64,000 nt of DNA from Clostridioides difficile (GTDB lineage Bacteria; Bacillota; Clostridia; Peptostreptococcales; Peptostreptococcaceae): contig NZ_JRHN01000050.1 of NCBI RefSeq assembly GCF_001299635.1, forward strand, positions 1-64,000, in the 5' to 3' direction. The notes below the pieces were generated by a model that did no database searches, was not told the origin of the DNA, and saw only the letters and a program-made list of their open reading frames with translations. The position numbers were made by a program, and so were the translations under genes. Shown here piece after piece: positions 1-64,000 of the stretch (positions are counted from its first letter, which is position 1; each line of letters begins with the position of its first letter).

Positions 1-184
1 ATATTTCATGTCTTAATATTTATAAAGACTTTATTTTTTTATTATAATTGCATTATACTTTTTTAAAAATTCCCCTTTTCCAACAAATGGCTACTTTAAA
101 AGCCAAATTTCCACGTATCAAATTAAATCTAACTACTAATGCAATAGCTTTTAGATTTTTAAATATTTTTGTTAAATTTAAAAC

Positions 185-329
185 AAAAAAAGGCTATGCA
201 ATATAAGATTATATTCATAGCCGGTTGCACCACTAACTCCATATACCTCTAGATGCCCAATAATAAGGTATACTTCTCAGTTTCTAAAATATTTTTGTTA
301 GAAAATTTTAATACATTTTAATAAATTTC
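185..329 (-). ncRNA. Structured RNA of unknown family with promoter and terminator
   Basis: A near-consensus promoter on the minus strand (-35 TTGACA at 359-364, 17-nt spacer, -10 TAGAAT at 336-341) predicts a transcript starting near 329. It would end at a strong intrinsic terminator: stem GGCTATG/CATAGCC (192-198 with 216-222), then seven U. In between is an 8-bp stem (GTATACCT/AGGTATAT) with a long loop. The loop's GCAUC can pair with GGUGC just 5' of the terminator, giving a pseudoknot. There is no credible ORF inside. It could be a trans-acting sRNA or a terminator-type riboswitch for a gene beyond the left edge. I do not recognise the family. Confidence 0.55.
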
Positions 330-335
330 CTTTTT

Positions 336-364
336 ATTCTAACATTGTAATATTATTTTGTCAA
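336..364 (-). promoter_or_regulatory. Sigma-A-type promoter for the 185-329 RNA
   Basis: TTGACA (359-364), exactly 17 nt, TAGAAT (336-341), read on the minus strand. It lies after the pstS terminator, so the RNA is probably transcribed independently of pstS. Confidence 0.65.
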
Positions 365-450
365 TATTCCAATATTCTTCAGAGATAATGTACTAAAATA
401 TCTATTATGTAATTAAAATGTTTATATTTATACCACCAATAATAGACAAT

Positions 451-494
451 ACCCTGCAAATAAGCAACATTTTTAGGTGCTTATCTTGCAGGGT
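451..494 (-). terminator. Terminator of pstS
   Basis: Long inverted repeat ACCCTGCAAATAAGCA (451-466) against 478-494, directly after the pstS stop codon. The U-run is weak, so termination may be incomplete. Confidence 0.6.
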
Positions 495-524
495 ACTATA
501 TCTATTTTATATTAAATATTCATC

Positions 525-1358
525 TTATTGATTAACTTTAATAAATCCTTTTTCTGAAACAAGAGCTTGTCCTTCATCACTTAATATATAATCTATTAAA
601 GCTTTGCCTTTTTCTGATAAGTTATCTTCTTTATTAACTAGTATAAATGGTCTTGATATTGGATATTTATTAGCTATTACATTGGCATCAGTTGCTTCAA
701 CATCATTTACTTTTAAACTATTCACTTTTTCATCAACATATCCAAATGATATATATCCTATAGCATTTTCATTTCCTTCAACTGTAGTTTTTATATTTCC
801 TGAACCATCACTTATTTGTGCATCTTTAGTTAATTCTTCTGACTTGAATCCTACAATTTCTTGGAATCCATCTCTAGTTCCTGAACCTTCTTCTCTTGAT
901 ACAATTACTATTGGTGCATCATTTCCTCCTACGTCTTTCCAGTTAGTTATCTTTCCTGTATAAATACCTTTAACATCATCCATTGTTAGATTTTTTACTG
1001 GGTTAGCAGTATTAGTTATTAATGCTATTCCATCTATTGCTATCTTAGTTTCCTTTAATCCAGCACTTTTTTCTTCATCTTTTAAATCTCTTGAACTCAT
1101 CCCTATCTCAGATGTTCCTTCCATAGCATTTTTTATACCTCCAGAAGAACCAATCTGTTGTACTTCTACACTAACACCTTCATTTTTTTCTTGAAACTTT
1201 TCTCCTATAGTTTCCATAAGAGGACCTATTGAAGTTGAACCTGAAACAGAAACCTTATTTGAGTCTCCTGAACCTCCTGAACCAGAGCCACATCCTACTG
1301 CTAAAACTCCAACTAACATTGTACTAGCTAAAAGAACTCCTATTTTCTTTTTAAACAT
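525..1358 (-). CDS. pstS: Phosphate ABC transporter substrate-binding lipoprotein
   Basis: A 277-aa extracellular lipoprotein that captures orthophosphate for the PstCAB importer. A signal peptide ends in a lipobox with Cys23 as lipidation site, followed by a Gly/Ser linker. The phosphate-binding motifs GSTSIGPL near residue 40 and SREEGSGTRDGF near 155 are intact. The ATG has a GGGGGT ribosome site eight bases upstream. The upstream region carries several TTAACA-like PhoP boxes and a TATTAT -10, so induction by phosphate starvation is expected. The transporter genes are not seen next to it; a terminator and a separate RNA follow, so pstCAB must lie beyond the left edge or elsewhere. Confidence 0.93.
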   Translation of the reverse strand: MFKKKIGVLLASTMLVGVLAVGCGSGSGGSGDSNKVSVSGSTSIGPLMETIGEKFQEKNEGVSVEVQQIGSSGGIKNAMEGTSEIGMSSRDLKDEEKSAGLKETKIAIDGIALITNTANPVKNLTMDDVKGIYTGKITNWKDVGGNDAPIVIVSREEGSGTRDGFQEIVGFKSEELTKDAQISDGSGNIKTTVEGNENAIGYISFGYVDEKVNSLKVNDVEATDANVIANKYPISRPFILVNKEDNLSEKGKALIDYILSDEGQALVSEKGFIKVNQ

Positions 1359-1414
1359 TTCACTTACCCCCGCTTATATTTTAATTTTTTTGTTTTCATA
1401 TTTTCTATATTTTA

Positions 1415-1488
1415 ATAATACATATTTTTTGTTAAGTGAATATTAGAGCGAGGTTAAGTAAGTGTAAATATTGTTAAATGCATGTAAA
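1415..1488 (-). promoter_or_regulatory. PhoP-box promoter of pstS
   Basis: On the minus strand: -10 TATTAT (1415-1420), TTAACA at 1430-1435, then TTAACC 1452-1457, TTTACA 1463-1468, TTAACA 1472-1477 and TTTACA 1483-1488. Most lie on an 11-bp phase, as expected for tandem PhoP half-sites (TT[ATC]ACA in Bacillus). There is no good -35, which suits an activator-dependent promoter. Confidence 0.6.
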
Positions 1489-1560
1489 AATTTAATTTCA
1501 TAGGGTATATTCTAAATTAGTTTAATTTTTTTAAGTTATCTTTGATTGATTTATTATATT

Positions 1561-3345
1561 CTATAACTCTTTTTCTAGTTTATTAACTAAACTATCAAAT
1601 ACATTCAAGGCTTCCTCTATAGACTCTTTTTTTGTCATGTCTACACCAGCAGATTTTAATTGTTCTAAAGGATACTCTGACCCTCCACTTTTTAAAAAGT
1701 TTATATATCTATCTACAGCAGTACTACCTTCTGAAAGTATCTGTTGGCTTAAAGCACTTGCAGCCGAAAATCCTGTAGCATACTTATATACATAGAAGTT
1801 TGAATAAAAATGAGGGATTCTAGCCCACTCTATTCCTATTTGTTTATCTACTATTGCAGATTTTCCATAATACTTTTCATTTAATTTATAGTATATGTCA
1901 GTAAATTCATCAGCAGTAAGTGGCTCTCCACTCTCTACCCTTCCATGTACAATTTTCTCAAATTCAGCAAACATAGTTTGTCTATGAACTGTAGTCCTAA
2001 ATTGTTCTAAATAATAATTTAATAGATATATAGTTTCATCTTTAGACTTAGAATTTTCTAATAAATAATTTATAAGAAGTAATTCATTTAAAGTAGATGC
2101 AACTTCTGCAACGAATATTTTATAGTCCGAATATAAAAATGGCTGACTTGTTCTTGAATAATGACTATGAACAGAATGCCCTAACTCATGAATTAAAGTA
2201 AATAGAGAATTAAGGTCATTTTTATAACTCATTAATATATAAGGATGCGAATCATAACTTCCCCAAGAATAAGCTCCTCCTTTTTTACCTTCATTATCAT
2301 ATACATCAATCCAACCTTCTTCAAATGCACTTTTTATAACTTTCAAGTACTCTTCTCCCAAAGGCTTAAGTGCCTCTAATATGATATCTTGTGCTTTATC
2401 ATATGGTATATCCATGTCAAACTTATCTGTCAAAGGAACATATAAATCATACATGTGTATTTCATTTAGACCTAAAAATTTCTTTTTAAGTTCAACATAT
2501 TTATTCAAAGTAGGGAGACTTTCATCTATAGATGATATAAGATTATTGTAGACATCCAAACTTACATCATCTGAAAATAAAGAAGCTTCTATTGCCGAAT
2601 TATATTTTCTAGTTTTTGCATAAAATATTTCTGACTTTACACCACCATAAAGTGTTGATGCAAATGTATTTTTATATTTTCCATAAGTTGAAAATACGCC
2701 TTCAAAAGCGTCTTTTCTAACTCTACCATTTTTACTTTTTATAAATAAAGAGTAATTAGAATGAGAAAGCTTAACTTTATTACCTTCTTCATCTTCAATC
2801 TCAGGAAATTCCATATCTGCATATGTTAACATGTCATATACATTTTCTGGAACCGTCGATAATTCTGATGTAGCTGCAAGTATTTCTTCTTCTTTCTCAC
2901 TCAAAGTGTGAGGTTTATCTCTTAATATATCCTTGATATACTTTGTATAAAAAGATAACCTCTCATCCTTTAAATATTCATTCAATTTATTCTCTTCTAT
3001 AGCCAGTATTTCTGGAACTATATAAGAAGTAGCTACACCCAAATCAGTCGATAACATCTCTGTCTTAGTAGCTCTACCTTGATTGTCATTAATTCTAGTG
3101 TCTTCATGTTGTTTCATATGAGTATATACATATAGATTTTGAACAATTCTAGATGCATTTTCAGAAATATTTAATACTTTATATAAATTCTCTTTACTCT
3201 CAGAAACTTTCCCTTTATATTCTTTTACTTCTTGAATAAGACTTTTTACTTTGCTTATATCTTTTTCGATGTCTTCTTTACTAGAATACATCTTATCTAT
3301 CTTCCACTTATACTTTTCTTCTATTTTACTTCTATCAGTTTCCAT
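1561..3345 (-). CDS. pepF: Oligoendopeptidase F (M3B zinc metallopeptidase)
   Basis: A 594-aa cytoplasmic zinc peptidase that degrades oligopeptides. The catalytic HELGHSVHSHY motif (HExxH) lies around residue 385 and the C-terminal half shows the usual M3 helical core. Length matches the PepF family. The ORF extends to a GTG that overlaps the ribosome site AGAGGTG; the ATG nine bases further in, seven bases from that site, is the better start and is used here. It is monocistronic between pstS and the MgtC-like gene. Confidence 0.93.
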   Translation of the reverse strand: METDRSKIEEKYKWKIDKMYSSKEDIEKDISKVKSLIQEVKEYKGKVSESKENLYKVLNISENASRIVQNLYVYTHMKQHEDTRINDNQGRATKTEMLSTDLGVATSYIVPEILAIEENKLNEYLKDERLSFYTKYIKDILRDKPHTLSEKEEEILAATSELSTVPENVYDMLTYADMEFPEIEDEEGNKVKLSHSNYSLFIKSKNGRVRKDAFEGVFSTYGKYKNTFASTLYGGVKSEIFYAKTRKYNSAIEASLFSDDVSLDVYNNLISSIDESLPTLNKYVELKKKFLGLNEIHMYDLYVPLTDKFDMDIPYDKAQDIILEALKPLGEEYLKVIKSAFEEGWIDVYDNEGKKGGAYSWGSYDSHPYILMSYKNDLNSLFTLIHELGHSVHSHYSRTSQPFLYSDYKIFVAEVASTLNELLLINYLLENSKSKDETIYLLNYYLEQFRTTVHRQTMFAEFEKIVHGRVESGEPLTADEFTDIYYKLNEKYYGKSAIVDKQIGIEWARIPHFYSNFYVYKYATGFSAASALSQQILSEGSTAVDRYINFLKSGGSEYPLEQLKSAGVDMTKKESIEEALNVFDSLVNKLEKEL

Positions 3346-3410
3346 ATAATACACCTCTACTTTGATTTGATTTATATTTTATTCTCTTTACAAAATATAT
3401 TGTATATATT

Positions 3411-4076
3411 TTAGTCCAAATAATCTACATTTATTACTCCTTCTATCATATTTATTTCTTTCATAACATCATGTAAGTGTATTCTCTTGCCATAAGATAC
3501 AAAAAAATTAACCTTCCAGTATTCTTCATTACGACATTCTATTTCCATGTTTCTTACAATAAGTTGACTTTTTTCAAATTTATCATATAAAAAAGGTATC
3601 GAATCCAAATTACTTAGTTTTAATATCAAAACATTTTTTTCTTGACTGAATAGAAAAGTATTTATTATCCTAAGTACAAATAATGCTATCATTACAAATA
3701 GCCCACCTAAAATTGATAATTCATAATAACCATAACCTACTGCTATTCCGATACATGCAGTTGCCCACATCCCAGCAGCTGTAGTAAGCCCCTTTACTCC
3801 ACCTTTATTTTTTAAAATTGCTCCTGCTCCTAAAAAACCAATTCCAGATAATACCTGAGCAGGCATTCTTGCTGGGTCGGCATTTGTATATAAATTATAA
3901 TCAGAAAACAACTGAATTGAAGTTATTGAAACAATACAAGAACCTATTGCTATTAATATATGTGTCCTAAATCCTGCAAATTGCCTTATTTTTTCTCTCT
4001 CTAAACCTATTATGCCTCCAATTATTAAGGCTAAAAATAATCTTATTGCTATTTCCTTACTTCCTATATCAACCAT
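3411..4076 (-). CDS. MgtC/SapB family membrane protein
   Basis: 221 aa. The N-terminal two-thirds has about four to five membrane segments with family motifs (GGIIGLERE near residue 20, and SGIGFLGAGAIL and GLTTAAGMWATACIG further in). The last ~75 residues form a soluble ACT-like tail. MgtC proteins help survival under low magnesium and modulate ATP synthase in Salmonella; the job in clostridia is not established. The start is the ATG after AGGAGGGG (nine-base spacing); the longer ORF start has no ribosome site. Confidence 0.85.
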   Translation of the reverse strand: MVDIGSKEIAIRLFLALIIGGIIGLEREKIRQFAGFRTHILIAIGSCIVSITSIQLFSDYNLYTNADPARMPAQVLSGIGFLGAGAILKNKGGVKGLTTAAGMWATACIGIAVGYGYYELSILGGLFVMIALFVLRIINTFLFSQEKNVLILKLSNLDSIPFLYDKFEKSQLIVRNMEIECRNEEYWKVNFFVSYGKRIHLHDVMKEINMIEGVINVDYLD

Positions 4077-4211
4077 AATATAAACCCCTCCTGACTTAAT
4101 CATAATTATGTCCTACAGATAATTTACACACCAGAAATACTATTTTATATCTTAATATTATTATTAATATATGTAAAATATGGCTATCTGTTAATTTTTG
4201 ATACAAAAAAA

Positions 4212-4225
4212 CCCACAACTGTGGG
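4212..4225 (-). terminator. Terminator of the Spo0E-like gene
   Basis: CCCACAGTTGTGGG followed on the minus strand by seven U. It starts one base after the TAG stop codon. Confidence 0.85.
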
Positions 4226-4387
4226 CTATTTGCTTAAGTACATGTATTTATTTATTAATATATCTATTTTCTTACTTGATTCTACTAACTCTTCTTGAAA
4301 TATTTCTGGATATTCTATGTATGTATTTATCTCTTCTCTAACTGCTTCAATCTCATTTTTTAACGCTTCTAATTCATTGTTCGCCAT
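4226..4387 (-). CDS. Spo0E-like aspartyl-phosphate phosphatase
   Basis: A 53-aa helical-hairpin protein. The C-terminal helix contains SSKKIDILINKY, matching the Spo0E-family signature SxxxDxLI. In Bacillus these peptides dephosphorylate Spo0A~P and delay sporulation; C. difficile has several homologues. The ORF reaches upstream into a hydrophobic run without ribosome site, so the ATG preceded by GTGGTGATT (residue 19 of the long ORF) is taken as start. Monocistronic with its own terminator. Confidence 0.75.
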   Translation of the reverse strand: MANNELEALKNEIEAVREEINTYIEYPEIFQEELVESSKKIDILINKYMYLSK

Positions 4388-4464
4388 AATAATCACCACT
4401 ATTACAAATTTGTATATTTTTATATACATTTTATCAAACAATATTATATTTTGTCAATATTATG

Positions 4465-4974
4465 TCAATAAAACTTACTATAAAAATGCTCCAGCTTGGG
4501 TACTGTATACCTAGACACTAAGCCTACAAACATACCCGTTACTAATGATGCCATTAACATAAATGGTAAGTATCCTATAGCAAGTATATTTTCTATGATT
4601 AAACTTGCAACTATTAATTGACCTATATTATGTCCTATTGCACCTATGATACTTATCCCTATCAATGATAAACCTTTTATTTTACTTGCTAAATACATAA
4701 ATAAAAGACTTAGATAAGCTCCTCCTATACTAAATAGAAGATAGGACAAAGGACCTGCGAATATTGATGACAAAATTACCCTGATAGTAACAATTATAAC
4801 AGTATCTTTGACACCTAACAACATTAATGAAATTAAAGTTATAATATTGCTCAAACCCAATTTTGCCCCTGGAAATATAACTATAAGAGGATTTGGTATA
4901 TATGTCTCTAATACATATAAAGCTAAACTATACCCTATCATAAGACCTAAAAATGTCATTTTTCTAGTTTTCAT
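4465..4974 (-). CDS. Gx transporter family membrane protein (heptaprenyl-PP synthase component I-like)
   Basis: 169 aa, almost wholly hydrophobic, about five membrane segments, with the family stretches PNPLVIFPGAKLGLSN-like near residue 28 and GAIGHNIGQL near 110. These are annotated either as heptaprenyl diphosphate synthase component I or as ECF S-component-like 'Gx' transporters. The membrane topology fits an S component better than an enzyme subunit, but no substrate can be inferred here. GGAGG lies ten bases before the ATG. Confidence 0.75.
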   Translation of the reverse strand: MKTRKMTFLGLMIGYSLALYVLETYIPNPLIVIFPGAKLGLSNIITLISLMLLGVKDTVIIVTIRVILSSIFAGPLSYLLFSIGGAYLSLLFMYLASKIKGLSLIGISIIGAIGHNIGQLIVASLIIENILAIGYLPFMLMASLVTGMFVGLVSRYTVPKLEHFYSKFY

Positions 4975-5115
4975 TAAGTTAATTCCTCCAAATTTTATCT
5001 ATCATCTTACATTATAATACAAAAGATATAAAAACACCTAATTTAGATTAAAATATTTTTCAATTTATTTAGAATAAATATTAGGGGTTTCAAGGTTCAA
5101 TTGCCTCTATAATTC

Positions 5116-5169
5116 TTGACTTTTTGTATCATACTTGTTACAATTTTAATGATAATGAATTTCATTAGG
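5116..5169 (+). promoter_or_regulatory. feoAB promoter with Fur box
   Basis: -35 TTGACT (5116-5121), 17-nt spacer, -10 TACAAT (5139-5144), then GATAATGAATTTCATTAGG (5151-5169). The last is a near-palindrome close to the 19-bp Fur consensus. It sits over the transcription start and runs into the feoA ribosome site, so Fe-Fur should block initiation. Confidence 0.8.
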
Positions 5170-5180
5170 AGGTGCTAATA

Positions 5181-5399
5181 ATGACTGTTTACGATTTAAA
5201 AATAGGAGAAAAAGGACTTATTAATAGTATAGATGGAGATATTAAATTATCTAAAAGATTACTTGCACTTGGATGTATAAATAGTACTGAAATAGAAGTT
5301 AAAAAGGTTGCTCCATTTGGAGACCCAATTATAATCAGATTTAGAGGTTTTGACCTTGCTATTAGAAAATCTGATGCTAAAAATATTTCTTTACAATAA
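5181..5399 (+). CDS. feoA: Ferrous iron transport protein A
   Basis: A 72-aa SH3-like cytoplasmic protein needed for FeoB function. Family pattern visible: LKIGEKGLI, then a metal/nucleotide-modulating barrel ending IRKSDAKNI. The ATG lies eight bases after AGGAGG; the longer ORF starts at a GTG inside that site and is rejected. It is followed after 17 bases by feoB and lies under a Fur-boxed promoter, so the pair is an iron-repressed operon. Confidence 0.93.
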   Translation: MTVYDLKIGEKGLINSIDGDIKLSKRLLALGCINSTEIEVKKVAPFGDPIIIRFRGFDLAIRKSDAKNISLQ

Positions 5400-5416
5400 T
5401 AGAGGAGGAGCTACCT

Positions 5417-7360
5417 GTGATTAATGTAGCATTATTAGGAAACCCAAACGTTGGTAAAACTACTGTTTTCAACCTACTTACAGGTTCAAATCAATATGTA
5501 GGTAACTGGCCTGGTGTTACTATAGAAAAAAAAGAAGGATTTATTGGGAAAGAAATAAAGGTTGTAGATTTACCAGGTATATATGCAATGGATACTTTCT
5601 CAAATGAAGAAAAGGTTTCTAAATCATATTTAGAAAATGAGGATGTTGATGTAATAGTGAATGTAGTTGATGCATCTAACTTATCGAGAAATCTCTACTT
5701 AACGACTCAACTTATGCAATTTAACAAACCTATAGTCATACTTCTTAATATGTTAGATATAGCAGAATCTAAAGGTATTAATATAGATGCTAAAAAATTA
5801 GGTGAAGAACTTGGAGTAATTGTTGTTCCAATTATTGCAAAGAAGAAAAATGGTGTTGAAAAAATAGAAGAAGAAATTAAAGAAGCTACTCAAAAATCTT
5901 TTATATATCAAACAAACTTTGGAAGTGAAACGGAAACATACAAAAAATTAGAATCCATTTTATCAAGATGTACAAAAACTACATATACAGAAAAAAAATC
6001 TATCAGTGATAAAATAGACAATATAGTTTTAAATCCTATATTAGCCTATCCGATATTTATTGGTGTATTGTTCCTCTTATTTAAATTTACCTTTGATTGG
6101 GTTGGAGGACCATTACAAGAGGGCTTTGCTGGTCTTATAGAAACTTATATCTCTACACCTGCTAGTGATATGTTATCTAACTCTAGCCCTTGGTTTAAAT
6201 CACTTATAGTTGATGGTATAATTGGAGGTGTTGGTGGGACTTTACCATTCTTCCCTTTAATATTCACATTATTTTTTGGTATATCATTGTTTGAAGATAG
6301 TGGATATATGTCAAGAACAGCATTTTTAATGGATAAAGTTATGAGAAAAGTTGGCCTATCTGGTAAAGCTTTTATACCTATTGTTATGGGTATGGGATGT
6401 TCTTCTCCAGCTATAATGGCAACTAGAACATTGGAAAGTGAAAAAGATAGAAGAGTCACAGCTCTTATTGCACCACTTATGACTTGTGGAGCAAAACTGC
6501 CTATATATGCACTATTTGTAGCTATATTCTTCCCACATAATGCTGCCTTAGTAACTACATCACTATACTTAGTTGGTATAGTTATGGCAATAGTAATTGC
6601 ACTATTCTTAAATAAAACAGCATTTAAAACAGAGTCTGAACCATTTATATTAGAATTGCCAGAATATAGAATACCTACTATAGATGCACTTATTAAAAAT
6701 ACATGGAATAAATCAAAAGGTTTCTTAATAAGAGTTGTTACTGTTATGTTTGCAATGTCAGTTGTAATTTGGGGACTTTCTTCATTTAATGTTTTTGGAT
6801 ATACAGAAGATATAAATGTAAGCTTTTTAGCTACCTTAGGTCATATTATAGCCCCTATATTCAAGCCTCTTGGTTTTGATGATTGGAGAACTTCAGTTGC
6901 TATTTTAAGTGGCCTTGGCGCAAAAGAAATCGTGGTAAACTCTTTAAACATACTATATGGTAATCTAACTGTTGTATTGCCAACAATATTTAATGGAGTT
7001 ACTGCATATACTTTCTTGATATTTACTGCTTTATATACTCCATGTATAGCTGCACTTGCAACTATGAAAAAAGAATACGGCAATAAAATGATGTTTGCAT
7101 CATTTGCATATCAGTTTATATTAGCATGGGTAATGGCATTTATAGTTAAAAGTATTGGTGGAGTATTATTTATGGGTAATTCAATAATGGAAGCTTTGAT
7201 AGGTGGAATAATTATAGTTCTTGCATTTGTGATTTTATTTAATAAATTCAAGTCTACAAAGAATGGAGATGGCTGTAGTGGATGCTCTGGTTGTTCTGGA
7301 TGTCCAAGTTCTAATTCTTGCTCAGATGAGAAAGATAATAAAAAAAGCAGTACACACTAA
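5417..7360 (+). CDS. feoB: Ferrous iron transporter FeoB
   Basis: 647-aa GTP-dependent Fe(II) importer. The N-terminal G domain shows GNPNVGKTT (G1, residues 8-16), DLPG (G3), and LNMLD in place of the usual NKxD G4 motif. About ten membrane segments follow with two Gate motifs, including MGMGCSSPA. The C-terminus has a Cys-rich tail (GCSGCSGCSGCP) typical of many FeoB proteins and possibly metal-binding. The start is GTG with GAGGAG eight bases before. Ends at an intrinsic terminator. C. difficile has more than one FeoB; this copy is the one paired with a single feoA. Confidence 0.95.
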   Translation: MINVALLGNPNVGKTTVFNLLTGSNQYVGNWPGVTIEKKEGFIGKEIKVVDLPGIYAMDTFSNEEKVSKSYLENEDVDVIVNVVDASNLSRNLYLTTQLMQFNKPIVILLNMLDIAESKGINIDAKKLGEELGVIVVPIIAKKKNGVEKIEEEIKEATQKSFIYQTNFGSETETYKKLESILSRCTKTTYTEKKSISDKIDNIVLNPILAYPIFIGVLFLLFKFTFDWVGGPLQEGFAGLIETYISTPASDMLSNSSPWFKSLIVDGIIGGVGGTLPFFPLIFTLFFGISLFEDSGYMSRTAFLMDKVMRKVGLSGKAFIPIVMGMGCSSPAIMATRTLESEKDRRVTALIAPLMTCGAKLPIYALFVAIFFPHNAALVTTSLYLVGIVMAIVIALFLNKTAFKTESEPFILELPEYRIPTIDALIKNTWNKSKGFLIRVVTVMFAMSVVIWGLSSFNVFGYTEDINVSFLATLGHIIAPIFKPLGFDDWRTSVAILSGLGAKEIVVNSLNILYGNLTVVLPTIFNGVTAYTFLIFTALYTPCIAALATMKKEYGNKMMFASFAYQFILAWVMAFIVKSIGGVLFMGNSIMEALIGGIIIVLAFVILFNKFKSTKNGDGCSGCSGCSGCPSSNSCSDEKDNKKSSTH

Positions 7361-7445
7361 TATATGAATATTTTAATTTAAAAATAAATTTAAAGGATTG
7401 TCTTTTAAAGATAGTTTCTAAAAAAATTTTATTATAACAAAAAAA

Positions 7446-7497
7446 GAAGCCATCACACAAACAATTTTAAATTGCTCTGTGATAGCTTCTTTTTTTA
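7446..7497 (+). terminator. Terminator of feoAB
   Basis: GAAGCCATCACA (7446-7457) pairs with TGTGATAGCTTC (7478-7489, one bulge), followed by seven or more U. Confidence 0.85.
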
Positions 7498-7746
7498 TAA
7501 GTATAAAGAGATATTAAAAAAAGTATTATAGGGACTTATTTTTAATTATTGTCAATCTATTTTAATCTATTGCTTATAAATTTGTTCATGTTATTTTCTA
7601 TCAACTAATATCTTATCTAATTTCCCTTTTGTAGTCGATTGTCTAGTAAACAAAATAACTAGCACTATTTTTCTAATTTTATTGTCAAATATAATATATT
7701 TTCTTTTCATTAACTAAGAATACCAGAATCACTAAATTTTAGTAGT
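7498..7746. other. AT-rich intergenic stretch
   Basis: Between the feoAB terminator and the 3' end of the c-di-GMP gene. No ORF, promoter or clear hairpin is visible; a terminator for the incoming minus-strand gene was looked for and not found. Confidence 0.5.
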
Positions 7747-10700
7747 CTATATTGTAGCCTTATGTTTATATTTTGAAATATCAGTACAGCAAACTAGAAC
7801 TGCGTCTTTCTCACCCTCCCATTTCATTTTTGAAGCTGCTGAATTTACCCATCTATCTAATACCTCAGAATAAATTTCTTCTGATGCATAATGAATTTCA
7901 TCATTAAAGTTATTTATAGGACAATTTTTGCAAGGTTCCTCTGAACCAAACGCCATTTTATAACAAGATTCACCAGTACTAAGCCCTAATTCTTGAATTG
8001 CACGATTTACATAAAGTACTTTATAAGTATTAGGGTCAATAACATAAACATGTCCATTTAGGTTTTCTACCATCTCTTCATAATTCTTGTAGCTAGTTCG
8101 TAATTTTGTTGTTGTAGTGTTCTTAATTAAAAATACAGAAAGAATTCGAGAAATGTATCCAATAATAGCAATCTCCTCTCCTGTCCAGCTATAATTATCT
8201 CTACATACGTCAAAACCAATAAAACCAGTCATAACGCCTTCATTATATATGGCACAATGAAGAAGGGATTTTATCCCCTGTGGAGCACAAATATTGCAAA
8301 TCTCAGGTGTTGTATTTTCAATGTCTTTACAACAAAAAATACCTTCATTACTGTATTGGCTTATATATGAAGTAATCTCTCCTAAGTTAATATTTTGTAA
8401 AGAATCAATTTCAGATGAAATACCTGGAGCACACCATTCATATGTATTACTAATCTGTTGTTTTTTTTCATCAATTTCAAAAATGTATACTCTATCCATG
8501 TTATATCTTTCACCTAATAACTTTAATATATTTTGAATGCTTTTAGATACATTTTTTGTTTCATAAAGCATTTCAAAAACACGAAAAGTTATATCATTTT
8601 GAAAATATGTATTTAAAAAATTAGTTGTATATTCTACTTGATTGCTATTATCCAAAAGAGAATTTGTAATATTATTATCATATAAAGTATATCTATCTTT
8701 TCCATTATTTTTGGAATTATAAAGAGCGATATCAGCAAAACGATAAAGCATATTAAAAGTATCACCATGTTCAGGATAGAAAGATATTCCAACACTTCCT
8801 GAAATTTCATACTTACTTATGGCACCATAATAAGATAATCTAAGTGATTGAGATAAATGCTCTGCTTTACTTCTAATTATATTACTATCTGTATAAGGAA
8901 AATATACTGCAATCTCGTCACCACCTATTCTTCCAATCATATCTGTTTCAGGAAAAACACCACTTATTTTATTTGCTACATCTATTAATATATTATCACC
9001 CAACTGATGACCAAGAGTGTCATTCAATCCTTTAAAATTATCAATATCTATAATAAAGAAAGCACCTAATTTATTATTGGATGATTTTAGAAATTGGTCA
9101 ATTCTATTTTTAAATTCAGCTTTATTTAATAATTTCGTTAATGGGTCTAACTGTGATTTTATAATTAAGTCATCTAATTGTTGTTTTTGTGCATTAATAT
9201 TAGAAAATACACCTACAGCTCTAATTATATTTCCTTTACTATCAGAAATAGCAGTTGAACGACAATTCATCCATAAGTAATTCCCCTTAATATCCTTAAT
9301 TCGATAACTAGATACTGAATATCCTGGTTTTTTATATGTATTTACAATCCATTCTTCAAAAACTTCTAAATCATCTGGATGAATCTTATTACGTACTTCC
9401 CTATTAGCAGTAATATGCCTTGTAAAAGGCGAATATCCAAATAAGGTTTCATACCTTCCAGAAAATATAATTGTATCTGATTTAAAATCCCATTCAAACA
9501 TAATATCATCACTTTGTTCTATAATAATACGATATTTCTCTTCACTAATAAGAAGTGCTTCTTTGGTTTCTTGTTCAGATGCTATAGATTCTTCCAATTC
9601 TTTTATTTTATTTTCTAGAGATTGCTTTAATTGTACAGTTTTATCCAATTCATCTGTAACATCTTGAAATGCATATAAACCAACAGGTCTTCCTTGATTA
9701 TCAATAATACATGAAGAACGCCCTTGTAACACAATAATTTTTCCATCTTTACGAATAGCACGAGTTTGAAATTTCAATGGCTTTCCACTAGATATAAGTT
9801 CCTCTGCATTCTTCTGAACAATATGCGCATCATCTGGATGTGTAAATGCAACTATACTGTTATTAAATACTTCTCTAAATTCTTGTCTAGTGTAACCAAG
9901 ATATTCTAATGCACGGTCATTGACATACTGAACTGTTGCTTCTCCATCGAGATAACCTTTCATTAGACCCATGTCAATATTTTTACCGAGTGTATAAAGT
10001 TCCCAGTTATCCATTTGAAATTCTTGTGGAATTACATAAATATGAGATTTATCCTGTTTTTCTTCGGTCTTTCCACTAATATGTTTATGTATATCTTCAA
10101 TAACAGAGCCACTATTAACAAAATCGATATAGTTACTAGCAGGCATTGGCTTAGCATAAAAATATCCTTGCCCTAAATCACAGTTTAGCTTTTGAAGAAA
10201 TTTTACTTGTTCATCATTTTCTACGCCTTCCATAACTGATAAGATATGTAGAGATTTAATCAGTTCTATAACTTTAGCAATAATAATCTTTCCCTTATCT
10301 GTATTAGTGGATGCATTTAAAAATGCTTTATCAATCTTGACAATATCAATTGGAATATCTTTTAAATAATTAAGAGAAGAATAAGCACTTCCAAAATCAT
10401 CTAGAGATACTTTAAAGCCAAGCATTTTAAGTTCAGAAACAATTTCAATTAATTTATTAATATTGTCTGAAAATAAATTTTCAGTAAACTCAATTTCAAT
10501 CATATGAGTAGATACACCTATTCGATTTACAGTTTGAAAAATTTTTTCAACTAATTTATCTGTTTGTAAATGTGCTTTAGAGAAATTAACTGAGATAGGA
10601 AGCTGTGGTATTCCCTTTTCTTTGCTACATTTTAGGAAATGGCAGGCCTCCTCCAACATAAAAAAGTCAAGTTGTCTAATAAATCCGTTTTGCTCCATGA

Positions 10701-11388
10701 TTGAAATAAACTTATCTGGATAAATCATACCTAATTCAGGACTATTCCAACGTACAAGTGCCTCTGCTCCAACAACTTCACCCGTTTTAATTAACAATTT
10801 TGGTTGTAAATACATTTCAAACTCATGATTTTTCAATGCAAAGTCCATCATAAATGTAATTTGTTTTTTCCATTCAACTTCCTGACTCATTTTATCATCA
10901 TAAAAGCTAAATGTATTCAAGGTATTTCCCTTAGATTTTTTACGAGCATAGTTTGCTTTATCAAGTAATGCAGAAAGTGTTATGGCATCATCTCTAACCA
11001 CAATAATTCCTGCACTTGCAACTAAATTATAATGTGGTGGAAGAATATTTTTCAATGCCTTCTTTAAGTCTGTAAGTTGTAAAAACATTTGTGATGCAAT
11101 TACTTGATTGTCTGTATGCAAACAGAATAAAAAATGGTCCGCATGAACTTTACAGAAAATATCATCTCCTTGAAGATGTGTATTAAAATGTTCACTTATC
11201 TTTTCTAGTGTTGAATCTCCAGCCTTATACCCAAAGAAGTCATTTATATAATTAAAATTATCAAAATCTAATGTAATTAGTGTTAATGCCTGTTTAGTAG
11301 TTTTAATTTTCTTTAATTTTTTTCCTACTTCTTTATAAAATTCTTCTGAAGCAAGCTGGTGGTTTTTTTTATGATTTTCATTACACAT
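7747..11388 (-). CDS. Multidomain c-di-GMP protein (degenerate GGDEF-EAL-PAS-PAS-GGDEF-GAF-PAS)
   Basis: 1213 aa, no membrane segment, so a cytosolic sensor. Domains in order (approximate): degenerate GGDEF (15-165, signature replaced by HADHF); EAL phosphodiesterase (175-430) with EALVRW, SVNFS, EIEFTE, DDFGSAYSSL, KIDKAF and QGYFYAKPM all intact; two PAS domains (470-580, 625-735); GGDEF (745-900) with an intact GGDEI site; GAF (940-1090); C-terminal PAS with a CxxCP pair. Both catalytic activities look competent. The order differs from the usual GGDEF-then-EAL layout, the active cyclase lying C-terminal. ATG chosen at the codon after GAGGTG; the longer ORF starts inside that site. Confidence 0.9.
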   Translation of the reverse strand: MCNENHKKNHQLASEEFYKEVGKKLKKIKTTKQALTLITLDFDNFNYINDFFGYKAGDSTLEKISEHFNTHLQGDDIFCKVHADHFLFCLHTDNQVIASQMFLQLTDLKKALKNILPPHYNLVASAGIIVVRDDAITLSALLDKANYARKKSKGNTLNTFSFYDDKMSQEVEWKKQITFMMDFALKNHEFEMYLQPKLLIKTGEVVGAEALVRWNSPELGMIYPDKFISIMEQNGFIRQLDFFMLEEACHFLKCSKEKGIPQLPISVNFSKAHLQTDKLVEKIFQTVNRIGVSTHMIEIEFTENLFSDNINKLIEIVSELKMLGFKVSLDDFGSAYSSLNYLKDIPIDIVKIDKAFLNASTNTDKGKIIIAKVIELIKSLHILSVMEGVENDEQVKFLQKLNCDLGQGYFYAKPMPASNYIDFVNSGSVIEDIHKHISGKTEEKQDKSHIYVIPQEFQMDNWELYTLGKNIDMGLMKGYLDGEATVQYVNDRALEYLGYTRQEFREVFNNSIVAFTHPDDAHIVQKNAEELISSGKPLKFQTRAIRKDGKIIVLQGRSSCIIDNQGRPVGLYAFQDVTDELDKTVQLKQSLENKIKELEESIASEQETKEALLISEEKYRIIIEQSDDIMFEWDFKSDTIIFSGRYETLFGYSPFTRHITANREVRNKIHPDDLEVFEEWIVNTYKKPGYSVSSYRIKDIKGNYLWMNCRSTAISDSKGNIIRAVGVFSNINAQKQQLDDLIIKSQLDPLTKLLNKAEFKNRIDQFLKSSNNKLGAFFIIDIDNFKGLNDTLGHQLGDNILIDVANKISGVFPETDMIGRIGGDEIAVYFPYTDSNIIRSKAEHLSQSLRLSYYGAISKYEISGSVGISFYPEHGDTFNMLYRFADIALYNSKNNGKDRYTLYDNNITNSLLDNSNQVEYTTNFLNTYFQNDITFRVFEMLYETKNVSKSIQNILKLLGERYNMDRVYIFEIDEKKQQISNTYEWCAPGISSEIDSLQNINLGEITSYISQYSNEGIFCCKDIENTTPEICNICAPQGIKSLLHCAIYNEGVMTGFIGFDVCRDNYSWTGEEIAIIGYISRILSVFLIKNTTTTKLRTSYKNYEEMVENLNGHVYVIDPNTYKVLYVNRAIQELGLSTGESCYKMAFGSEEPCKNCPINNFNDEIHYASEEIYSEVLDRWVNSAASKMKWEGEKDAVLVCCTDISKYKHKATI

Positions 11389-11972
11389 ACAAATCACCTC
11401 TTTTTATCTTTTAAATTTACTTTTTACATAAATCAATATGTGCTCATTGTAATAAAATAAAAAAGCTTACTTCATTTTTGAAAAATAAAATAAGTTCCTT
11501 AAATTCAAGCTCAAATTTTTTAAATTTGTCTTAATATTATTTTTTAATGTCAATAGGTCCCATTAAAGAAACACTCCAACATAAGACTTGATTAAAATAT
11601 ATCTATAAAAAACATTACATAGTATCTAGAAATAGGTGATTTATTATTGTAATTATTTTAAAATGTCATTAACTTTTTACTAGAAATATGAATAAATATA
11701 CATCTTCTCAATATCTATTTTAATCTTTCATTCACATCTATTACTTTATCAATATTATGAATACATATTTATAATATTATATAACAAAATACAATAAAAG
11801 AATAGATTTTACTAGTTATTTATAGAAAGATTATATTATAGAATAAAATCAAAAATATCAACTCTATAGATAAATTTGTATCTAAATAAATTAGCATCTA
11901 TTTACATAATTTAAAAGGAAAAAATATAAGAAGTCCTTCTTTTTATAAAATATATTTACTAATATCTATAGA
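11389..11972. other. Long AT-rich intergenic region
   Basis: About 580 bases between the c-di-GMP gene's start and the proC terminator. Very AT-rich, with no ORF above ~30 codons with a ribosome site. It should contain the c-di-GMP gene promoter, but no strong -35/-10 pair stands out. No c-di-GMP riboswitch core was found. Confidence 0.5.
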
Positions 11973-12014
11973 AAATGTCTCAAAACAAACTAAAGAATTT
12001 ATTTTGAGACATTT
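11973..12014 (-). terminator. Terminator of proC
   Basis: AAATGTCTCAAAA (11973-11985) pairs perfectly with TTTTGAGACATTT (12002-12014), 23 bases past the proC stop. Confidence 0.75.
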
Positions 12015-12037
12015 ATTTTTATATTATTCTTAATTTA

Positions 12038-12841
12038 CTATTTACTCATATCTTTAGATTTATCTGTAGCGGCAACAATAGATTTTATAACTGCTGCTCT
12101 AAACCCTTCTTCTTCTAATACTCTAACTGCTTCTATAGTAGTCCCTGCTGGAGAACAAACCATATCCTTTAATTCACCTGGATGTTTACCAGTTTCAAGA
12201 ACCATCTTAGCTGACCCCATAACTGCTTGTGATGCAAATTTATAAGCTTGTTGTCTTGGCATACCAGCTAATACTGCTGCATCTGCCATAGCTTCTATAA
12301 ACATAAACACATAAGCAGGAGAAGACCCACTAACACCTGTAACAGTATCCATTAAATATTCTGATACTATCTCTGCCTCTCCAAATGATTCAAATAAAGC
12401 CTTAATCATATTTAATTCTTCATCAGTCACATTATTATTTTTACAAAGAGCTGACATACCTTCCCCAACAAGAGCTGGAGTATTTGGCATTACTCTTACT
12501 ATTTTTTTATCTGAACCTATAATATTTTCCAATGCTTCTATAGTTTTTCCTGCTGCTATTGACACTATTATTTTATCTGCATCTATTAATTCTTTAAGTG
12601 GAGCTAAAGCTTTTTCACATATATTAGGCTTAAGTGCCACTAATATTACATCAGAATTTGAAACAGCTACCTTTGAATCAGTCGTAGTGTTTACTGAAAA
12701 TTCTGCTTTTACTTTATCTAAAGCGATTTGGCTTAAGTCTGATACAGTTATATCTTCTGCTTTTACTAGACCTGATTTTACTATACCACCTATCATTGCA
12801 CTTCCCATATTTCCTGAACCAATAAATCCTAAAGTTTTCAT
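12038..12841 (-). CDS. proC: Pyrroline-5-carboxylate reductase
   Basis: 267 aa. Reduces 1-pyrroline-5-carboxylate to L-proline with NAD(P)H. The N-terminal Rossmann motif is GSGNMGSAMIGG (residues 8-19); the C-terminal helical dimerisation domain carries GVSGSSPAYVFMF and the substrate loop SPAGTTIEAV. It lies directly downstream of hypD on the same strand, and HypD makes exactly this enzyme's substrate. The two therefore convert trans-4-hydroxyproline to proline, the electron acceptor of proline reductase in Stickland fermentation. A hairpin in the 297-base gap may separate the transcripts partly. Confidence 0.95.
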   Translation of the reverse strand: MKTLGFIGSGNMGSAMIGGIVKSGLVKAEDITVSDLSQIALDKVKAEFSVNTTTDSKVAVSNSDVILVALKPNICEKALAPLKELIDADKIIVSIAAGKTIEALENIIGSDKKIVRVMPNTPALVGEGMSALCKNNNVTDEELNMIKALFESFGEAEIVSEYLMDTVTGVSGSSPAYVFMFIEAMADAAVLAGMPRQQAYKFASQAVMGSAKMVLETGKHPGELKDMVCSPAGTTIEAVRVLEEEGFRAAVIKSIVAATDKSKDMSK

Positions 12842-13011
12842 ATCAAATCTCCTTTTTTCTATTAGTTTTTATTTTAAAGTAGCTAAATTAACTATATTTT
12901 AACTGCTTAAAATTGTCTTATACACATAAAACTTAATATTATTAATATAAATTATTGCTCTGTATAAAGCTTATTAAATATAAATTTAACGATTTTTTCA
13001 TTAAACTTAAC

Positions 13012-13041
13012 GAGCTAACTTCCAATTTAGAAAGTTAGCTC
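13012..13041 (-). terminator. Hairpin after hypD
   Basis: GAGCTAAC...GTTAGCTC stem about 100 bases downstream of hypD. The U-tract is poor, so it may be a partial terminator before proC. Confidence 0.5.
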
Positions 13042-13138
13042 ATAATTAATCTGAAATTTTTTAAATGGTATCTATAGTATATACTCTATTATACCAGTTG
13101 TGTTTTTACATAGTAATAAATTTTGTTTACAAACAATC

Positions 13139-15508
13139 CTAGAATGTTTGCTCAGTTCTTCCTATTATCTCATCTTGTAGTGTTCTACTTAGATTATTGA
13201 AATGGTCACTATATCCTGCAACTCTAACTATTAAATCTTTGTAATCTTGAGGATTTTTTTGAGCCTCTAATAATACATTTTTATCAAATACATTGAATTG
13301 TATATGATGCCCATCCATATTAAAGTATGCTCTTACTAGATTAGCCATATTATCCAATCCTTTTTCCCCTTGAACTACTGATGGCGCAAATCTTTGATTT
13401 AATAATGTTCCACCAGTTTTTATATGGTCCATCTTAGCACAAGATTTTATAACTGCTGTAGGTCCATTAGTATCTCCACCTTTTTCAGGTGAGATTCCCT
13501 CTGAAACTGGTTTTGCACAAAGTCTACCATTTGGACTTGCTCCCATAATTTCACCAAAGTATACATGACAAGTTGTTGGTAACATATCTACTCTATATTC
13601 TCCACCACAAACAGTTGGTCTACCAGTTACCTCATTATAATATGTGTTGAATATATCTTGCATTATTTCATCAGCATAATCATCATCATTTCCATATTTA
13701 GGAGTCTTATTTGAAACTAAATTAAGTATAGCTTCATATCCTTCAAAATTAGCATCAAGTGCTTTAAGTAATGTATCCATATCAAATTTTTGCTTATCGA
13801 ATACATTGTATTTTATTGCTGTTAAACTATCTGTTATAGTTCCTATACCAACACCTTGTATATATCTAGTGTTGTATCTTGCTCCACCTCTTTGATAGTC
13901 TTTACCTTTTTCTATACAATCATCAACTATTGTAGACATAAGTGGGCAAGGCATGTGTTTTGCACATATATTTTCTATTACAGCATTTCCTTCTATTTTT
14001 ATATCAATCATATAGTGTAATTGCTTTTTAAATGCCTCAAATAATTCCTCATAAGATTTAAAACTTCTAGGGTCTCCAGTTTTTATACCTATTTGCTTTT
14101 TGCTAATTGGGTCATATCCATCATTTAATGTTAATTCAAGTATTTTTGGAATATTCATATATCCAGTTAAAACATATGCTTCTTTACCAAAACATCCAGT
14201 TTCAACACAACCACTAGTTCCACCAAGTCTTGCATCTTCTATAGTCTTTCCAGCTTCCATAAGTTCTTGCACTATTGCCTCAGTATTATAAAATGCTGGT
14301 TGACCCCATCCTTTTCTTGATATTTCACAAGCTCTCTTTAAGAATTTCTGAGGAGTTTTTTTACTTATTTGAACGTTTGAACTTGGTTGTATCAACTTCA
14401 TTTCATCCATAACATCAAGTATTATATAACTAACTTCATTAACACCATCTTGACCATCTGGATTTATTCCACCAGTATTTATATTTGCGAAGTCTGTATA
14501 TGTGCTACTTTCTTTTAATGTTATACCAACTTTTGGTGGTGCTGGTTGATTATTAAATTTAACCCATAAACATTCAAGTAATTCCTGCGCTCTATCTCTA
14601 TCTAGTATCCCACTTTCTACATCTCTTTCATAGAAAGGATTTAAATGCTGGTCAAGTCTTCCTGGGGTAAAAGCATCCCATATATTAAGTTCAGTAGTAA
14701 CCCCTATATGAACGAACCAGTACATTTGTATAGCTTGGTGATAAGTTTGTGGTTTATGAGCTGGTACAACATCACATGTTTCAGCAATTAGTAATAAATC
14801 TTTTTTCTTAGCTTCGTCTGTTTCTTCTTCTGCCATTTGTCTTGCTTTCTCAGCATATCTCTTACCTAATATCACCATTGCATCACAAGCTATTGCCATA
14901 GCTTCCAAATCAGCTTTTTTATTATATGCATCTAAATCATTAAGAAAATCTAATTCTTTTAGTCTTGCTTCTACATCTTTCTTTAAATCTAAAAACCCTT
15001 TTTTATATATTGTATCTCCACAAACTGTGTGCCCAGGAGCTCTTTGCTCCATAAACTCTGTAAACATACCTGCTTCATATGCTGCTAGCCATTCTGGTGT
15101 CATTGCATTTATTATTTTTTCTCTTGTTTGTCTCTTTTTCCAGAAAGGTATTATTTCTTCTTGTTGTATTTTTCTAGCTTCTTCAGATACACTGAAATTT
15201 ATTATATCTCTGTTATGCATTACATCTAAATCTTCTAATGTATGACAACAAATTTCTGGGTATGTTGGTGCTCCATTAGGAGAATCACCTTTTTCACCTA
15301 CTATTAATTCGCCATCATTTATGCTAAGAGTTCTATTCTCAATATAATGCTTAAATGATAAAGCACGAAGTACAGGAATCTCTACACTTCCCTCGTATTT
15401 TTTATAAGCTTCTGTCATAAGTACTGCTCTTTCAATAGATATGTGTGGTTCTGCATTAACACTTTCTTCTCTTAATTTTTTAGTTCTCTCAAAAGTTCCT
15501 CTTGACAT
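13139..15508 (-). CDS. hypD: trans-4-hydroxy-L-proline dehydratase (glycyl radical enzyme)
   Basis: 789-aa glycyl radical enzyme that dehydrates trans-4-hydroxy-L-proline to 1-pyrroline-5-carboxylate. The C-terminal radical loop RVAGYSDHF places the radical at Gly765, and the catalytic Cys lies in TSGCVETGC (about residue 434); both agree with the numbering I recall for C. difficile HypD. The ATG follows GGGGGGT, and the ORF's upstream extension lies inside the activase gene. The activase ends four bases before. Like all such enzymes it should be oxygen-sensitive once activated. The proC gene downstream supports the substrate call over pyruvate or glycerol. Confidence 0.95.
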   Translation of the reverse strand: MSRGTFERTKKLREESVNAEPHISIERAVLMTEAYKKYEGSVEIPVLRALSFKHYIENRTLSINDGELIVGEKGDSPNGAPTYPEICCHTLEDLDVMHNRDIINFSVSEEARKIQQEEIIPFWKKRQTREKIINAMTPEWLAAYEAGMFTEFMEQRAPGHTVCGDTIYKKGFLDLKKDVEARLKELDFLNDLDAYNKKADLEAMAIACDAMVILGKRYAEKARQMAEEETDEAKKKDLLLIAETCDVVPAHKPQTYHQAIQMYWFVHIGVTTELNIWDAFTPGRLDQHLNPFYERDVESGILDRDRAQELLECLWVKFNNQPAPPKVGITLKESSTYTDFANINTGGINPDGQDGVNEVSYIILDVMDEMKLIQPSSNVQISKKTPQKFLKRACEISRKGWGQPAFYNTEAIVQELMEAGKTIEDARLGGTSGCVETGCFGKEAYVLTGYMNIPKILELTLNDGYDPISKKQIGIKTGDPRSFKSYEELFEAFKKQLHYMIDIKIEGNAVIENICAKHMPCPLMSTIVDDCIEKGKDYQRGGARYNTRYIQGVGIGTITDSLTAIKYNVFDKQKFDMDTLLKALDANFEGYEAILNLVSNKTPKYGNDDDYADEIMQDIFNTYYNEVTGRPTVCGGEYRVDMLPTTCHVYFGEIMGASPNGRLCAKPVSEGISPEKGGDTNGPTAVIKSCAKMDHIKTGGTLLNQRFAPSVVQGEKGLDNMANLVRAYFNMDGHHIQFNVFDKNVLLEAQKNPQDYKDLIVRVAGYSDHFNNLSRTLQDEIIGRTEQTF

Positions 15509-15512
15509 TTTA

Positions 15513-16421
15513 TTACCCCCCAATCTTAGTATTGAAATTACTTGCTTCAAACAGCCTTTTTATTTCTTCTAATTTTTCTTCAGTTGGTCTTTGTAACTCT
15601 TCTCCCTCATACTTTTTATAAATTTTATCATACTTGTGTTTTCCAATATTATGATATGGAAGAAGACTTACAGCTTTTATATTCAAAGGCTTTAAAAATT
15701 CTATCATTTTTTTAACCTCTAAATTTTCATCATCTACATTTACCCCTACAATTAGTGGTATTCTTATATTTATGTTAGCTCCTAATTCACTCAAAAGTTT
15801 GACATTTTTTAATATCAAATCATTTGATTTTCCTGTAAATTTTATGTGCTTTTCTTCATCAATAAGCTTAATATCATATAAAAATAAATCTGCACATTTT
15901 GAGACTCTTTCATAATTTTCTGACTTTGCGTAACCACAAGTATCAATTGCTACATGAATCCCCTTTGATTTGCACATATTTATTACTCCACAAATAAAAT
16001 CCATGTCCTGAGCCATTACTTCTCCACCTGATAGAGTTACTCCTCCACCTGATTCTTCATAGAAAATTCTATCTTTTTCTATCTCTTTAACCAAGCTTTT
16101 TACAGAATACTCTTGACCGACAATCTCTCTTGCATTGTTTACACAATAGTCTAAGCAAGTTTCACAAAATTCACACTTATCTTGGTCTAAACATATTTTT
16201 GTTTCACCTTTGAAAATTGCTTTATGAGGACATATGTTTATACATGCTTCACATCTTGAACATCTTTCTTCATTATACAAAACTTGTTTTGTATATGTTT
16301 GACTCTCTGGATTATGACACCAAACACATTCAAGTGGACATCCTTTAAAAAAAACTGTACTTCTTATTCCTGGTCCATCATGTATACTACATTTTTGTAA
16401 ATTTATAACTAATGGATTCAT
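15513..16421 (-). CDS. Glycyl radical enzyme activase for HypD (radical SAM)
   Basis: 302-aa radical SAM protein that abstracts hydrogen from the HypD glycine. The N-terminal GCPLECVWC gives the CxxxCxxC cluster motif. It is followed by an inserted two-cluster ferredoxin module (CSRCEACINICP and CEFCETCLDYC, residues ~53-95). The SAM-binding stretch is GGGVTLSGGEVM. Its last codons form the ribosome site of hypD, so the two are translationally coupled. Confidence 0.93.
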   Translation of the reverse strand: MNPLVINLQKCSIHDGPGIRSTVFFKGCPLECVWCHNPESQTYTKQVLYNEERCSRCEACINICPHKAIFKGETKICLDQDKCEFCETCLDYCVNNAREIVGQEYSVKSLVKEIEKDRIFYEESGGGVTLSGGEVMAQDMDFICGVINMCKSKGIHVAIDTCGYAKSENYERVSKCADLFLYDIKLIDEEKHIKFTGKSNDLILKNVKLLSELGANINIRIPLIVGVNVDDENLEVKKMIEFLKPLNIKAVSLLPYHNIGKHKYDKIYKKYEGEELQRPTEEKLEEIKRLFEASNFNTKIGG

Positions 16422-16722
16422 AATTTTTCACCCCTAAATAATATCCATTCCATTTTTTCATTATTATGCAATTCATCTTCATATACTACATCTATGAAAA
16501 GCATTTCTACAATTACATAATACTATATTTGTTATTATTTTGTCTATATTTTTTTAGTGATATTAAAAAATTTTATTTTATTATGATATTTATATTGATT
16601 TTATAAATTAAATTTAAATATTTATTAAATTTATTTTTATAAGTAAATATAGCTATAACACATAAACAATATATTATTTTTGTTAATTTAGATGTATATG
16701 CTATAAAAATTAAATAAAAATA
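16422..16722. other. Intergenic region upstream of the hyp operon
   Basis: About 300 AT-rich bases. A plausible minus-strand promoter is TAGACA, 18 nt, TATTAT near 16520-16550, which would serve the activase-hypD operon. Nothing else is recognisable. Confidence 0.4.
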
Positions 16723-16748
16723 GAGACTACACTTTATCATGTAGTCTC
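16723..16748 (-). terminator. Terminator of htrA
   Basis: GAGACTAC (16723-16730) pairs with GTAGTCTC (16741-16748), with a U-rich tail on the minus strand. Confidence 0.8.
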
Positions 16749-16765
16749 TACCTTTATAGTCATAT

Positions 16766-17845
16766 TTAGAAATTCACATTTATTGTTACTGCTTTTCCGC
16801 CTCTATTTACTGTAATTTTTGTACTAGCTCCTTTTGAGAAAGTATATAGTTTTTTATTTAGGTCATTCATACCTGTTATATTTGCATCTCCTACTTTAGT
16901 TATAATATCTCCTACTTTTACTCCAGCTTTTTCTGCTGATGAACCAGATATTACTTCTGCAACATAAACTCCTTTATCAGTACTTAATTTTGTACCTGTA
17001 GCTGCTTCATAGTTTGATACATCTGTACCTTTTATACCTAAAGTCACTTTTTCATATTTTCCAGTTTTTATTACTTCTTCAACTATGCTTTTAGCTGTAT
17101 TAATTGGTATTGCAAATCCTAATCCTTCTGCTTGAGAAGCTTTCGCTGTGTTTATACCAATTACTTGACCTTTTTGATTTAATAATGGTCCTCCACTATT
17201 TCCTGCATTTATACTTGCATCAGTTTGTAATAAACCAGTCATATTAGTTTTTTCTGTTTGTATAGTTCTATCTAATCCACTTATTATACCTTGAGTAACT
17301 GTTTTTTGGAAATCTAATCCAAGTGGATTACCTATTGCTATTGATATATCTCCAACTTTTACTTTATCACTATCAGCAAATTCTGCTGGTGTTAATCCAG
17401 TTTTATCGACTTTAACTATAGCTAAATCAAGTTGCTGGTCAAACCATACGACTTTACCTGAAGTTGTTGAACCATCATTAAATAGTACATTTACACTTGT
17501 AGCCTGACCATCTGATATAACATGAGAATTTGTAAGTATATAACCATTTGAATCTACTATGATTCCAGTTCCTACACCTTGTGTTTCAGTTGGAATTGCA
17601 AACATATTATTAGTATCAACGCTAGTTGTCGTAATACCTACAACAGATGGTGTGGCTTTTTCTGCAACTGCTTGATAAATATTTTGACTCTTACCATCAT
17701 CATTTACAACTATTGGCGTAGAGCTGCCTGTACTTTTACTTCCTAAATTATCTTTAACTAAAATTATTGTTAGCAAACTACTAAGTATTGAACTTATTAT
17801 AGCGACTAATATTACTAAACTTATACCTTTCTTTCTTCTTGACAT
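16766..17845 (-). CDS. htrA: HtrA/DegP-type membrane-anchored serine protease
   Basis: 359 aa. One N-terminal membrane anchor (residues ~7-29), Ser/Gly linker, trypsin-like domain with triad His in LTNSHVISDG, Asp in QLDLAIVKV and Ser in GNSGGPLLN, then one C-terminal PDZ domain (~265-355). Acts outside the membrane as protease/chaperone in envelope stress. The start is the ATG after GGGAGTGG; the ORF upstream has no ribosome site. The pgi terminator lies just upstream, so htrA needs its own promoter. Confidence 0.93.
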   Translation of the reverse strand: MSRRKKGISLVILVAIISSILSSLLTIILVKDNLGSKSTGSSTPIVVNDDGKSQNIYQAVAEKATPSVVGITTTSVDTNNMFAIPTETQGVGTGIIVDSNGYILTNSHVISDGQATSVNVLFNDGSTTSGKVVWFDQQLDLAIVKVDKTGLTPAEFADSDKVKVGDISIAIGNPLGLDFQKTVTQGIISGLDRTIQTEKTNMTGLLQTDASINAGNSGGPLLNQKGQVIGINTAKASQAEGLGFAIPINTAKSIVEEVIKTGKYEKVTLGIKGTDVSNYEAATGTKLSTDKGVYVAEVISGSSAEKAGVKVGDIITKVGDANITGMNDLNKKLYTFSKGASTKITVNRGGKAVTINVNF

Positions 17846-17907
17846 CTCATACCACTCCCTATCTAATATAATATAAATTATCAAAATATATTTTTCCCAA
17901 TTTTTCA

Positions 17908-17959
17908 TAAAAAAATGAAATCATCTATTTTGAGTAAACTCCTTTTCGATGATTTCATT
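17908..17959 (-). terminator. Terminator of pgi
   Basis: AATGAAATCATC (17914-17925) pairs with GATGATTTCATT (17948-17959), then seven U on the minus strand. Confidence 0.85.
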
Positions 17960-17998
17960 ATATTATTTTAATCTTAATTAAACCTTAACTATTTGAAA

Positions 17999-19348
17999 TT
18001 ATTTAAGTCTTTTTTCTAATTCTTCTTTTTCTTTTTCATAACCTGGTTTTCCTAGTAAAGCAAACATATTTTTCTTGTAAGCTTCTACTCCTGGTTGGTC
18101 AAATGGATTAACTCCCAATAAATATCCACTTATTCCACAAGCTTTTTCAAAGAAATACACTAAATACCCAAAATTGTATTCATCCAATTGAGGTATATTT
18201 ATTACTAAATTAGGTACTTTTCCATCTGTGTGAGCTAATAGAGTTCCTTCAAAAGCTTTATGATTGACAAAATCTACAGTCTTACCTGCTAGATAGTTTA
18301 GACCATCTAAATCTACTTCTTCTGAATTTATAGTTATATTTCTTTTACAGTTTTCAACATTAAGTACTGTCTCAAATAAAAGTCTTTTTCCATCTTGGAT
18401 ATATTGACCCATAGAATGTAAATCTGTTGAAAAATCTACAGAAGCAGGGAATAAACCTTTATTTTCTTTTCCTTCACTTTCTCCATAAAGCTGTTTCCAC
18501 CACTCACTTACATAATGTAATTGAGGCTCATAGTTAACCAATAGCTCTACATCTTTTCCTTTTCTATGTAAAATTGTTCTAGCAACAGCATATCTATAAC
18601 TATCATTACTTTTTAAATCAGGATTTTGAAATGCTTCTCTAGCATCATTTGCACCTTTCATCATAGCATCAATATCAAGTCCTGCAGCAGCGATAGGAAG
18701 TAATCCAACTGCTGTTAATACAGAAAAACGACCACCTACATCATCTGGTATTACAAAAGTCTCATATCCTTCTTCTGTAGCTAACTGTCTAAGTGCACCT
18801 TTACTTGAATCTGTTGTTGCATAAATTCTATTTCTCGCTTCTTCTTTACCATACTTTTTCTCTAAATAGTCTTTAAATATTCTAAAAGCAAGAGCTGGTT
18901 CTGTAGTAGTTCCTGATTTAGATATTACATTTACAGAGATATCTTTACCTTCAATTACATCCAATAAATCCATAATGTATGTTGAGCTTATATTATGCCC
19001 TACGAAATATACTTCTGGAGCCTTTCTCTGCTCTTTTTTAAGTCCATTTCTAAAAGAATGGCTTACCATGTCTATAGCAGCTCTTGAACCTAAATAAGAG
19101 CCTCCTATACCTATCACCAAAAGAACATCTGAGTCAGATTTTATCTTTTCAGCTGATTTTTTTATTCTATCAAACTCTTCCTTATCATAATTTTCAGGAA
19201 GGTCTATCCAACCTAAAAAAGTATTTCCTAGACCTGTTTTATTATGTAACATGTCATGTGCAACATCTACATATGGTTGCATAACATCTATTTCGTTTTG
19301 ACAAAAAAACTCCGTAGCTTTACTATAATCAAAATTTATTTTTCCCAT
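17999..19348 (-). CDS. pgi: Glucose-6-phosphate isomerase
   Basis: 449 aa, the short bacterial form. Interconverts glucose-6-P and fructose-6-P in glycolysis. Signatures seen: [16 protein letters not shown] (~78-93), [23 protein letters not shown] (PGI signature 1) and QLYGESEGK. Monocistronic, with its own terminator. Confidence 0.95.
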
Positions 19349-19625
19349 TTAAATCCCTCTTTTCAGCATATTCGTTTTAAAGAGATTATAACACAAAATA
19401 TAGGTGTTTTTTTTAAAAGTTTGCCACAAAATTGTACATATATCACCATTTGTTATCAGGAAATCGATTCTTCTAAATGCTATAACTATCTATAAATTAT
19501 AAATTTTTAATCAAATAAAATTATGAAAAATCATTACTTGTCTGAATTTTTAGTAAATACTAAAATATATTCATTGTGAATAGTTATACACTCAAGATAA
19601 CTACATTATAAATAACTAATTCAAC
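19349..19625. other. Intergenic region upstream of pgi
   Basis: AT-rich leader of pgi plus spacer to the next terminator. No ORF or clear regulatory motif seen. Confidence 0.4.
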
Positions 19626-19666
19626 AAAAAGAAACTCTAAACTTATCATTTAGAGTTTCTTTTTTT
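19626..19666 (-). terminator. Terminator of the Na/Pi cotransporter gene
   Basis: GAAACTCTAAA...TTTAGAGTTTC stem with A/T tracts on both sides, so it can work in either direction. Confidence 0.85.
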
Positions 19667-19698
19667 ATTGATTTTCTATTTTAATTTTTATATTATTT

Positions 19699-21327
19699 TT
19701 AATCGTTTCCTAATCTCTTAGCTATAACTTGTTGTGCTATGTTGACAGCATGGTCAGATATTCTCTCTAGATTACTTATTACATCTAAATAAATAACTCC
19801 ATTCTCTATACTACATAAATTATTATTCAATCTATACATATGATTAGCTCTACAAGATTTCTCCATTATATCAACTTGCTCTTCAATTTTTATAACCTTG
19901 CAAGCCAAATCTACATTATCAGTTCTCATTGATTCTAATGCATAAGTATATGCTGAAACAACTTTGTTGTACATAACATCAAGTTCAGATTGTCCTTCTT
20001 CGGAGAAAGAAATATTTGAATCTATTGCAACTTGTGATAATTCAGCTATATTTTTAGCATGGTCACCAATTCTTTCTATATCATTAACTGTGTTAAACAA
20101 GGTATCCACAACTTCTCTTGAATCATCATCTAAAGGTGCTTTTGAAAGTTTAAGTAAGTAATTCAAAATAGCTTTCTGTAAATCATTGATTAATCTCTCT
20201 CGTCTATATGTCTTGTCTATTTTTTCAGTTGAATGTTCTACTAAAGCTTCCATAGATGCATTTAAACTTTCCTTAGCCTTTTCACCCATACGAAGTGCTT
20301 CTTTTATCGTATTTGCAAGGGCTATAGAAGGAGTTTCTATCATTCTATCATCTATATATTTAATAGTCTTAGCTTCATCTTCATCTATATCTCCTTCTTT
20401 ATCAGGAACAAGTTTTATAGCTAATTTTATAATAAGATTTGTAAATGGCAAAAGTATCAATACAGATATTATATTAAACAATGTATGTGTATTGGCTATT
20501 TCTCTTGCAACATTATTTGGGTCCCAACTTGTAACCAAGCTTACCACTGGTTTATTCAATAGTAATAAGAATATCACTGTTCCTAAAACATTAAAGATTA
20601 AATGCATCATAGCTGCTCTTCGTGCATTCTTATTGGCACCAATACTGGATAACAGTGAAGTTACACATGTCCCTATATTTTGACCATAAAGAATTGGCAA
20701 AGCTGCTGATAATGGCACTAGACCTTCTGCTGCCAATGCAACCAACATCCCCATAGATGCACTTGAACTTTGTATTATTGCTGTAATCCCAAATCCCAAT
20801 AATAATCCAAGTAGTGGATATCTACCAAATGTAACTAGTAAGTCAGTAAATCCTTGATAGTCCCTTAGTGGCTCAACTGCCATTTTCATAAAATCCATAC
20901 CTGTAAATAATATACCAAAACCTATAAGTATTTCAGCTATATTTTTTATTCTAGGCTTATTTCCAAATAAATAAAGTATGATACCTATTCCTAATGCTAC
21001 TGGAGCCATACCAGTTAAATCAAAAGATACCAATTGGGCTGTAACAGTAGTACCTATATTGGCACCCATTATAACTCCTATTGCCTGTTTTAAGGTCATT
21101 ATACCTGCATTTACGAAACCAACAACCATTACAGTAGTAGCACTTGAACTTTGTATTACTGCTGTAACTCCTGTACCTACTAGAACTCCCATAAATAGGT
21201 TACTAGTAAGTAATTTTATTATCTTTTTTAGCTTTGTCCCAGCAGATTTTTGTAGACCTTCTCCCATAAGGTTCATACCATATAAGAACAGACCTAATCC
21301 ACCCATTAGACTTATTATAATGTTCAA
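19699..21327 (-). CDS. Na/Pi cotransporter family protein with PhoU-like tail
   Basis: 542 aa. The first ~320 residues form 8-9 membrane segments with the duplicated QSSS motif (QSSSATTVMVVGF near 60, QSSSASMGMLVAL near 185) of NaPi-II transporters. The last ~200 residues are a PhoU-like helical domain (ERIGDHAKNIAE, ERISDHAVNIAQQ). It should import phosphate with sodium. The upstream promoter has four TTAACA-like PhoP half-sites placed like those of pstS, which supports the phosphate role. Confidence 0.92.
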   Translation of the reverse strand: MNIIISLMGGLGLFLYGMNLMGEGLQKSAGTKLKKIIKLLTSNLFMGVLVGTGVTAVIQSSSATTVMVVGFVNAGIMTLKQAIGVIMGANIGTTVTAQLVSFDLTGMAPVALGIGIILYLFGNKPRIKNIAEILIGFGILFTGMDFMKMAVEPLRDYQGFTDLLVTFGRYPLLGLLLGFGITAIIQSSSASMGMLVALAAEGLVPLSAALPILYGQNIGTCVTSLLSSIGANKNARRAAMMHLIFNVLGTVIFLLLLNKPVVSLVTSWDPNNVAREIANTHTLFNIISVLILLPFTNLIIKLAIKLVPDKEGDIDEDEAKTIKYIDDRMIETPSIALANTIKEALRMGEKAKESLNASMEALVEHSTEKIDKTYRRERLINDLQKAILNYLLKLSKAPLDDDSREVVDTLFNTVNDIERIGDHAKNIAELSQVAIDSNISFSEEGQSELDVMYNKVVSAYTYALESMRTDNVDLACKVIKIEEQVDIMEKSCRANHMYRLNNNLCSIENGVIYLDVISNLERISDHAVNIAQQVIAKRLGND

Positions 21328-21392
21328 ATTATTTCCTCCTTGTAAAGAGATTAATGTTTCTAAAAATTTTATAACCTATTGTATTTTATCAA

Positions 21393-21454
21393 ATTATAGG
21401 AGTTGTAATGTTAAATTTATGTTAAATATTAAAAAATCATTAAATTTATGTTAA
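21393..21454 (-). promoter_or_regulatory. PhoP-box promoter of the Na/Pi cotransporter gene
   Basis: On the minus strand: -10 TATAAT (21393-21398), TTAACA at 21409-21414 and 21420-21425 (exact 11-bp repeat), then TTAATG 21438-21443 and TTAACA 21449-21454 (again 11 bp). There is no -35. The nearest box is 10 bp from the -10, almost the same geometry as at pstS. Confidence 0.65.
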
Positions 21455-23055
21455 ATTTTTGTATTATTACTGTATCTTTGTATTATTTTTTCTGCACATT
21501 TTATACCATCAACTGCCGCTGTAACTATCCCACCTGCATATCCAGCACCTTCTCCACATGGATATAGATTCTTAACACTTATTGACTCTAAAGTCTCCTC
21601 ATCCCTTACTATTCTTATTGGAGATGATGACCTAGTTTCTACTCCAGTTAAAACAGCATCATACATCGCAAATCCATTCAGTTTTTTATCAAGAGATATG
21701 AATGCTTCTCTCATAGTTTCTGTTACAAAGTCAGGTAGACATTCACTTAAGTTTGTAAGTGTATATCCAGGTCTATATGATGGCTCAACACTACCTAAAT
21801 TTGTAGAAGTTTTATTATTGATAAAGTCTCCAACAAGTTGAACTGGTGCATTGTAATTTTTTCCACCTAATTCAAAAGCTAATTTTTCATATTCTTGTTG
21901 AAAATGTACACCTGCTAGAGGATTATCACTTTTAAAATCTTCTGGAGTTATATTTACTAAAAATGCACTGTTCGCATTTACTTTATCCCTGGCATGTTCA
22001 CTCATACCATTCGTAACTATTTCAAAGTCATTGGATGCAGATGCTATTACACTACCACCTGGACACATACAAAAAGTATATGCTGTTCTTCCATTTGAAA
22101 CATGCTCTATAAGTCTATAATCAGCTGCTCCTAGTCTAGGATGATTGTAAAACTCCTTATATTGTGCTTTATTTATTAAATCTTGTGGGTGCTCAACCCT
22201 AGCTCCTATTGCAAAAGGCTTTTGAATTATTTTTACACCTCTCGAATACAGCATTTCATAAGTATCTCTTGCACTATGTCCAACAGCTAATATAACTGTA
22301 TCTGTATCTATCTTTTCAGTATCATTTATTATTACAGATTGTATAGAATCATTTGATACGACTACATCTGTCACTTTTGAATTAAATCTAACTTGACCAC
22401 CTAGATTTATTATTTCATTTCTTATATTTTTAACTACATTTTTTAATATATCTGTTCCTACATGTGGCTTATGTGAGTACAATATTTCATCTGGTGCTCC
22501 AAATTGAACTAGCTCTTCTAGTACTTTTCTACATCGTATATCTTTTATTCTAGTTGTAAGTTTGCCATCTGAAAAAGTTCCTGCTCCACCTTCACCAAAT
22601 TGAACATTTGAATTATTTTTAAACTTTCTAGTTGTCCAAAAATCACTTATATCTTTAGTTCTATTGTCTACATCAAGACCTCTTTCAAGTATGATTGGTT
22701 CATAACCCATTTGAGCCAAAATCAGACCTGCAAACAAACCTGCTGGTCCACTGCCAATTACTAAAGGACTATTCTTTAATTTTTTATCACCTATGGTTAC
22801 ATTTACATATCTGATTTCCTTTATTTTCGTTACATCTTTTATTTTTGAACTGAGTATTTTATCTTCATCTTTGACTTCTACATCTACAGAATAAACAAAC
22901 TCCATTTTTCCTTTTTTTCTAGCATCTATAGATTCTTTATATATACTATATTTAACTAAGCTTTTTTCTTTTATTCTTAGCTTCTTAAGTACAATATCTT
23001 TTAATAAAGATATATCTTTATCAATTCCAAGTTTTATATTAGATACTCTTAACAT
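21451..23055 (-). CDS. FAD-dependent oxidoreductase (BaiN/HI0933-like)
   Basis: 534 aa. After an ~80-residue N-terminal domain comes the FAD-binding motif VIGSGPAGLFAGLILAQMGY, then EGGAGTFSDGKL and VLAVGHSARD, and the C-terminal CGEGAGYAGGIVTAAVDG. This layout is typical of the widespread clostridial 'FAD-dependent dehydrogenase' family of unknown substrate. The ATG has GAGAGG before it; the ORF extends into the neighbouring gene and that part is not used. The terminator just upstream implies read-through or a short private promoter. Confidence 0.85.
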   Translation of the reverse strand: MLRVSNIKLGIDKDISLLKDIVLKKLRIKEKSLVKYSIYKESIDARKKGKMEFVYSVDVEVKDEDKILSSKIKDVTKIKEIRYVNVTIGDKKLKNSPLVIGSGPAGLFAGLILAQMGYEPIILERGLDVDNRTKDISDFWTTRKFKNNSNVQFGEGGAGTFSDGKLTTRIKDIRCRKVLEELVQFGAPDEILYSHKPHVGTDILKNVVKNIRNEIINLGGQVRFNSKVTDVVVSNDSIQSVIINDTEKIDTDTVILAVGHSARDTYEMLYSRGVKIIQKPFAIGARVEHPQDLINKAQYKEFYNHPRLGAADYRLIEHVSNGRTAYTFCMCPGGSVIASASNDFEIVTNGMSEHARDKVNANSAFLVNITPEDFKSDNPLAGVHFQQEYEKLAFELGGKNYNAPVQLVGDFINNKTSTNLGSVEPSYRPGYTLTNLSECLPDFVTETMREAFISLDKKLNGFAMYDAVLTGVETRSSSPIRIVRDEETLESISVKNLYPCGEGAGYAGGIVTAAVDGIKCAEKIIQRYSNNTKI

Positions 23056-23087
23056 ATTGTTTTCCTCTCTTAGATTGTAATATAAAA

Positions 23088-23110
23088 AAGCTAGGGTTAT
23101 TCCTAGCTTT
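23088..23110 (-). terminator. Terminator overlapping the stop codon of the 105-aa gene
   Basis: AAAGCTAGG (23088-23096) pairs with CCTAGCTTT (23102-23110), followed by six U on the minus strand. The TAG stop of the upstream gene is part of the stem. Confidence 0.8.
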
Positions 23111-23420
23111 CTACAAATATAACTTCTATATTCTCTTTTACTAGATTTTCTACCCAAATCTCGTCTAACACAAAATTCTTTATTTTATTTACAACAATTG
23201 CTTTATCTAAATCTTTTTTCAAATTTTTTACTAAAACCATTGCTTCAACTGACTTATTCAATCTTTCAACATACAGAGAATTCACTTTAATTAATACAAC
23301 CCTTAATTCACACACATATAAATCTTCACTACCTAAAGTGATTTCATCATCATATTTATACACACTAAATTCATATACATTTTCATAAGGTGTTATATTT
23401 TCTATTCCTACATAGTCCAT
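23103..23420 (-). CDS. Hypothetical protein, 105 aa
   Basis: Not recognised. Acidic at the N-terminus, alternating beta/alpha pattern, no Cys clusters and no membrane segment. Four bases separate it from the hypothetical gene upstream, so the two form an operon. Its stop codon is inside the terminator hairpin. Confidence 0.6.
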   Translation of the reverse strand: MDYVGIENITPYENVYEFSVYKYDDEITLGSEDLYVCELRVVLIKVNSLYVERLNKSVEAMVLVKNLKKDLDKAIVVNKIKNFVLDEIWVENLVKENIEVIFVES

Positions 23421-23424
23421 TTAT

Positions 23425-23790
23425 TTATCCTCTTTTAGTTATAAGACCTCTTATAACTTTCATGTTATTAAACACCTTCTCTAAGAAGTTTTCTGCTTCT
23501 TCATTATCTAAAAGATTTATTTCAAGATTCTCATTTTCTATAATATCTTTAGATTTACAGTATTCTTTTGCTATCTCTATTAGCTCATTTTTTTTATCCA
23601 TAGACAAATCAAACTCTTTATAGTCTATTATTATATATTGTTTGGTATCAGGTGATACACCATTATTATATCCTATTTCTATATGATAAATAACTGCATA
23701 TATTTCTTCTCCATTGTACACAGGTACTGCTGGATTAGATTTTATAAAGTTCGTTGACACAGCAATTGCATTTCCTAAACTAAGACTCAT
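23425..23790 (-). CDS. Hypothetical protein, 121 aa
   Basis: Not recognised. A predicted beta-rich N-terminal half (YAVIYHIEIGY...QYIIIDYKEFDL) is followed by a charged helical C-terminal half. The start is the ATG after AAGAGG; the longer ORF start is not supported. First gene of a two-gene operon with the 105-aa protein. Confidence 0.6.
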   Translation of the reverse strand: MSLSLGNAIAVSTNFIKSNPAVPVYNGEEIYAVIYHIEIGYNNGVSPDTKQYIIIDYKEFDLSMDKKNELIEIAKEYCKSKDIIENENLEINLLDNEEAENFLEKVFNNMKVIRGLITKRG

Positions 23791-23870
23791 TATTAATACC
23801 TCTTTCTCAACATTATACATATATTATACTATATATTCTTTATCTATGACTTAAAGCTTTTTATAATTAA

Positions 23871-24908
23871 TTAAGATATTTTTAAATCTTTGTATCTTTT
23901 TCCTAATGTACTGGAACTTATATCATATTTTTTTGATATTTGTACTTGAGTTATAGGTTGTCCTGCTTCTTTCTTAACATAATATTCAACAGCAGCTGCC
24001 CAACCATTTTCAGCTCCTTTTATATTTTCATGTTTTTTCTTATACTCATTCCAAAACTCTATACAGGCATCTATATTTTCTTCTTCTACATTTTCTTTAA
24101 GAGTATCTAAAACTTTGCACTCTATTTCAGCTAATTCATTTTCTGAATTAACTTTTGTGCCTTTCTTATCTCTTTCTCTCTTTAAGTATTCAGCTATACT
24201 TGGGTCTAAAAGCTGTTGTATATACTTGTATAGTATATGTGTATGATAAATTAAGAAAGTCTTCATATCCTTGTATAAGTCTTGATATTGATTAAATAAA
24301 TTCATAACATCTTTTAATATTATGTCTTTTACTTCATTTGATATACTTATAGTTACATCTATCAGTATGTTAGTTCCTTCAATATCAACAATTCTAGCTA
24401 TCATACAACTTCCGCTTTTAAAACTTCTTAGAAGTTTTACATCTTCTGTATAAAGTTCATTCCCACTTAGACAATCTTTTAAGACGATTCTTCCCACAGA
24501 AACTTCTTTTACTTCATAAATACTTACATATGATTCAAAGAGACTCTTTAATATCGATACTTCTGATTGACTTAGTTTTGCACCATTTTCTTCAAGAAAA
24601 CCAACTGTCATTACCTTTTTATTTTCCATTATATGGTCTTGTATTAAATAAGTATTAAAAAATCTTTCAAATTTTTCATTTACACTATCATTTTGCATTA
24701 TATAAAACATTTCTTTAGCTTTTTCACATTCGTCTTTGAATCTATCCTGTCTTGAATAATCATATAACTTTGAATATAAATCTGTATATTGTTTTTGTGA
24801 AAGTTCAGTTCTTCTGCATGCTCTTTCTGAAACAATATCTTTATTTAAACAACACTTCTTGTATTTTTTGCCACTTCCACAAGGGCATAGCTCATTTCTC
24901 CCTAACAA
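23871..24908 (-). CDS. SEC-C motif protein with C-terminal helix-turn-helix-like segment
   Basis: About 345 aa. The N-terminal zinc motif GRNELCPCGSGKKYKKCC is the SEC-C element also found at the end of SecA. The last ~40 residues (ITQVQISKKYDISSSTLGKRYKDL) look like a helix-turn-helix. The middle is helical and not recognised. The most likely start is TTG nine bases after GGGAGTGG; a GTG four codons earlier (24920) sits in that site. Function unknown. Confidence 0.7.
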   Translation of the reverse strand: MLGRNELCPCGSGKKYKKCCLNKDIVSERACRRTELSQKQYTDLYSKLYDYSRQDRFKDECEKAKEMFYIMQNDSVNEKFERFFNTYLIQDHIMENKKVMTVGFLEENGAKLSQSEVSILKSLFESYVSIYEVKEVSVGRIVLKDCLSGNELYTEDVKLLRSFKSGSCMIARIVDIEGTNILIDVTISISNEVKDIILKDVMNLFNQYQDLYKDMKTFLIYHTHILYKYIQQLLDPSIAEYLKRERDKKGTKVNSENELAEIECKVLDTLKENVEEENIDACIEFWNEYKKKHENIKGAENGWAAAVEYYVKKEAGQPITQVQISKKYDISSSTLGKRYKDLKIS

Positions 24909-25020
24909 TATGACTTCCACTCCCTTATTATTAAATTAAAGTACAATTTGTTATTATACCATTTTTTTATTAATCAATCTATAGTATAAATAAATATTCT
25001 CTTAAATTCACTTATATTTT

Positions 25021-25125
25021 GGTATAATATATTAACTTTAATTAGGATTTCGATAAAATCACTAACAATCCCTCTTGTAGAAATGGATTATCGTAAAACT
25101 AATTCCTCTATAAAATTTTATTAAT
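25021..25125 (+). other. Possible small RNA between pilO and the SEC-C gene
   Basis: An extended -10 (TGGTATAAT, 25020-25028) precedes nested inverted repeats: AATTAG/CTAATT (25040-25045 with 25099-25104) and CGATAA/TTATCG (25051-25056 with 25088-25093). No ORF. The terminator is weak and no -35 is seen, so this is tentative. Confidence 0.25.
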
Positions 25126-25160
25126 TGATAATAGTTTTTTACTTTGTCTATTCTTTTTTG

Positions 25161-25745
25161 TTATATGACTCTAATTGTCATTTTACATTCAACAATATTG
25201 TCTTTTCCTTGTTTATATTCATTAGAAATATTTTGAATATCTAAATTACTCGTTTTTAATTTGCTAATTTCTATTTTTTCAAACTTATCATTTAAATTTA
25301 AATTCTTCATTAAACCTTCTATTTTCAATACATTCTCAAGTTCACCATTAACTTTTATTTCTAAATTAACTTGTTTTTTATTATTATTATCTAAACTATT
25401 TTCTTGGTTAATATATTCTATATTCACTACATCTTTCAATTTATTTTCTACTAATAACACCATATCTTTATTTGTTTTTTTATCTAAAAATGAATTATTA
25501 AAATTACTTTTCAATTCTTCATTTCCATTTAATTCAACATTTTCTATATATTTATCATCTTTATAACTATTATCCTTTATTTGATAATTATCTTGCTTAT
25601 TTATTTTATTTATTAGATTTTGTTTTTCTTTCTTCAAACTGGTTAAGTTTTGTTCTAATGGACTTAATATTATATTAGTAGCTAATACAATAATTAATAT
25701 TAACAATATTTTAAGTAAATTTTTTTCTCTATTATTTAACCTCAA
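25161..25745 (-). CDS. pilO: PilO-like type IV pilus alignment protein
   Basis: 194 aa. One N-terminal membrane helix (residues ~10-28), a Lys/Asn-rich coiled-coil, then a small beta-alpha domain. Position after pilM and pilN, size and topology identify it more than sequence. Start is TTG with GGGTGAT upstream. Last gene of the pilus cluster. Confidence 0.7.
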   Translation of the reverse strand: MRLNNREKNLLKILLILIIVLATNIILSPLEQNLTSLKKEKQNLINKINKQDNYQIKDNSYKDDKYIENVELNGNEELKSNFNNSFLDKKTNKDMVLLVENKLKDVVNIEYINQENSLDNNNKKQVNLEIKVNGELENVLKIEGLMKNLNLNDKFEKIEISKLKTSNLDIQNISNEYKQGKDNIVECKMTIRVI

Positions 25746-25759
25746 AAATAATCACCCAT

Positions 25760-26203
25760 CTAACTTTTTATTCTAAACTTATAGTTATCTCCATCTCTTA
25801 CAATACTGTCTATATAATAACCTTTTATGTATTTTATTTTTCTTAGATTATTTAAAACATCTAAATCATTACATACACCTTCCATTTCTAGCTTATTTTT
25901 ATCTATTGATATTTTAGTAATATTATTTATTCCTACAGTTTCATATATTTTTTTTATTTCATTAAATCTTATTTTAGAAAATTTCTCTCTATTCTTTTCA
26001 GCAACTGGTATAGTCTGTTTTGGCTCATTTATTAAATTATTTTTACTTATATAACTTTTAAGTTCGTTTATAGATTTCACATATATAAACGATTTAAATA
26101 AAACACATGTTAAAATTAAGACTATTACTGCTTTATACACCTTATTATAAGGTTTAGTTTCTTTTAATCCATTGAGAAAGTTTACAGTTTTACAAGATTT
26201 CAT
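25760..26203 (-). CDS. pilN: PilN-like type IV pilus protein
   Basis: 147 aa. N-terminal membrane helix near residues 23-42 followed by a periplasm-type ferredoxin-like domain. It starts at the base after the pilM stop codon (TAA ATG), so translation is coupled. It should form the inner-membrane alignment subcomplex with PilM and PilO. Confidence 0.7.
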   Translation of the reverse strand: MKSCKTVNFLNGLKETKPYNKVYKAVIVLILTCVLFKSFIYVKSINELKSYISKNNLINEPKQTIPVAEKNREKFSKIRFNEIKKIYETVGINNITKISIDKNKLEMEGVCNDLDVLNNLRKIKYIKGYYIDSIVRDGDNYKFRIKS

Positions 26204-27076
26204 TTAAACAATCATTCCTATATTACTTATATAATTTATACTGCTATTTTCTAAATTTCTATCAAAATTATTTTCTATCTTTACTTTATCTTTTAATTTC
26301 AATGGATTTATTTCTATATACCTGTCTGTATCTTCAAAGTATTTTTCAATAAAATTATTTTCTATTCCATAGTAATAAACACACTTAAAACTACTTAATA
26401 GCTTCTTTACTGATTCATAGGATTTTATTTCTTTTGATAGTAAATAAGTCTCTTCTATCTTTTTACCTCTTGTTATATTTATAATGAACTGATTTTTTTT
26501 ACACTCTATAAAAACTCCTTCTTCTAAAAAATTATCTATCAAGTCTAGGTTTATGAGTTTTTGTAATATATCAAAATTTATATTTATAGCCTTTGGGTTC
26601 AAGTTTAGATTTGTTGAAATGCTCTTAATTAATTGAATAATAATCTTTGGAAAAAGAATTACTTGTATATTTAATTTATCATGACTAGAATTTATAACTT
26701 TATATTTTATTGAATAGTCGTTTATATTTATTGGAATGTATTGTGTTATTTCAAATTCAATCATATTTAATATATCTCTTTTTTTCTTAGTATCTAGAAT
26801 TTCAATATTTCTAATTACTATATCTTGAATTTGAATATTAAAGTATAAATTTTTATATGATATTTTTAATTTACCTATCTCCTCTTTTACAAATCTAACT
26901 ACATCTTCTATATATCTAACCTTAATAACATCTTTGCTATCGTTTTTTATATTAAAATTTATTTCTTTTGTAATTGATTTATCTATAAAAATTTTTTTGT
27001 GATTTTTTCTTAAAAATACAATCCTTATATAATCATCATTTATCTCTAAATTTAAAATTTTTTTAATTATAACCAT
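26204..27076 (-). CDS. pilM: PilM-like actin-fold type IV pilus protein
   Basis: 290 aa, cytoplasmic, divergent member of the PilM family. It is assigned from its order pilA-pilM-pilN-pilO and from the N-terminal pattern LEINDDYIRIVFL. The start is uncertain: the ribosome site AAAGGAG abuts the ATG with no spacer, and no better codon is available. Confidence 0.7.
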   Translation of the reverse strand: MVIIKKILNLEINDDYIRIVFLRKNHKKIFIDKSITKEINFNIKNDSKDVIKVRYIEDVVRFVKEEIGKLKISYKNLYFNIQIQDIVIRNIEILDTKKKRDILNMIEFEITQYIPININDYSIKYKVINSSHDKLNIQVILFPKIIIQLIKSISTNLNLNPKAININFDILQKLINLDLIDNFLEEGVFIECKKNQFIINITRGKKIEETYLLSKEIKSYESVKKLLSSFKCVYYYGIENNFIEKYFEDTDRYIEINPLKLKDKVKIENNFDRNLENSSINYISNIGMIV

Positions 27077-27115
27077 CTCCTTTAATTAAGCTATAAAAAT
27101 GCATATATAAAAATA

Positions 27116-27466
27116 CTACTTAGGATAAAATTGTTTAGAGTTTACATTTACACTTATATCTGCACCACTATCACTTATAACAAGTTCAAATTTGCCAGAT
27201 GTACTTTGAGGAACTGGAACAGTATTCAAATACCCTTTTTCCTTTAGAGATTCTACGCTTAAAGATTGTGTTATGTTTTCATCATCATTAATAGCCATAC
27301 TCGCTGCTGTTACTATGTTGGCAGCATTTGTATAATCTGCATTTAGTTTTGCACTCTCTTGAACCTTACTGTACTTAACTAATGCTATACTAGATATAAC
27401 ACCTAAAATTGTTACTACTACAATCATTTCAACAAGTGTAAATCCCTTTCGTTTTTTATTTATCAA
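27116..27466 (-). CDS. pilA: Type IV prepilin
   Basis: 116 aa. Class III-type leader KKRKG is cleaved before FTLVEM; mature Glu5 is present, followed by the hydrophobic N-terminal helix. The C-terminal globular part is only ~80 residues and has no cysteines, unlike Gram-negative pilins with a disulfide loop. Start is TTG, eleven bases after GGAG. It is the only prepilin in this cluster; no prepilin peptidase or minor pilins are here, so those must come from another locus. Confidence 0.9.
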   Translation of the reverse strand: MINKKRKGFTLVEMIVVVTILGVISSIALVKYSKVQESAKLNADYTNAANIVTAASMAINDDENITQSLSVESLKEKGYLNTVPVPQSTSGKFELVISDSGADISVNVNSKQFYPK

Positions 27467-27517
27467 TTAGATATTCTCTCCTTTTAAAAATTTTATTAGA
27501 TAAAATTTATTTTTTTC

Positions 27518-28603
27518 TTAAAAACTAGTAACTGCATCGAACATGGGAATAACCATAGATAAAATAAAAATTCCGATAATTAATCCCATAAATATAATTA
27601 AAATAGGTTCTATAAATTTCATTATTTGCTCTATTTTATTATTTAATTCACTTTCATAGAATTTATTTATTACATCTAAGCTTTTATCTAGTTTTCCACT
27701 TTCTTCTCCTGTATTTGTCATTGAAATAAATAATTTAGGAAAGATATTTGCTAAATTCAAAGACTTACCTATACTATTTCCCTTTTTTATATAGTTATTG
27801 GAAATATTTAATCTTTCACAAATAAATTCATTATCTACAACACTTGCTGACATTTCTATAGCTTCCACTATTTGTATTCCACTACTAATTAAAATAGATA
27901 AGGCTCTAGAAAATCTGGTTGTAACTACTAACTGATTAATTTTTCTTACAAAAGGCATTTTAAATTTCAGAGAATTAATCAATTTTTTTATATTATCATT
28001 TGTTCTAAGAAAATAAACAATTGCTATTAAAAATAATAAAAGACTAAGCATAAGATAACCTATGTTATTTGTAACTATTGTGGATATTCCTATTAAAACT
28101 CTTGTTATCAAAGGTGGTTCAATTCCATTACTTGCAAAAACCACCTGAAAATTAGGTATTACAAATATGAATATAAATATCATTGACATGATAGATAATG
28201 CTATGAGTATTATTGGATAGATTGAAATATTTATTATTTTCATTTTTAATTTGTATTCTTTATCATAATAATTAGATAAATCATTCATTATTATATCTAG
28301 GCTTCCACTAGTTTCCCCTGCTCTTATCATGCTTATAAAGAATTTAGAAAATGTACCTGTTACCTGAAATGAATCTGCTATTGAGTTACCTTTTTGGATG
28401 TGATTTGATACTATATTAAGCAAATTTCTTACCTTTTTACTAGACTGACCCTCAATGACTTCAAATATCTTTGTAATTTCACATCCAGATTCTAATAATA
28501 TACCTATCTCTTTGCAAATTACTCTAACTTCTTTATCACTAATTCTATTTAATATTAAATAAAATTTCTCTAAATTATAAAATATACTTTTAGACAATCT
28601 CAT
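27518..28603 (-). CDS. pilC: Type IV pilus inner-membrane platform protein
   Basis: 361 aa with the two GspF/PilC repeats (helical cytoplasmic domains ~20-135 and ~220-335) and three membrane segments. The motif MIRAGETSGSLD and its repeat MTNTGEESGKLD are diagnostic. SD AAGGAA before the ATG. Confidence 0.92.
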   Translation of the reverse strand: MRLSKSIFYNLEKFYLILNRISDKEVRVICKEIGILLESGCEITKIFEVIEGQSSKKVRNLLNIVSNHIQKGNSIADSFQVTGTFSKFFISMIRAGETSGSLDIIMNDLSNYYDKEYKLKMKIINISIYPIILIALSIMSMIFIFIFVIPNFQVVFASNGIEPPLITRVLIGISTIVTNNIGYLMLSLLLFLIAIVYFLRTNDNIKKLINSLKFKMPFVRKINQLVVTTRFSRALSILISSGIQIVEAIEMSASVVDNEFICERLNISNNYIKKGNSIGKSLNLANIFPKLFISMTNTGEESGKLDKSLDVINKFYESELNNKIEQIMKFIEPILIIFMGLIIGIFILSMVIPMFDAVTSF

Positions 28604-28754
28604 GTACTATAATTCCTTCCAAATTATATTAGTTGCAATTAAATAAACACAATATTTTTTAATTTAATACATTTAATTTTGTCTAACTTAAATATAACTT
28701 ATGTTCAAACATTTTAATTAAAGTAAATTAAATGAAATTAACTATATAGTTCAA
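28604..28754 (-). promoter_or_regulatory. Gap between pilB and pilC with possible internal promoter
   Basis: On the minus strand TTGTGT (28647-28652), 18 nt, TATAAT (28623-28628). If active it would give extra pilC-pilA-pilMNO transcript independent of pilB. Confidence 0.35.
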
Positions 28755-30134
28755 TTAAATCATTTCATTTACTACTAAACATTCTTCTAATGTCGTTATT
28801 TTTTCATTTATTAGTCTTTTACAACTATCTTCAAATGTTATCATTCCATTTTTTTGTGCCACTTCTTTAATACTACTAGAATCATCTATATTTCTTATAC
28901 ATGTTTTTATGTCATCATTTACTTCTAGTATTTCATAAATTGCTGTTCTTCCAAAATACCCTTTGTCATTACATCTTTCACAACCTACAGCTACTTTAGT
29001 ATTTACATCTCCACTAAAATTGTCTTTTATCATAATCTCATGACTACAATGATTACAAACTTTTCTAACCAGTTTTTGAGAGATAACACCTATAAGAGAT
29101 GCATTTAAAAGATATGGTGGTATTTGCATTTCTAATAATCTAGCTATAGAAGACACTGCATCATTAGTGTGCAAAGTACTTATAACTAAATGACCTGTTA
29201 TAGCTGCTCTTACTGCTATTTTAGCTGTTTCTGCATCTCTTATTTCTCCGACCATTATTATATCTGGGTCTTGTCTTAATATTGCTCTAAGACCCACCTC
29301 AAAACTTAATCCTATTTTTGAATTTACTTGTATCTGACTTATTCCATCCATCTTATACTCTACTGGATTTTCTATAGTCATTATATTTTTATTTATACCT
29401 TTTAAATCATTTAATAAGGAATATACTGTTGTAGTCTTTCCGCTGCCTGTAGGGCCTGTCACTAGTAATATTCCTGCTCTTTTACTTATTATATTACTTA
29501 TAGACTTTATTGCTTCCTCTGAAAAGCCCAGTTCTAGCTTATCTTTTAAGAAAGTATCTCTATTAAGTATTCTTAAAACAATTTTTTCACCATATACAGT
29601 TGGTATTGATGAAACTCTAATATCAATTAGGTCACCTCCCAACTTTATATCTACTCTACCATCTTGTGGAAGTCTTTTTTCCGTTATATCCATTGAGGCC
29701 TTTAATTTCACTACAGTAGATAATGATGGATATATATCGATTAAAAACTTTGATACTTCTTTTAATTCTCCATCTACCCTCATTCTCACTATTAAATGCT
29801 TTTCAAATGGCTCTATATGTATATCACTTGCATTTTCTTTTATAGCTTTTTCTAAAAGATTTTCAAATAATTTTTTTGCATAATCTTCATCAAGTTCAAA
29901 GTTATTGTAATATTTATCAATCTTCTCACTTATAAGTTCTTTTTTCTCTTTTTTCAATATAATTTCTTTACCTGTAGCCAATCTCAAATCCTGTATGGCA
30001 TATATATCTTCATCTTCTATTTCTACTACTAAATTATCATCTTGAAATTCTACTGGAAATACATTATATTTTTTTGCAAGCTTTTCTGGTATTAACATTG
30101 GTAAACTGCTTTCCTCTAATATAATCTTAATCAC
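28755..30134 (-). CDS. pilB: Type IV pilus assembly ATPase
   Basis: 459 aa. N-terminal domain, then the GspE/PilB ATPase: Walker [10 protein letters not shown], Asp box and Walker B around LRQDPDIIMVGEIRD, His box HTNDAVSSIARL, and the zinc tetracysteine module (CNHC...CERC) near the C-terminus. It overlaps the DUF881 gene by eight bases. The GTG start used here has little spacing to a ribosome site, so a start a few codons downstream (ATG at residue 13) is possible. No PilT retraction ATPase is present. Confidence 0.92.
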   Translation of the reverse strand: MIKIILEESSLPMLIPEKLAKKYNVFPVEFQDDNLVVEIEDEDIYAIQDLRLATGKEIILKKEKKELISEKIDKYYNNFELDEDYAKKLFENLLEKAIKENASDIHIEPFEKHLIVRMRVDGELKEVSKFLIDIYPSLSTVVKLKASMDITEKRLPQDGRVDIKLGGDLIDIRVSSIPTVYGEKIVLRILNRDTFLKDKLELGFSEEAIKSISNIISKRAGILLVTGPTGSGKTTTVYSLLNDLKGINKNIMTIENPVEYKMDGISQIQVNSKIGLSFEVGLRAILRQDPDIIMVGEIRDAETAKIAVRAAITGHLVISTLHTNDAVSSIARLLEMQIPPYLLNASLIGVISQKLVRKVCNHCSHEIMIKDNFSGDVNTKVAVGCERCNDKGYFGRTAIYEILEVNDDIKTCIRNIDDSSSIKEVAQKNGMITFEDSCKRLINEKITTLEECLVVNEMI

Positions 30135-30807
30135 CCTTTATATACTTTAATTTATTAGGTATATTCATTTTTTTCATAGAGATATTTTCTTCAGTTTTTA
30201 TACTTACTTTCATTGGATAAGTAGTTTGTATACTGTCTAAATATTCACTGCCTTTATCCACATAATCAGAGAGTTTATCCTTATCCCCAATGCATTTTAT
30301 TTCATAAGGTTGCGCTACAGAAACTCCATTTATATTTATATGGCTTCCTGCAAGTACAACTTCTGAATACTGATTGATTCTTTGACCATTTATTTCTATG
30401 TATTTTGCTCCATTTACTTTTAGTTCATTTACAACTTTTACAAGTATTTTATTATAGTCTATACTATTTGCTATATTCCCAGTTTTTTCATCTATAGCAT
30501 CTATACTTACTATTATTCCACTGCCCTTTACATCTGAATATGATAGATTTTCTCTAAGAGCTTCTATTTCTGAGATTTCTTTAGAATTTTTTTGATTACT
30601 TTTCATTGAATCAATTTCTTTATCTAATTTATCCTTTTCCTTTTTTAATTCCTTTATAGACTTTCCTGTCAATCTTATTTCTTTTCTTATTGACTTATCT
30701 TTACTTGTATAAACTGTTTCTTCATTACTATAATCTCTAAATATGGTTCCAACAAGTATACCTAAAATAGTACTCGCTAGTATTATAAACACATATGGTT
30801 TTTTCAT
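30127..30807 (-). CDS. DUF881 family membrane-anchored protein
   Basis: 226 aa: membrane anchor (residues 5-22), coiled coil (~45-75), then the DUF881 domain with GSGIIVSI and the INGQRINQYSEVVLAGSHI stretch. DUF881 genes commonly sit near division or pilus genes. As first gene of this operon it may help anchor the pilus machine; that is inference from position. ATG after AAGGAG. Confidence 0.8.
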   Translation of the reverse strand: MKKPYVFIILASTILGILVGTIFRDYSNEETVYTSKDKSIRKEIRLTGKSIKELKKEKDKLDKEIDSMKSNQKNSKEISEIEALRENLSYSDVKGSGIIVSIDAIDEKTGNIANSIDYNKILVKVVNELKVNGAKYIEINGQRINQYSEVVLAGSHININGVSVAQPYEIKCIGDKDKLSDYVDKGSEYLDSIQTTYPMKVSIKTEENISMKKMNIPNKLKYIKGD

Positions 30808-30936
30808 ACTGTATTGCTCCTTACAAATTTATTTTTATATGATAATTTTCTTTAATTAAACCTTGAGCCTTTATATATATTTATTATATCAAACTTATAT
30901 ATTAAAATTCATCTTTAGTATATAATATCATACATC

Positions 30937-30972
30937 AAAAAAAGCAAAATGGCATAGCTTCACAGCTACACC
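30937..30972 (-). terminator. Terminator of the double P-loop ATPase gene
   Basis: GGTGTAGCT/AGCTATGCC stem (30951-30972, two G-U pairs), followed on the minus strand by TTTTGCTTTTTTT. Confidence 0.8.
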
Positions 30973-31025
30973 AATTTACTAAAAGTTATATTTTATAATT
31001 ATCATCTGATTTAAGATATATATTC

Positions 31026-32105
31026 TTATACATTCTTCTCATATTTTGAAATTCTATTAACTAGTTTATCTCTTAATTTTCCAACTTCATCAAATCTCAT
31101 ATTAGGGATATAGTAACTTTCTATAATATCATGTTTAGACTTCGCTCTCTTAAGATTTAATACAGCCCAACAAATTAAATCATCCAAAACTTTCTCATCA
31201 AATTTAATATCTTCTTCATATTTAAGTAATTTTTCTCTATTTAAAAATTGATTTAAATTAATGGTTTCCTCTTCTTTAAAAGTTGCGCTTGTAGTTATAC
31301 CAATATCTAAGTCAGTCAATAGTACAGTCTCAACTTTTTCTGGTATAAGTGGATAATGATAAACTTCTACATTTAAACCTTTTTCAATAGCTTTCTTATA
31401 CACTTTGTTTAATAATGTAGTTTTTCCAGTGCCTATTTCACCATCTAAATAATAAACCTTATTTACATCTTTTAATATGTTTTCTGTATAATCTAAACAT
31501 CCTACAGGAGTTATAGCTGAACCAAATAAATGCTTCTCTCTTTTCAAATTTCCTGTGCTTTCAACTCCATCAAACAATTTTTTAATAAATTCTTCTGTAA
31601 CTAGATTCACTTTACCATAATCCATACAATCAGAATATTTTTCCTCTATATCTCTAAAGATTGGTTCTGATGCTTTTAAAAATTTAAACGCTCTTTTAAA
31701 TGCATTACTAATATCCTTATCGTATCCCGATATTTCTTGTCTATTTTTTTCCAACTCTTCTGTGTTCCAGTAATCACCTAAATTAATTATCTCGTCCAAA
31801 GCTCCTGGTAATTTTGGGTCCATAGTGTGTGGAGCAGTTGCATCCATAAGTACCACGCCTAATTCCTTTATAACTACACCGTCCAATGAACTTGGGTCAG
31901 AAGGACAGTTATATAATTCAATATCATATCCTCTACTTAAAAATTCTTTATAAATTTTTTTCATAAGTGAGGATTTTCCTACTCCAGGACCACCTTTTAA
32001 ACAAAAAACCCTTTTTACATTTTCAGGAATTATATATTCAAAAAAAGAATATGAGCCTTGTGATGTGTTTCCACCTGGAAATGCCTTCTTTACCTTTCCT
32101 TCCAT
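31026..32105 (-). CDS. Double P-loop ATPase (PRK06851 family)
   Basis: 359 aa built of two tandem P-loop halves: Walker A GGPGVGKSS near residue 38 and GEIGTGKTT near residue 222. The second half seems shortened. Found in spore-forming Firmicutes; no biochemical role is known to me. ATG after GAGGAGG. Monocistronic. Confidence 0.8.
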   Translation of the reverse strand: MEGKVKKAFPGGNTSQGSYSFFEYIIPENVKRVFCLKGGPGVGKSSLMKKIYKEFLSRGYDIELYNCPSDPSSLDGVVIKELGVVLMDATAPHTMDPKLPGALDEIINLGDYWNTEELEKNRQEISGYDKDISNAFKRAFKFLKASEPIFRDIEEKYSDCMDYGKVNLVTEEFIKKLFDGVESTGNLKREKHLFGSAITPVGCLDYTENILKDVNKVYYLDGEIGTGKTTLLNKVYKKAIEKGLNVEVYHYPLIPEKVETVLLTDLDIGITTSATFKEEETINLNQFLNREKLLKYEEDIKFDEKVLDDLICWAVLNLKRAKSKHDIIESYYIPNMRFDEVGKLRDKLVNRISKYEKNV

Positions 32106-32393
32106 ATTAGCGCCTCCTCATAATTTACAATATCTCTTAATTAAGATATTAATATTATACGAGTTTTGTTACAACTTTATGCTTTTGATAAATCTAAAAC
32201 TTATCATTTAATACCAATAAAAAATTAATTTTATCTAATTATAGTAGATTCTATACTATGTGATTTAACTTTTATATGCTTTTATCTGGAAGTCTAATTT
32301 AACTCTTTATACAGTAATATAGTTGTATCTTATTTAAATCCAATTGTTTCCATTGTGATTTTATGTTAAAATAATATTACAAAATACATCTGT
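32106..32393. other. Divergent intergenic region before the FMN riboswitch
   Basis: AT-rich. A plausible plus-strand promoter for ribZ is TTGTTT, 17 nt, TAAAAT (about 32345-32373). The ATPase gene promoter must lie on the other strand; nothing stands out. Confidence 0.4.
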
Positions 32394-32507
32394 TTTTCTT
32401 CAGAAACGGGTGAAATTCCCTATCGGCGGTAAAAGCCCGCGAGCCTTATGGCATAATTTGGTCAGATTCCAAAGCCGACAGTAAAATCTGGATGGTAGAA
32501 GAAAATA
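32394..32507 (+). promoter_or_regulatory. FMN riboswitch (RFN element)
   Basis: All conserved blocks are present in order: GGGTGAAATTCCC-type block, ATCGGCGGTAA, AGCCCGCGAGC, GGTCAGATTCC, GCCGACAGTAAAATCTGGATGG, closed by a P1 helix (TTTTCTTC with GAAGAAAA). It senses FMN and controls ribZ in cis, switching it off when flavin is plentiful. Confidence 0.97.
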
Positions 32508-32512
32508 GTATA

Positions 32513-32623
32513 TGAGTACCTTTATGTAATTTTACATGAGTAATCTATACAACTCCTTCAACTACCGTATTTATTCATGAAATTAAACACATTCGAGGTA
32601 CCTAAGATGTAGGTGCTTTTTTT
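32513..32623 (+). terminator. Riboswitch expression platform (terminator)
   Basis: Terminator GTACCTA (32598-32604)/TAGGTGC (32610-32616) plus seven U. AGGTAC (32596-32601) can instead pair with GTACCT at 32516-32521, a fitting antiterminator. Control is therefore by premature termination. Confidence 0.75.
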
Positions 32624-32687
32624 GTTGTTTATTTTATAACTATTCTGTACTTATAAAATCTATTATATAAAAGATTGGAGTGTTATC

Positions 32688-34058
32688 ATGAAACAAAAAT
32701 GGATAGTATTAATTATAATCTGTATTGGTGTATTTATGTCTACTCTTGATGGAAGTATACTAAATATTGCAAATCCTACAATTGCTACTGACTTTAAAAT
32801 TAATATGTCACAGATTCAGTGGGTTGTAACAGCTTATATGCTTGTCGTTACAGCAACTATGTTATTTTTTGGAAAACTCGGTGATAAAGTAGGTTCAAAT
32901 CGTCTATACACATTAGGATTTTTTGTATTCACAATAGGTTCTTTTCTGTGTAGTATATCACACAACTTATCTACATTAATTTCTTCAAGAATATTTCAAG
33001 CAGTTGGGGCAAGTATTTTAATGGCAACTGGACTTGGTATAGTTTCTAATGCATTTCCAGCAAATGAAAAAGGAAAGGCTATAGGAATCACTGGCGCTGT
33101 AGTTGGTATAGGAAATATGAGTGGTCCTGTAATTGGAGGTATACTTTTAGAACATTTTGGATGGCCTTCTATTTTTATTATCAATATACCTATTGGTATC
33201 GTAGCAGTTTTTCTTGGAATTAAATTTCTTCCTAGACCTACTTTAGATGAACAAAATAAGAGCTTTGATATTCCAGGTCTTCTGCTATTTGCAACTTGTA
33301 CTACACTTATATTACTTGCGATGAATGGAAAAGGAAACACAAGATTGTATCTAGGTATAGCATCACTTATCATCTTCTTATTATTGGCATTAAGAGAAGT
33401 AAAATTTGAACAGAGCTTTATTGATTTACCTTTATTTAAAAATAGAAATTTCACTGTAGGCAATATTATTGGAATAGCTTGTTACTTCCCTCAAATGGCA
33501 GTATCTTTCCTACTTCCATTTTATTTAGAACAATTAAAAAATCTATCTCCTATGATGGCTGGTTCTGTAATGACTGTCCATCCACTTATTATGGTACTTA
33601 TAGCACCTATTGCAGGTTCTCTTTCTGATAAACATGGTGCAAAGAATATTCTAACAACATCTTTTTCATTTATGACTATTTCACTCGTTGGAATGGCACT
33701 TTTAAAAGCAGATTCACCATTATATCTTTTAATTGTATGTTTAGTTATTTTTGGACTAGGACTAGGTGCTTTTAGTTCACCAAACAATAGTAGCATTCTT
33801 GCAGATGTTCCTCCTCAGAAACAAGGATATGGAGGTAGCTTTCTTGCAACGGTTCGTAATTTATCATTTGCTCTTGGAACAGCATTTTTTAGTAGCTTCT
33901 TTGCACAAAGCCTTACATATAATCAAAACTTCAAAAGCCATACAGCAGCCTATGTTATAGCTAGTAATCAATCTTATTGGATTGCTGCAGCAGTATGCTT
34001 TATAGGACTTATACTAACTATTTTCTTTATGAGAAAAACAGAGAAATCTATTTCTTAG
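32688..34058 (+). CDS. ribZ: Riboflavin transporter, MFS (DHA2/14-TMS type)
   Basis: 456 aa, 14 predicted membrane segments. It has the EmrB/QacA signature STLDGSILNIANPTI near the N-terminus and GKLGDKVGSNRLY (motif A). By sequence alone it looks like a drug efflux pump. The FMN riboswitch directly upstream points instead to riboflavin uptake, and C. difficile RibZ was described as such a transporter. GGAGTG precedes the ATG. Confidence 0.88.
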   Translation: MKQKWIVLIIICIGVFMSTLDGSILNIANPTIATDFKINMSQIQWVVTAYMLVVTATMLFFGKLGDKVGSNRLYTLGFFVFTIGSFLCSISHNLSTLISSRIFQAVGASILMATGLGIVSNAFPANEKGKAIGITGAVVGIGNMSGPVIGGILLEHFGWPSIFIINIPIGIVAVFLGIKFLPRPTLDEQNKSFDIPGLLLFATCTTLILLAMNGKGNTRLYLGIASLIIFLLLALREVKFEQSFIDLPLFKNRNFTVGNIIGIACYFPQMAVSFLLPFYLEQLKNLSPMMAGSVMTVHPLIMVLIAPIAGSLSDKHGAKNILTTSFSFMTISLVGMALLKADSPLYLLIVCLVIFGLGLGAFSSPNNSSILADVPPQKQGYGGSFLATVRNLSFALGTAFFSSFFAQSLTYNQNFKSHTAAYVIASNQSYWIAAAVCFIGLILTIFFMRKTEKSIS

Positions 34059-34179
34059 ATAAAATTTATTTCTGATTTCATCAGTGACTAAGTTTTTAAA
34101 TATAGTAATTTATATCAAACCTTGCAGTTTTTTTAATTTATAACAATAAATTGCTAATATCTATTGTTTATAAACAACA

Positions 34180-34221
34180 AGGATGCCAAAAAATATCCAT
34201 TAGAACTATTTTGAGGCATCC
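34180..34221 (+). terminator. Terminator shared by ribZ and engB
   Basis: AGGATGCC (34180-34187) pairs with GGCATCCT (34214-34221); T-rich on both sides, between two convergent genes. Confidence 0.75.
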
Positions 34222-34253
34222 TATATTTTATTTTGATATTAATATAGTTATAA

Positions 34254-34865
34254 CTAATCTACCGTTATCTCATATCCATGTTGATTATATTGATTTACAA
34301 TTTCTTCCCATAGTTCTTCAACACCAGTCTTTTTTAATGAGGAAACAGGGATTACTTTTTCGCTACTTTCCATTTGTAATTTTTTTCTTATTATGCTTAT
34401 ATGTTTTTGATATTGTCCTCTAGATATTTTATCTGCCTTAGTTGCAATAATCACACAGTTATATCCGAAGTGTTTTATCCATTCATACATAAGCTTATCA
34501 TCTGCTGTAGGCTCATGTCTAATATCTACAAGTAGAAATATAGAACATAATTCTTGTCTACTTTCTAGATATCTTTCCATTATGCCTCCCCATTTTTCTT
34601 TTTCAGACTTAGCTATCTTTGCATATCCATAACCTGGAAGGTCCACAAAATAAAATTCATTATTTATTAGATAAAAGTTTATAGTTCTAGTTTTCCCTGG
34701 TGTTTGACTAGTTCTAGCAAAGTTTCTTCTATTAAGCAATGTATTTATTATTGATGATTTCCCAACATTTGACCTACCAGCTAATGCTATCTCTGGAATA
34801 CCTTCTGCTGGATACTGTGATTTATTCACAGCACTCATAGTTATCTCTGAACTTCTAATTTTCAT
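34254..34865 (-). CDS. engB: Ribosome biogenesis GTPase EngB/YsxC
   Basis: 203 aa. GTPase with G1 [10 protein letters not shown]3 DLPGYG and G4 ATKADK; needed for 50S subunit assembly. The ATG lies inside the 3' end of lon (11-base overlap) with a ribosome site in lon codons; the ORF's longer start is not needed. The lon-engB pair is conserved in Firmicutes. Confidence 0.94.
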
Positions 34866-37218
34866 TCTTCTCACCACTCTTTAACAAAGCTTGTTCTAAT
34901 ACTTCATCCATATGTTCTACAAGTACAAACTCCATTTTTTCTTTTACATTTTCTGGTATCTCATCTAAATCAGCTTCACATTCTTTAGGAATTAATACTT
35001 TTGTTATACCAGCTCTATGAGCTGCTAATAATTTTTCTTTAACTCCTCCTACAGCTAATACTCTACCTCTTAAAGTTATCTCTCCTGTCATAGCTATATT
35101 GCCTGGAACAGGTTTTTTAGTAAGTGCTGAAATTACTGCAAGAGCCATAGTTATACCAGCTGATGGTCCATCTTTTGGAACAGCACCTTCTGGAATGTGT
35201 ATATGAATATCATTTGTCTTATAAAAATCTGGGTCTATATCAAACTTGTCCACTATTGACCTTATATAAGATATACCTGTCTTAGCAGATTCCTTCATAA
35301 CATCTCCTAGCTTCCCAGTCAATACAATTTCGCCTTTACCTTTAAGTACATTTACTTCTACTTCAAGTGTAACTCCACCAACTGCTGTCCATGCAAGACC
35401 ATTTACTAATCCTATTTGAGGATTAACTTCTGCAAGTTGATACTTAAACATGTCTTTTCCAAGATATGTCTCTAAGTCAGACTTATTTACAATAACTTCT
35501 TCAAGAGTTGGGTCTTCAACATATTTTTTTGCAACTTTTCTACAAATTTTACCAACAGTTCTTTCTAGTGTTCTTACACCTGCTTCTCTTGTATAATGAT
35601 TTATTATACTTCTTAAAGTCTCATCATCCATTTTTATGAAGTTTTCTTTTAAAGCATGCTCTTTAATTTGTTTTGGAAGTAAATATTTTTTTGCTATATT
35701 TAATTTTTCCTCTTCTATATATCCAGATACTTCTATTATTTCCATTCTATCTAATAATGGTCTTGGTATATTACCTAGGCTGTTTGCTGTTGTAACAAAT
35801 AGTATTTTTGATAAATCAAAAGGTATTTCTAAGTAGTGGTCTACAAAATCCTTATTTTGCTCTGGGTCTAATACTTCTAGCATTGCTGAAGCTGGGTCAC
35901 CTTTATAATCTGCTGCCATTTTATCTATCTCATCAAATAAAAATACAGGATTTTTTGTTTGTGCTTCTTTTACTCCATTGATTATTCTTCCTGGAATTGA
36001 ACCTACATAAGTTCTTCTATGACCTCTTATTTCTGCTTCATCTCTAACTCCACCTAAAGATATTCTTACAAACTTTCTATTCAACGCTCTAGCTATTGAT
36101 TTTACTATAGATGTCTTTCCTGTTCCTGGAGGACCAACTAGACATATTATAGGGCCTTTAAGTGATTTAGCAAGTGTTCTTATAGCTAAGTATTCTAGTA
36201 TTCTTTCTTTTACTTTCTCTAATCCATAATGGTCTTCATCTAGTATAGCATTTGCCTTATTTATATCCAACTTATCTTTTGTTTCCTTATTCCATGGCAA
36301 TGAAAATATAGTATCCAAGTAGTTTCTACTTACAGATACATCTGGAGACATTGAAGATATCTTTGAAAATTTATCTATTTCTTTTTCTATTTTTTCCTTA
36401 GTTGTCTTAGGTGCTTTTATTTTTTTAAGCTTTTCTCTGTATTCATCAGCTTCAGAATTTATATCTTCTTCTTCACCTAATTCTTTTTGTATTGCTTTTA
36501 ATTGTTCTCTAAGGTAATATTCTTTTTGAACTTTATTCATCTGTTTTTTAACTCTTAAAGTTATCTTCTTCTCTATTTTTAATATATCTATCTCCTCTAA
36601 TAATATAGAATAAATAAGCTCAAGTCTTTTCTTAATATCAAATTCTTCTAATATTTCTTGTTTTTGGCTTGACTTTAGATATATATTGGCAGCTATTGTA
36701 TCTATAAATCTATCAACATCTTCTATATCAGCCAAAGATATTAATATTTCTGGTGATACTCTGTTTCCGATATTTATATACTCTTCAAAGGCATCAAATA
36801 CATTTCTTACAAATGCTTCAATTTCAACTTCTGTCTCACTGTCTAAATTGTCACTATCAAAGACTATTTCTTCTATTACTGCTTTGAAATACCCTTCTTC
36901 TTGTTCTATTTGTTTTACCCTACCTCTTGATACACCTTCAACCAAAACACGAACTGTATCTCCTGGTAATTTTATCATTTGTTTAACTTTACAAATTGTC
37001 CCTACATGATAAAAATCGTCTTCTCCTGGCTCATCAACTTCAGCTTCTTTTTGAGATGTTAAAAATATAAGTTCTTCCTCCATCATAGCTTGGTCTAAAG
37101 CTTTAAGAGATATCTCTCTTCCTATATCAAAATTTAATATCATATATGGAAATATTGCTAATCCTCTTAAAGGAATTAGCGGTAATTCATGATCTATTTT
37201 AGTATAATTTTGTTCCAT
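34855..37218 (-). CDS. lon: ATP-dependent protease Lon
   Basis: 787 aa. LonN substrate domain (~10-210), coiled coil, AAA+ module with Walker [10 protein letters not shown] and Walker B FLFDEID, then the S16 protease domain with catalytic Ser in PKDGPSAG and its Lys partner about 43 residues later. The ATG eight bases after AAAGGAG is chosen over the ATG two codons upstream, which is too close. Confidence 0.95.
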
Positions 37219-37389
37219 CAACATTACTCCTTTTCTAGTCTAATTATTTTGATTTTAATATTATATATTCGAACAAGTTAATTTTCAACATTAATGATAA
37301 ATTCTTAGCATATTATATTACTATTTTATTATGATATAATATTAATGTTAGTATACTTAGATGTTATTTATCTTTTGGAGGTTTCTATT

Positions 37390-37902
37390 ATGTTGAAATT
37401 GTTTTTAACTTTTTTAAAAATCGGTGCGTTTACGTTTGGTGGTGGATACGCTATGGTTCCTCTTATACAAGATGAACTTGTAAACAAACAAAAGCTTTTA
37501 GAGCAGGAAGAATTTATTGATTTTCTATCCATAGCTCAAAGTTACCCTGGAGTACTGGCAGTTAATATATCTGTATTATTAGGATATAAACTTTATGGTA
37601 TACCAGGAGTTCTTATATGTACCTTAGGCTCTGCTTTACCATCATTTTGTATAGTATTAGTCTTATCATATCTATATTTTAAAAATTCATCATCTAAAAT
37701 TTTAGATGGATTTTTTAAAGGAGTTGCCCCTGTCGTAATAGCTCTTATATTGTATTCTTTTACGAGCATGTTTAAGAAACTGCCAAAGTCTAGAACTAAC
37801 ATACTACTATTAATTATAGCAGTTTTATCTGTTGGTGTATTCAATATAAGCCCTATTTATTTAATAATTGGAGGAGGTGTATATAGTCTATGTCAGAAAT
37901 AA
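37390..37902 (+). CDS. Chromate transporter family protein, first half-size subunit
   Basis: 170 aa, about five to six membrane segments, CHR motif FGGGYAMVPLIQDE near residue 15 and AQSYPGVLAVN. Short-chain CHR proteins work as pairs equal to one full-length ChrA; the second gene overlaps by 13 bases. Chromate efflux is the family name, but the natural substrate in an anaerobe is unknown. ATG after GGAGG; the ORF's longer start is unsupported. Confidence 0.85.
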   Translation: MLKLFLTFLKIGAFTFGGGYAMVPLIQDELVNKQKLLEQEEFIDFLSIAQSYPGVLAVNISVLLGYKLYGIPGVLICTLGSALPSFCIVLVLSYLYFKNSSSKILDGFFKGVAPVVIALILYSFTSMFKKLPKSRTNILLLIIAVLSVGVFNISPIYLIIGGGVYSLCQK

Positions 37903-38417
37903 CACTACTCTTTTTAATATTCCTTAAAATAGGAGCCTTTAGTTTTGGTGGTGGATATGCCATGCTGCCATTTATTCAACAAGAATTTATATCTAAATAC
38001 CACCTAATAACTAATCAAGAATTCTTGGATTTACTTGCTATATCACAATCTACACCAGGCCCTGTAGCAATAAATAGCGCTACATTTGTAGGGTTTAAGA
38101 CTGCAGGTTTTTTTGGTTCTCTGTCTGCAACTATTGGTGTAACGATTTTTGCATTAGTAGGTCTAACTATTATATCAAAGTTATTTTCTAAGTTCAAAAA
38201 TAATAAAAAAGTAGAAAACTTATTGATGGTTCTTAGACCAATTACTTTAGGATTCATATTATCGGCAGCTTTTTCATCTGCCAAAGAAGTTAATTGGGAC
38301 TTATATGGAATAATTGCATTTATAGTATCCTTTTACCTTTTATATAAAGGAAAAATTGGTTCTATTGCAATTGTATTCGTCTTTGGTGTTCTAGGTATAT
38401 TACTCTCATTTTTATAA
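37890..38417 (+). CDS. Chromate transporter family protein, second half-size subunit
   Basis: 175 aa, homologous to the gene before it (FGGGYAMLPFIQQEF, SQSTPGPVAIN). GGAGGAGGTG lies ten bases before the ATG, inside the first gene. The two probably have opposite membrane orientation and form a heterodimer. Confidence 0.85.
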   Translation: MSEITLLFLIFLKIGAFSFGGGYAMLPFIQQEFISKYHLITNQEFLDLLAISQSTPGPVAINSATFVGFKTAGFFGSLSATIGVTIFALVGLTIISKLFSKFKNNKKVENLLMVLRPITLGFILSAAFSSAKEVNWDLYGIIAFIVSFYLLYKGKIGSIAIVFVFGVLGILLSFL

Positions 38418-38452
38418 TGTAATATCTAGTTTTATATTAAGCATATTAACAT

Positions 38453-38480
38453 AAAAAAAGGAGCCTTTAAAGCTCCTTTT
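38453..38480 (-). terminator. Terminator of clpX (works both ways)
   Basis: AAAAGGAGC (38456-38464) pairs with GCTCCTTTT (38472-38480) around a CTTTAAA loop. U-tracts on both strands suit the convergent genes. Confidence 0.85.
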
Positions 38481-38487
38481 CATCATC

Positions 38488-39738
38488 TTATGCACTTTCC
38501 TCTTGATCCTTAAGTACTATGATAGGATTTACTGAGTCTTCGTTCACAGATTTCTCTGTTACTATAACCTTCTTTATATTATCTCTAGATGGTACCTCAA
38601 ACATAGTCTCCATCATTACGCTTTCAACTATACTTCTAAGCCCTCTAGCTCCTGTATTTCTTTCTATAGCTTTTTTAGCTATTGCACGAAGAGCACCTTC
38701 TTCAAATTCTAGTTCAACATCATCCAACTCCAATAGTTTTTTATACTGTTTTACTAGAGCATTTTTAGGTTCCTGTAATATCTGCATCAATGCATCTTCA
38801 TCCAGTAATTCTAAAGTAGCTAAAACTGGTATTCTTCCTATAAATTCAGGTATTATACCATATTTTAATAAATCCTCTGGAAGTACTTTTTCATATAGCT
38901 TTCCTAAATCTAATTCTTTCTTACTTTCTATCTTAGCTCCAAAACCTAGTGTTTTATCTCCACCACGTTTTTGGATTATTTTTTCTAATCCATCAAAAGC
39001 TCCACCTAGTATAAACAATACATTAGTAGTATCTATCTTTAGGAATTCTTGATGAGGATGTTTTCTTCCTCCTTGTGGTGGAACATTTGCAACAGTACCC
39101 TCTAATATTTTTAGAAGGGCTTGTTGAACACCTTCACCACTTACATCTCTAGTTATAGATGGATTTTCAGATTTTCTTGCAATTTTGTCTATCTCATCTA
39201 TATATATTATACCTCTTTCAGCTTTTTCTATATCAAAATCAGCAGCTTGAATAAGTTTTAGAAGTATGTTTTCAACGTCTTCTCCAACATATCCAGCTTC
39301 AGTTAATGATGTAGCATCAGCCATTGCAAAAGGTACATTAAGAGTTCTTGCTAGAGTTTGAGCAAGTAATGTCTTTCCAGAACCAGTAGGTCCTAGTAAA
39401 AGTATATTACTCTTTTGAATTTCTATATCCTTGTTACTAGATTTTTTACTGTATATTCTCTTGTAATGATTATAAACTGCAACTGATAAAGCTTTTTTAG
39501 CTTTTTCTTGGCCTATTACATAATCATTTAGAATCTCCATCATTTCCTTTGGCTTTGGTAATGATGTAGTATCTTCATCTATAGTATCTTCTATTTCTTC
39601 TTGAATAATTTCGTCACAAAGTTCAACACACTCGTCACAAATATATACATTTGGACCTGCAATTAATCTTCTTACTTGATCTTGATTTTTACCGCAGAAT
39701 GAACACTTTAATTGTCGTTTTTCTTCATATTTAGACAT
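38488..39738 (-). CDS. clpX: ATP-dependent Clp protease ATPase subunit ClpX
   Basis: 416 aa. N-terminal zinc-binding domain (CSFC...CDECVELC, ~10-37), AAA+ domain with Walker A GPTGSGKT (~120) and Walker B IIYIDEID, the ClpP-contact IGF-type loop as LGFGA, and pore loop GYVGEDVE. Unfolds substrates for ClpP. Follows clpP by 18 bases. Confidence 0.96.
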
Positions 39739-39756
39739 ATTAACACCTCTCTCTAT

Positions 39757-40341
39757 CTACGGTCTCTTTGTAAATACTTCATCTATTAAACCATATTCTT
39801 TGGCTTCTATTGCACTCATGAAGTTATCACGTTCAGTATCCATTTTTATTTTCTCTAATGGCTGACCAGTTCTTTCAGATAATATCTCATTTAGAGTTTC
39901 TTTTATTTTTAAAATTCTTTTTGCATGAATTTCTATATCTGTCGCTTGACCTTGAGCTCCACCTAATGGTTGATGTATCATTATTTCACTATTTGGTAGT
40001 GCTAGTCTTTTTCCTTTTGCTCCTGCTGCCAACAAGAATGCTCCCATAGAAGCAGCCATACCTATACATATAGTGCTTACATCTGGTTTGATGTATTGCA
40101 TAGTATCATATATAGCCATTCCAGAAGTTATACTTCCTCCTGGAGAATTTATATATAAATGTATATCTTTGTCTGGGTCTTCAGCTTCTAAAAATAATAG
40201 CTGTGCTACTATAAGCCCTGCTGTGGCATCGTTAACTTGATCTCCTAAGAAGATTATTCTGTCTTTTAATAGTCTAGAAAAAATATCATAAGATCTTTCT
40301 CCTCTTCCTGTTTGTTCAACAACTACAGGTACTAATGCCAT
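39757..40341 (-). CDS. clpP: ATP-dependent Clp protease proteolytic subunit ClpP
   Basis: 194 aa. Catalytic Ser in GMAASMGAF (about residue 98), His in MIHQPLGG (~123), Asp in the ERDNFMSA segment (~172). Forms the tetradecameric chamber used by ClpX. SD AAGGGGG before the ATG. Confidence 0.96.
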
Positions 40342-40367
40342 GGTTTCATACCCCCTTTATTCTATAT

Positions 40368-40402
40368 AATTTACAGTAGCTTTTTTTAAGCTACTGTAAA
40401 TT
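40368..40402 (-). other. Perfect 13-bp hairpin between tig and clpP
   Basis: AATTTACAGTAGC (40368-40380) and GCTACTGTAAATT (40390-40402) pair without mismatch around a nine-base A/T loop. There is no U-tract after it on the minus strand, so it is not a standard terminator. It lies in the clpP leader, 20-odd bases before its ribosome site. Confidence 0.6.
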
Positions 40403-40490
40403 ATTATACGCATTTAACTAAATTATATTTGCACATCATTATATACTAAACATTCTATAACGTCAACTATATTAGTTAGCGTTTATTTTA

Positions 40491-41777
40491 TTAAGCTATT
40501 GTTGCATTCTCAACTAATAAATCTATTGTTTTTCTTATCTTTATTTGTCCTTTTATATCTTCTTTATCAGCATCTCTTAAAGAAGCTTCTATTTTGTCTA
40601 TTTCCATATTGTAAGCAGAAGCCATTTTTTCTAACTCAGCTTTAAATTCTTCTTCTGTTGCTTCAATTCCTTCAGCTTTAGTTATTGCTTCTAATACTAG
40701 AGAAGATTTAACTAATTTTTTAGCATCTTCTTTTCTTTCTTCTCTTAATTCTTCCATAGTTCTACCAGTCATCTCTAATAATTGTTGTAATCCAAATCCT
40801 TGATATTGTAATTGGTAGTTAAGTTCATTTAACATATTATCTATTTGATGTTGTACCATAACTTCTGGTATTTCTATTTCTGTATTTTCAGCAACTTTTT
40901 CTACTACTGAATTTCTAGTTTCTGCATCTGCTCTATTTTTAGCTTCTTCTTCTAATTTAGCTCTTACATCTGCTTTTAATTCATCTAAAGTGTCAAATTC
41001 GCTAGTATCTTTAGCAAATTCATCATCTAATGCAGATAATTCTTTTACTTTTACATCATTTATTTTCACATTAAATACAACTGGTTTTCCAGCTAAATCT
41101 TGTGAGTGGTATTCTTCTGGGAAAGTAACATTAACTTCTACTTCTTCACCAGCTTTTTTACCTACTAATTGTTCTTCAAATCCTGGTATAAATGTGTTTG
41201 AACCTATAACTAAGTTATAATTTTCACCTTTACCACCTTCAAAAGCCACACCATTTTCAAAACCTTCAAAGTCTATTATAGCTGTGTCTCCATCTTCTAA
41301 AGCCTTATCTTCTACACTTACTAATCTAGCATTTTTTTCAACCATTTCTTGTAGTTTAGCTTCAACATTTTCGTCACTTACAGTATTCTCAACCTTAGCT
41401 ATTTCTATACCCTTGTAGTTTCCTAATTCAAACTCTGGTTTAACTTCTACATTAAGAACTATAACTAATCCATTATCTTTGCTTATTTCCTCTATATCTA
41501 AATCTGGATTGTCTATTGGGTCTATATCTAATTCCTTGATAGCTTCTGGATAAACTTCTGGGAATAATATTTCTATAGCATCATTATAGAATATGCCTTT
41601 TCCGTATTGAGTCTCTATAACAATTCTTGGAGCTTTACCTTTTCTAAATCCAGGTATATTGTATTTATTTCTGCTTTTATTATAAGCCTTATTTACTGCT
41701 GCTTCAAATTTATTGTTATCTACTGTTATTTTTAAAGTAACTTTATTACCCTCTTTTTTAATTAGTTCTGCTTTCAT
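40491..41777 (-). CDS. tig: Trigger factor
   Basis: 428 aa. N-terminal ribosome-binding domain with the GFRKGKAP signature (near residue 43), FKBP-type PPIase domain (~155-245), helical C-terminal chaperone domain. Acts on nascent chains at the ribosome exit. ATG after TAGGAGG; the upstream ORF extension has no support. First gene of the tig-clpP-clpX set. Confidence 0.95.
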   Translation of the reverse strand: MKAELIKKEGNKVTLKITVDNNKFEAAVNKAYNKSRNKYNIPGFRKGKAPRIVIETQYGKGIFYNDAIEILFPEVYPEAIKELDIDPIDNPDLDIEEISKDNGLVIVLNVEVKPEFELGNYKGIEIAKVENTVSDENVEAKLQEMVEKNARLVSVEDKALEDGDTAIIDFEGFENGVAFEGGKGENYNLVIGSNTFIPGFEEQLVGKKAGEEVEVNVTFPEEYHSQDLAGKPVVFNVKINDVKVKELSALDDEFAKDTSEFDTLDELKADVRAKLEEEAKNRADAETRNSVVEKVAENTEIEIPEVMVQHQIDNMLNELNYQLQYQGFGLQQLLEMTGRTMEELREERKEDAKKLVKSSLVLEAITKAEGIEATEEEFKAELEKMASAYNMEIDKIEASLRDADKEDIKGQIKIRKTIDLLVENATIA

Positions 41778-41970
41778 CCTTCTAATCCTCCTAGTGATAT
41801 TTATGTAATACCCGATAATGGTATCATAATTCATTCTATTTATAATTCAACCACTTAATTATATCACATAAGTTTTTTTATTTACAAGTGTTCCATTAAT
41901 ATCGTTGCACTTATTTGATAAAATTTAATTTTTTGAGTGTTTTTTGCCGTTTTTTTGGATAAATACACCC

Positions 41971-42441
41971 TTATATACGTATTTCTTCAATATTTATGTC
42001 ATCATCTTCTATGACCATAATAACAAAACTTTTATACGATACTCCTCTTGGAAGTGAAGTACTTCCAGGATTTATGTAAAGCACATTATCTTTAATTTCT
42101 CTAAACGGAGTATGGGTATGACCAAATATAACTATATCAGCTTCAACTTCACTTGCCTTGTTTTCTAACATCTGTGTTCCGTATTTTACACCATACTTAT
42201 CTCCATGGCATAAAAATATAGTTTTATTTGCTACTTCAAAGACAACTTCTTCCTCAACAGCATCAAAGTCACAATTACCTTTAACTGCAATGATTCCCAC
42301 ATTAGTCATGCTGTAAATATATCTTGAGTCTGTAAAATTGTCTCCTGCATGAATTATTAGGTCACATTCTTTCAAATATGGTATTGCTTTTTCCATATTT
42401 TTAATCATCATATGTGTGTCACTTACTATACCTATCTTCAT
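41971..42441 (-). CDS. YfcE/MJ0936-type metallophosphoesterase
   Basis: 156 aa. Metal-binding motifs SDTHM (8-12), HAGDN, GNCD, CHGD and GHTHTP are complete. These small phosphodiesterases act in vitro on model substrates; the cell substrate is unknown. Its start codon shares one base with the stop of the rph fusion (TAATG), so translation is coupled. Confidence 0.88.
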   Translation of the reverse strand: MKIGIVSDTHMMIKNMEKAIPYLKECDLIIHAGDNFTDSRYIYSMTNVGIIAVKGNCDFDAVEEEVVFEVANKTIFLCHGDKYGVKYGTQMLENKASEVEADIVIFGHTHTPFREIKDNVLYINPGSTSLPRGVSYKSFVIMVIEDDDINIEEIRI

Positions 42442-43790
42442 TACTTCACTACCCTTTTTATAAACTCTTGTTTCATAAGTTTTAGTGCATTTGCTCTGTG
42501 GCTGATTGAATTTTTTATAACACTAGGTATCTCACCAAAGGTTTTATTATATCCTTTTACTATAAATAAGCTATCATATCCAAAGCCATTTTTACCCTTT
42601 TCTTCAAAACCTATTGTTCCTTCACAGATTCCTCTTACTACAAACTCTTTTCCATCTGGGAAAACTACTGCTATCGCAGAGACGAATCTTGCATTTCTTT
42701 TACTAATTGGTATATTTTGCATAGATTTTAATAGCTTTTCTCTATTTTCTTCATCTGTCGCATGTTCTCCTGCATATCTAGCTGAATAAACACCAGGTTT
42801 TTTGCCTAAAGCATCTACTTCTAAACCTGAATCGTCTGATATTGCTATAAGTTTAGTTTTTTTAGCTATTGTTCTAGCTTTTATTAATGCATTATGCTCA
42901 AATGTTTTTCCATCCTCAACTATTTCTATACCTGCTAGGTCAACATCTTTTAAGGAATACACTGTATATTCAAAGTCTTTTAAGATTTCACCTATTTCTT
43001 CTAGCTTATGAGCATTATTAGTAGCAATTACTACTTCATTACCATACTCCATACCTAATATCTCATCTGCTATTTCACCTAAAGCTTCTCTTTGAAACCT
43101 TATTAATTCTTTATTCCCTTTTTCTCCTAACTCTAACAATAAATTTAAATCTTTTCTCGAAAAAGGTTTCTCTTCTCCAGTCCCCTGTACTTCTACAAAC
43201 TCACACTTATCAGTCATTATTATATTCATATCTACCTGTGCTTTAGAATCTTCTTCATAACATAAATCCAACATATGTGTTTCATTTACTATTCCAACAC
43301 TGATTGCAGATACAAAATTTGTTATTGGCATTTCTTTTATTGTCTTTGCTTTATACAATTTGTATATTGCTTCTGCAACTGCCACAAATGCTCCTGTTAT
43401 AGACGCTGTTCTAGTTCCTCCATCAGCTTGTATAACATCGCAATCTACCCAAATAGTTCTTTCACCTAATTTATTCAAATCTACAACAGACCTTATTGCT
43501 CTTCCTATCAATCTCTGTATCTCTTGTGTTCTTCCGTCGATTTTCCCCCTAGATGCATCCCTTATCTTTCTTTGTTGTGTTGCTCTTGGCAACATAGAAT
43601 ATTCAGCATTTATCCATCCAGTACCACTATTTCTCAAAAAAGGAGGTACTTTCTCTTCTACTGATGCAGTACATATAACCTTTGTCTCTCCCATTTCTAT
43701 AAGAACAGAGCCTTCTGCATACTTTGTATAATTTCTGCTTATCTTTACAGGTCTTATCTGGTCATTACTTCTATCATAACTTCTGGTCAT
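42441..43790 (-). CDS. rph: Fusion of RNase PH and RdgB/HAM1 (dITP/XTP pyrophosphatase)
   Basis: 449 aa. Residues 1-~243 are RNase PH, a phosphorolytic tRNA 3'-end exonuclease ([55 protein letters not shown]). Residues ~249-446 are RdgB, which hydrolyses non-canonical purine NTPs ([44 protein letters not shown]). The linker is very short. In most bacteria these are separate adjacent genes; the fusion is known in some clostridia. SD AAAGAAAGG. Confidence 0.93.
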
Positions 43791-43946
43791 TTTTAATATC
43801 CTTTCTTATATTTTTTATATTTTATAAAGTTATTTTTTATAATTTTCAATTTAATCAAATATTATATTGTTTTTTTATAATCTCATTAGCTTACTGAACT
43901 ATTCTATCATTAATTATAGTAGTTTTCTAGTAAATTAAACGACTTT

Positions 43947-46271
<2,325 letters not shown>

Positions 46272-46328
46272 AAAAGGAGTTAGACTTAAAATTTGATTAG
46301 AAAAAATCAATTTTAAGACAACCCCTTT
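46272..46328 (-). terminator. Terminator of the 2-hydroxyacid dehydrogenase gene
   Basis: Long imperfect stem from AAAAGGAGTTAGACTTAAAATT to its complement (46303-46328), followed on the minus strand by six U. Confidence 0.75.
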
Positions 46329-46351
46329 TATTTTCATTAAATTTTTTATGT

Positions 46352-47290
46352 TTAATAACCTCTTGATATATCTACAACATTATCTATAGGTTTATTCTCC
46401 ATTATATAGTGTTTCAAATTATTATAAACCATATTAAAGGTTCTTTCCTTATTCTTATCAGATACCCAAGAATTATGAGGAGTTACTATGACATTTTCGC
46501 ACTCCCATAACTTATTCTCTTGGCTTAAAGGTTCACTTTCAAATACATCTAATGCTACTCCTCTGAATTTTTCTACGCATTCTTCTAAATCTTTCTGATT
46601 AACTGTATTTCCTCTACCAACATTAATAAATACAGAACCCTCTTTCATAAGTTTAAACATGTCTTTGTTTACTATTCCATCTGTACTTTTTGTAGAAGGC
46701 ATTGCTACTACAACTATGTCACATTCTTCAAATACAACATTCATATCATCAGTAGCAAAACATTTATCAAAGTATTTTTTACTACTTCCATCAGTATTTA
46801 CTCCCCATATTTCTAAGCCAAAAGCCTTCAATCTTTTAGCTGCTTCTGATGATATAGTACCTGTTCCGAGAAATCCAACTCTTTGCCCATATAATTCTGA
46901 TACAGAAAAATCCATCTTCCATTCTTTGTTTTGTTGCTGTTTAAAAAACTTTGCACTATTTTTATAGATTTCTAAAATATACATAACTATGCTTTCACCA
47001 ATAGGTATACTATATCCACCTCTATTATTTGCTATTTTAATATCTCTCTTTAATACTTCTTCTTTTGGAAGTTGGTCTATACCTACACTAGTTGTCTGTA
47101 TATACTTTAAATCTTTCATTTTAGAAATATCTAGTCTGCTAAATGGGTTATATGTAACTAGTACATCTGCAGTATTTACATCTTCATTATTTTCAATACT
47201 ATCTTCAGAGTAGTGTATAACATCATATCCTAATTCACTTATTTTCTCAAACTTCTCTTTTCCATAATTTATTGTAAATAAAACTTTCAT
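46352..47290 (-). CDS. D-2-hydroxyacid dehydrogenase family protein
   Basis: 312 aa. NAD-binding motif GFLGTGTISSEAAKRL (~140-155), catalytic Arg in INVGRGNTVNQ, a Glu in ALDVFESEPL and His in VTPHNSW: a complete triad. The substrate (2-ketoacid, glyoxylate or phosphoglycerate type) cannot be read from sequence. The ATG six-plus bases after GGAGGAG is chosen; the longer start overlaps that site. Confidence 0.87.
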   Translation of the reverse strand: MKVLFTINYGKEKFEKISELGYDVIHYSEDSIENNEDVNTADVLVTYNPFSRLDISKMKDLKYIQTTSVGIDQLPKEEVLKRDIKIANNRGGYSIPIGESIVMYILEIYKNSAKFFKQQQNKEWKMDFSVSELYGQRVGFLGTGTISSEAAKRLKAFGLEIWGVNTDGSSKKYFDKCFATDDMNVVFEECDIVVVAMPSTKSTDGIVNKDMFKLMKEGSVFINVGRGNTVNQKDLEECVEKFRGVALDVFESEPLSQENKLWECENVIVTPHNSWVSDKNKERTFNMVYNNLKHYIMENKPIDNVVDISRGY

Positions 47291-47390
47291 CTTAATCTCC
47301 TCCATCTACTCACATTAAAACTTTTATATCCTACAGTACAATATGATACTTAATGTATATTAGTTAAACTCACTAGAAGATGTCTCAAAT

Positions 47391-47813
47391 TTATTTATGC
47401 TCAATTGTTTTTCCTAAGACCATTGCATTACGTTCTTGAACTAAATTTTCTATTAAATTATTTAATGTCCAATCAATAGATGTTTCAGTCACCATAGCTG
47501 TAAAAGGCTTATTTATCCTCACTTTTTTTAATCCTTCTAAAAATGCATTCACTTGTGTACTTGGAATGTTATTAAATATCACAGACTTACTCTTAATTCC
47601 ATTTTCACATTTATTTGATGTATTTCCATCCAAAATATCTCTAATTATGTCATCCCCATTTTTATCGCTTAAGATAATGTGGTCTCTTATTCCAGCAAAA
47701 TTACTAACATTTTTAATTAGTGATAATTCTTTTTTATTAAAATTTACAAACAGGATACACTTTCTATTGTGTATTTTATCTAGATTATTATTATTTATTT
47801 TTTCAAATGACAT
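47391..47813 (-). CDS. DUF3783 domain protein
   Basis: About 140 aa. The C-terminal part (INKPFTAMVTETSIDWTLNNLIENL) fits DUF3783, which occurs in anaerobes; function unknown. Two ATGs compete, at 47822 and 47813; the second has better spacing to AAAGG. Not clearly in an operon with the dehydrogenase. Confidence 0.65.
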   Translation of the reverse strand: MSFEKINNNNLDKIHNRKCILFVNFNKKELSLIKNVSNFAGIRDHIILSDKNGDDIIRDILDGNTSNKCENGIKSKSVIFNNIPSTQVNAFLEGLKKVRINKPFTAMVTETSIDWTLNNLIENLVQERNAMVLGKTIEHK

Positions 47814-48006
47814 TTCATCCATCCTTTCATTTATCTATCTATATATGTTAATTTACCCCATCCGTTTAAAATAATCAATTTTTAATAGATAATTTTTATA
47901 TTAATACCCAAAATTACATTTAAATAGCTACACTATCCAAAACTAATCTGTAAAACTGGAATAATTAGATTAATATTTACAAATCCTAATCTAAAGGAGA
48001 GATACA

Positions 48007-49287
48007 ATGAATACACTAAATAATAAATTTAGCATTAAAAACTTTTCAAACGCTTGGGTTATAGTACTTGGTTGTATGTTGATACAAGCTATTCCATTTA
48101 ATCTCGTAGCTACTATACAACCTCAGTTTATAAGTTATGTTGTTGAAGGGGAAGGCTTTAGTTTGGCATCTTTTTCTCTAATATTCACCATTGGTACGAT
48201 TGCTTCAGCAATTGTATCACCTTTTATTGGTAAATTGTTTTCTAAAGTCAATCTTAAGACACTCTATTTATTAGGCTGTATAATTTCTAGTATTGCTTTT
48301 GCTACTTTTTCTATATGTACTAAGCTATGGCAATTTTATACTTTATCATGTATTGTGCAAGTTGGTGCTACAATTATATCTGCTATAGGTATACCTGTTT
48401 TAATAAGTGCTTGGTTTGATGAAGAAAGTAAAGGAAAGGCTCTAGGATTTGCTTTTGCTGGTGGTTCTATTGGTAGTATATTTCTACAACCACTTGTAGT
48501 TCGTTTATTAGCATCTCAAGGATATAGTCGCTCTTATCTAATATTTGGGATTGCAGCATTGATAATTGGTATACCTATAATATTATTCATACTTAGAATG
48601 CCTAAGGATGCCAGTGAAATAGTAAGGTCTAAAGGAAAAAAAGAGAACTCATCTGATGCAATTTCTTCTTCAGTATGGGGTTATACGTTGAAAGAAGCTA
48701 AAAAAATTAAATATTTTTGGATTATGGCAATTGGATTTATATTTGTAGGTATATATGTTTCATCATTATCTGTACAATATCCAACCTACCTTAGAAATTA
48801 TCTAAATCCAATTTTAGTAGGAACAGTAGGCTCCGTTTTTGCTTTATTCGCTCTCATTGGTAATATATTTGGAGGATTGCTGTTTGATAAATTTGGTCAA
48901 GTAAAGCCACTTATTGTAGCTTTTATATTAGTCCTTGTAGCTACTTTATCACTACTACTTGTAGATAAATCTTCTACTTTTGCATTTGTGTTTGCTACCT
49001 TAAAAGGGCTTTCTGTATTTGCTTATATGATTGGACCCGCTTATTTAACAGGTACTTTCTTTGGCCAAAAAGAGTTTGGTAGTATATATGGAATCGTACA
49101 ATTAATTTTTGCAGTAGGCTTTGCATTAGGTTCGACATTATTTGGATTACTAGTTGATAACTTTGGTTATAGATTTTCTTGGTACATCATAATTTTATCA
49201 GTTATAATTGCTTATACTTTACTTATTATAACTTCTATAGGAATGAAAAAAATGAATAGAGAAAGGCTCGATAAACTAATGCAATAA
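48007..49287 (+). CDS. MFS transporter, 12-TMS (OFA/monocarboxylate-like)
   Basis: 426 aa, 12 membrane segments, motif A-like GKLFSKVNLKTLY and, in the second half, GLLFDKFGQVKPL. It resembles oxalate/formate-monocarboxylate antiporter relatives more than drug pumps. A carboxylic-acid substrate is an inference, weakly supported by the 2-hydroxyacid dehydrogenase gene diverging nearby. SD AAAGGAGAG. Confidence 0.75.
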   Translation: MNTLNNKFSIKNFSNAWVIVLGCMLIQAIPFNLVATIQPQFISYVVEGEGFSLASFSLIFTIGTIASAIVSPFIGKLFSKVNLKTLYLLGCIISSIAFATFSICTKLWQFYTLSCIVQVGATIISAIGIPVLISAWFDEESKGKALGFAFAGGSIGSIFLQPLVVRLLASQGYSRSYLIFGIAALIIGIPIILFILRMPKDASEIVRSKGKKENSSDAISSSVWGYTLKEAKKIKYFWIMAIGFIFVGIYVSSLSVQYPTYLRNYLNPILVGTVGSVFALFALIGNIFGGLLFDKFGQVKPLIVAFILVLVATLSLLLVDKSSTFAFVFATLKGLSVFAYMIGPAYLTGTFFGQKEFGSIYGIVQLIFAVGFALGSTLFGLLVDNFGYRFSWYIIILSVIIAYTLLIITSIGMKKMNRERLDKLMQ

Positions 49288-49320
49288 TTGATTTTTTAAT
49301 ATATAAACAATAATTAAAAA

Positions 49321-49352
49321 GATGGAACTCTTAATAATAAGGAGAGCTCCAT
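49321..49352 (+). terminator. Bidirectional terminator between the MFS gene and hydN2
   Basis: GATGGAACTC (49321-49330) pairs with GAGCTCCATC (49343-49352), U-tracts on both strands. Confidence 0.85.
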
Positions 49353-49363
49353 CTTTTTATATA

Positions 49364-49879
49364 TTACAATATAGCTAACTTTCTTTTATTTTTAACTTTG
49401 CTATCTATATCCTCATCCTTAACTATAGTAAATGCTTTAGTTGGACAGACATTTACACATGCAGGTCCTTCTGGAGATTCTATACAAAAATCACATTTAT
49501 TTGCTGTCATTCTTTCTCTAAAGCAAAGCTTTCCTTCGTCTATGTCTTTTAATGTAACTATATCTATTGCACCTATAGGACATGCTAACATACAAGTCTT
49601 ACATCCTATACAATTTTCTTCATTTATTTTTATTGTGTTCCCTATCCTAACTATACCACCATTTGGACATGCCTTTGCACAAGGGGCATCTTCACAATGT
49701 CTACATTGTATTGGGGCACTTACTTCCTTTGTCTTTATAACAGAAAGTTTTGGGTTAAAATTTATCTCATCTGGGTTTTTGTAAAAAATATCCTCATCTG
49801 AATGTGCAACTACACATCCTATCATACAAGTTCTACATCCTATACACTTATCAGGGTCCGCTATAACAAAATAGTTCAT
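49364..49879 (-). CDS. hydN2: HydN/HycB-type polyferredoxin, second copy
   Basis: 171 aa with four CxxCxxCxxxC cluster sites (CIGCRTCMIGC, CRHCEDAPC, CIGCKTCMLAC, CDFCIESPEGPACVNVC). Electron-transfer subunit of the HycB/HydN family. The ATG shares a base with the hydA stop, so coupled. Last gene of the fdh-hyd operon. Confidence 0.9.
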   Translation of the reverse strand: MNYFVIADPDKCIGCRTCMIGCVVAHSDEDIFYKNPDEINFNPKLSVIKTKEVSAPIQCRHCEDAPCAKACPNGGIVRIGNTIKINEENCIGCKTCMLACPIGAIDIVTLKDIDEGKLCFRERMTANKCDFCIESPEGPACVNVCPTKAFTIVKDEDIDSKVKNKRKLAIL

Positions 49880-51255
49880 TACTTAGCCACTTCCTTTCCT
49901 ATACAATATGTAGTGTGTAATAAATGATGAGATTTTTCTCCTAATGGTTCTACTAGATATTCATCATACAATTTTTTAATCTCAGGGTTCTCATGAGATT
50001 TTCTAACTGCCAAATGTTCATCATGCACATATGTTGCCTTTGTTCTATTTTCATAGGCTAATTCTTTATATTCTTCTAATAAAATTTTTGGTTGACCTCC
50101 GCCACTTACACATCCAACAGGACAAGTCATAACTTCAATGAAATCTACATCTAATTTTCCTTTTTCTAAATCTTCAAGTACTGGTATTACATTTTTTAGT
50201 CCACTCACTACTCCAACTCTTAGGTCTAAATCTCCTATCTTAATAGTTGACTTTCTAAAACCATTCTCTCCTCTTACTTGTTTTACTTCTACATTAGGAA
50301 TACTTTCTCCAGCTATAAGCTCATAACCAGTTCTTATAGCCGCTTCCATAACTCCACCAGTAACACCAAATATAGTTCCAGCTCCACTATAGCTACCTAA
50401 AGGACTATCAAACTTTTCTTCTCTTAAGTTTTTGAAATCAATTCCCATATCTTTTATTAGGTAAGCTAATTCTCTTGTAGTTAACACTACATCTACATCT
50501 CTATATCCACTAGAATCCATTTCTTCTCTATCACATTCATATTTTTTACATGTACATGGCATTATAGAAACACTAAATATTTTTGATGCATCTATATTAT
50601 TTATTTCTGCACCATAAGTTTTAAATATTGCACCACCCATCTGTTGAGGTGATTTACAAGAAGATAAATGATTAGTTAATTTAGGATAATTTTTTTCCAT
50701 AAACTTTACCCATGCTGGACAACAAGATGTAAACATTGGAAGAGTTCCACCTTCTGTCACCCTTTTAATCAACTCGCTACCTTCTTCCATAATAGTCAAA
50801 TCTGCTGCAAAGTTAGTATCATATACTCTATCAAAATTTAAAGCTCTAAGTGCTGCTGCCATTTTGCCAGCACCTAGGTATCCTAGATAATATCCAAAAT
50901 CTTCACCTAAAGCTACTCTAACTGCAGGTGCACATTGAACCATAGTAAATACATTTGGGTCATTTAAAGCCTTTTTAACCTTATCTACATCACATACATT
51001 ATATGCTGCAAATATAGGTTCATTTATAGATTCTGGTATATCTCTTTCTTGTTTTTTACTTTGCAAAAATTCGAATCCTTCATCTATAACTGAGGCATAT
51101 GATTTACAAGTTTGAACACATTGACCACACATAACACATCTATCTAAATTTATTTCTTGTGGTTTCCCCTCTTCACCTTCAATAGCATTTACTGGACAGA
51201 CTTTGGAACATTCTCTACATCCAGTACATAAATCTTTATCTATATTTATTATCAT
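49879..51255 (-). CDS. hydA: [FeFe]-hydrogenase, catalytic subunit
   Basis: 458 aa. N-terminal two-cluster ferredoxin domain, then the H-cluster domain with L1 TSCCPAWVKF (proton-relay Cys present), L2 MPCTCKKYECDRE, and L3 EVMTCPVGCVSGGGQP. It makes or uses H2. Between two HydN genes and downstream of fdhF/fdhD it matches the hydrogenase module of a hydrogen-dependent CO2 reductase or formate-hydrogen lyase. Start is the ATG after AGGGGTAGGTG; the ORF's GTG start overlaps the site. Confidence 0.93.
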   Translation of the reverse strand: MIINIDKDLCTGCRECSKVCPVNAIEGEEGKPQEINLDRCVMCGQCVQTCKSYASVIDEGFEFLQSKKQERDIPESINEPIFAAYNVCDVDKVKKALNDPNVFTMVQCAPAVRVALGEDFGYYLGYLGAGKMAAALRALNFDRVYDTNFAADLTIMEEGSELIKRVTEGGTLPMFTSCCPAWVKFMEKNYPKLTNHLSSCKSPQQMGGAIFKTYGAEINNIDASKIFSVSIMPCTCKKYECDREEMDSSGYRDVDVVLTTRELAYLIKDMGIDFKNLREEKFDSPLGSYSGAGTIFGVTGGVMEAAIRTGYELIAGESIPNVEVKQVRGENGFRKSTIKIGDLDLRVGVVSGLKNVIPVLEDLEKGKLDVDFIEVMTCPVGCVSGGGQPKILLEEYKELAYENRTKATYVHDEHLAVRKSHENPEIKKLYDEYLVEPLGEKSHHLLHTTYCIGKEVAK

Positions 51256-51279
51256 AAACGTCACCTACCCCTGTATCCT

Positions 51280-51831
51280 TTATTTATTTGTTAACAATAA
51301 GCTAAGTGCAGCCTGTCTATTCTTAGCCTTTTTGTCATCTATTGGAGTAACAAGTTTTAAAGCTTCCTGAGGACATGCACTTACACAAGCTATCTTTTCA
51401 TTGTCTTTACATAAGTCACATTTATAAGCTATTTTTTTATTTTCTTCTAAAATTACTTGTTCTACTTCTTTACCATCTTCATATTGTGGAAGTAAATCTA
51501 TAGCTCCAAAAGGACATGCTAGCAGACAAGTTTTACATCCTATACATTTTTCTTCATTTACAGACATAATGTTATTTTCTTTGATTATAGCTTTTTGTGG
51601 ACATGAGTTTAGACAAGGAGCATCTTCACAGTGTCTACATTGTATCGGCATACAGAAAGTATCACCTTTTACCAAATAAAGTCTAGGTATAACAGGTATA
51701 TCAACCGTTCCAACTGTATAACCTACATTGTTATGTTGATTATGCATTGTAAAACAAGCTACTTCACAAGCTCTACAACCTGTACATTTGTTTGGGTCTG
51801 CTATTACAAAAGAGCCTATTTTATTTTTCAT
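51280..51831 (-). CDS. hydN1: HydN/HycB-type polyferredoxin, first copy
   Basis: 183 aa with four Cys cluster sites (CTGCRACEVAC, CRHCEDAPCLNSC, CIGCKTCLLAC, CDLCKDNEKIACVSAC). Close relative of hydN2. It should carry electrons between FdhF and HydA. SD AAAGGTGGG. Confidence 0.9.
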   Translation of the reverse strand: MKNKIGSFVIADPNKCTGCRACEVACFTMHNQHNNVGYTVGTVDIPVIPRLYLVKGDTFCMPIQCRHCEDAPCLNSCPQKAIIKENNIMSVNEEKCIGCKTCLLACPFGAIDLLPQYEDGKEVEQVILEENKKIAYKCDLCKDNEKIACVSACPQEALKLVTPIDDKKAKNRQAALSLLLTNK

Positions 51832-51871
51832 ATTATCCCACCTTTCAATTTGTATATTTCTAAATCCCTAG

Positions 51872-52042
51872 TTATTTTTCATTATATATATTTATATATT
51901 TTAAGATTTTCTCAGTACTTATATTTCGCTTACATTTTTTACACAAATTGTATGTGTTTTCATATACTTTATCAGTGTCATCAATTAATGCTCCACAGAT
52001 TTCACACTTTGAATATTTTTGTTCTTCTTTTTTAGCACACAT
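51872..52042 (-). CDS. Small Cys-rich protein with two CxxC knuckles
   Basis: 56 aa (70 if the upstream ATG at 52084 is used). CEIC and CKKC, 20 residues apart, make a likely zinc ribbon. The gene starts at or inside the end of fdhD and lies before hydN1, so it is part of the operon. Ribosome sites are weak for both starts, in keeping with coupled translation. Not a recognised family. Confidence 0.55.
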   Translation of the reverse strand: MCAKKEEQKYSKCEICGALIDDTDKVYENTYNLCKKCKRNISTEKILKYINIYNEK

Positions 52043-52052
52043 ATACTCAGTC

Positions 52053-52886
52053 TCACTTTTTGATAACTCTCTGTGGGTTTGCATAAATATTCATTCGTCT
52101 TCCTCTCACAAACCCAATAAGAGTTATATTTAATTTTTTAGAAAGCTCTATTGATAAATTAGTTGGTGCTGATTTTGATACTACAATAGGAATTTGGGTC
52201 ATAGCCGCTTTCAATATCATCTCTAATGATATTCTTCCACTTACTGCTATAATTTTATCTTTCAAGGATATCTCATTTAAGACACAAAATCCAATTGCCT
52301 TGTCCATTGCATTATGTCTAGCCACATCTTCACAGGTTACTATATTTTCATCGTAATTAAATATGGACACACTGTGCACCCCACCCGTGTTTTTGAATAA
52401 GTATGACGAATTTAAATTTCTATCCATTATGCTATAAACTGTATCATAATTTATTTTTATATCACTCTCTACAGGAGTACATTTTATATAGTCTAGTGAA
52501 TTCAAAAATATAATTTGTTCATCTTCGCTTTCCTGTTTATTTTGAATATTTACTTTTGCAAAACGTTCCTTCTCATTTATCTCCAAGCTCAATAAACTTC
52601 TTTTGTTTTCTATATATCCCTTTGTTTTCAAAAAACCAACTACAAGTTCTTCTAAATTATATGGCGTACATAAAAATGTATTTACATATTTATCATTCAA
52701 AATAAAACTAAGCGGATATTCTGCAATTATTTCTTCATTGTCTGTTGATAGTTCATATTCATTTACTTTGTTTATTTCTACATTAAAAGAATTTAAATAT
52801 TCATAATCCACTAGACTATAACTGTTTTCAAAAACTTCATCCTTGCTATTTTCTTGTAATTTAGTTTTTGAGTATATATTATTCAT
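52053..52886 (-). CDS. fdhD: Formate dehydrogenase accessory sulfurtransferase FdhD
   Basis: 277 aa. Family motifs FLCTPYNLEELVVGFL, NTGGVHSVS, EDVARHNAMDKAIG and SGRISLEMILKAA are present. FdhD passes sulfur from a desulfurase to the molybdenum/tungsten cofactor of FdhF. Oddity: where E. coli FdhD has its CxxC pair, this protein reads DYIKCTPVES, with one Cys only. Lies 48 bases after fdhF. Confidence 0.9.
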   Translation of the reverse strand: MNNIYSKTKLQENSKDEVFENSYSLVDYEYLNSFNVEINKVNEYELSTDNEEIIAEYPLSFILNDKYVNTFLCTPYNLEELVVGFLKTKGYIENKRSLLSLEINEKERFAKVNIQNKQESEDEQIIFLNSLDYIKCTPVESDIKINYDTVYSIMDRNLNSSYLFKNTGGVHSVSIFNYDENIVTCEDVARHNAMDKAIGFCVLNEISLKDKIIAVSGRISLEMILKAAMTQIPIVVSKSAPTNLSIELSKKLNITLIGFVRGRRMNIYANPQRVIKK

Positions 52887-52934
52887 AAAATATTAGCCTT
52901 TCCGCTTTTTATAAATCCTTATTAAAATTAACTA

Positions 52935-55079
52935 CTAAATATTTGTAGCAGTCATTTTATCTTTAAGATTTTGATACTCTTCTTTCACACATTTTGCTGC
53001 TAATTCTTGGTCTTCAAGTTTCTCCAGTTTAACAGCACAATATTTATATTCTGGTGTTTTAGATATAGGGTCCAAGTTTGCTATTGTAAGTTCATTACAA
53101 GCTCCAACCCACCACTGATAAGTCATATATGTTGCACCTTCCTTAACTCTATCAGTAACTGTTGCTCTTGTTATTACACTTCCTCTTCTTGAACTGATTC
53201 TAACTAGTTCATCATCTTCAATCCCTAGTTTCTCTGCATCATTACAATTTATTTGAACACGACCTGGTTCATCTTCTAATGAACTAAGCGTTCTACAGTT
53301 ACCAGTCATAGTTCTTACTGAATAATGCCCAACTTCTCTTACAGTACATAAACTAAATGGATACTCATCATCTTCAACTTCCATAGGAGGTCTCCACTCA
53401 GCAGCAAATAAATTACCTTTTCCATTAGGAGTAGAAAACTTCTGACCTTCATATAAATACATAGTTCCTTTATCTTCTACACTTTCACTCTTACAAGGCC
53501 ACTGAACACTCCCTTGAGCTTCTATTTTTTCATAAGTGGCACCTAAGAAGCTTGGACATAATTGTCTAAGTTCATCCCATATTTCTTTAGTGTTTTTATA
53601 GTTCATAGGGTATCCCATTGCTGTAGAAATTTCGCTTATAATTTGCCAATCTGGTTTTACATCTCCTTGTGGCTCTATAGCCTTTCTCATCAACTGGAAT
53701 CCTCTATCTGCACATGTATATACTCCTTCATGTTCTCCCCAAGAAGTAGCTGGAAGTATAACATCAGCATGAAGCGCTGTCTTATTCATAAATATATCTT
53801 GAACAACTACAAACTCCAACTCATCTAGAGCTTCTCTAACTTCTGATGCATCTGGGTCACTTTGTACTGGGTCTTCTCCAAATATATAATAAGCCTTAAG
53901 CTTTTTCTCTTTTAGTACTAAATTTGGAACTTGAGTTAAACTATAACCATTATTAGGAGATAACTTTACTCCCCAAGCGTTTTCAAACTTTTCTCTTATC
54001 TTATCATCAGTTACATTTTGATACCCTGGATATACATTAGGAAGAGCTCCCATATCGCAAGCCCCTTGAACATTATTTTGTCCACGTACAGGTCCTATTC
54101 CAACGCTTTCTCTACCAAAGTTACCTGTAAGTAAAGCAATTGATGCAAGTCCTTTAACTACATCAACAGCTTGTCCAAATTGACAGACACCCATTCCATA
54201 AAGTATCATAGCTTTCTTACCTTTTGCATATTCCCTCATAGCTTTTCTTATAAGCTCTTCTGGAATTCCTGTAATCTTTTCAGCATATTTAGCTGTATAT
54301 GGTTTAACAATTTCTTTATATTCATCAAAACCTTGTGTATGATTTTGAACAAAATCTTTATTATAAAGACCTTCTTCTATCAAGACATTTCCAAAAGCAT
54401 TTACTAAAACCATGTTTGTTCCACCTTTTATAGGTAGATGTATATCCGCAATTCTTGCAGATTCAGTTAGTCTAGGGTCAGTAACAATTAGTTTAGCTCC
54501 ATTTTTTTTAGCTTTTATTATTCTATTTGCTACTATTGGATGTGAATCTGCTCCATTATATCCAAATATAAATAAGACATCTGCATTTTCTATCTCTGGT
54601 ATAGAATTTGACATTGCACCACTACCTAATGAGTAAGCCAGACCGGCTACAGATGGTGCATGTCAGACACGAGCGCAATGGTCAACATTATTAGTTCCTA
54701 CTGCAGCTCTCATAAATTTTTGCATTATATAGTTTGCTTCATTACCAGGTCCTCTTGCAGAACCTGTTCCCATAATAGAATCAGGGCCATATTTTTCTTT
54801 AATTTCATTTAATCTTGAAGCTGTGTAACTTATAGCTTCATCCCATTCAACCTCTTCTAATACACCTTGTTTTTTTATCATTGGCTTTTTTAGCCTAGGT
54901 GTTAAAATTTTAGGGTCATTTAGAAAATCCCATCCATAACGACCTTTTAAGCACAAACTTTCTTGATTTGTTCTACCATTAGCTGGCTCAGCTCTTAATA
55001 TCTTATTGTCTTTTACCACTAGATATAGTTGGCATCCAGCTCCACAGTATGGACAAACTGTTAAAATTTTTTTCTCCAT
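52935..55079 (-). CDS. fdhF: Selenocysteine formate dehydrogenase, FdhH type
   Basis: 714 aa when the in-frame TGA at 54663-54665 is read as selenocysteine (residue 139). N-terminal [4Fe-4S] site CPYCGAGC...CLKGRYGW; the active-site context HCARV-Sec-HAPSVAGLAYS matches formate dehydrogenase H. C-terminal molybdopterin dinucleotide domain is complete (MTGNCRTLSS...INCNDAEKLG). With HydA and HydN subunits it should interconvert formate and CO2 + H2. A SECIS-like hairpin follows the TGA. SD AAGGGGGG. Confidence 0.95.
54620..54665 (-). promoter_or_regulatory. SECIS-like hairpin of fdhF
   Basis: Directly 3' of the UGA. Apical stem GUAGCC/GGCUUAC (one bulge) closes the loop GGUCU (54633-54650 region), the same loop core as in the E. 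coli fdhF SECIS. It should bind SelB. Confidence 0.8.
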
Positions 55080-55145
55080 ACATTTCCCCCCTTAGATTTA
55101 TCCCCTGATAAGTAAAATTTACCTTAAAGATAATGAAATGTTTTT

Positions 55146-55175
55146 ATAATATGCAAAATTACAAATATTTTGCAA
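55146..55175 (-). promoter_or_regulatory. Possible promoter of the fdhF operon
   Basis: TTGCAA (55170-55175), 18 nt, TATTAT (55146-55151). No sigma-54 TGGCAC-TTGCA pair was found. Confidence 0.4.
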
Positions 55176-55226
55176 TACTATCTATTAAATTCAACAATTT
55201 TCTCACAATTCCTTTTATATTTTTAA

Positions 55227-55300
55227 AAAAAATATGTCATAATAATCTTTATATTTCAACTATCTAATTAAAATATTCTAGCTCTTATGACATATTTTTT
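55227..55300 (-). terminator. Terminator of the flippase-like gene
   Basis: AAAAATATGTCATAA pairs with TTATGACATATTTTT across a ~45-base loop, just past the stop codon. Confidence 0.7.
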
Positions 55301-55323
55301 AATATACGCTTATTTAAATCTAT

Positions 55324-56382
55324 TTAATTTTCACTTAAAACTACATTTCTTCCAATCCTATTTTTCATTCTGTAGTGAGTGATTACAGTAAATATTCCAC
55401 TTCCAATAAGAATCAAGTAGTACATAAACCCACCATATAAAAATACTGCATATCCCATCAAAGATTGAGGGAATACTGATTTGAATATAGTGAAAAATGC
55501 CAATTCATTAGCTCCTACATTCCCAGGTGTTGGTATTGGTGATATCGCCATATATAAAAATGCTTGTAGTGTTAATATATAGACGTAACTGTAACCTTGT
55601 AAATTAAATGCTTTGTATATCCAAAATGAAACACTAAAGTAAGCACTTAATTGAATAAAAGTTACTATTATAGTTGAAATTAATACTTTTTTATTCTTGG
55701 CAAAAAAACTTATCGCTTTACTATAATCATCTATAAAACTTTCTATAGAGTCAATCTTATTATCTAAAAATTTTAAAAATTTAATCTTTGATATATATTT
55801 GATAGAAACTCTCATAAAATATTTTATTTTTTCAGGATTTAAAATAACTAATATTATCATAATTAGGACAAATGAGTTAATAGCTATGCCTAAAAAAACT
55901 AAAGGCATAATCATTTTCATCTGTTTTTCTAACATAGAAAAATTCATTAGCACAAGTATTGTACAATAAAAAGTAACTACTATTTGAAAAATAATAGACT
56001 TATTGGTAATAACTGCACTTGCCTTACTAAGTGGCATTTTACATTTTTTAAGTACATATATCTGCACTGGTTGACTTCCTGAAGCAAAAGGAGTTATTAA
56101 ATTATAATAGAATCCCATAATGGCCAACTTAAAACCAATAAATCTAATATTAACTTTGTGAGTACTTTCTATAATTATCTTCATTACTACTCCTTCAAGC
56201 ATTATATGAGACATTATTGCCAAAGCACCTATGAATAAAAATTTCTTATCTACCATAACTATAACATTTGATAACATTTTAATGTCTAATGTTTTAAACA
56301 CTAGATAAATCGTTATACCTATTAGTAAAAATAAAAATGTATACTGTAGTAAACTCTTTCTAATATTCTTTAGTTTATCCAT
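55324..56382 (-). CDS. LPG-synthase-type flippase domain membrane protein (UPF0104)
   Basis: 352 aa, eight or so membrane segments; PIPTPGNVGANELAFF near residue 275 is the family signature of the MprF/AglD-like flippase domain. There is no C-terminal aminoacyl-transferase domain, so it is not a full MprF. It may flip a lipid; substrate unknown. ATG after AAAGGATGG; the longer ORF start (TTG) is not supported. Confidence 0.82.
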   Translation of the reverse strand: MDKLKNIRKSLLQYTFLFLLIGITIYLVFKTLDIKMLSNVIVMVDKKFLFIGALAIMSHIMLEGVVMKIIIESTHKVNIRFIGFKLAIMGFYYNLITPFASGSQPVQIYVLKKCKMPLSKASAVITNKSIIFQIVVTFYCTILVLMNFSMLEKQMKMIMPLVFLGIAINSFVLIMIILVILNPEKIKYFMRVSIKYISKIKFLKFLDNKIDSIESFIDDYSKAISFFAKNKKVLISTIIVTFIQLSAYFSVSFWIYKAFNLQGYSYVYILTLQAFLYMAISPIPTPGNVGANELAFFTIFKSVFPQSLMGYAVFLYGGFMYYLILIGSGIFTVITHYRMKNRIGRNVVLSEN

Positions 56383-56496
56383 TAGAGATAACCATCCTTT
56401 TCTCAAGATTTAATACCAAATACCTTATTATTAGTATACACTACGAATATTAATATTTTATAACAAAATACCTTACAATTTTGTCATTCACAAAAA

Positions 56497-56538
56497 ATAT
56501 TAATCTATAAATTAAATTTTAATATATAGATTAATATT
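56497..56538 (-). terminator. Terminator of the response regulator gene
   Basis: Inverted repeat around AATATTAATCTATA, six U on the minus strand. Confidence 0.7.
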
Positions 56539-56593
56539 TTACAAACATTTTGTAGATATATATAATATTTTCACTAAATTACACTTCTATTTA

Positions 56594-57253
56594 TTACACC
56601 CATTTATATCCTATACCCCATACAGTTTCTATAGTATAAACATCGCATTGTTTTAATTTGCTTCGTATATTTTTTATATGTTCTGTAATAGCACTTATAT
56701 CACTTTCTCCATCAAAACCATATACTGACTCATATATTCTTTCTTTTGAAAACACTTGCCCCTTATTTTTAGCTAAAAATTCACATATTAAATACTCACT
56801 CTTAGTAAAATTAATTTTTTTGCCATCAACTGAGACTTCTTTACCTAAAAAGTTAAATTGAACATTTGATATAGTTAATAAATTTTTTTTCTCTCTATTT
56901 TCTCTTCTTAGATGAGCAGTTATTCTAGCCCTTAACTCTCCTACACCAAATGGTTTTGTTATATAATCATCTGCTCCTATACCAAGACCATACATAATAT
57001 CACTTTCCATATTTTTAGCTGTCAAAAACAGTATTGGACAATCAACCTTATTCCTTATAGCTTTACATACTTCAAAACCATCAATCTTAGGCATCATTAC
57101 ATCTAATATTATTAGATTAAAAGAGTTAAAATTTATATCCATAGCATTCTCTACATCATTAATTACCTTCACTTCATGACCATCTCTTTTTAATACATTT
57201 TCAATCAGCTTTAACATATCTAGCTCATCATCTATTACTAATATCTTAGACAT
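56594..57253 (-). CDS. OmpR/PhoB-type response regulator (orphan)
   Basis: 219 aa. Receiver domain with acidic pocket DDE (8-10), phospho-Asp in ILDVMMPKIDG (~53) and Lys in TKPFGVGEL; C-terminal winged helix ending ETVWGIGYKWV. No histidine kinase gene is adjacent on either side, so its partner is elsewhere. SD GGAG before the ATG. Confidence 0.92.
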   Translation of the reverse strand: MSKILVIDDELDMLKLIENVLKRDGHEVKVINDVENAMDINFNSFNLIILDVMMPKIDGFEVCKAIRNKVDCPILFLTAKNMESDIMYGLGIGADDYITKPFGVGELRARITAHLRRENREKKNLLTISNVQFNFLGKEVSVDGKKINFTKSEYLICEFLAKNKGQVFSKERIYESVYGFDGESDISAITEHIKNIRSKLKQCDVYTIETVWGIGYKWV

Positions 57254-57565
57254 ACTAACTCCTCCATTTATATGTTTAATAACATTTTAATCCGTACTTT
57301 TAATAAATCTCTTTGCAAATTTACATCTACTATTATACTCCCATATTATAGCTTACAATAACTACTTAATATTTTACAAATAAAATATTTTAGATACAAA
57401 AACTTTACATTTCAAGTACTTTGTATTTATTTTATATGTATTTACTTAAATAGCAAAATTTATTTAATAACTTATTATTGTAATATTTTAAATATGTAAT
57501 AAAATCAATAATAAGAGAACTTCTTCTAAACACATCTTTAATTATTTAAATTGGAGGAAAAAATT
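57254..57565. other. Divergent promoter region
   Basis: About 310 AT-rich bases between the response regulator and the DUF3786 gene, both reading outward. No clear operator or strong promoter pair seen. Confidence 0.4.
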
Positions 57566-58195
57566 ATGGATGAAAAGTTAACAAAAAGTAATTATAATGT
57601 TCCATTTAACTATGCTCGAGAAAAATTTAAAGAATTAGACCCTCATACAATTAGCAATTTAAGTAATATATCTTTCAACAGTGATTTGAACAGATTCACA
57701 CTAAATTTTTTTGGTAAACGATATATCATAGATTATCCAAGTGGAGAAGTTTGGAATGATAATGGTAGTATCTGTAAAAACTTCGAACTTAAAATTTTGA
57801 TAATTAGATACTTAATTAATGCTAAGGGTATTCCTAGAACTAATAAATATGTAACTTTTAAAGAAATACCTGGTGGCAATGTTTACTATCCAAACTTTTT
57901 AAACAGAACTCTAGCTAGGCTTTCAGAAGTTTTTACATCTCAAATAGAAAAATATAAGTTGGTTATGGAAAATATGGGAGCTGAGAAAGTAGACATGGGT
58001 GATTTAGCCTACAAGTTTACATATATAGGTAATACTTCTATGATATTTATACTTTGGTTTGGAGATGATGAGTTTCCTCCAAATTCAAATATATTATTTG
58101 ATTCTAATATAATCTATTATTTTAATGCAGAAGATTTGGCAGTTGTTCCTGATACAGCTATAGATGCTATCCTGAATAAAATAAAGCAAACATAA
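57566..58195 (+). CDS. DUF3786 domain protein
   Basis: 209 aa. GGNVYYPNFLNR...FGDDEFPPNSNILFDSNIIYYFNAEDL fits DUF3786, seen in anaerobes with corrinoid and Fe-S metabolism; role unknown. The ATG eight bases after GGAGG is chosen; the ORF's TTG start lies just before that site. Confidence 0.8.
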   Translation: MDEKLTKSNYNVPFNYAREKFKELDPHTISNLSNISFNSDLNRFTLNFFGKRYIIDYPSGEVWNDNGSICKNFELKILIIRYLINAKGIPRTNKYVTFKEIPGGNVYYPNFLNRTLARLSEVFTSQIEKYKLVMENMGAEKVDMGDLAYKFTYIGNTSMIFILWFGDDEFPPNSNILFDSNIIYYFNAEDLAVVPDTAIDAILNKIKQT

Positions 58196-58337
58196 ATATC
58201 AATAATATCATAATAAAATTTTTTATAGATTTATGCTGAATATAATATGAAATGGAGTCAAAAAAGACAACTCAAACACATTGGCTATAGCACACTACTA
58301 TGAGATATTAAAAAATTTAGAGAGATAATAGTTATAT

Positions 58338-58378
58338 AAAAAATAGTGGCTATTCATTTTTAATAGCCACTATTTTTT
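58338..58378 (+). terminator. Bidirectional terminator after the DUF3786 gene
   Basis: AAAAAATAGTGGCTATT pairs perfectly with its complement (58362-58378). Serves the convergent DUF3786 and DUF1062 genes. Confidence 0.85.
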
Positions 58379-58422
58379 AAACTGATTTAGTTATAGAAAA
58401 TATATTAAGTTAGTTATTATAG

Positions 58423-58998
58423 CTAATTTGAAGACTTCTGCTTCTCCTCACCTATCTCTAACATAATTTCATAATTTAATTTGCTTTTCTTTAAATCAAC
58501 TCCAGATATACTTTTAATAATCCCACAGTCTAACATTTCATCAAATTTCTTTCTGGATAGACCTAGTTTTTCACGTAATAATGTTGATACCTTTAGTTGA
58601 GACGGATACTTACTTACAACTCTAATTTGTGTAAATTCATTAATATTAATCTCTTGACCTACTATTTTATATTCTGGAATACCAACTTCTGCTCCATTTC
58701 TATGTAAAAGTTCTACATTCATAGCATATTGCTTAACAAGATTATTATCATTTGTATGGAATTGTTCTAGTATTTCTGGATTCAAGCTTTTTGGATTAAC
58801 ACGAGAATATATAGTTGAGTTCCATGTTGAATCACAATTTGAACACTTATATATTAACCATATATCTAAATATTTATGTTGAGCATTAACTCTAAATAAA
58901 TCTGAACAAATATATTCAGTCTTTTTTCCACATTTTTTACAATACCTAATTACAGGTAGCTGGGAAGTATATTCTACTTCCCAAATTATTTCTTGCAT
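58423..58998 (-). CDS. DUF1062 protein: zinc ribbon plus S4-like segment
   Basis: 191 aa. A four-Cys zinc ribbon (CKKC near residue 20, CSNC near 50) with the DUF1062 hallmark LDIWLIYKCSNCDSTWN. The C-terminal part KVSTLLREKLGLSRKKFDEMLDCG resembles an S4 RNA-binding domain, which suggests binding to rRNA or tRNA. That is my reading, not an established function. The ribosome site AAAGG is held in a hairpin preceded by a 17-aa leader ORF, so translation is probably conditional. Confidence 0.75.
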   Translation of the reverse strand: MQEIIWEVEYTSQLPVIRYCKKCGKKTEYICSDLFRVNAQHKYLDIWLIYKCSNCDSTWNSTIYSRVNPKSLNPEILEQFHTNDNNLVKQYAMNVELLHRNGAEVGIPEYKIVGQEININEFTQIRVVSKYPSQLKVSTLLREKLGLSRKKFDEMLDCGIIKSISGVDLKKSKLNYEIMLEIGEEKQKSSN

Positions 58999-59010
58999 AA
59001 ACAAAATTTC

Positions 59011-59042
59011 CTTTCTATTAATATTACTAATCTAATAGAAAG
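59011..59042 (-). promoter_or_regulatory. Ribosome-site-sequestering hairpin of the DUF1062 gene
   Basis: RNA arm CUUUCUAUUA (59033-59042) pairs with UAAUAGAAAG (59011-59020), ten base pairs. The 3' arm contains most of the AAAGG ribosome site; the 5' arm is the end of the 17-aa leader ORF. This is the geometry of a translational attenuator. Confidence 0.6.
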
Positions 59043-59080
59043 TTATGAAAAGGTGGAATATAATCAAGTATTTTTCTCAA
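59027..59080 (-). CDS. 17-aa leader peptide upstream of the DUF1062 gene
   Basis: Short ORF MRKILDYIPPFHNFLLD, TTG start, with a perfect AGGAGG (59088-59093) seven bases before. It includes a Pro-Pro pair, a classic stall-prone motif. Its last four codons form one arm of the hairpin that hides the next gene's ribosome site. Too short for homology; support comes from the ribosome site and geometry. Confidence 0.5.
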   Translation of the reverse strand: MRKILDYIPPFHNFLLD

Positions 59081-59116
59081 AACAAGACCTCCTAATTTTA
59101 ATAAATTTTAATTTCG

Positions 59117-59183
59117 CTTATACAAAAGACTATTACTTCTTATTAAGTACTTTACAACTAACTTTGTTACCTAATTGTATAAG
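59117..59183 (-). promoter_or_regulatory. Long-range stem in the DUF1062 leader
   Basis: CTTATACAA (59117-59125) and TTGTATAAG (59175-59183) pair perfectly, nine base pairs, enclosing ~50 bases. It suggests a folded leader RNA. No terminator U-tract. Confidence 0.35.
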
Positions 59184-59256
59184 TTATTGAAATTAATTAA
59201 ATTATAACATCCTCCTAAAAGAAACTATACCTCAAACACTTTTACCAAAAGAAAAT

Positions 59257-59288
59257 GAGTCAGTATAATTATAAAATTACACTGACTC
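59257..59288 (-). terminator. Terminator of the CD3324-family gene
   Basis: GAGTCAGTATAAT pairs with ATTACACTGACTC (one G-U), U-rich tail on the minus strand. Confidence 0.8.
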
Positions 59289-59296
59289 ACTCTTAA

Positions 59297-59572
59297 CTAT
59301 CTTTTCTTTTTCTCTTGTAATACAATTCTTTGAATGCTTTTCAAAGATAGATAATATTTTTCTGATAAATATTTCAAATCATATCCAACTTGATAATCTT
59401 CGTAAATTTGCATATTTCTAATTGATAACTCCTCACGAGTAGATGTACTACTTCCCCATTCTTTTTTATTATTATATTTTCTAGGAATATATATATATTC
59501 TCCATCTACATATTCTTGTATCAATTTGAGTAATTCCTCTGGTAATATATGTATTGCTTTTTTATAGCTCAT
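59297..59572 (-). CDS. CD3324 family protein (Mor-like helix-turn-helix)
   Basis: 91 aa. N-terminal ILPEELLKLIQEYVDGEYIYIPRK followed by a helix-turn-helix, RNMQIYEDYQVGYDLKYLSEKYYLSLKSIQRI, like the Mor/C phage activators. A DNA-binding role is likely; the target is unknown. ATG after AGGAGAG. A promoter, a 9-aa leader ORF and a large hairpin lie upstream. Confidence 0.85.
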   Translation of the reverse strand: MSYKKAIHILPEELLKLIQEYVDGEYIYIPRKYNNKKEWGSSTSTREELSIRNMQIYEDYQVGYDLKYLSEKYYLSLKSIQRIVLQEKKKR

Positions 59573-59609
59573 TTTTGCTCTCCTATTAAATATTAATTTT
59601 TTATTAGGA

Positions 59610-59663
59610 ATAGCAAAGGGCTATTTATATATTAAATTTTATATTTGCAATAGCCCTTGCTAT
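59610..59663 (-). promoter_or_regulatory. Leader hairpin of the CD3324-family gene
   Basis: ATAGCAAAGGGCTATT (59610-59625) pairs with AATAGCCCTTGCTAT (59649-59663), 15 bp with one bulged A. The arm holds the stop codon of the 9-aa leader ORF. A second weak stem (59582-59590 with 59600-59608, one mismatch) covers part of the gene's ribosome site. Confidence 0.6.
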
Positions 59664-59689
59664 GCAAAAATAAAGATTAAATCAAACAT
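59660..59689 (-). CDS. 9-aa leader peptide upstream of the CD3324-family gene
   Basis: MFDLIFIFA, ATG start, preceded by the strong site AAGGAGGGGTGAG (59695-59707). The IFIF run recalls the stall motif of ErmC-type leader peptides. Its stop codon lies in the large hairpin. Chance cannot be excluded for so short an ORF, but promoter and ribosome site are near-ideal. Confidence 0.45.
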   Translation of the reverse strand: MFDLIFIFA

Positions 59690-59729
59690 AAATTCTCACC
59701 CCTCCTTACATGTCACAACGATACATACA

Positions 59730-59758
59730 AGTCTATCAATAGCATAAATGGTTGTCAA
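59730..59758 (-). promoter_or_regulatory. Promoter of the CD3324-family leader
   Basis: TTGACA (59753-59758), 17 nt, TAGACT (59730-59735) on the minus strand. The transcript would start near 59723, giving a ~150-base leader. Confidence 0.65.
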
Positions 59759-59849
59759 TCATTACAAATTCTTTATTTATATTTTATATTTTTTCTATCT
59801 TTACGACTCATTACACATATAATCAGAATCTTTAATCGATATTAAATCT

Positions 59850-60611
59850 TTATCTTGATGGACTTATTACTGAACAAGGAACTCCAACTATACATTTTCC
59901 ACAAATATCACATCCACCTATATAAGAATACTTAGTTTCATTTAACATGCACATCTCATAACACTGATTTCTATCAAACCCATCTTCTTTTAAGGCTCCT
60001 TTTACACATTTACTTACACACTTTTTGCAACTTTTATTTTGTTTATATAAACAGTATTCTTGTTCTGGTCTTTTAGTTGGTTCTAACTCTAAACTTGTGA
60101 TTATACTTCCTATCCTTCCACAACACCCTTTTTCTGTAATAAGCATATTATTTAATCCAAAGGTTCCCAGACCTGCTATGAATGCGATATGTCTTTGTGA
60201 CCAATCACTAACTAATTTGTTATTATCAAAATTATATGACCCAGGAATAGCATATGAACTAAATCCTATCTTTTCTAGCTCTTCACATAAAAAATTATTC
60301 AAATCTGAAATTAATCTATTAGTTTCTATATATGCTTTTGCCCAAATTTCTGAACATTCAAATCCCCCAATGTTACTATCATTTACACTTTCATCAAAAG
60401 GTATAAAATATGTAATTATAGTTTTACCATCTTTCAGAAAGTCTTTTGGCATTGCATGAGATGTTCCTACAACACTTTTTAATTTCTGAAACATATCATC
60501 TTCAGCAGATGCATAAGCAAATAAAAGTTCTTGCCATTTTGTAGTTATATTATTTGATTTACAATAATCTTTTACAAAGTTATTCATTAATATTTCAATT
60601 TTATTTTTCAT
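59850..60611 (-). CDS. QueG-like 4Fe-4S double-cluster protein
   Basis: 253 aa. N-terminal part resembles epoxyqueuosine reductase (AGLGTFGLNNMLITEKGCCGRIGSI); C-terminal Cys clusters CKKCVSKCVKGAL and CDICGKCIVGVPC bind two Fe-S clusters. Shorter than true QueG (~310-380 aa) and lacking its C-terminal HEAT repeat, so probably another reductase of the family. ATG after GGGGGG. Confidence 0.72.
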   Translation of the reverse strand: MKNKIEILMNNFVKDYCKSNNITTKWQELLFAYASAEDDMFQKLKSVVGTSHAMPKDFLKDGKTIITYFIPFDESVNDSNIGGFECSEIWAKAYIETNRLISDLNNFLCEELEKIGFSSYAIPGSYNFDNNKLVSDWSQRHIAFIAGLGTFGLNNMLITEKGCCGRIGSIITSLELEPTKRPEQEYCLYKQNKSCKKCVSKCVKGALKEDGFDRNQCYEMCMLNETKYSYIGGCDICGKCIVGVPCSVISPSR

Positions 60612-60710
60612 AATATCCCCCCTAGACAATTTTATCTTTCAAGTTTAATGTTATTATTTTATATTATATAATAGTACTTTCCATTATGCTTATCAATTAA
60701 TATTAAGAAA

Positions 60711-60748
60711 GCTTCTAATATCCATAAGATACTAGAAGCCTTTTTTTA
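60711..60748. terminator. Terminator after bclA3
   Basis: AGCTTCTA/TAGAAGC stem. The better U-tract is on the plus strand; the bclA3 side has only UUUCUUAAU, so efficiency for bclA3 is unclear. Confidence 0.55.
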
Positions 60749-60758
60749 ATTGTCTAAT

Positions 60759-63104
<2,346 letters not shown>

Positions 63105-63133
63105 CTAATATATTTGAGCTTTTAAGCTCTTTA

Positions 63134-63164
63134 TATAATATGTCAAAATTAGTATTATTGTGAC
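63134..63164 (-). promoter_or_regulatory. Sigma-K-like promoter of bclA3
   Basis: CATATTATA (63134-63142) fits the sigma-K -10 CATAnnnTA; CAC (63160-63162) lies 17 bases upstream as -35. This fits late mother-cell expression. It overlaps the 3' end region of sgtA. Confidence 0.6.
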
Positions 63165-63171
63165 TTATCAA

Positions 63172-64000
63172 TTATTTTTTAAGTTTACTAAAATAGGTTT
63201 CATTATGCAAAATAGCGCTATCATTAGGTTTGATTTCTTTTGCTTTTTCATGATAATAAATAGCTTTATCTACTTCTCCTAATCTGTCATAACAAACACT
63301 CAATTGTATATATGGTATATATCCATAACAATCATTTGATTTAAATCCTCCATTAATATCATCTTTATCTCTTGTTAATGCTATCTTATACCAAAAAGCA
63401 GACTCTTTATATTTTTGTCTATCAAACATATGCTTTCCTACATCACAGCAAACTTCTGCTCTTGGCTCATCAAATTCAAAACTTCTAAATAAAGAATATA
63501 AGGCATTTTTTTCATCATTAATTAAGTAATAACATGTGGCTAAATCTCTGCAAGCACTGATACAATCCTCAATCCAACCTCTAGTTGAGTCTAAAAACTT
63601 AGTAAAACCTGCTATTGCTTCCTCATACCTCGCATTATAATAAAGTTCTCTTGAGTAATAAAATTGATGTCTTGGCTCTAATACTTTACCTTCTGAAATC
63701 ATTTTTTCAAATATTCTAAGATTTCTTAGAGGGTCCTGTCTGTGTAGTTTTTTATGAGATATTGCAATGTCAGAATAAAATAGTTTTCCAACAAGAGGTA
63801 TTACTTCGTGAATAGGGTCAACCCATCTGTAATTAGAACTTCTCTTAAATAATCGTTCTCTATAATATGATAAAGTTGGTTTACCATTTTCATCAAAAGA
63901 AACATTGTATTTTGCCATTACAATATCAATAGAAGTATCTAAGTTTTCCTTAATTTTTAATAAATTTTTTCTATCATCTTCTAAAATTATGTCATCTGCA
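63172..64000 (-). CDS. sgtA: Glycosyltransferase SgtA, 3' part (gene continues past the window)
   Basis: About 275 C-terminal codons. The reading frame stays open to the window edge; the edge residues ADDIILEDDR belong to a GT-A (family 2) domain. The following part has RLFKRSSNYRWVDPIHEVI and then TPR-like repeats to the end (ETRIAL-like helices, ...DKAIYYHEKAKEIKPND). In C. difficile this enzyme glycosylates BclA3. Any internal Met near 63918 is not the real start. Confidence 0.85.
   Translation of the reverse strand, partial: ADDIILEDDRKNLLKIKENLDTSIDIVMAKYNVSFDENGKPTLSYYRERLFKRSSNYRWVDPIHEVIPLVGKLFYSDIAISHKKLHRQDPLRNLRIFEKMISEGKVLEPRHQFYYSRELYYNARYEEAIAGFTKFLDSTRGWIEDCISACRDLATCYYLINDEKNALYSLFRSFEFDEPRAEVCCDVGKHMFDRQKYKESAFWYKIALTRDKDDINGGFKSNDCYGYIPYIQLSVCYDRLGEVDKAIYYHEKAKEIKPNDSAILHNETYFSKLKK

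Follow-up and report, generated by a model that had tools for sequence, protein, structure and literature searches.

Probable tandem leader-peptide attenuators before a Mor-like regulator gene and a DUF1062 gene of Clostridioides difficile suggest an overlooked response to blocked ribosomes

The stretch of Clostridioides difficile DNA analysed here (64,000 nucleotides, hereafter the window) carries on its minus strand a gene of the CD3324 family followed by a gene for a DUF1062 protein, each with a short leader open reading frame (ORF) in front of it (Table 1). The source genome is assembled as 4.28 Mb in 66 contigs, and at three named C. difficile loci the DUF1062 protein is 89-93% identical to that of the window. 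The first-pass annotation of this DNA had placed a translational-attenuator leader at 58996-59190, before the DUF1062 gene. The sequence features named there are present, but the description is incomplete, as the leader of the CD3324 gene at 59689-59660 had been missed. The perfect AGGAGG, the 17 codons and the Pro-Pro motif ascribed to the DUF1062 leader can be read directly in the sequence, and so can the ten-base-pair hairpin in which this leader ends and whose opposite arm carries the DUF1062 ribosome site. The start codon is TTG and not ATG, the stop codon (TAG, 59029-59027) lies in the loop of the hairpin, and the ten pairs are standard throughout.

Table 1. Features of the CD3324-DUF1062 locus, in the order of transcription. 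Positions are those of the window; leader peptides are written here and in the text without the stop codon that ends them.
Feature	Position	Strand	Basis or remark
Predicted sigma-70 promoter of the CD3324 gene	59730..59758	-	TTGACA, 17 nt, TAGACT, TG in front; 10/12 matches; prediction only, as the promoter scan yields no more sites than shuffles
Shine-Dalgarno of first leader, AAGGAGGGG	59699..59707	-	Sequence
First leader ORF, MFDLIFIFA, 9 codons	59660..59689	-	Sequence; same or near-same peptide at Clostridioides loci
Predicted class-B attenuator RNA of the CD3324 gene	59570..59705	-	Covariance model R1, 67.2 bits, E 1.9e-11 within the window
Class-B segment 1, TGCATAGC	59666-59659	-	CD3324 attenuator
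Class-B segment 2, GCTATTGCA	59654-59646	-	CD3324 attenuator
Class-B segment 3, AATAGCCCTTTGC, with TTCC at 59610-59607	59625-59613	-	CD3324 attenuator
Class-B segment 4, Shine-Dalgarno side, AGGAGAGC	59584-59577	-	CD3324 attenuator
CD3324-family, Mor-like helix-turn-helix (HTH) protein, putative activator, 91 aa	59297..59572	-	NF040785, PF08765, PHROG
Intrinsic-terminator-like hairpin 3' of the CD3324 gene	59252..59293	-	2 in the region vs 0.2 expected
Conserved promoter-upstream element CTCATTTTCTTTTGGTAAAAGTGTTTGAGGT, possible CD3324 site	59229..59259	-	Motif sampling
-10 box TATAAT with TG (TGTTATAAT), DUF1062 transcript	59201..59206	-	Sequence; prediction only
Shine-Dalgarno AGGAGG of second leader	59088..59093	-	Sequence
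Second leader ORF (class A), TTG start, 17 codons, MRKILDYIPPFHNFLLD	59027..59080	-	Sequence
Pro-Pro codons CCA CCT, predicted stall site	59051..59056	-	Comparison and folding model
Lock hairpin 5' arm CTTTCTATTA, within the leader	59033..59042	-	Folding, covariation
Lock hairpin 3' arm TAATAGAAAG	59011..59020	-	Folding, covariation
DUF1062 Shine-Dalgarno AGAAAGG, overlapping the lock hairpin 3' arm	59010..59016	-	Sequence
DUF1062 gene, 191 aa, ATG at 58998; probable zinc ribbon and S4-like C-terminal part	58423..58998	-	PF06353

The 263-nt region folds better than all of 200 dinucleotide shuffles (z -3.4), and no terminator was seen in the DUF1062 leader of the window. Folding of the window also predicted a long helix that pairs approximately 59130-59110 with 59010-58990; it was rejected, as by eye it is not conserved within the genus. 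The -10 box is found at a comparable position in many other DUF1062 upstream regions, and the transcript probably starts near 59195, judging from this box. Rfam returned a single chance-level miRNA match, far below the gathering score, in positions 58300-59800 of the window, and no match at the gathering threshold in 12 loci. Searches with the locus yielded one weak match only in plasmid DNA, to a Paraclostridium CD3324 gene, no match in phage DNA and no PADLOC system.

DUF1062 loci were gathered from relatives, from the order, the class and the phylum, and from the best 80 of 320 confirmed relatives found in a genome scan. Weak Pfam rows (L012, L025, L036-L038, L041-L043) were dropped; seven of them are YlmH- or RluD-like by eye, and the frame printed for L025 is another gene. 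Loci L030 and L040, whose starts are cut or unclear, and L049 and L113, which lack upstream DNA, were also omitted. This gave 111 loci, from which removal of 31 near-duplicates left 80 upstream regions. Leaders were called automatically when a start codon, a Shine-Dalgarno sequence (SD) of at least four matching bases and a Pro-Pro within the first 14 residues were present.

This rule detected a Pro-Pro leader in 35 of the 80 non-redundant upstream regions, against a mean of 0.58 and a maximum of 3 in 50 rounds of shuffling and 3 of 375 among the other ORFs of the window and loci; the loci are related, so that such counts overstate the number of independent events. The presence of a Pro-Pro leader before DUF1062 is beyond chance. 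Class A, which is defined by Pro-Pro, comprises these 35 leaders and three added by hand (L048, L054 and L092), the last of which lacks a recognisable SD. Examples are MKRTYDYIPPFYTFLF.. in Sporomusa, MKKVCDNPPVTFPIKF in Clostridium, MKRICDNPPFLFPISF in Brevibacillus, MKKCCDNPPFSF in Lachnospiraceae and MEMVIPPYTGR in Enterococcus. Among the 35 automatic leaders Pro-Pro is encoded by CCA CCT in 24, CCG CCT in 5, CCA CCA and CCG CCG in 2 each, and CCC CCA and CCC CCG in 1 each, and is followed by F (20), V (9), Y (4), I (1) or H (1). Synonymous change of the Pro-Pro codons with constant residues indicates selection on the peptide, and not on the RNA alone. The first Pro is residue 6-10 in the 35 leaders; the ribosomal exit tunnel spans about 30-40 residues. 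Class-A leaders that end before DUF1062 have 10-17 codons, and 8 of the 38 overrun its start (L047, L072, L091, L094, L096, L099 and L102 from coordinates, L048 from the sequence itself). No leader was recognised in 26 of the 80 regions, which means that leader control is not universal; 16 of these 26 have CD3324 directly upstream.

On the class-A alignment A6 (19 of the 38 sequences) RNAalifold returned no consensus pair, and the model built from this alignment (R2) therefore uses sequence only. The 10 strong matches of R2 (E <= 8.4e-14), including the second leader of the window, all lie beside DUF1062; they show little, because the 19 sequences include five of the matched genomes, among them the window, and the remaining matches are close relatives. 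Weaker matches (E >= 5.8e-5) were treated as noise without inspection.

The cost of opening the DUF1062 SD was computed by folding, both for the free RNA and with a ribosome placed on each leader codon in turn; the ribosome was taken to cover the RNA as far as 16 nt beyond the first base of the P-site codon (a +16 footprint). In the real leaders of class A (n = 38) the median is 6.8 kcal/mol for the free RNA and 4.9 with the ribosome just before Pro-Pro; it falls to 2.8 when the first Pro occupies the P site and to 1.5 when the second does. For the window, where the hexamer AGGAAA (59012-59007) was scored, opening costs 4.1 kcal/mol free and 0.1-0.3 with the ribosome at Pro9 or Pro10, the drop from 4.0 to 0.1 falling between Ile8 and Pro9. 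By this computation, a ribosome at Pro-Pro would open the DUF1062 site. If the switch codon is defined as the earliest one at which the cost has fallen by half, it coincides with one of the two Pro codons in 24 of the 34 leaders that could be used, compared with 5.5 expected for Pro-Pro placed anywhere. With a +14 footprint the figure is 23 of 32 (4.8 expected), and with +18 only 13 of 35 (5.7 expected); in the model the agreement depends on the footprint chosen, and the loci are related. Six class-A leaders (L066, L087, L089, L112, L115 and L117) have an SD that is cheap to open even without a ribosome (0.2-2.0 kcal/mol), so no lock is seen there.

Covariation was examined on the eight central pairs of an alignment (A4) of 25 of the 38 class-A sequences with similar geometry. 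The helix is paired in 92.7% of cells, compared with 49.7-68.2% when one side is slid, and 13 cells carry changes on both sides, a number equalled by none of 500 shuffles. For instance, columns 20-47 hold C-G in 15 sequences and U-A in 7, and columns 23-44 hold A-U in 7 and G-C in 4. The number of pairs with a both-side change (3) and that of further pair types (10) are not exceptional, 194 and 73 of 500 shuffles, respectively, being as high. Outside the six exceptions named above, class A has a conserved RNA structure that buries the DUF1062 ribosome site. The translational-attenuator architecture proposed from the window alone is strongly supported by this comparison, a check that the first-pass annotation had itself called for: leader, Pro-Pro and hairpin are conserved across several genera, the leader recurring in 35 of the 80 upstream regions and the hairpin arms covarying.

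Other leader types precede DUF1062 elsewhere. In class B, 12 of the 80 regions have an eight-codon leader (MTTPIYFA, MTIDIFNA, MKTPSIIA, MCTPSTNA). Behind it lie four segments, the last of them holding the SD, which can pair either as 1:2 and 3:4 or as 2:3. Class C consists of four Bacillaceae regions (Gottfriedia, Bacillus, Heyndrickxia) with the leader MIK or MIR, in which CACTTTCAC immediately 3' of the stop codon pairs with GTGAAAGTG adjoining the DUF1062 start; the median opening cost is 6.5 free and 3.0 with a ribosome on the leader. Class D is represented by the TTG-started MEIFF at five enterobacterial loci (Citrobacter, Klebsiella, Salmonella and two of E. coli). In the folding model this ORF pairs along its full length with the SD region, and the opening cost falls from 4.6-6.9 free to 0.1-2.1 with a ribosome on any codon. 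MEIFF is a likely DUF1062 leader. It is the least certain type because its own SD is poor in the three loci checked: Citrobacter and Klebsiella have AGGA, and Salmonella has no SD. A DUF1062 gene close to that of Salmonella occurs in 17 of 5426 E. coli genomes. No leader close to DUF1062 was seen in one Azospirillum locus (L126) and one Streptomyces locus (L128).

The leader before the CD3324 gene was recognised with R1, a covariance model built from 12 class-B DUF1062 leaders of other genera and containing no Clostridioides sequence. On 198 genomes of the order R1 matched 33 places in 23 genomes, of which 23, the window among them, lie before a CD3324-family gene, 9 before DUF1062 (the model had been built with 8 of these or with near copies of them) and 1 before neither. 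This last match (G075, E 0.0085) was rejected as chance, since by eye it sits in a transporter-like coding frame. On 77 chosen loci R1 gave 53 matches, 39 before CD3324, 13 before DUF1062 and 1 before neither; as these loci were picked around DUF1062 genes or earlier class-B matches, the 52 of 53 are partly due to choice and the 198-genome count is fairer. The CD3324 leader peptides fall into groups such as MLNPIV[IV][IV]A, MFDLIFIFA and MRKYVMFA. Many class-B leaders carry Pro at codon 4, where that of the window has Leu; in 18 distinct leaders selected for an LNP-like Pro4, the codon is CCT in 10, CCA in 6 and CCC in 2.

Helices 1:2, 2:3 and 3:4 exclude one another. Among the 53 matches, 1:2 is paired in 97.4% of cells (22-28% in slid controls), 2:3 in 95.7% (35-52%) and 3:4 in 91.0% (44-55%); the 2:3 figure is biased upwards, because the alignment includes 11 of the 12 model sequences and was made by fitting to a model that has helix 2:3. 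One 1:2 pair is A-U in 38 sequences and G-C in 9. The alignment of 12 sequences was of no use for counting covariation, as most of its pairs are invariant. In folding of 50 class-B sequences the site was least closed with the ribosome at codons 3-4 and most closed with it at the leader end. This dip, which is small and leaves the polarity unsettled, would fit a ribosome pausing near codon 4. The best reading of these comparisons is that the CD3324 gene of the window has a predicted leader attenuator of its own.

Among the classical drug-inducible leaders, ermB and ermC follow a four-segment plan and cat a single-hairpin plan. Class B resembles the former and class A the latter. The likeness to both erm and cat that had been suggested for the DUF1062 leader holds for cat, the leader having a single cat-like lock (59042-59011), while the erm-like four-segment form stands before CD3324 instead. 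The erm and cat leaders control a methylase and an acetyltransferase, whereas here a DUF protein and an HTH regulator lie downstream, and the peptides are unrelated by eye.

The CD3324 protein matches NF040785 (E 9.6e-33, 112 bits, cut-off 65), the Mor family PF08765 (E 5.6e-8, 33.2 bits, cut-off 24.9) and a PHROG late transcriptional activator (E 1e-7). Of the 80 loci, 47 have its gene immediately before DUF1062, and a further 5 have it at another place in the flank. Motif sampling revealed a promoter-upstream element ending in T(T/G)AGGT, approximately 22 nt before the -10 box. A pattern written after the motif was known is present in 46 of the 52 loci whose flank contains CD3324 and in 7 of the other 28 (Fisher P 1.6e-8), related loci being counted separately; among 1401 control pieces, 38 have it. 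The conserved element is a possible, putative binding site of CD3324. Because CD3324 is Mor-like and its PHROG relatives are late transcriptional activators, we think that it probably activates DUF1062.

The DUF1062 protein matches PF06353 (E 6.4e-46, 156.9 bits, cut-off 23), and its AlphaFold model has a pLDDT of 94.8 and a pTM of 0.82. In its N-terminal part two CxxC pairs (C20, C23, C52 and C55) are invariant in 59 sequences, and a weak PDB sequence match to the polymerase zinc ribbon 1qyp was found (E 0.0036). These observations bear out the zinc ribbon that the first-pass annotation had proposed, and support the assignment of this part of the protein as a probable zinc ribbon. The C-terminal part is modelled as helix-helix-strand, with a pLDDT of 84 when modelled alone. 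The whole model aligns with RluD (2ist) over residues 120-187 (Z 4.3), and the C-terminal model with 7aoi chain XP (Z 5.2) and with chain 7 of the pre-50S particle 7bl5 (Z 4.8). The next seven alignments of the C-terminal part, at Z 2.0-2.3, include three small-subunit chains, which we take to be eS4, and the YlmH-50S entry 8s1p, together with an unrelated helicase domain, ProRS and MinE; all these Z values are below 8, and thus below the level that proves a fold. The PF01479 (S4) profile does not match the window protein or its C-terminal part. Another protein, L012, which looks YlmH-like by eye, has a 45-aa segment to which PF01479 and PF06353 both match. The low-Z alignments and this shared segment lend weak support to the S4-like segment that had also been proposed, and a zinc ribbon plus an S4-like part is a reasonable description of DUF1062, not a proven one. 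Foldseek found nothing with E <= 0.001 for the whole protein against the PDB and viral libraries or for the C-terminal part against the PDB, and PHROGs gave a family of unknown function (E 1.4e-5) and another at 0.028.

We propose that leader-peptide attenuators govern an activator-effector pair and sense stalled ribosomes, a reading to which we give a probability of roughly two in three. The hairpin burying the ribosome site would keep DUF1062 translation off; a ribosome dwelling with Pro-Pro in its P and A sites would cover the 5' arm and free the site, so that a longer pause there would turn DUF1062 on, and normal passage over the leader would open the lock only briefly. It is quite likely that ribosomes stall at Pro-Pro. 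As the adjoining gene of the putative activator CD3324 has its own predicted four-segment attenuator, the locus resembles two stall sensors in series: trouble at the ribosome would lead to synthesis of CD3324, CD3324 to transcription of DUF1062, and DUF1062 would be translated only during continued stalling. An inhibitor of the ribosome would be the most likely signal. DUF1062 would most likely act on the ribosome or on some other structured RNA, the chances that it acts on ribosomes being about even. Sequence comparison supports the proposal through the leader, its Pro-Pro, the hairpin, the putative second attenuator and the gene pairing.

Papers are cited below by PMC number. Under constitutive translational coupling the leader would always be translated and slowing at Pro-Pro would keep the site open without any signal. 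The eight class-A leaders in 38 that overrun the DUF1062 start look as plain coupling would have them, and Pro-Pro slows ribosomes drug-free (PMC8129111); coupling needs neither a conserved Pro-Pro at the switch codon, nor varied leader types, nor an attenuator on the neighbouring regulator, and we consider it unlikely. That the leader senses the supply of proline, the charging of Pro-tRNA or the activity of EF-P instead of a drug seems slightly less probable still. Pro-Pro is present in 38 of 38 class-A leaders (by definition) and at the switch codon in 24 of 34, many class-B leaders have Pro at codon 4, and rescue of proline stalls by EF-P is established (PMC4176338, PMC11611912); such a sensor would nevertheless depend on two Pro codons only, and the class-C MI[KR], the class-D MEIFF and the CD3324 leader of the window have no Pro. 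It is very improbable that the hairpin acts as an RNA thermometer or as a switch that binds a protein or a metabolite, the ORF being incidental: the lock is A+U-rich and weak in the window (4.1 kcal/mol for SD opening), but ORF, SD and Pro-Pro are kept with synonymous codons while the hairpin arms change, and the Rfam results given above (12 loci, window stretch) speak against it as well. An intrinsic arrest peptide serving secretion or folding, like ApdA or SecM, is just as improbable, for although RAPP peptides stall with Pro-Pro placed in just this way in the P and A sites (PMC10951233), the chain at a first Pro of residue 6-10 is too short to exit the tunnel, the leaders lack the RAPP motif and the controlled gene is not a secretion gene.

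The proposed sensing of stalled ribosomes has close parallels. The genes cplR, vmlR, vmlR2 and lsaA likewise have a short leader ORF and an anti-SD hairpin before a ribosome-protection gene in the same group of organisms (PMC10201436). The uORFs of cplR in C. difficile (MRI) and of vmlR (MIN) are induced by ribosome-targeting drugs (PMC10201436; for vmlR also PMC12121999), and the Bacillaceae DUF1062 leaders MI[KR] are similar to them in peptide size. The cplR leader differs in having a terminator, hence transcription attenuation too, and its uORF is thought to stall ribosomes just after initiation (PMC10201436), whereas class A has 10-17 codons with Pro-Pro, no terminator in the window leader and a product that is not an ABC-F protein. 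In E. coli the toiL ORF, the leader of topAI-yjhQ, base-pairs to the ribosome site of the gene that follows, a ribosome held anywhere on it relieves the lock, and this single leader responds to many drug classes (PMC12121999); the enterobacterial MEIFF follows the same logic in the folding model, with a different peptide and gene. By analogy, from the size likeness of MI[KR] to the cplR and vmlR leaders and the many drug classes answered by toiL, we lean towards a ribosome inhibitor, rather than shortage of proline or EF-P, as what would lengthen the stall. ApdA, ApdP and ApcA stall with Pro in the P site, and ApdA and ApdP also with Pro in the A site (PMC10951233). Class-A leaders are much shorter than these RAPP peptides and have no secretion gene downstream, and none of those listed contains a RAPP motif, the residues before Pro-Pro in the window being Y-I.

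The DUF1062 family itself surfaced in the full text of two open-access papers: STM4502 is lower in a Salmonella yqiC mutant (one table row, PMC9714038) and BT1426 appears in one row of a Bacteroides iron-response table (PMC10434189). A search for CD3324 and neighbouring tags returned unrelated nematode work only, and passages of open-access papers on uORFs and leader peptides (cplR, erm, msrD, toiL) contain nothing on DUF1062 or CD3324. Attenuators of this kind are already known; for these leader families, the gene control attributed to them and the gene pair, no description was found in the open-access papers searched.

More tentatively, and with somewhat less than even confidence, CD3324 and DUF1062 may constitute an unrecognised, widespread ribosome-stress module. 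In it an activator of the Mor type and an effector with zinc ribbon and S4 part would each be preceded by a stall sensor, often with a proline at or near the switch codon, and the whole would amount to a two-step check by which DUF1062 is made only during blockage. The effector would be a new ribosome-protection or rescue factor, provided with several leader types from Clostridia to Enterobacteria.

Leader-peptide attenuators have often marked ribosome-protecting genes. Three leader types, and probably a fourth, on DUF1062 together with one predicted on the neighbouring regulator offer a first testable function for DUF1062. Mangano 2022 is said to describe orthosomycin sensing via proline codons, which is a lead only, and the conserved Pro-Pro leader may serve as a probe for inhibitors sensed through a proline context. 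Two serial stall-sensing leaders, on a regulator and on its presumed target, would if true be an unusual control circuit. The tandem arrangement of leaders in many related bacteria suggests an overlooked response to blocked ribosomes.

The first-pass annotation had proposed an attenuator leader before DUF1062, an architecture that comparison strongly supports; it did not extend to a class-B attenuator (a four-segment leader-peptide RNA with the Shine-Dalgarno sequence in segment 4) lying before the CD3324 gene, a Mor-like HTH gene for a putative activator. Two Clostridioides genomes (L141, L142) carry a second CD3324-family gene elsewhere in the genome, with its own class-B attenuator encoding a different peptide, MGIGTCA* (near position 1517, reverse strand).

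Features in the window
Feature	Position	Strand	Remarks
Class-B leader-peptide attenuator	59570-59705	-	peptide MFDLIFIFA*; before CD3324 gene
AGGAGG	59211-59216		between promoter element and -10 box of DUF1062 transcript
Extra-long stretch	59200-59100		ahead of second leader ORF
CTTATACAA	59183-59175		within extra-long stretch
TTGTATAAG	59125-59117		within extra-long stretch
Collagen-like gene	60759-63101		Gly-X-X repeats

The stretch ahead of the second leader ORF, that preceding DUF1062, is about 85 bases longer in Clostridioides than in other genera, and two segments within it are able to pair with each other. Because of its position, the AGGAGG could not act as a ribosome site if the transcript starts near 59195.

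In Bacillaceae (L114, L116, L118, L119) DUF1062 is preceded by a pair of consecutive short ORFs, of which the first is MNSSLVNF*-like and the second MI[KR]*. At five other loci (L016, L020, L039, L100, L109) the ORF ahead of DUF1062 is not CD3324 but one resembling, by eye, a GyrI-type effector-binding domain. The collagen-like gene of the window resembles those of C. difficile for exosporium glycoproteins of the BclA type.

In Salmonella DUF1062 is STM4502, close to yjhP (STM4500). A match to this gene was present in 17 of 5426 E. coli genomes; at the two E. coli loci inspected the gene adjoins HTH and YagK/YfjJ-domain genes, neighbours suggestive of a mobile island.
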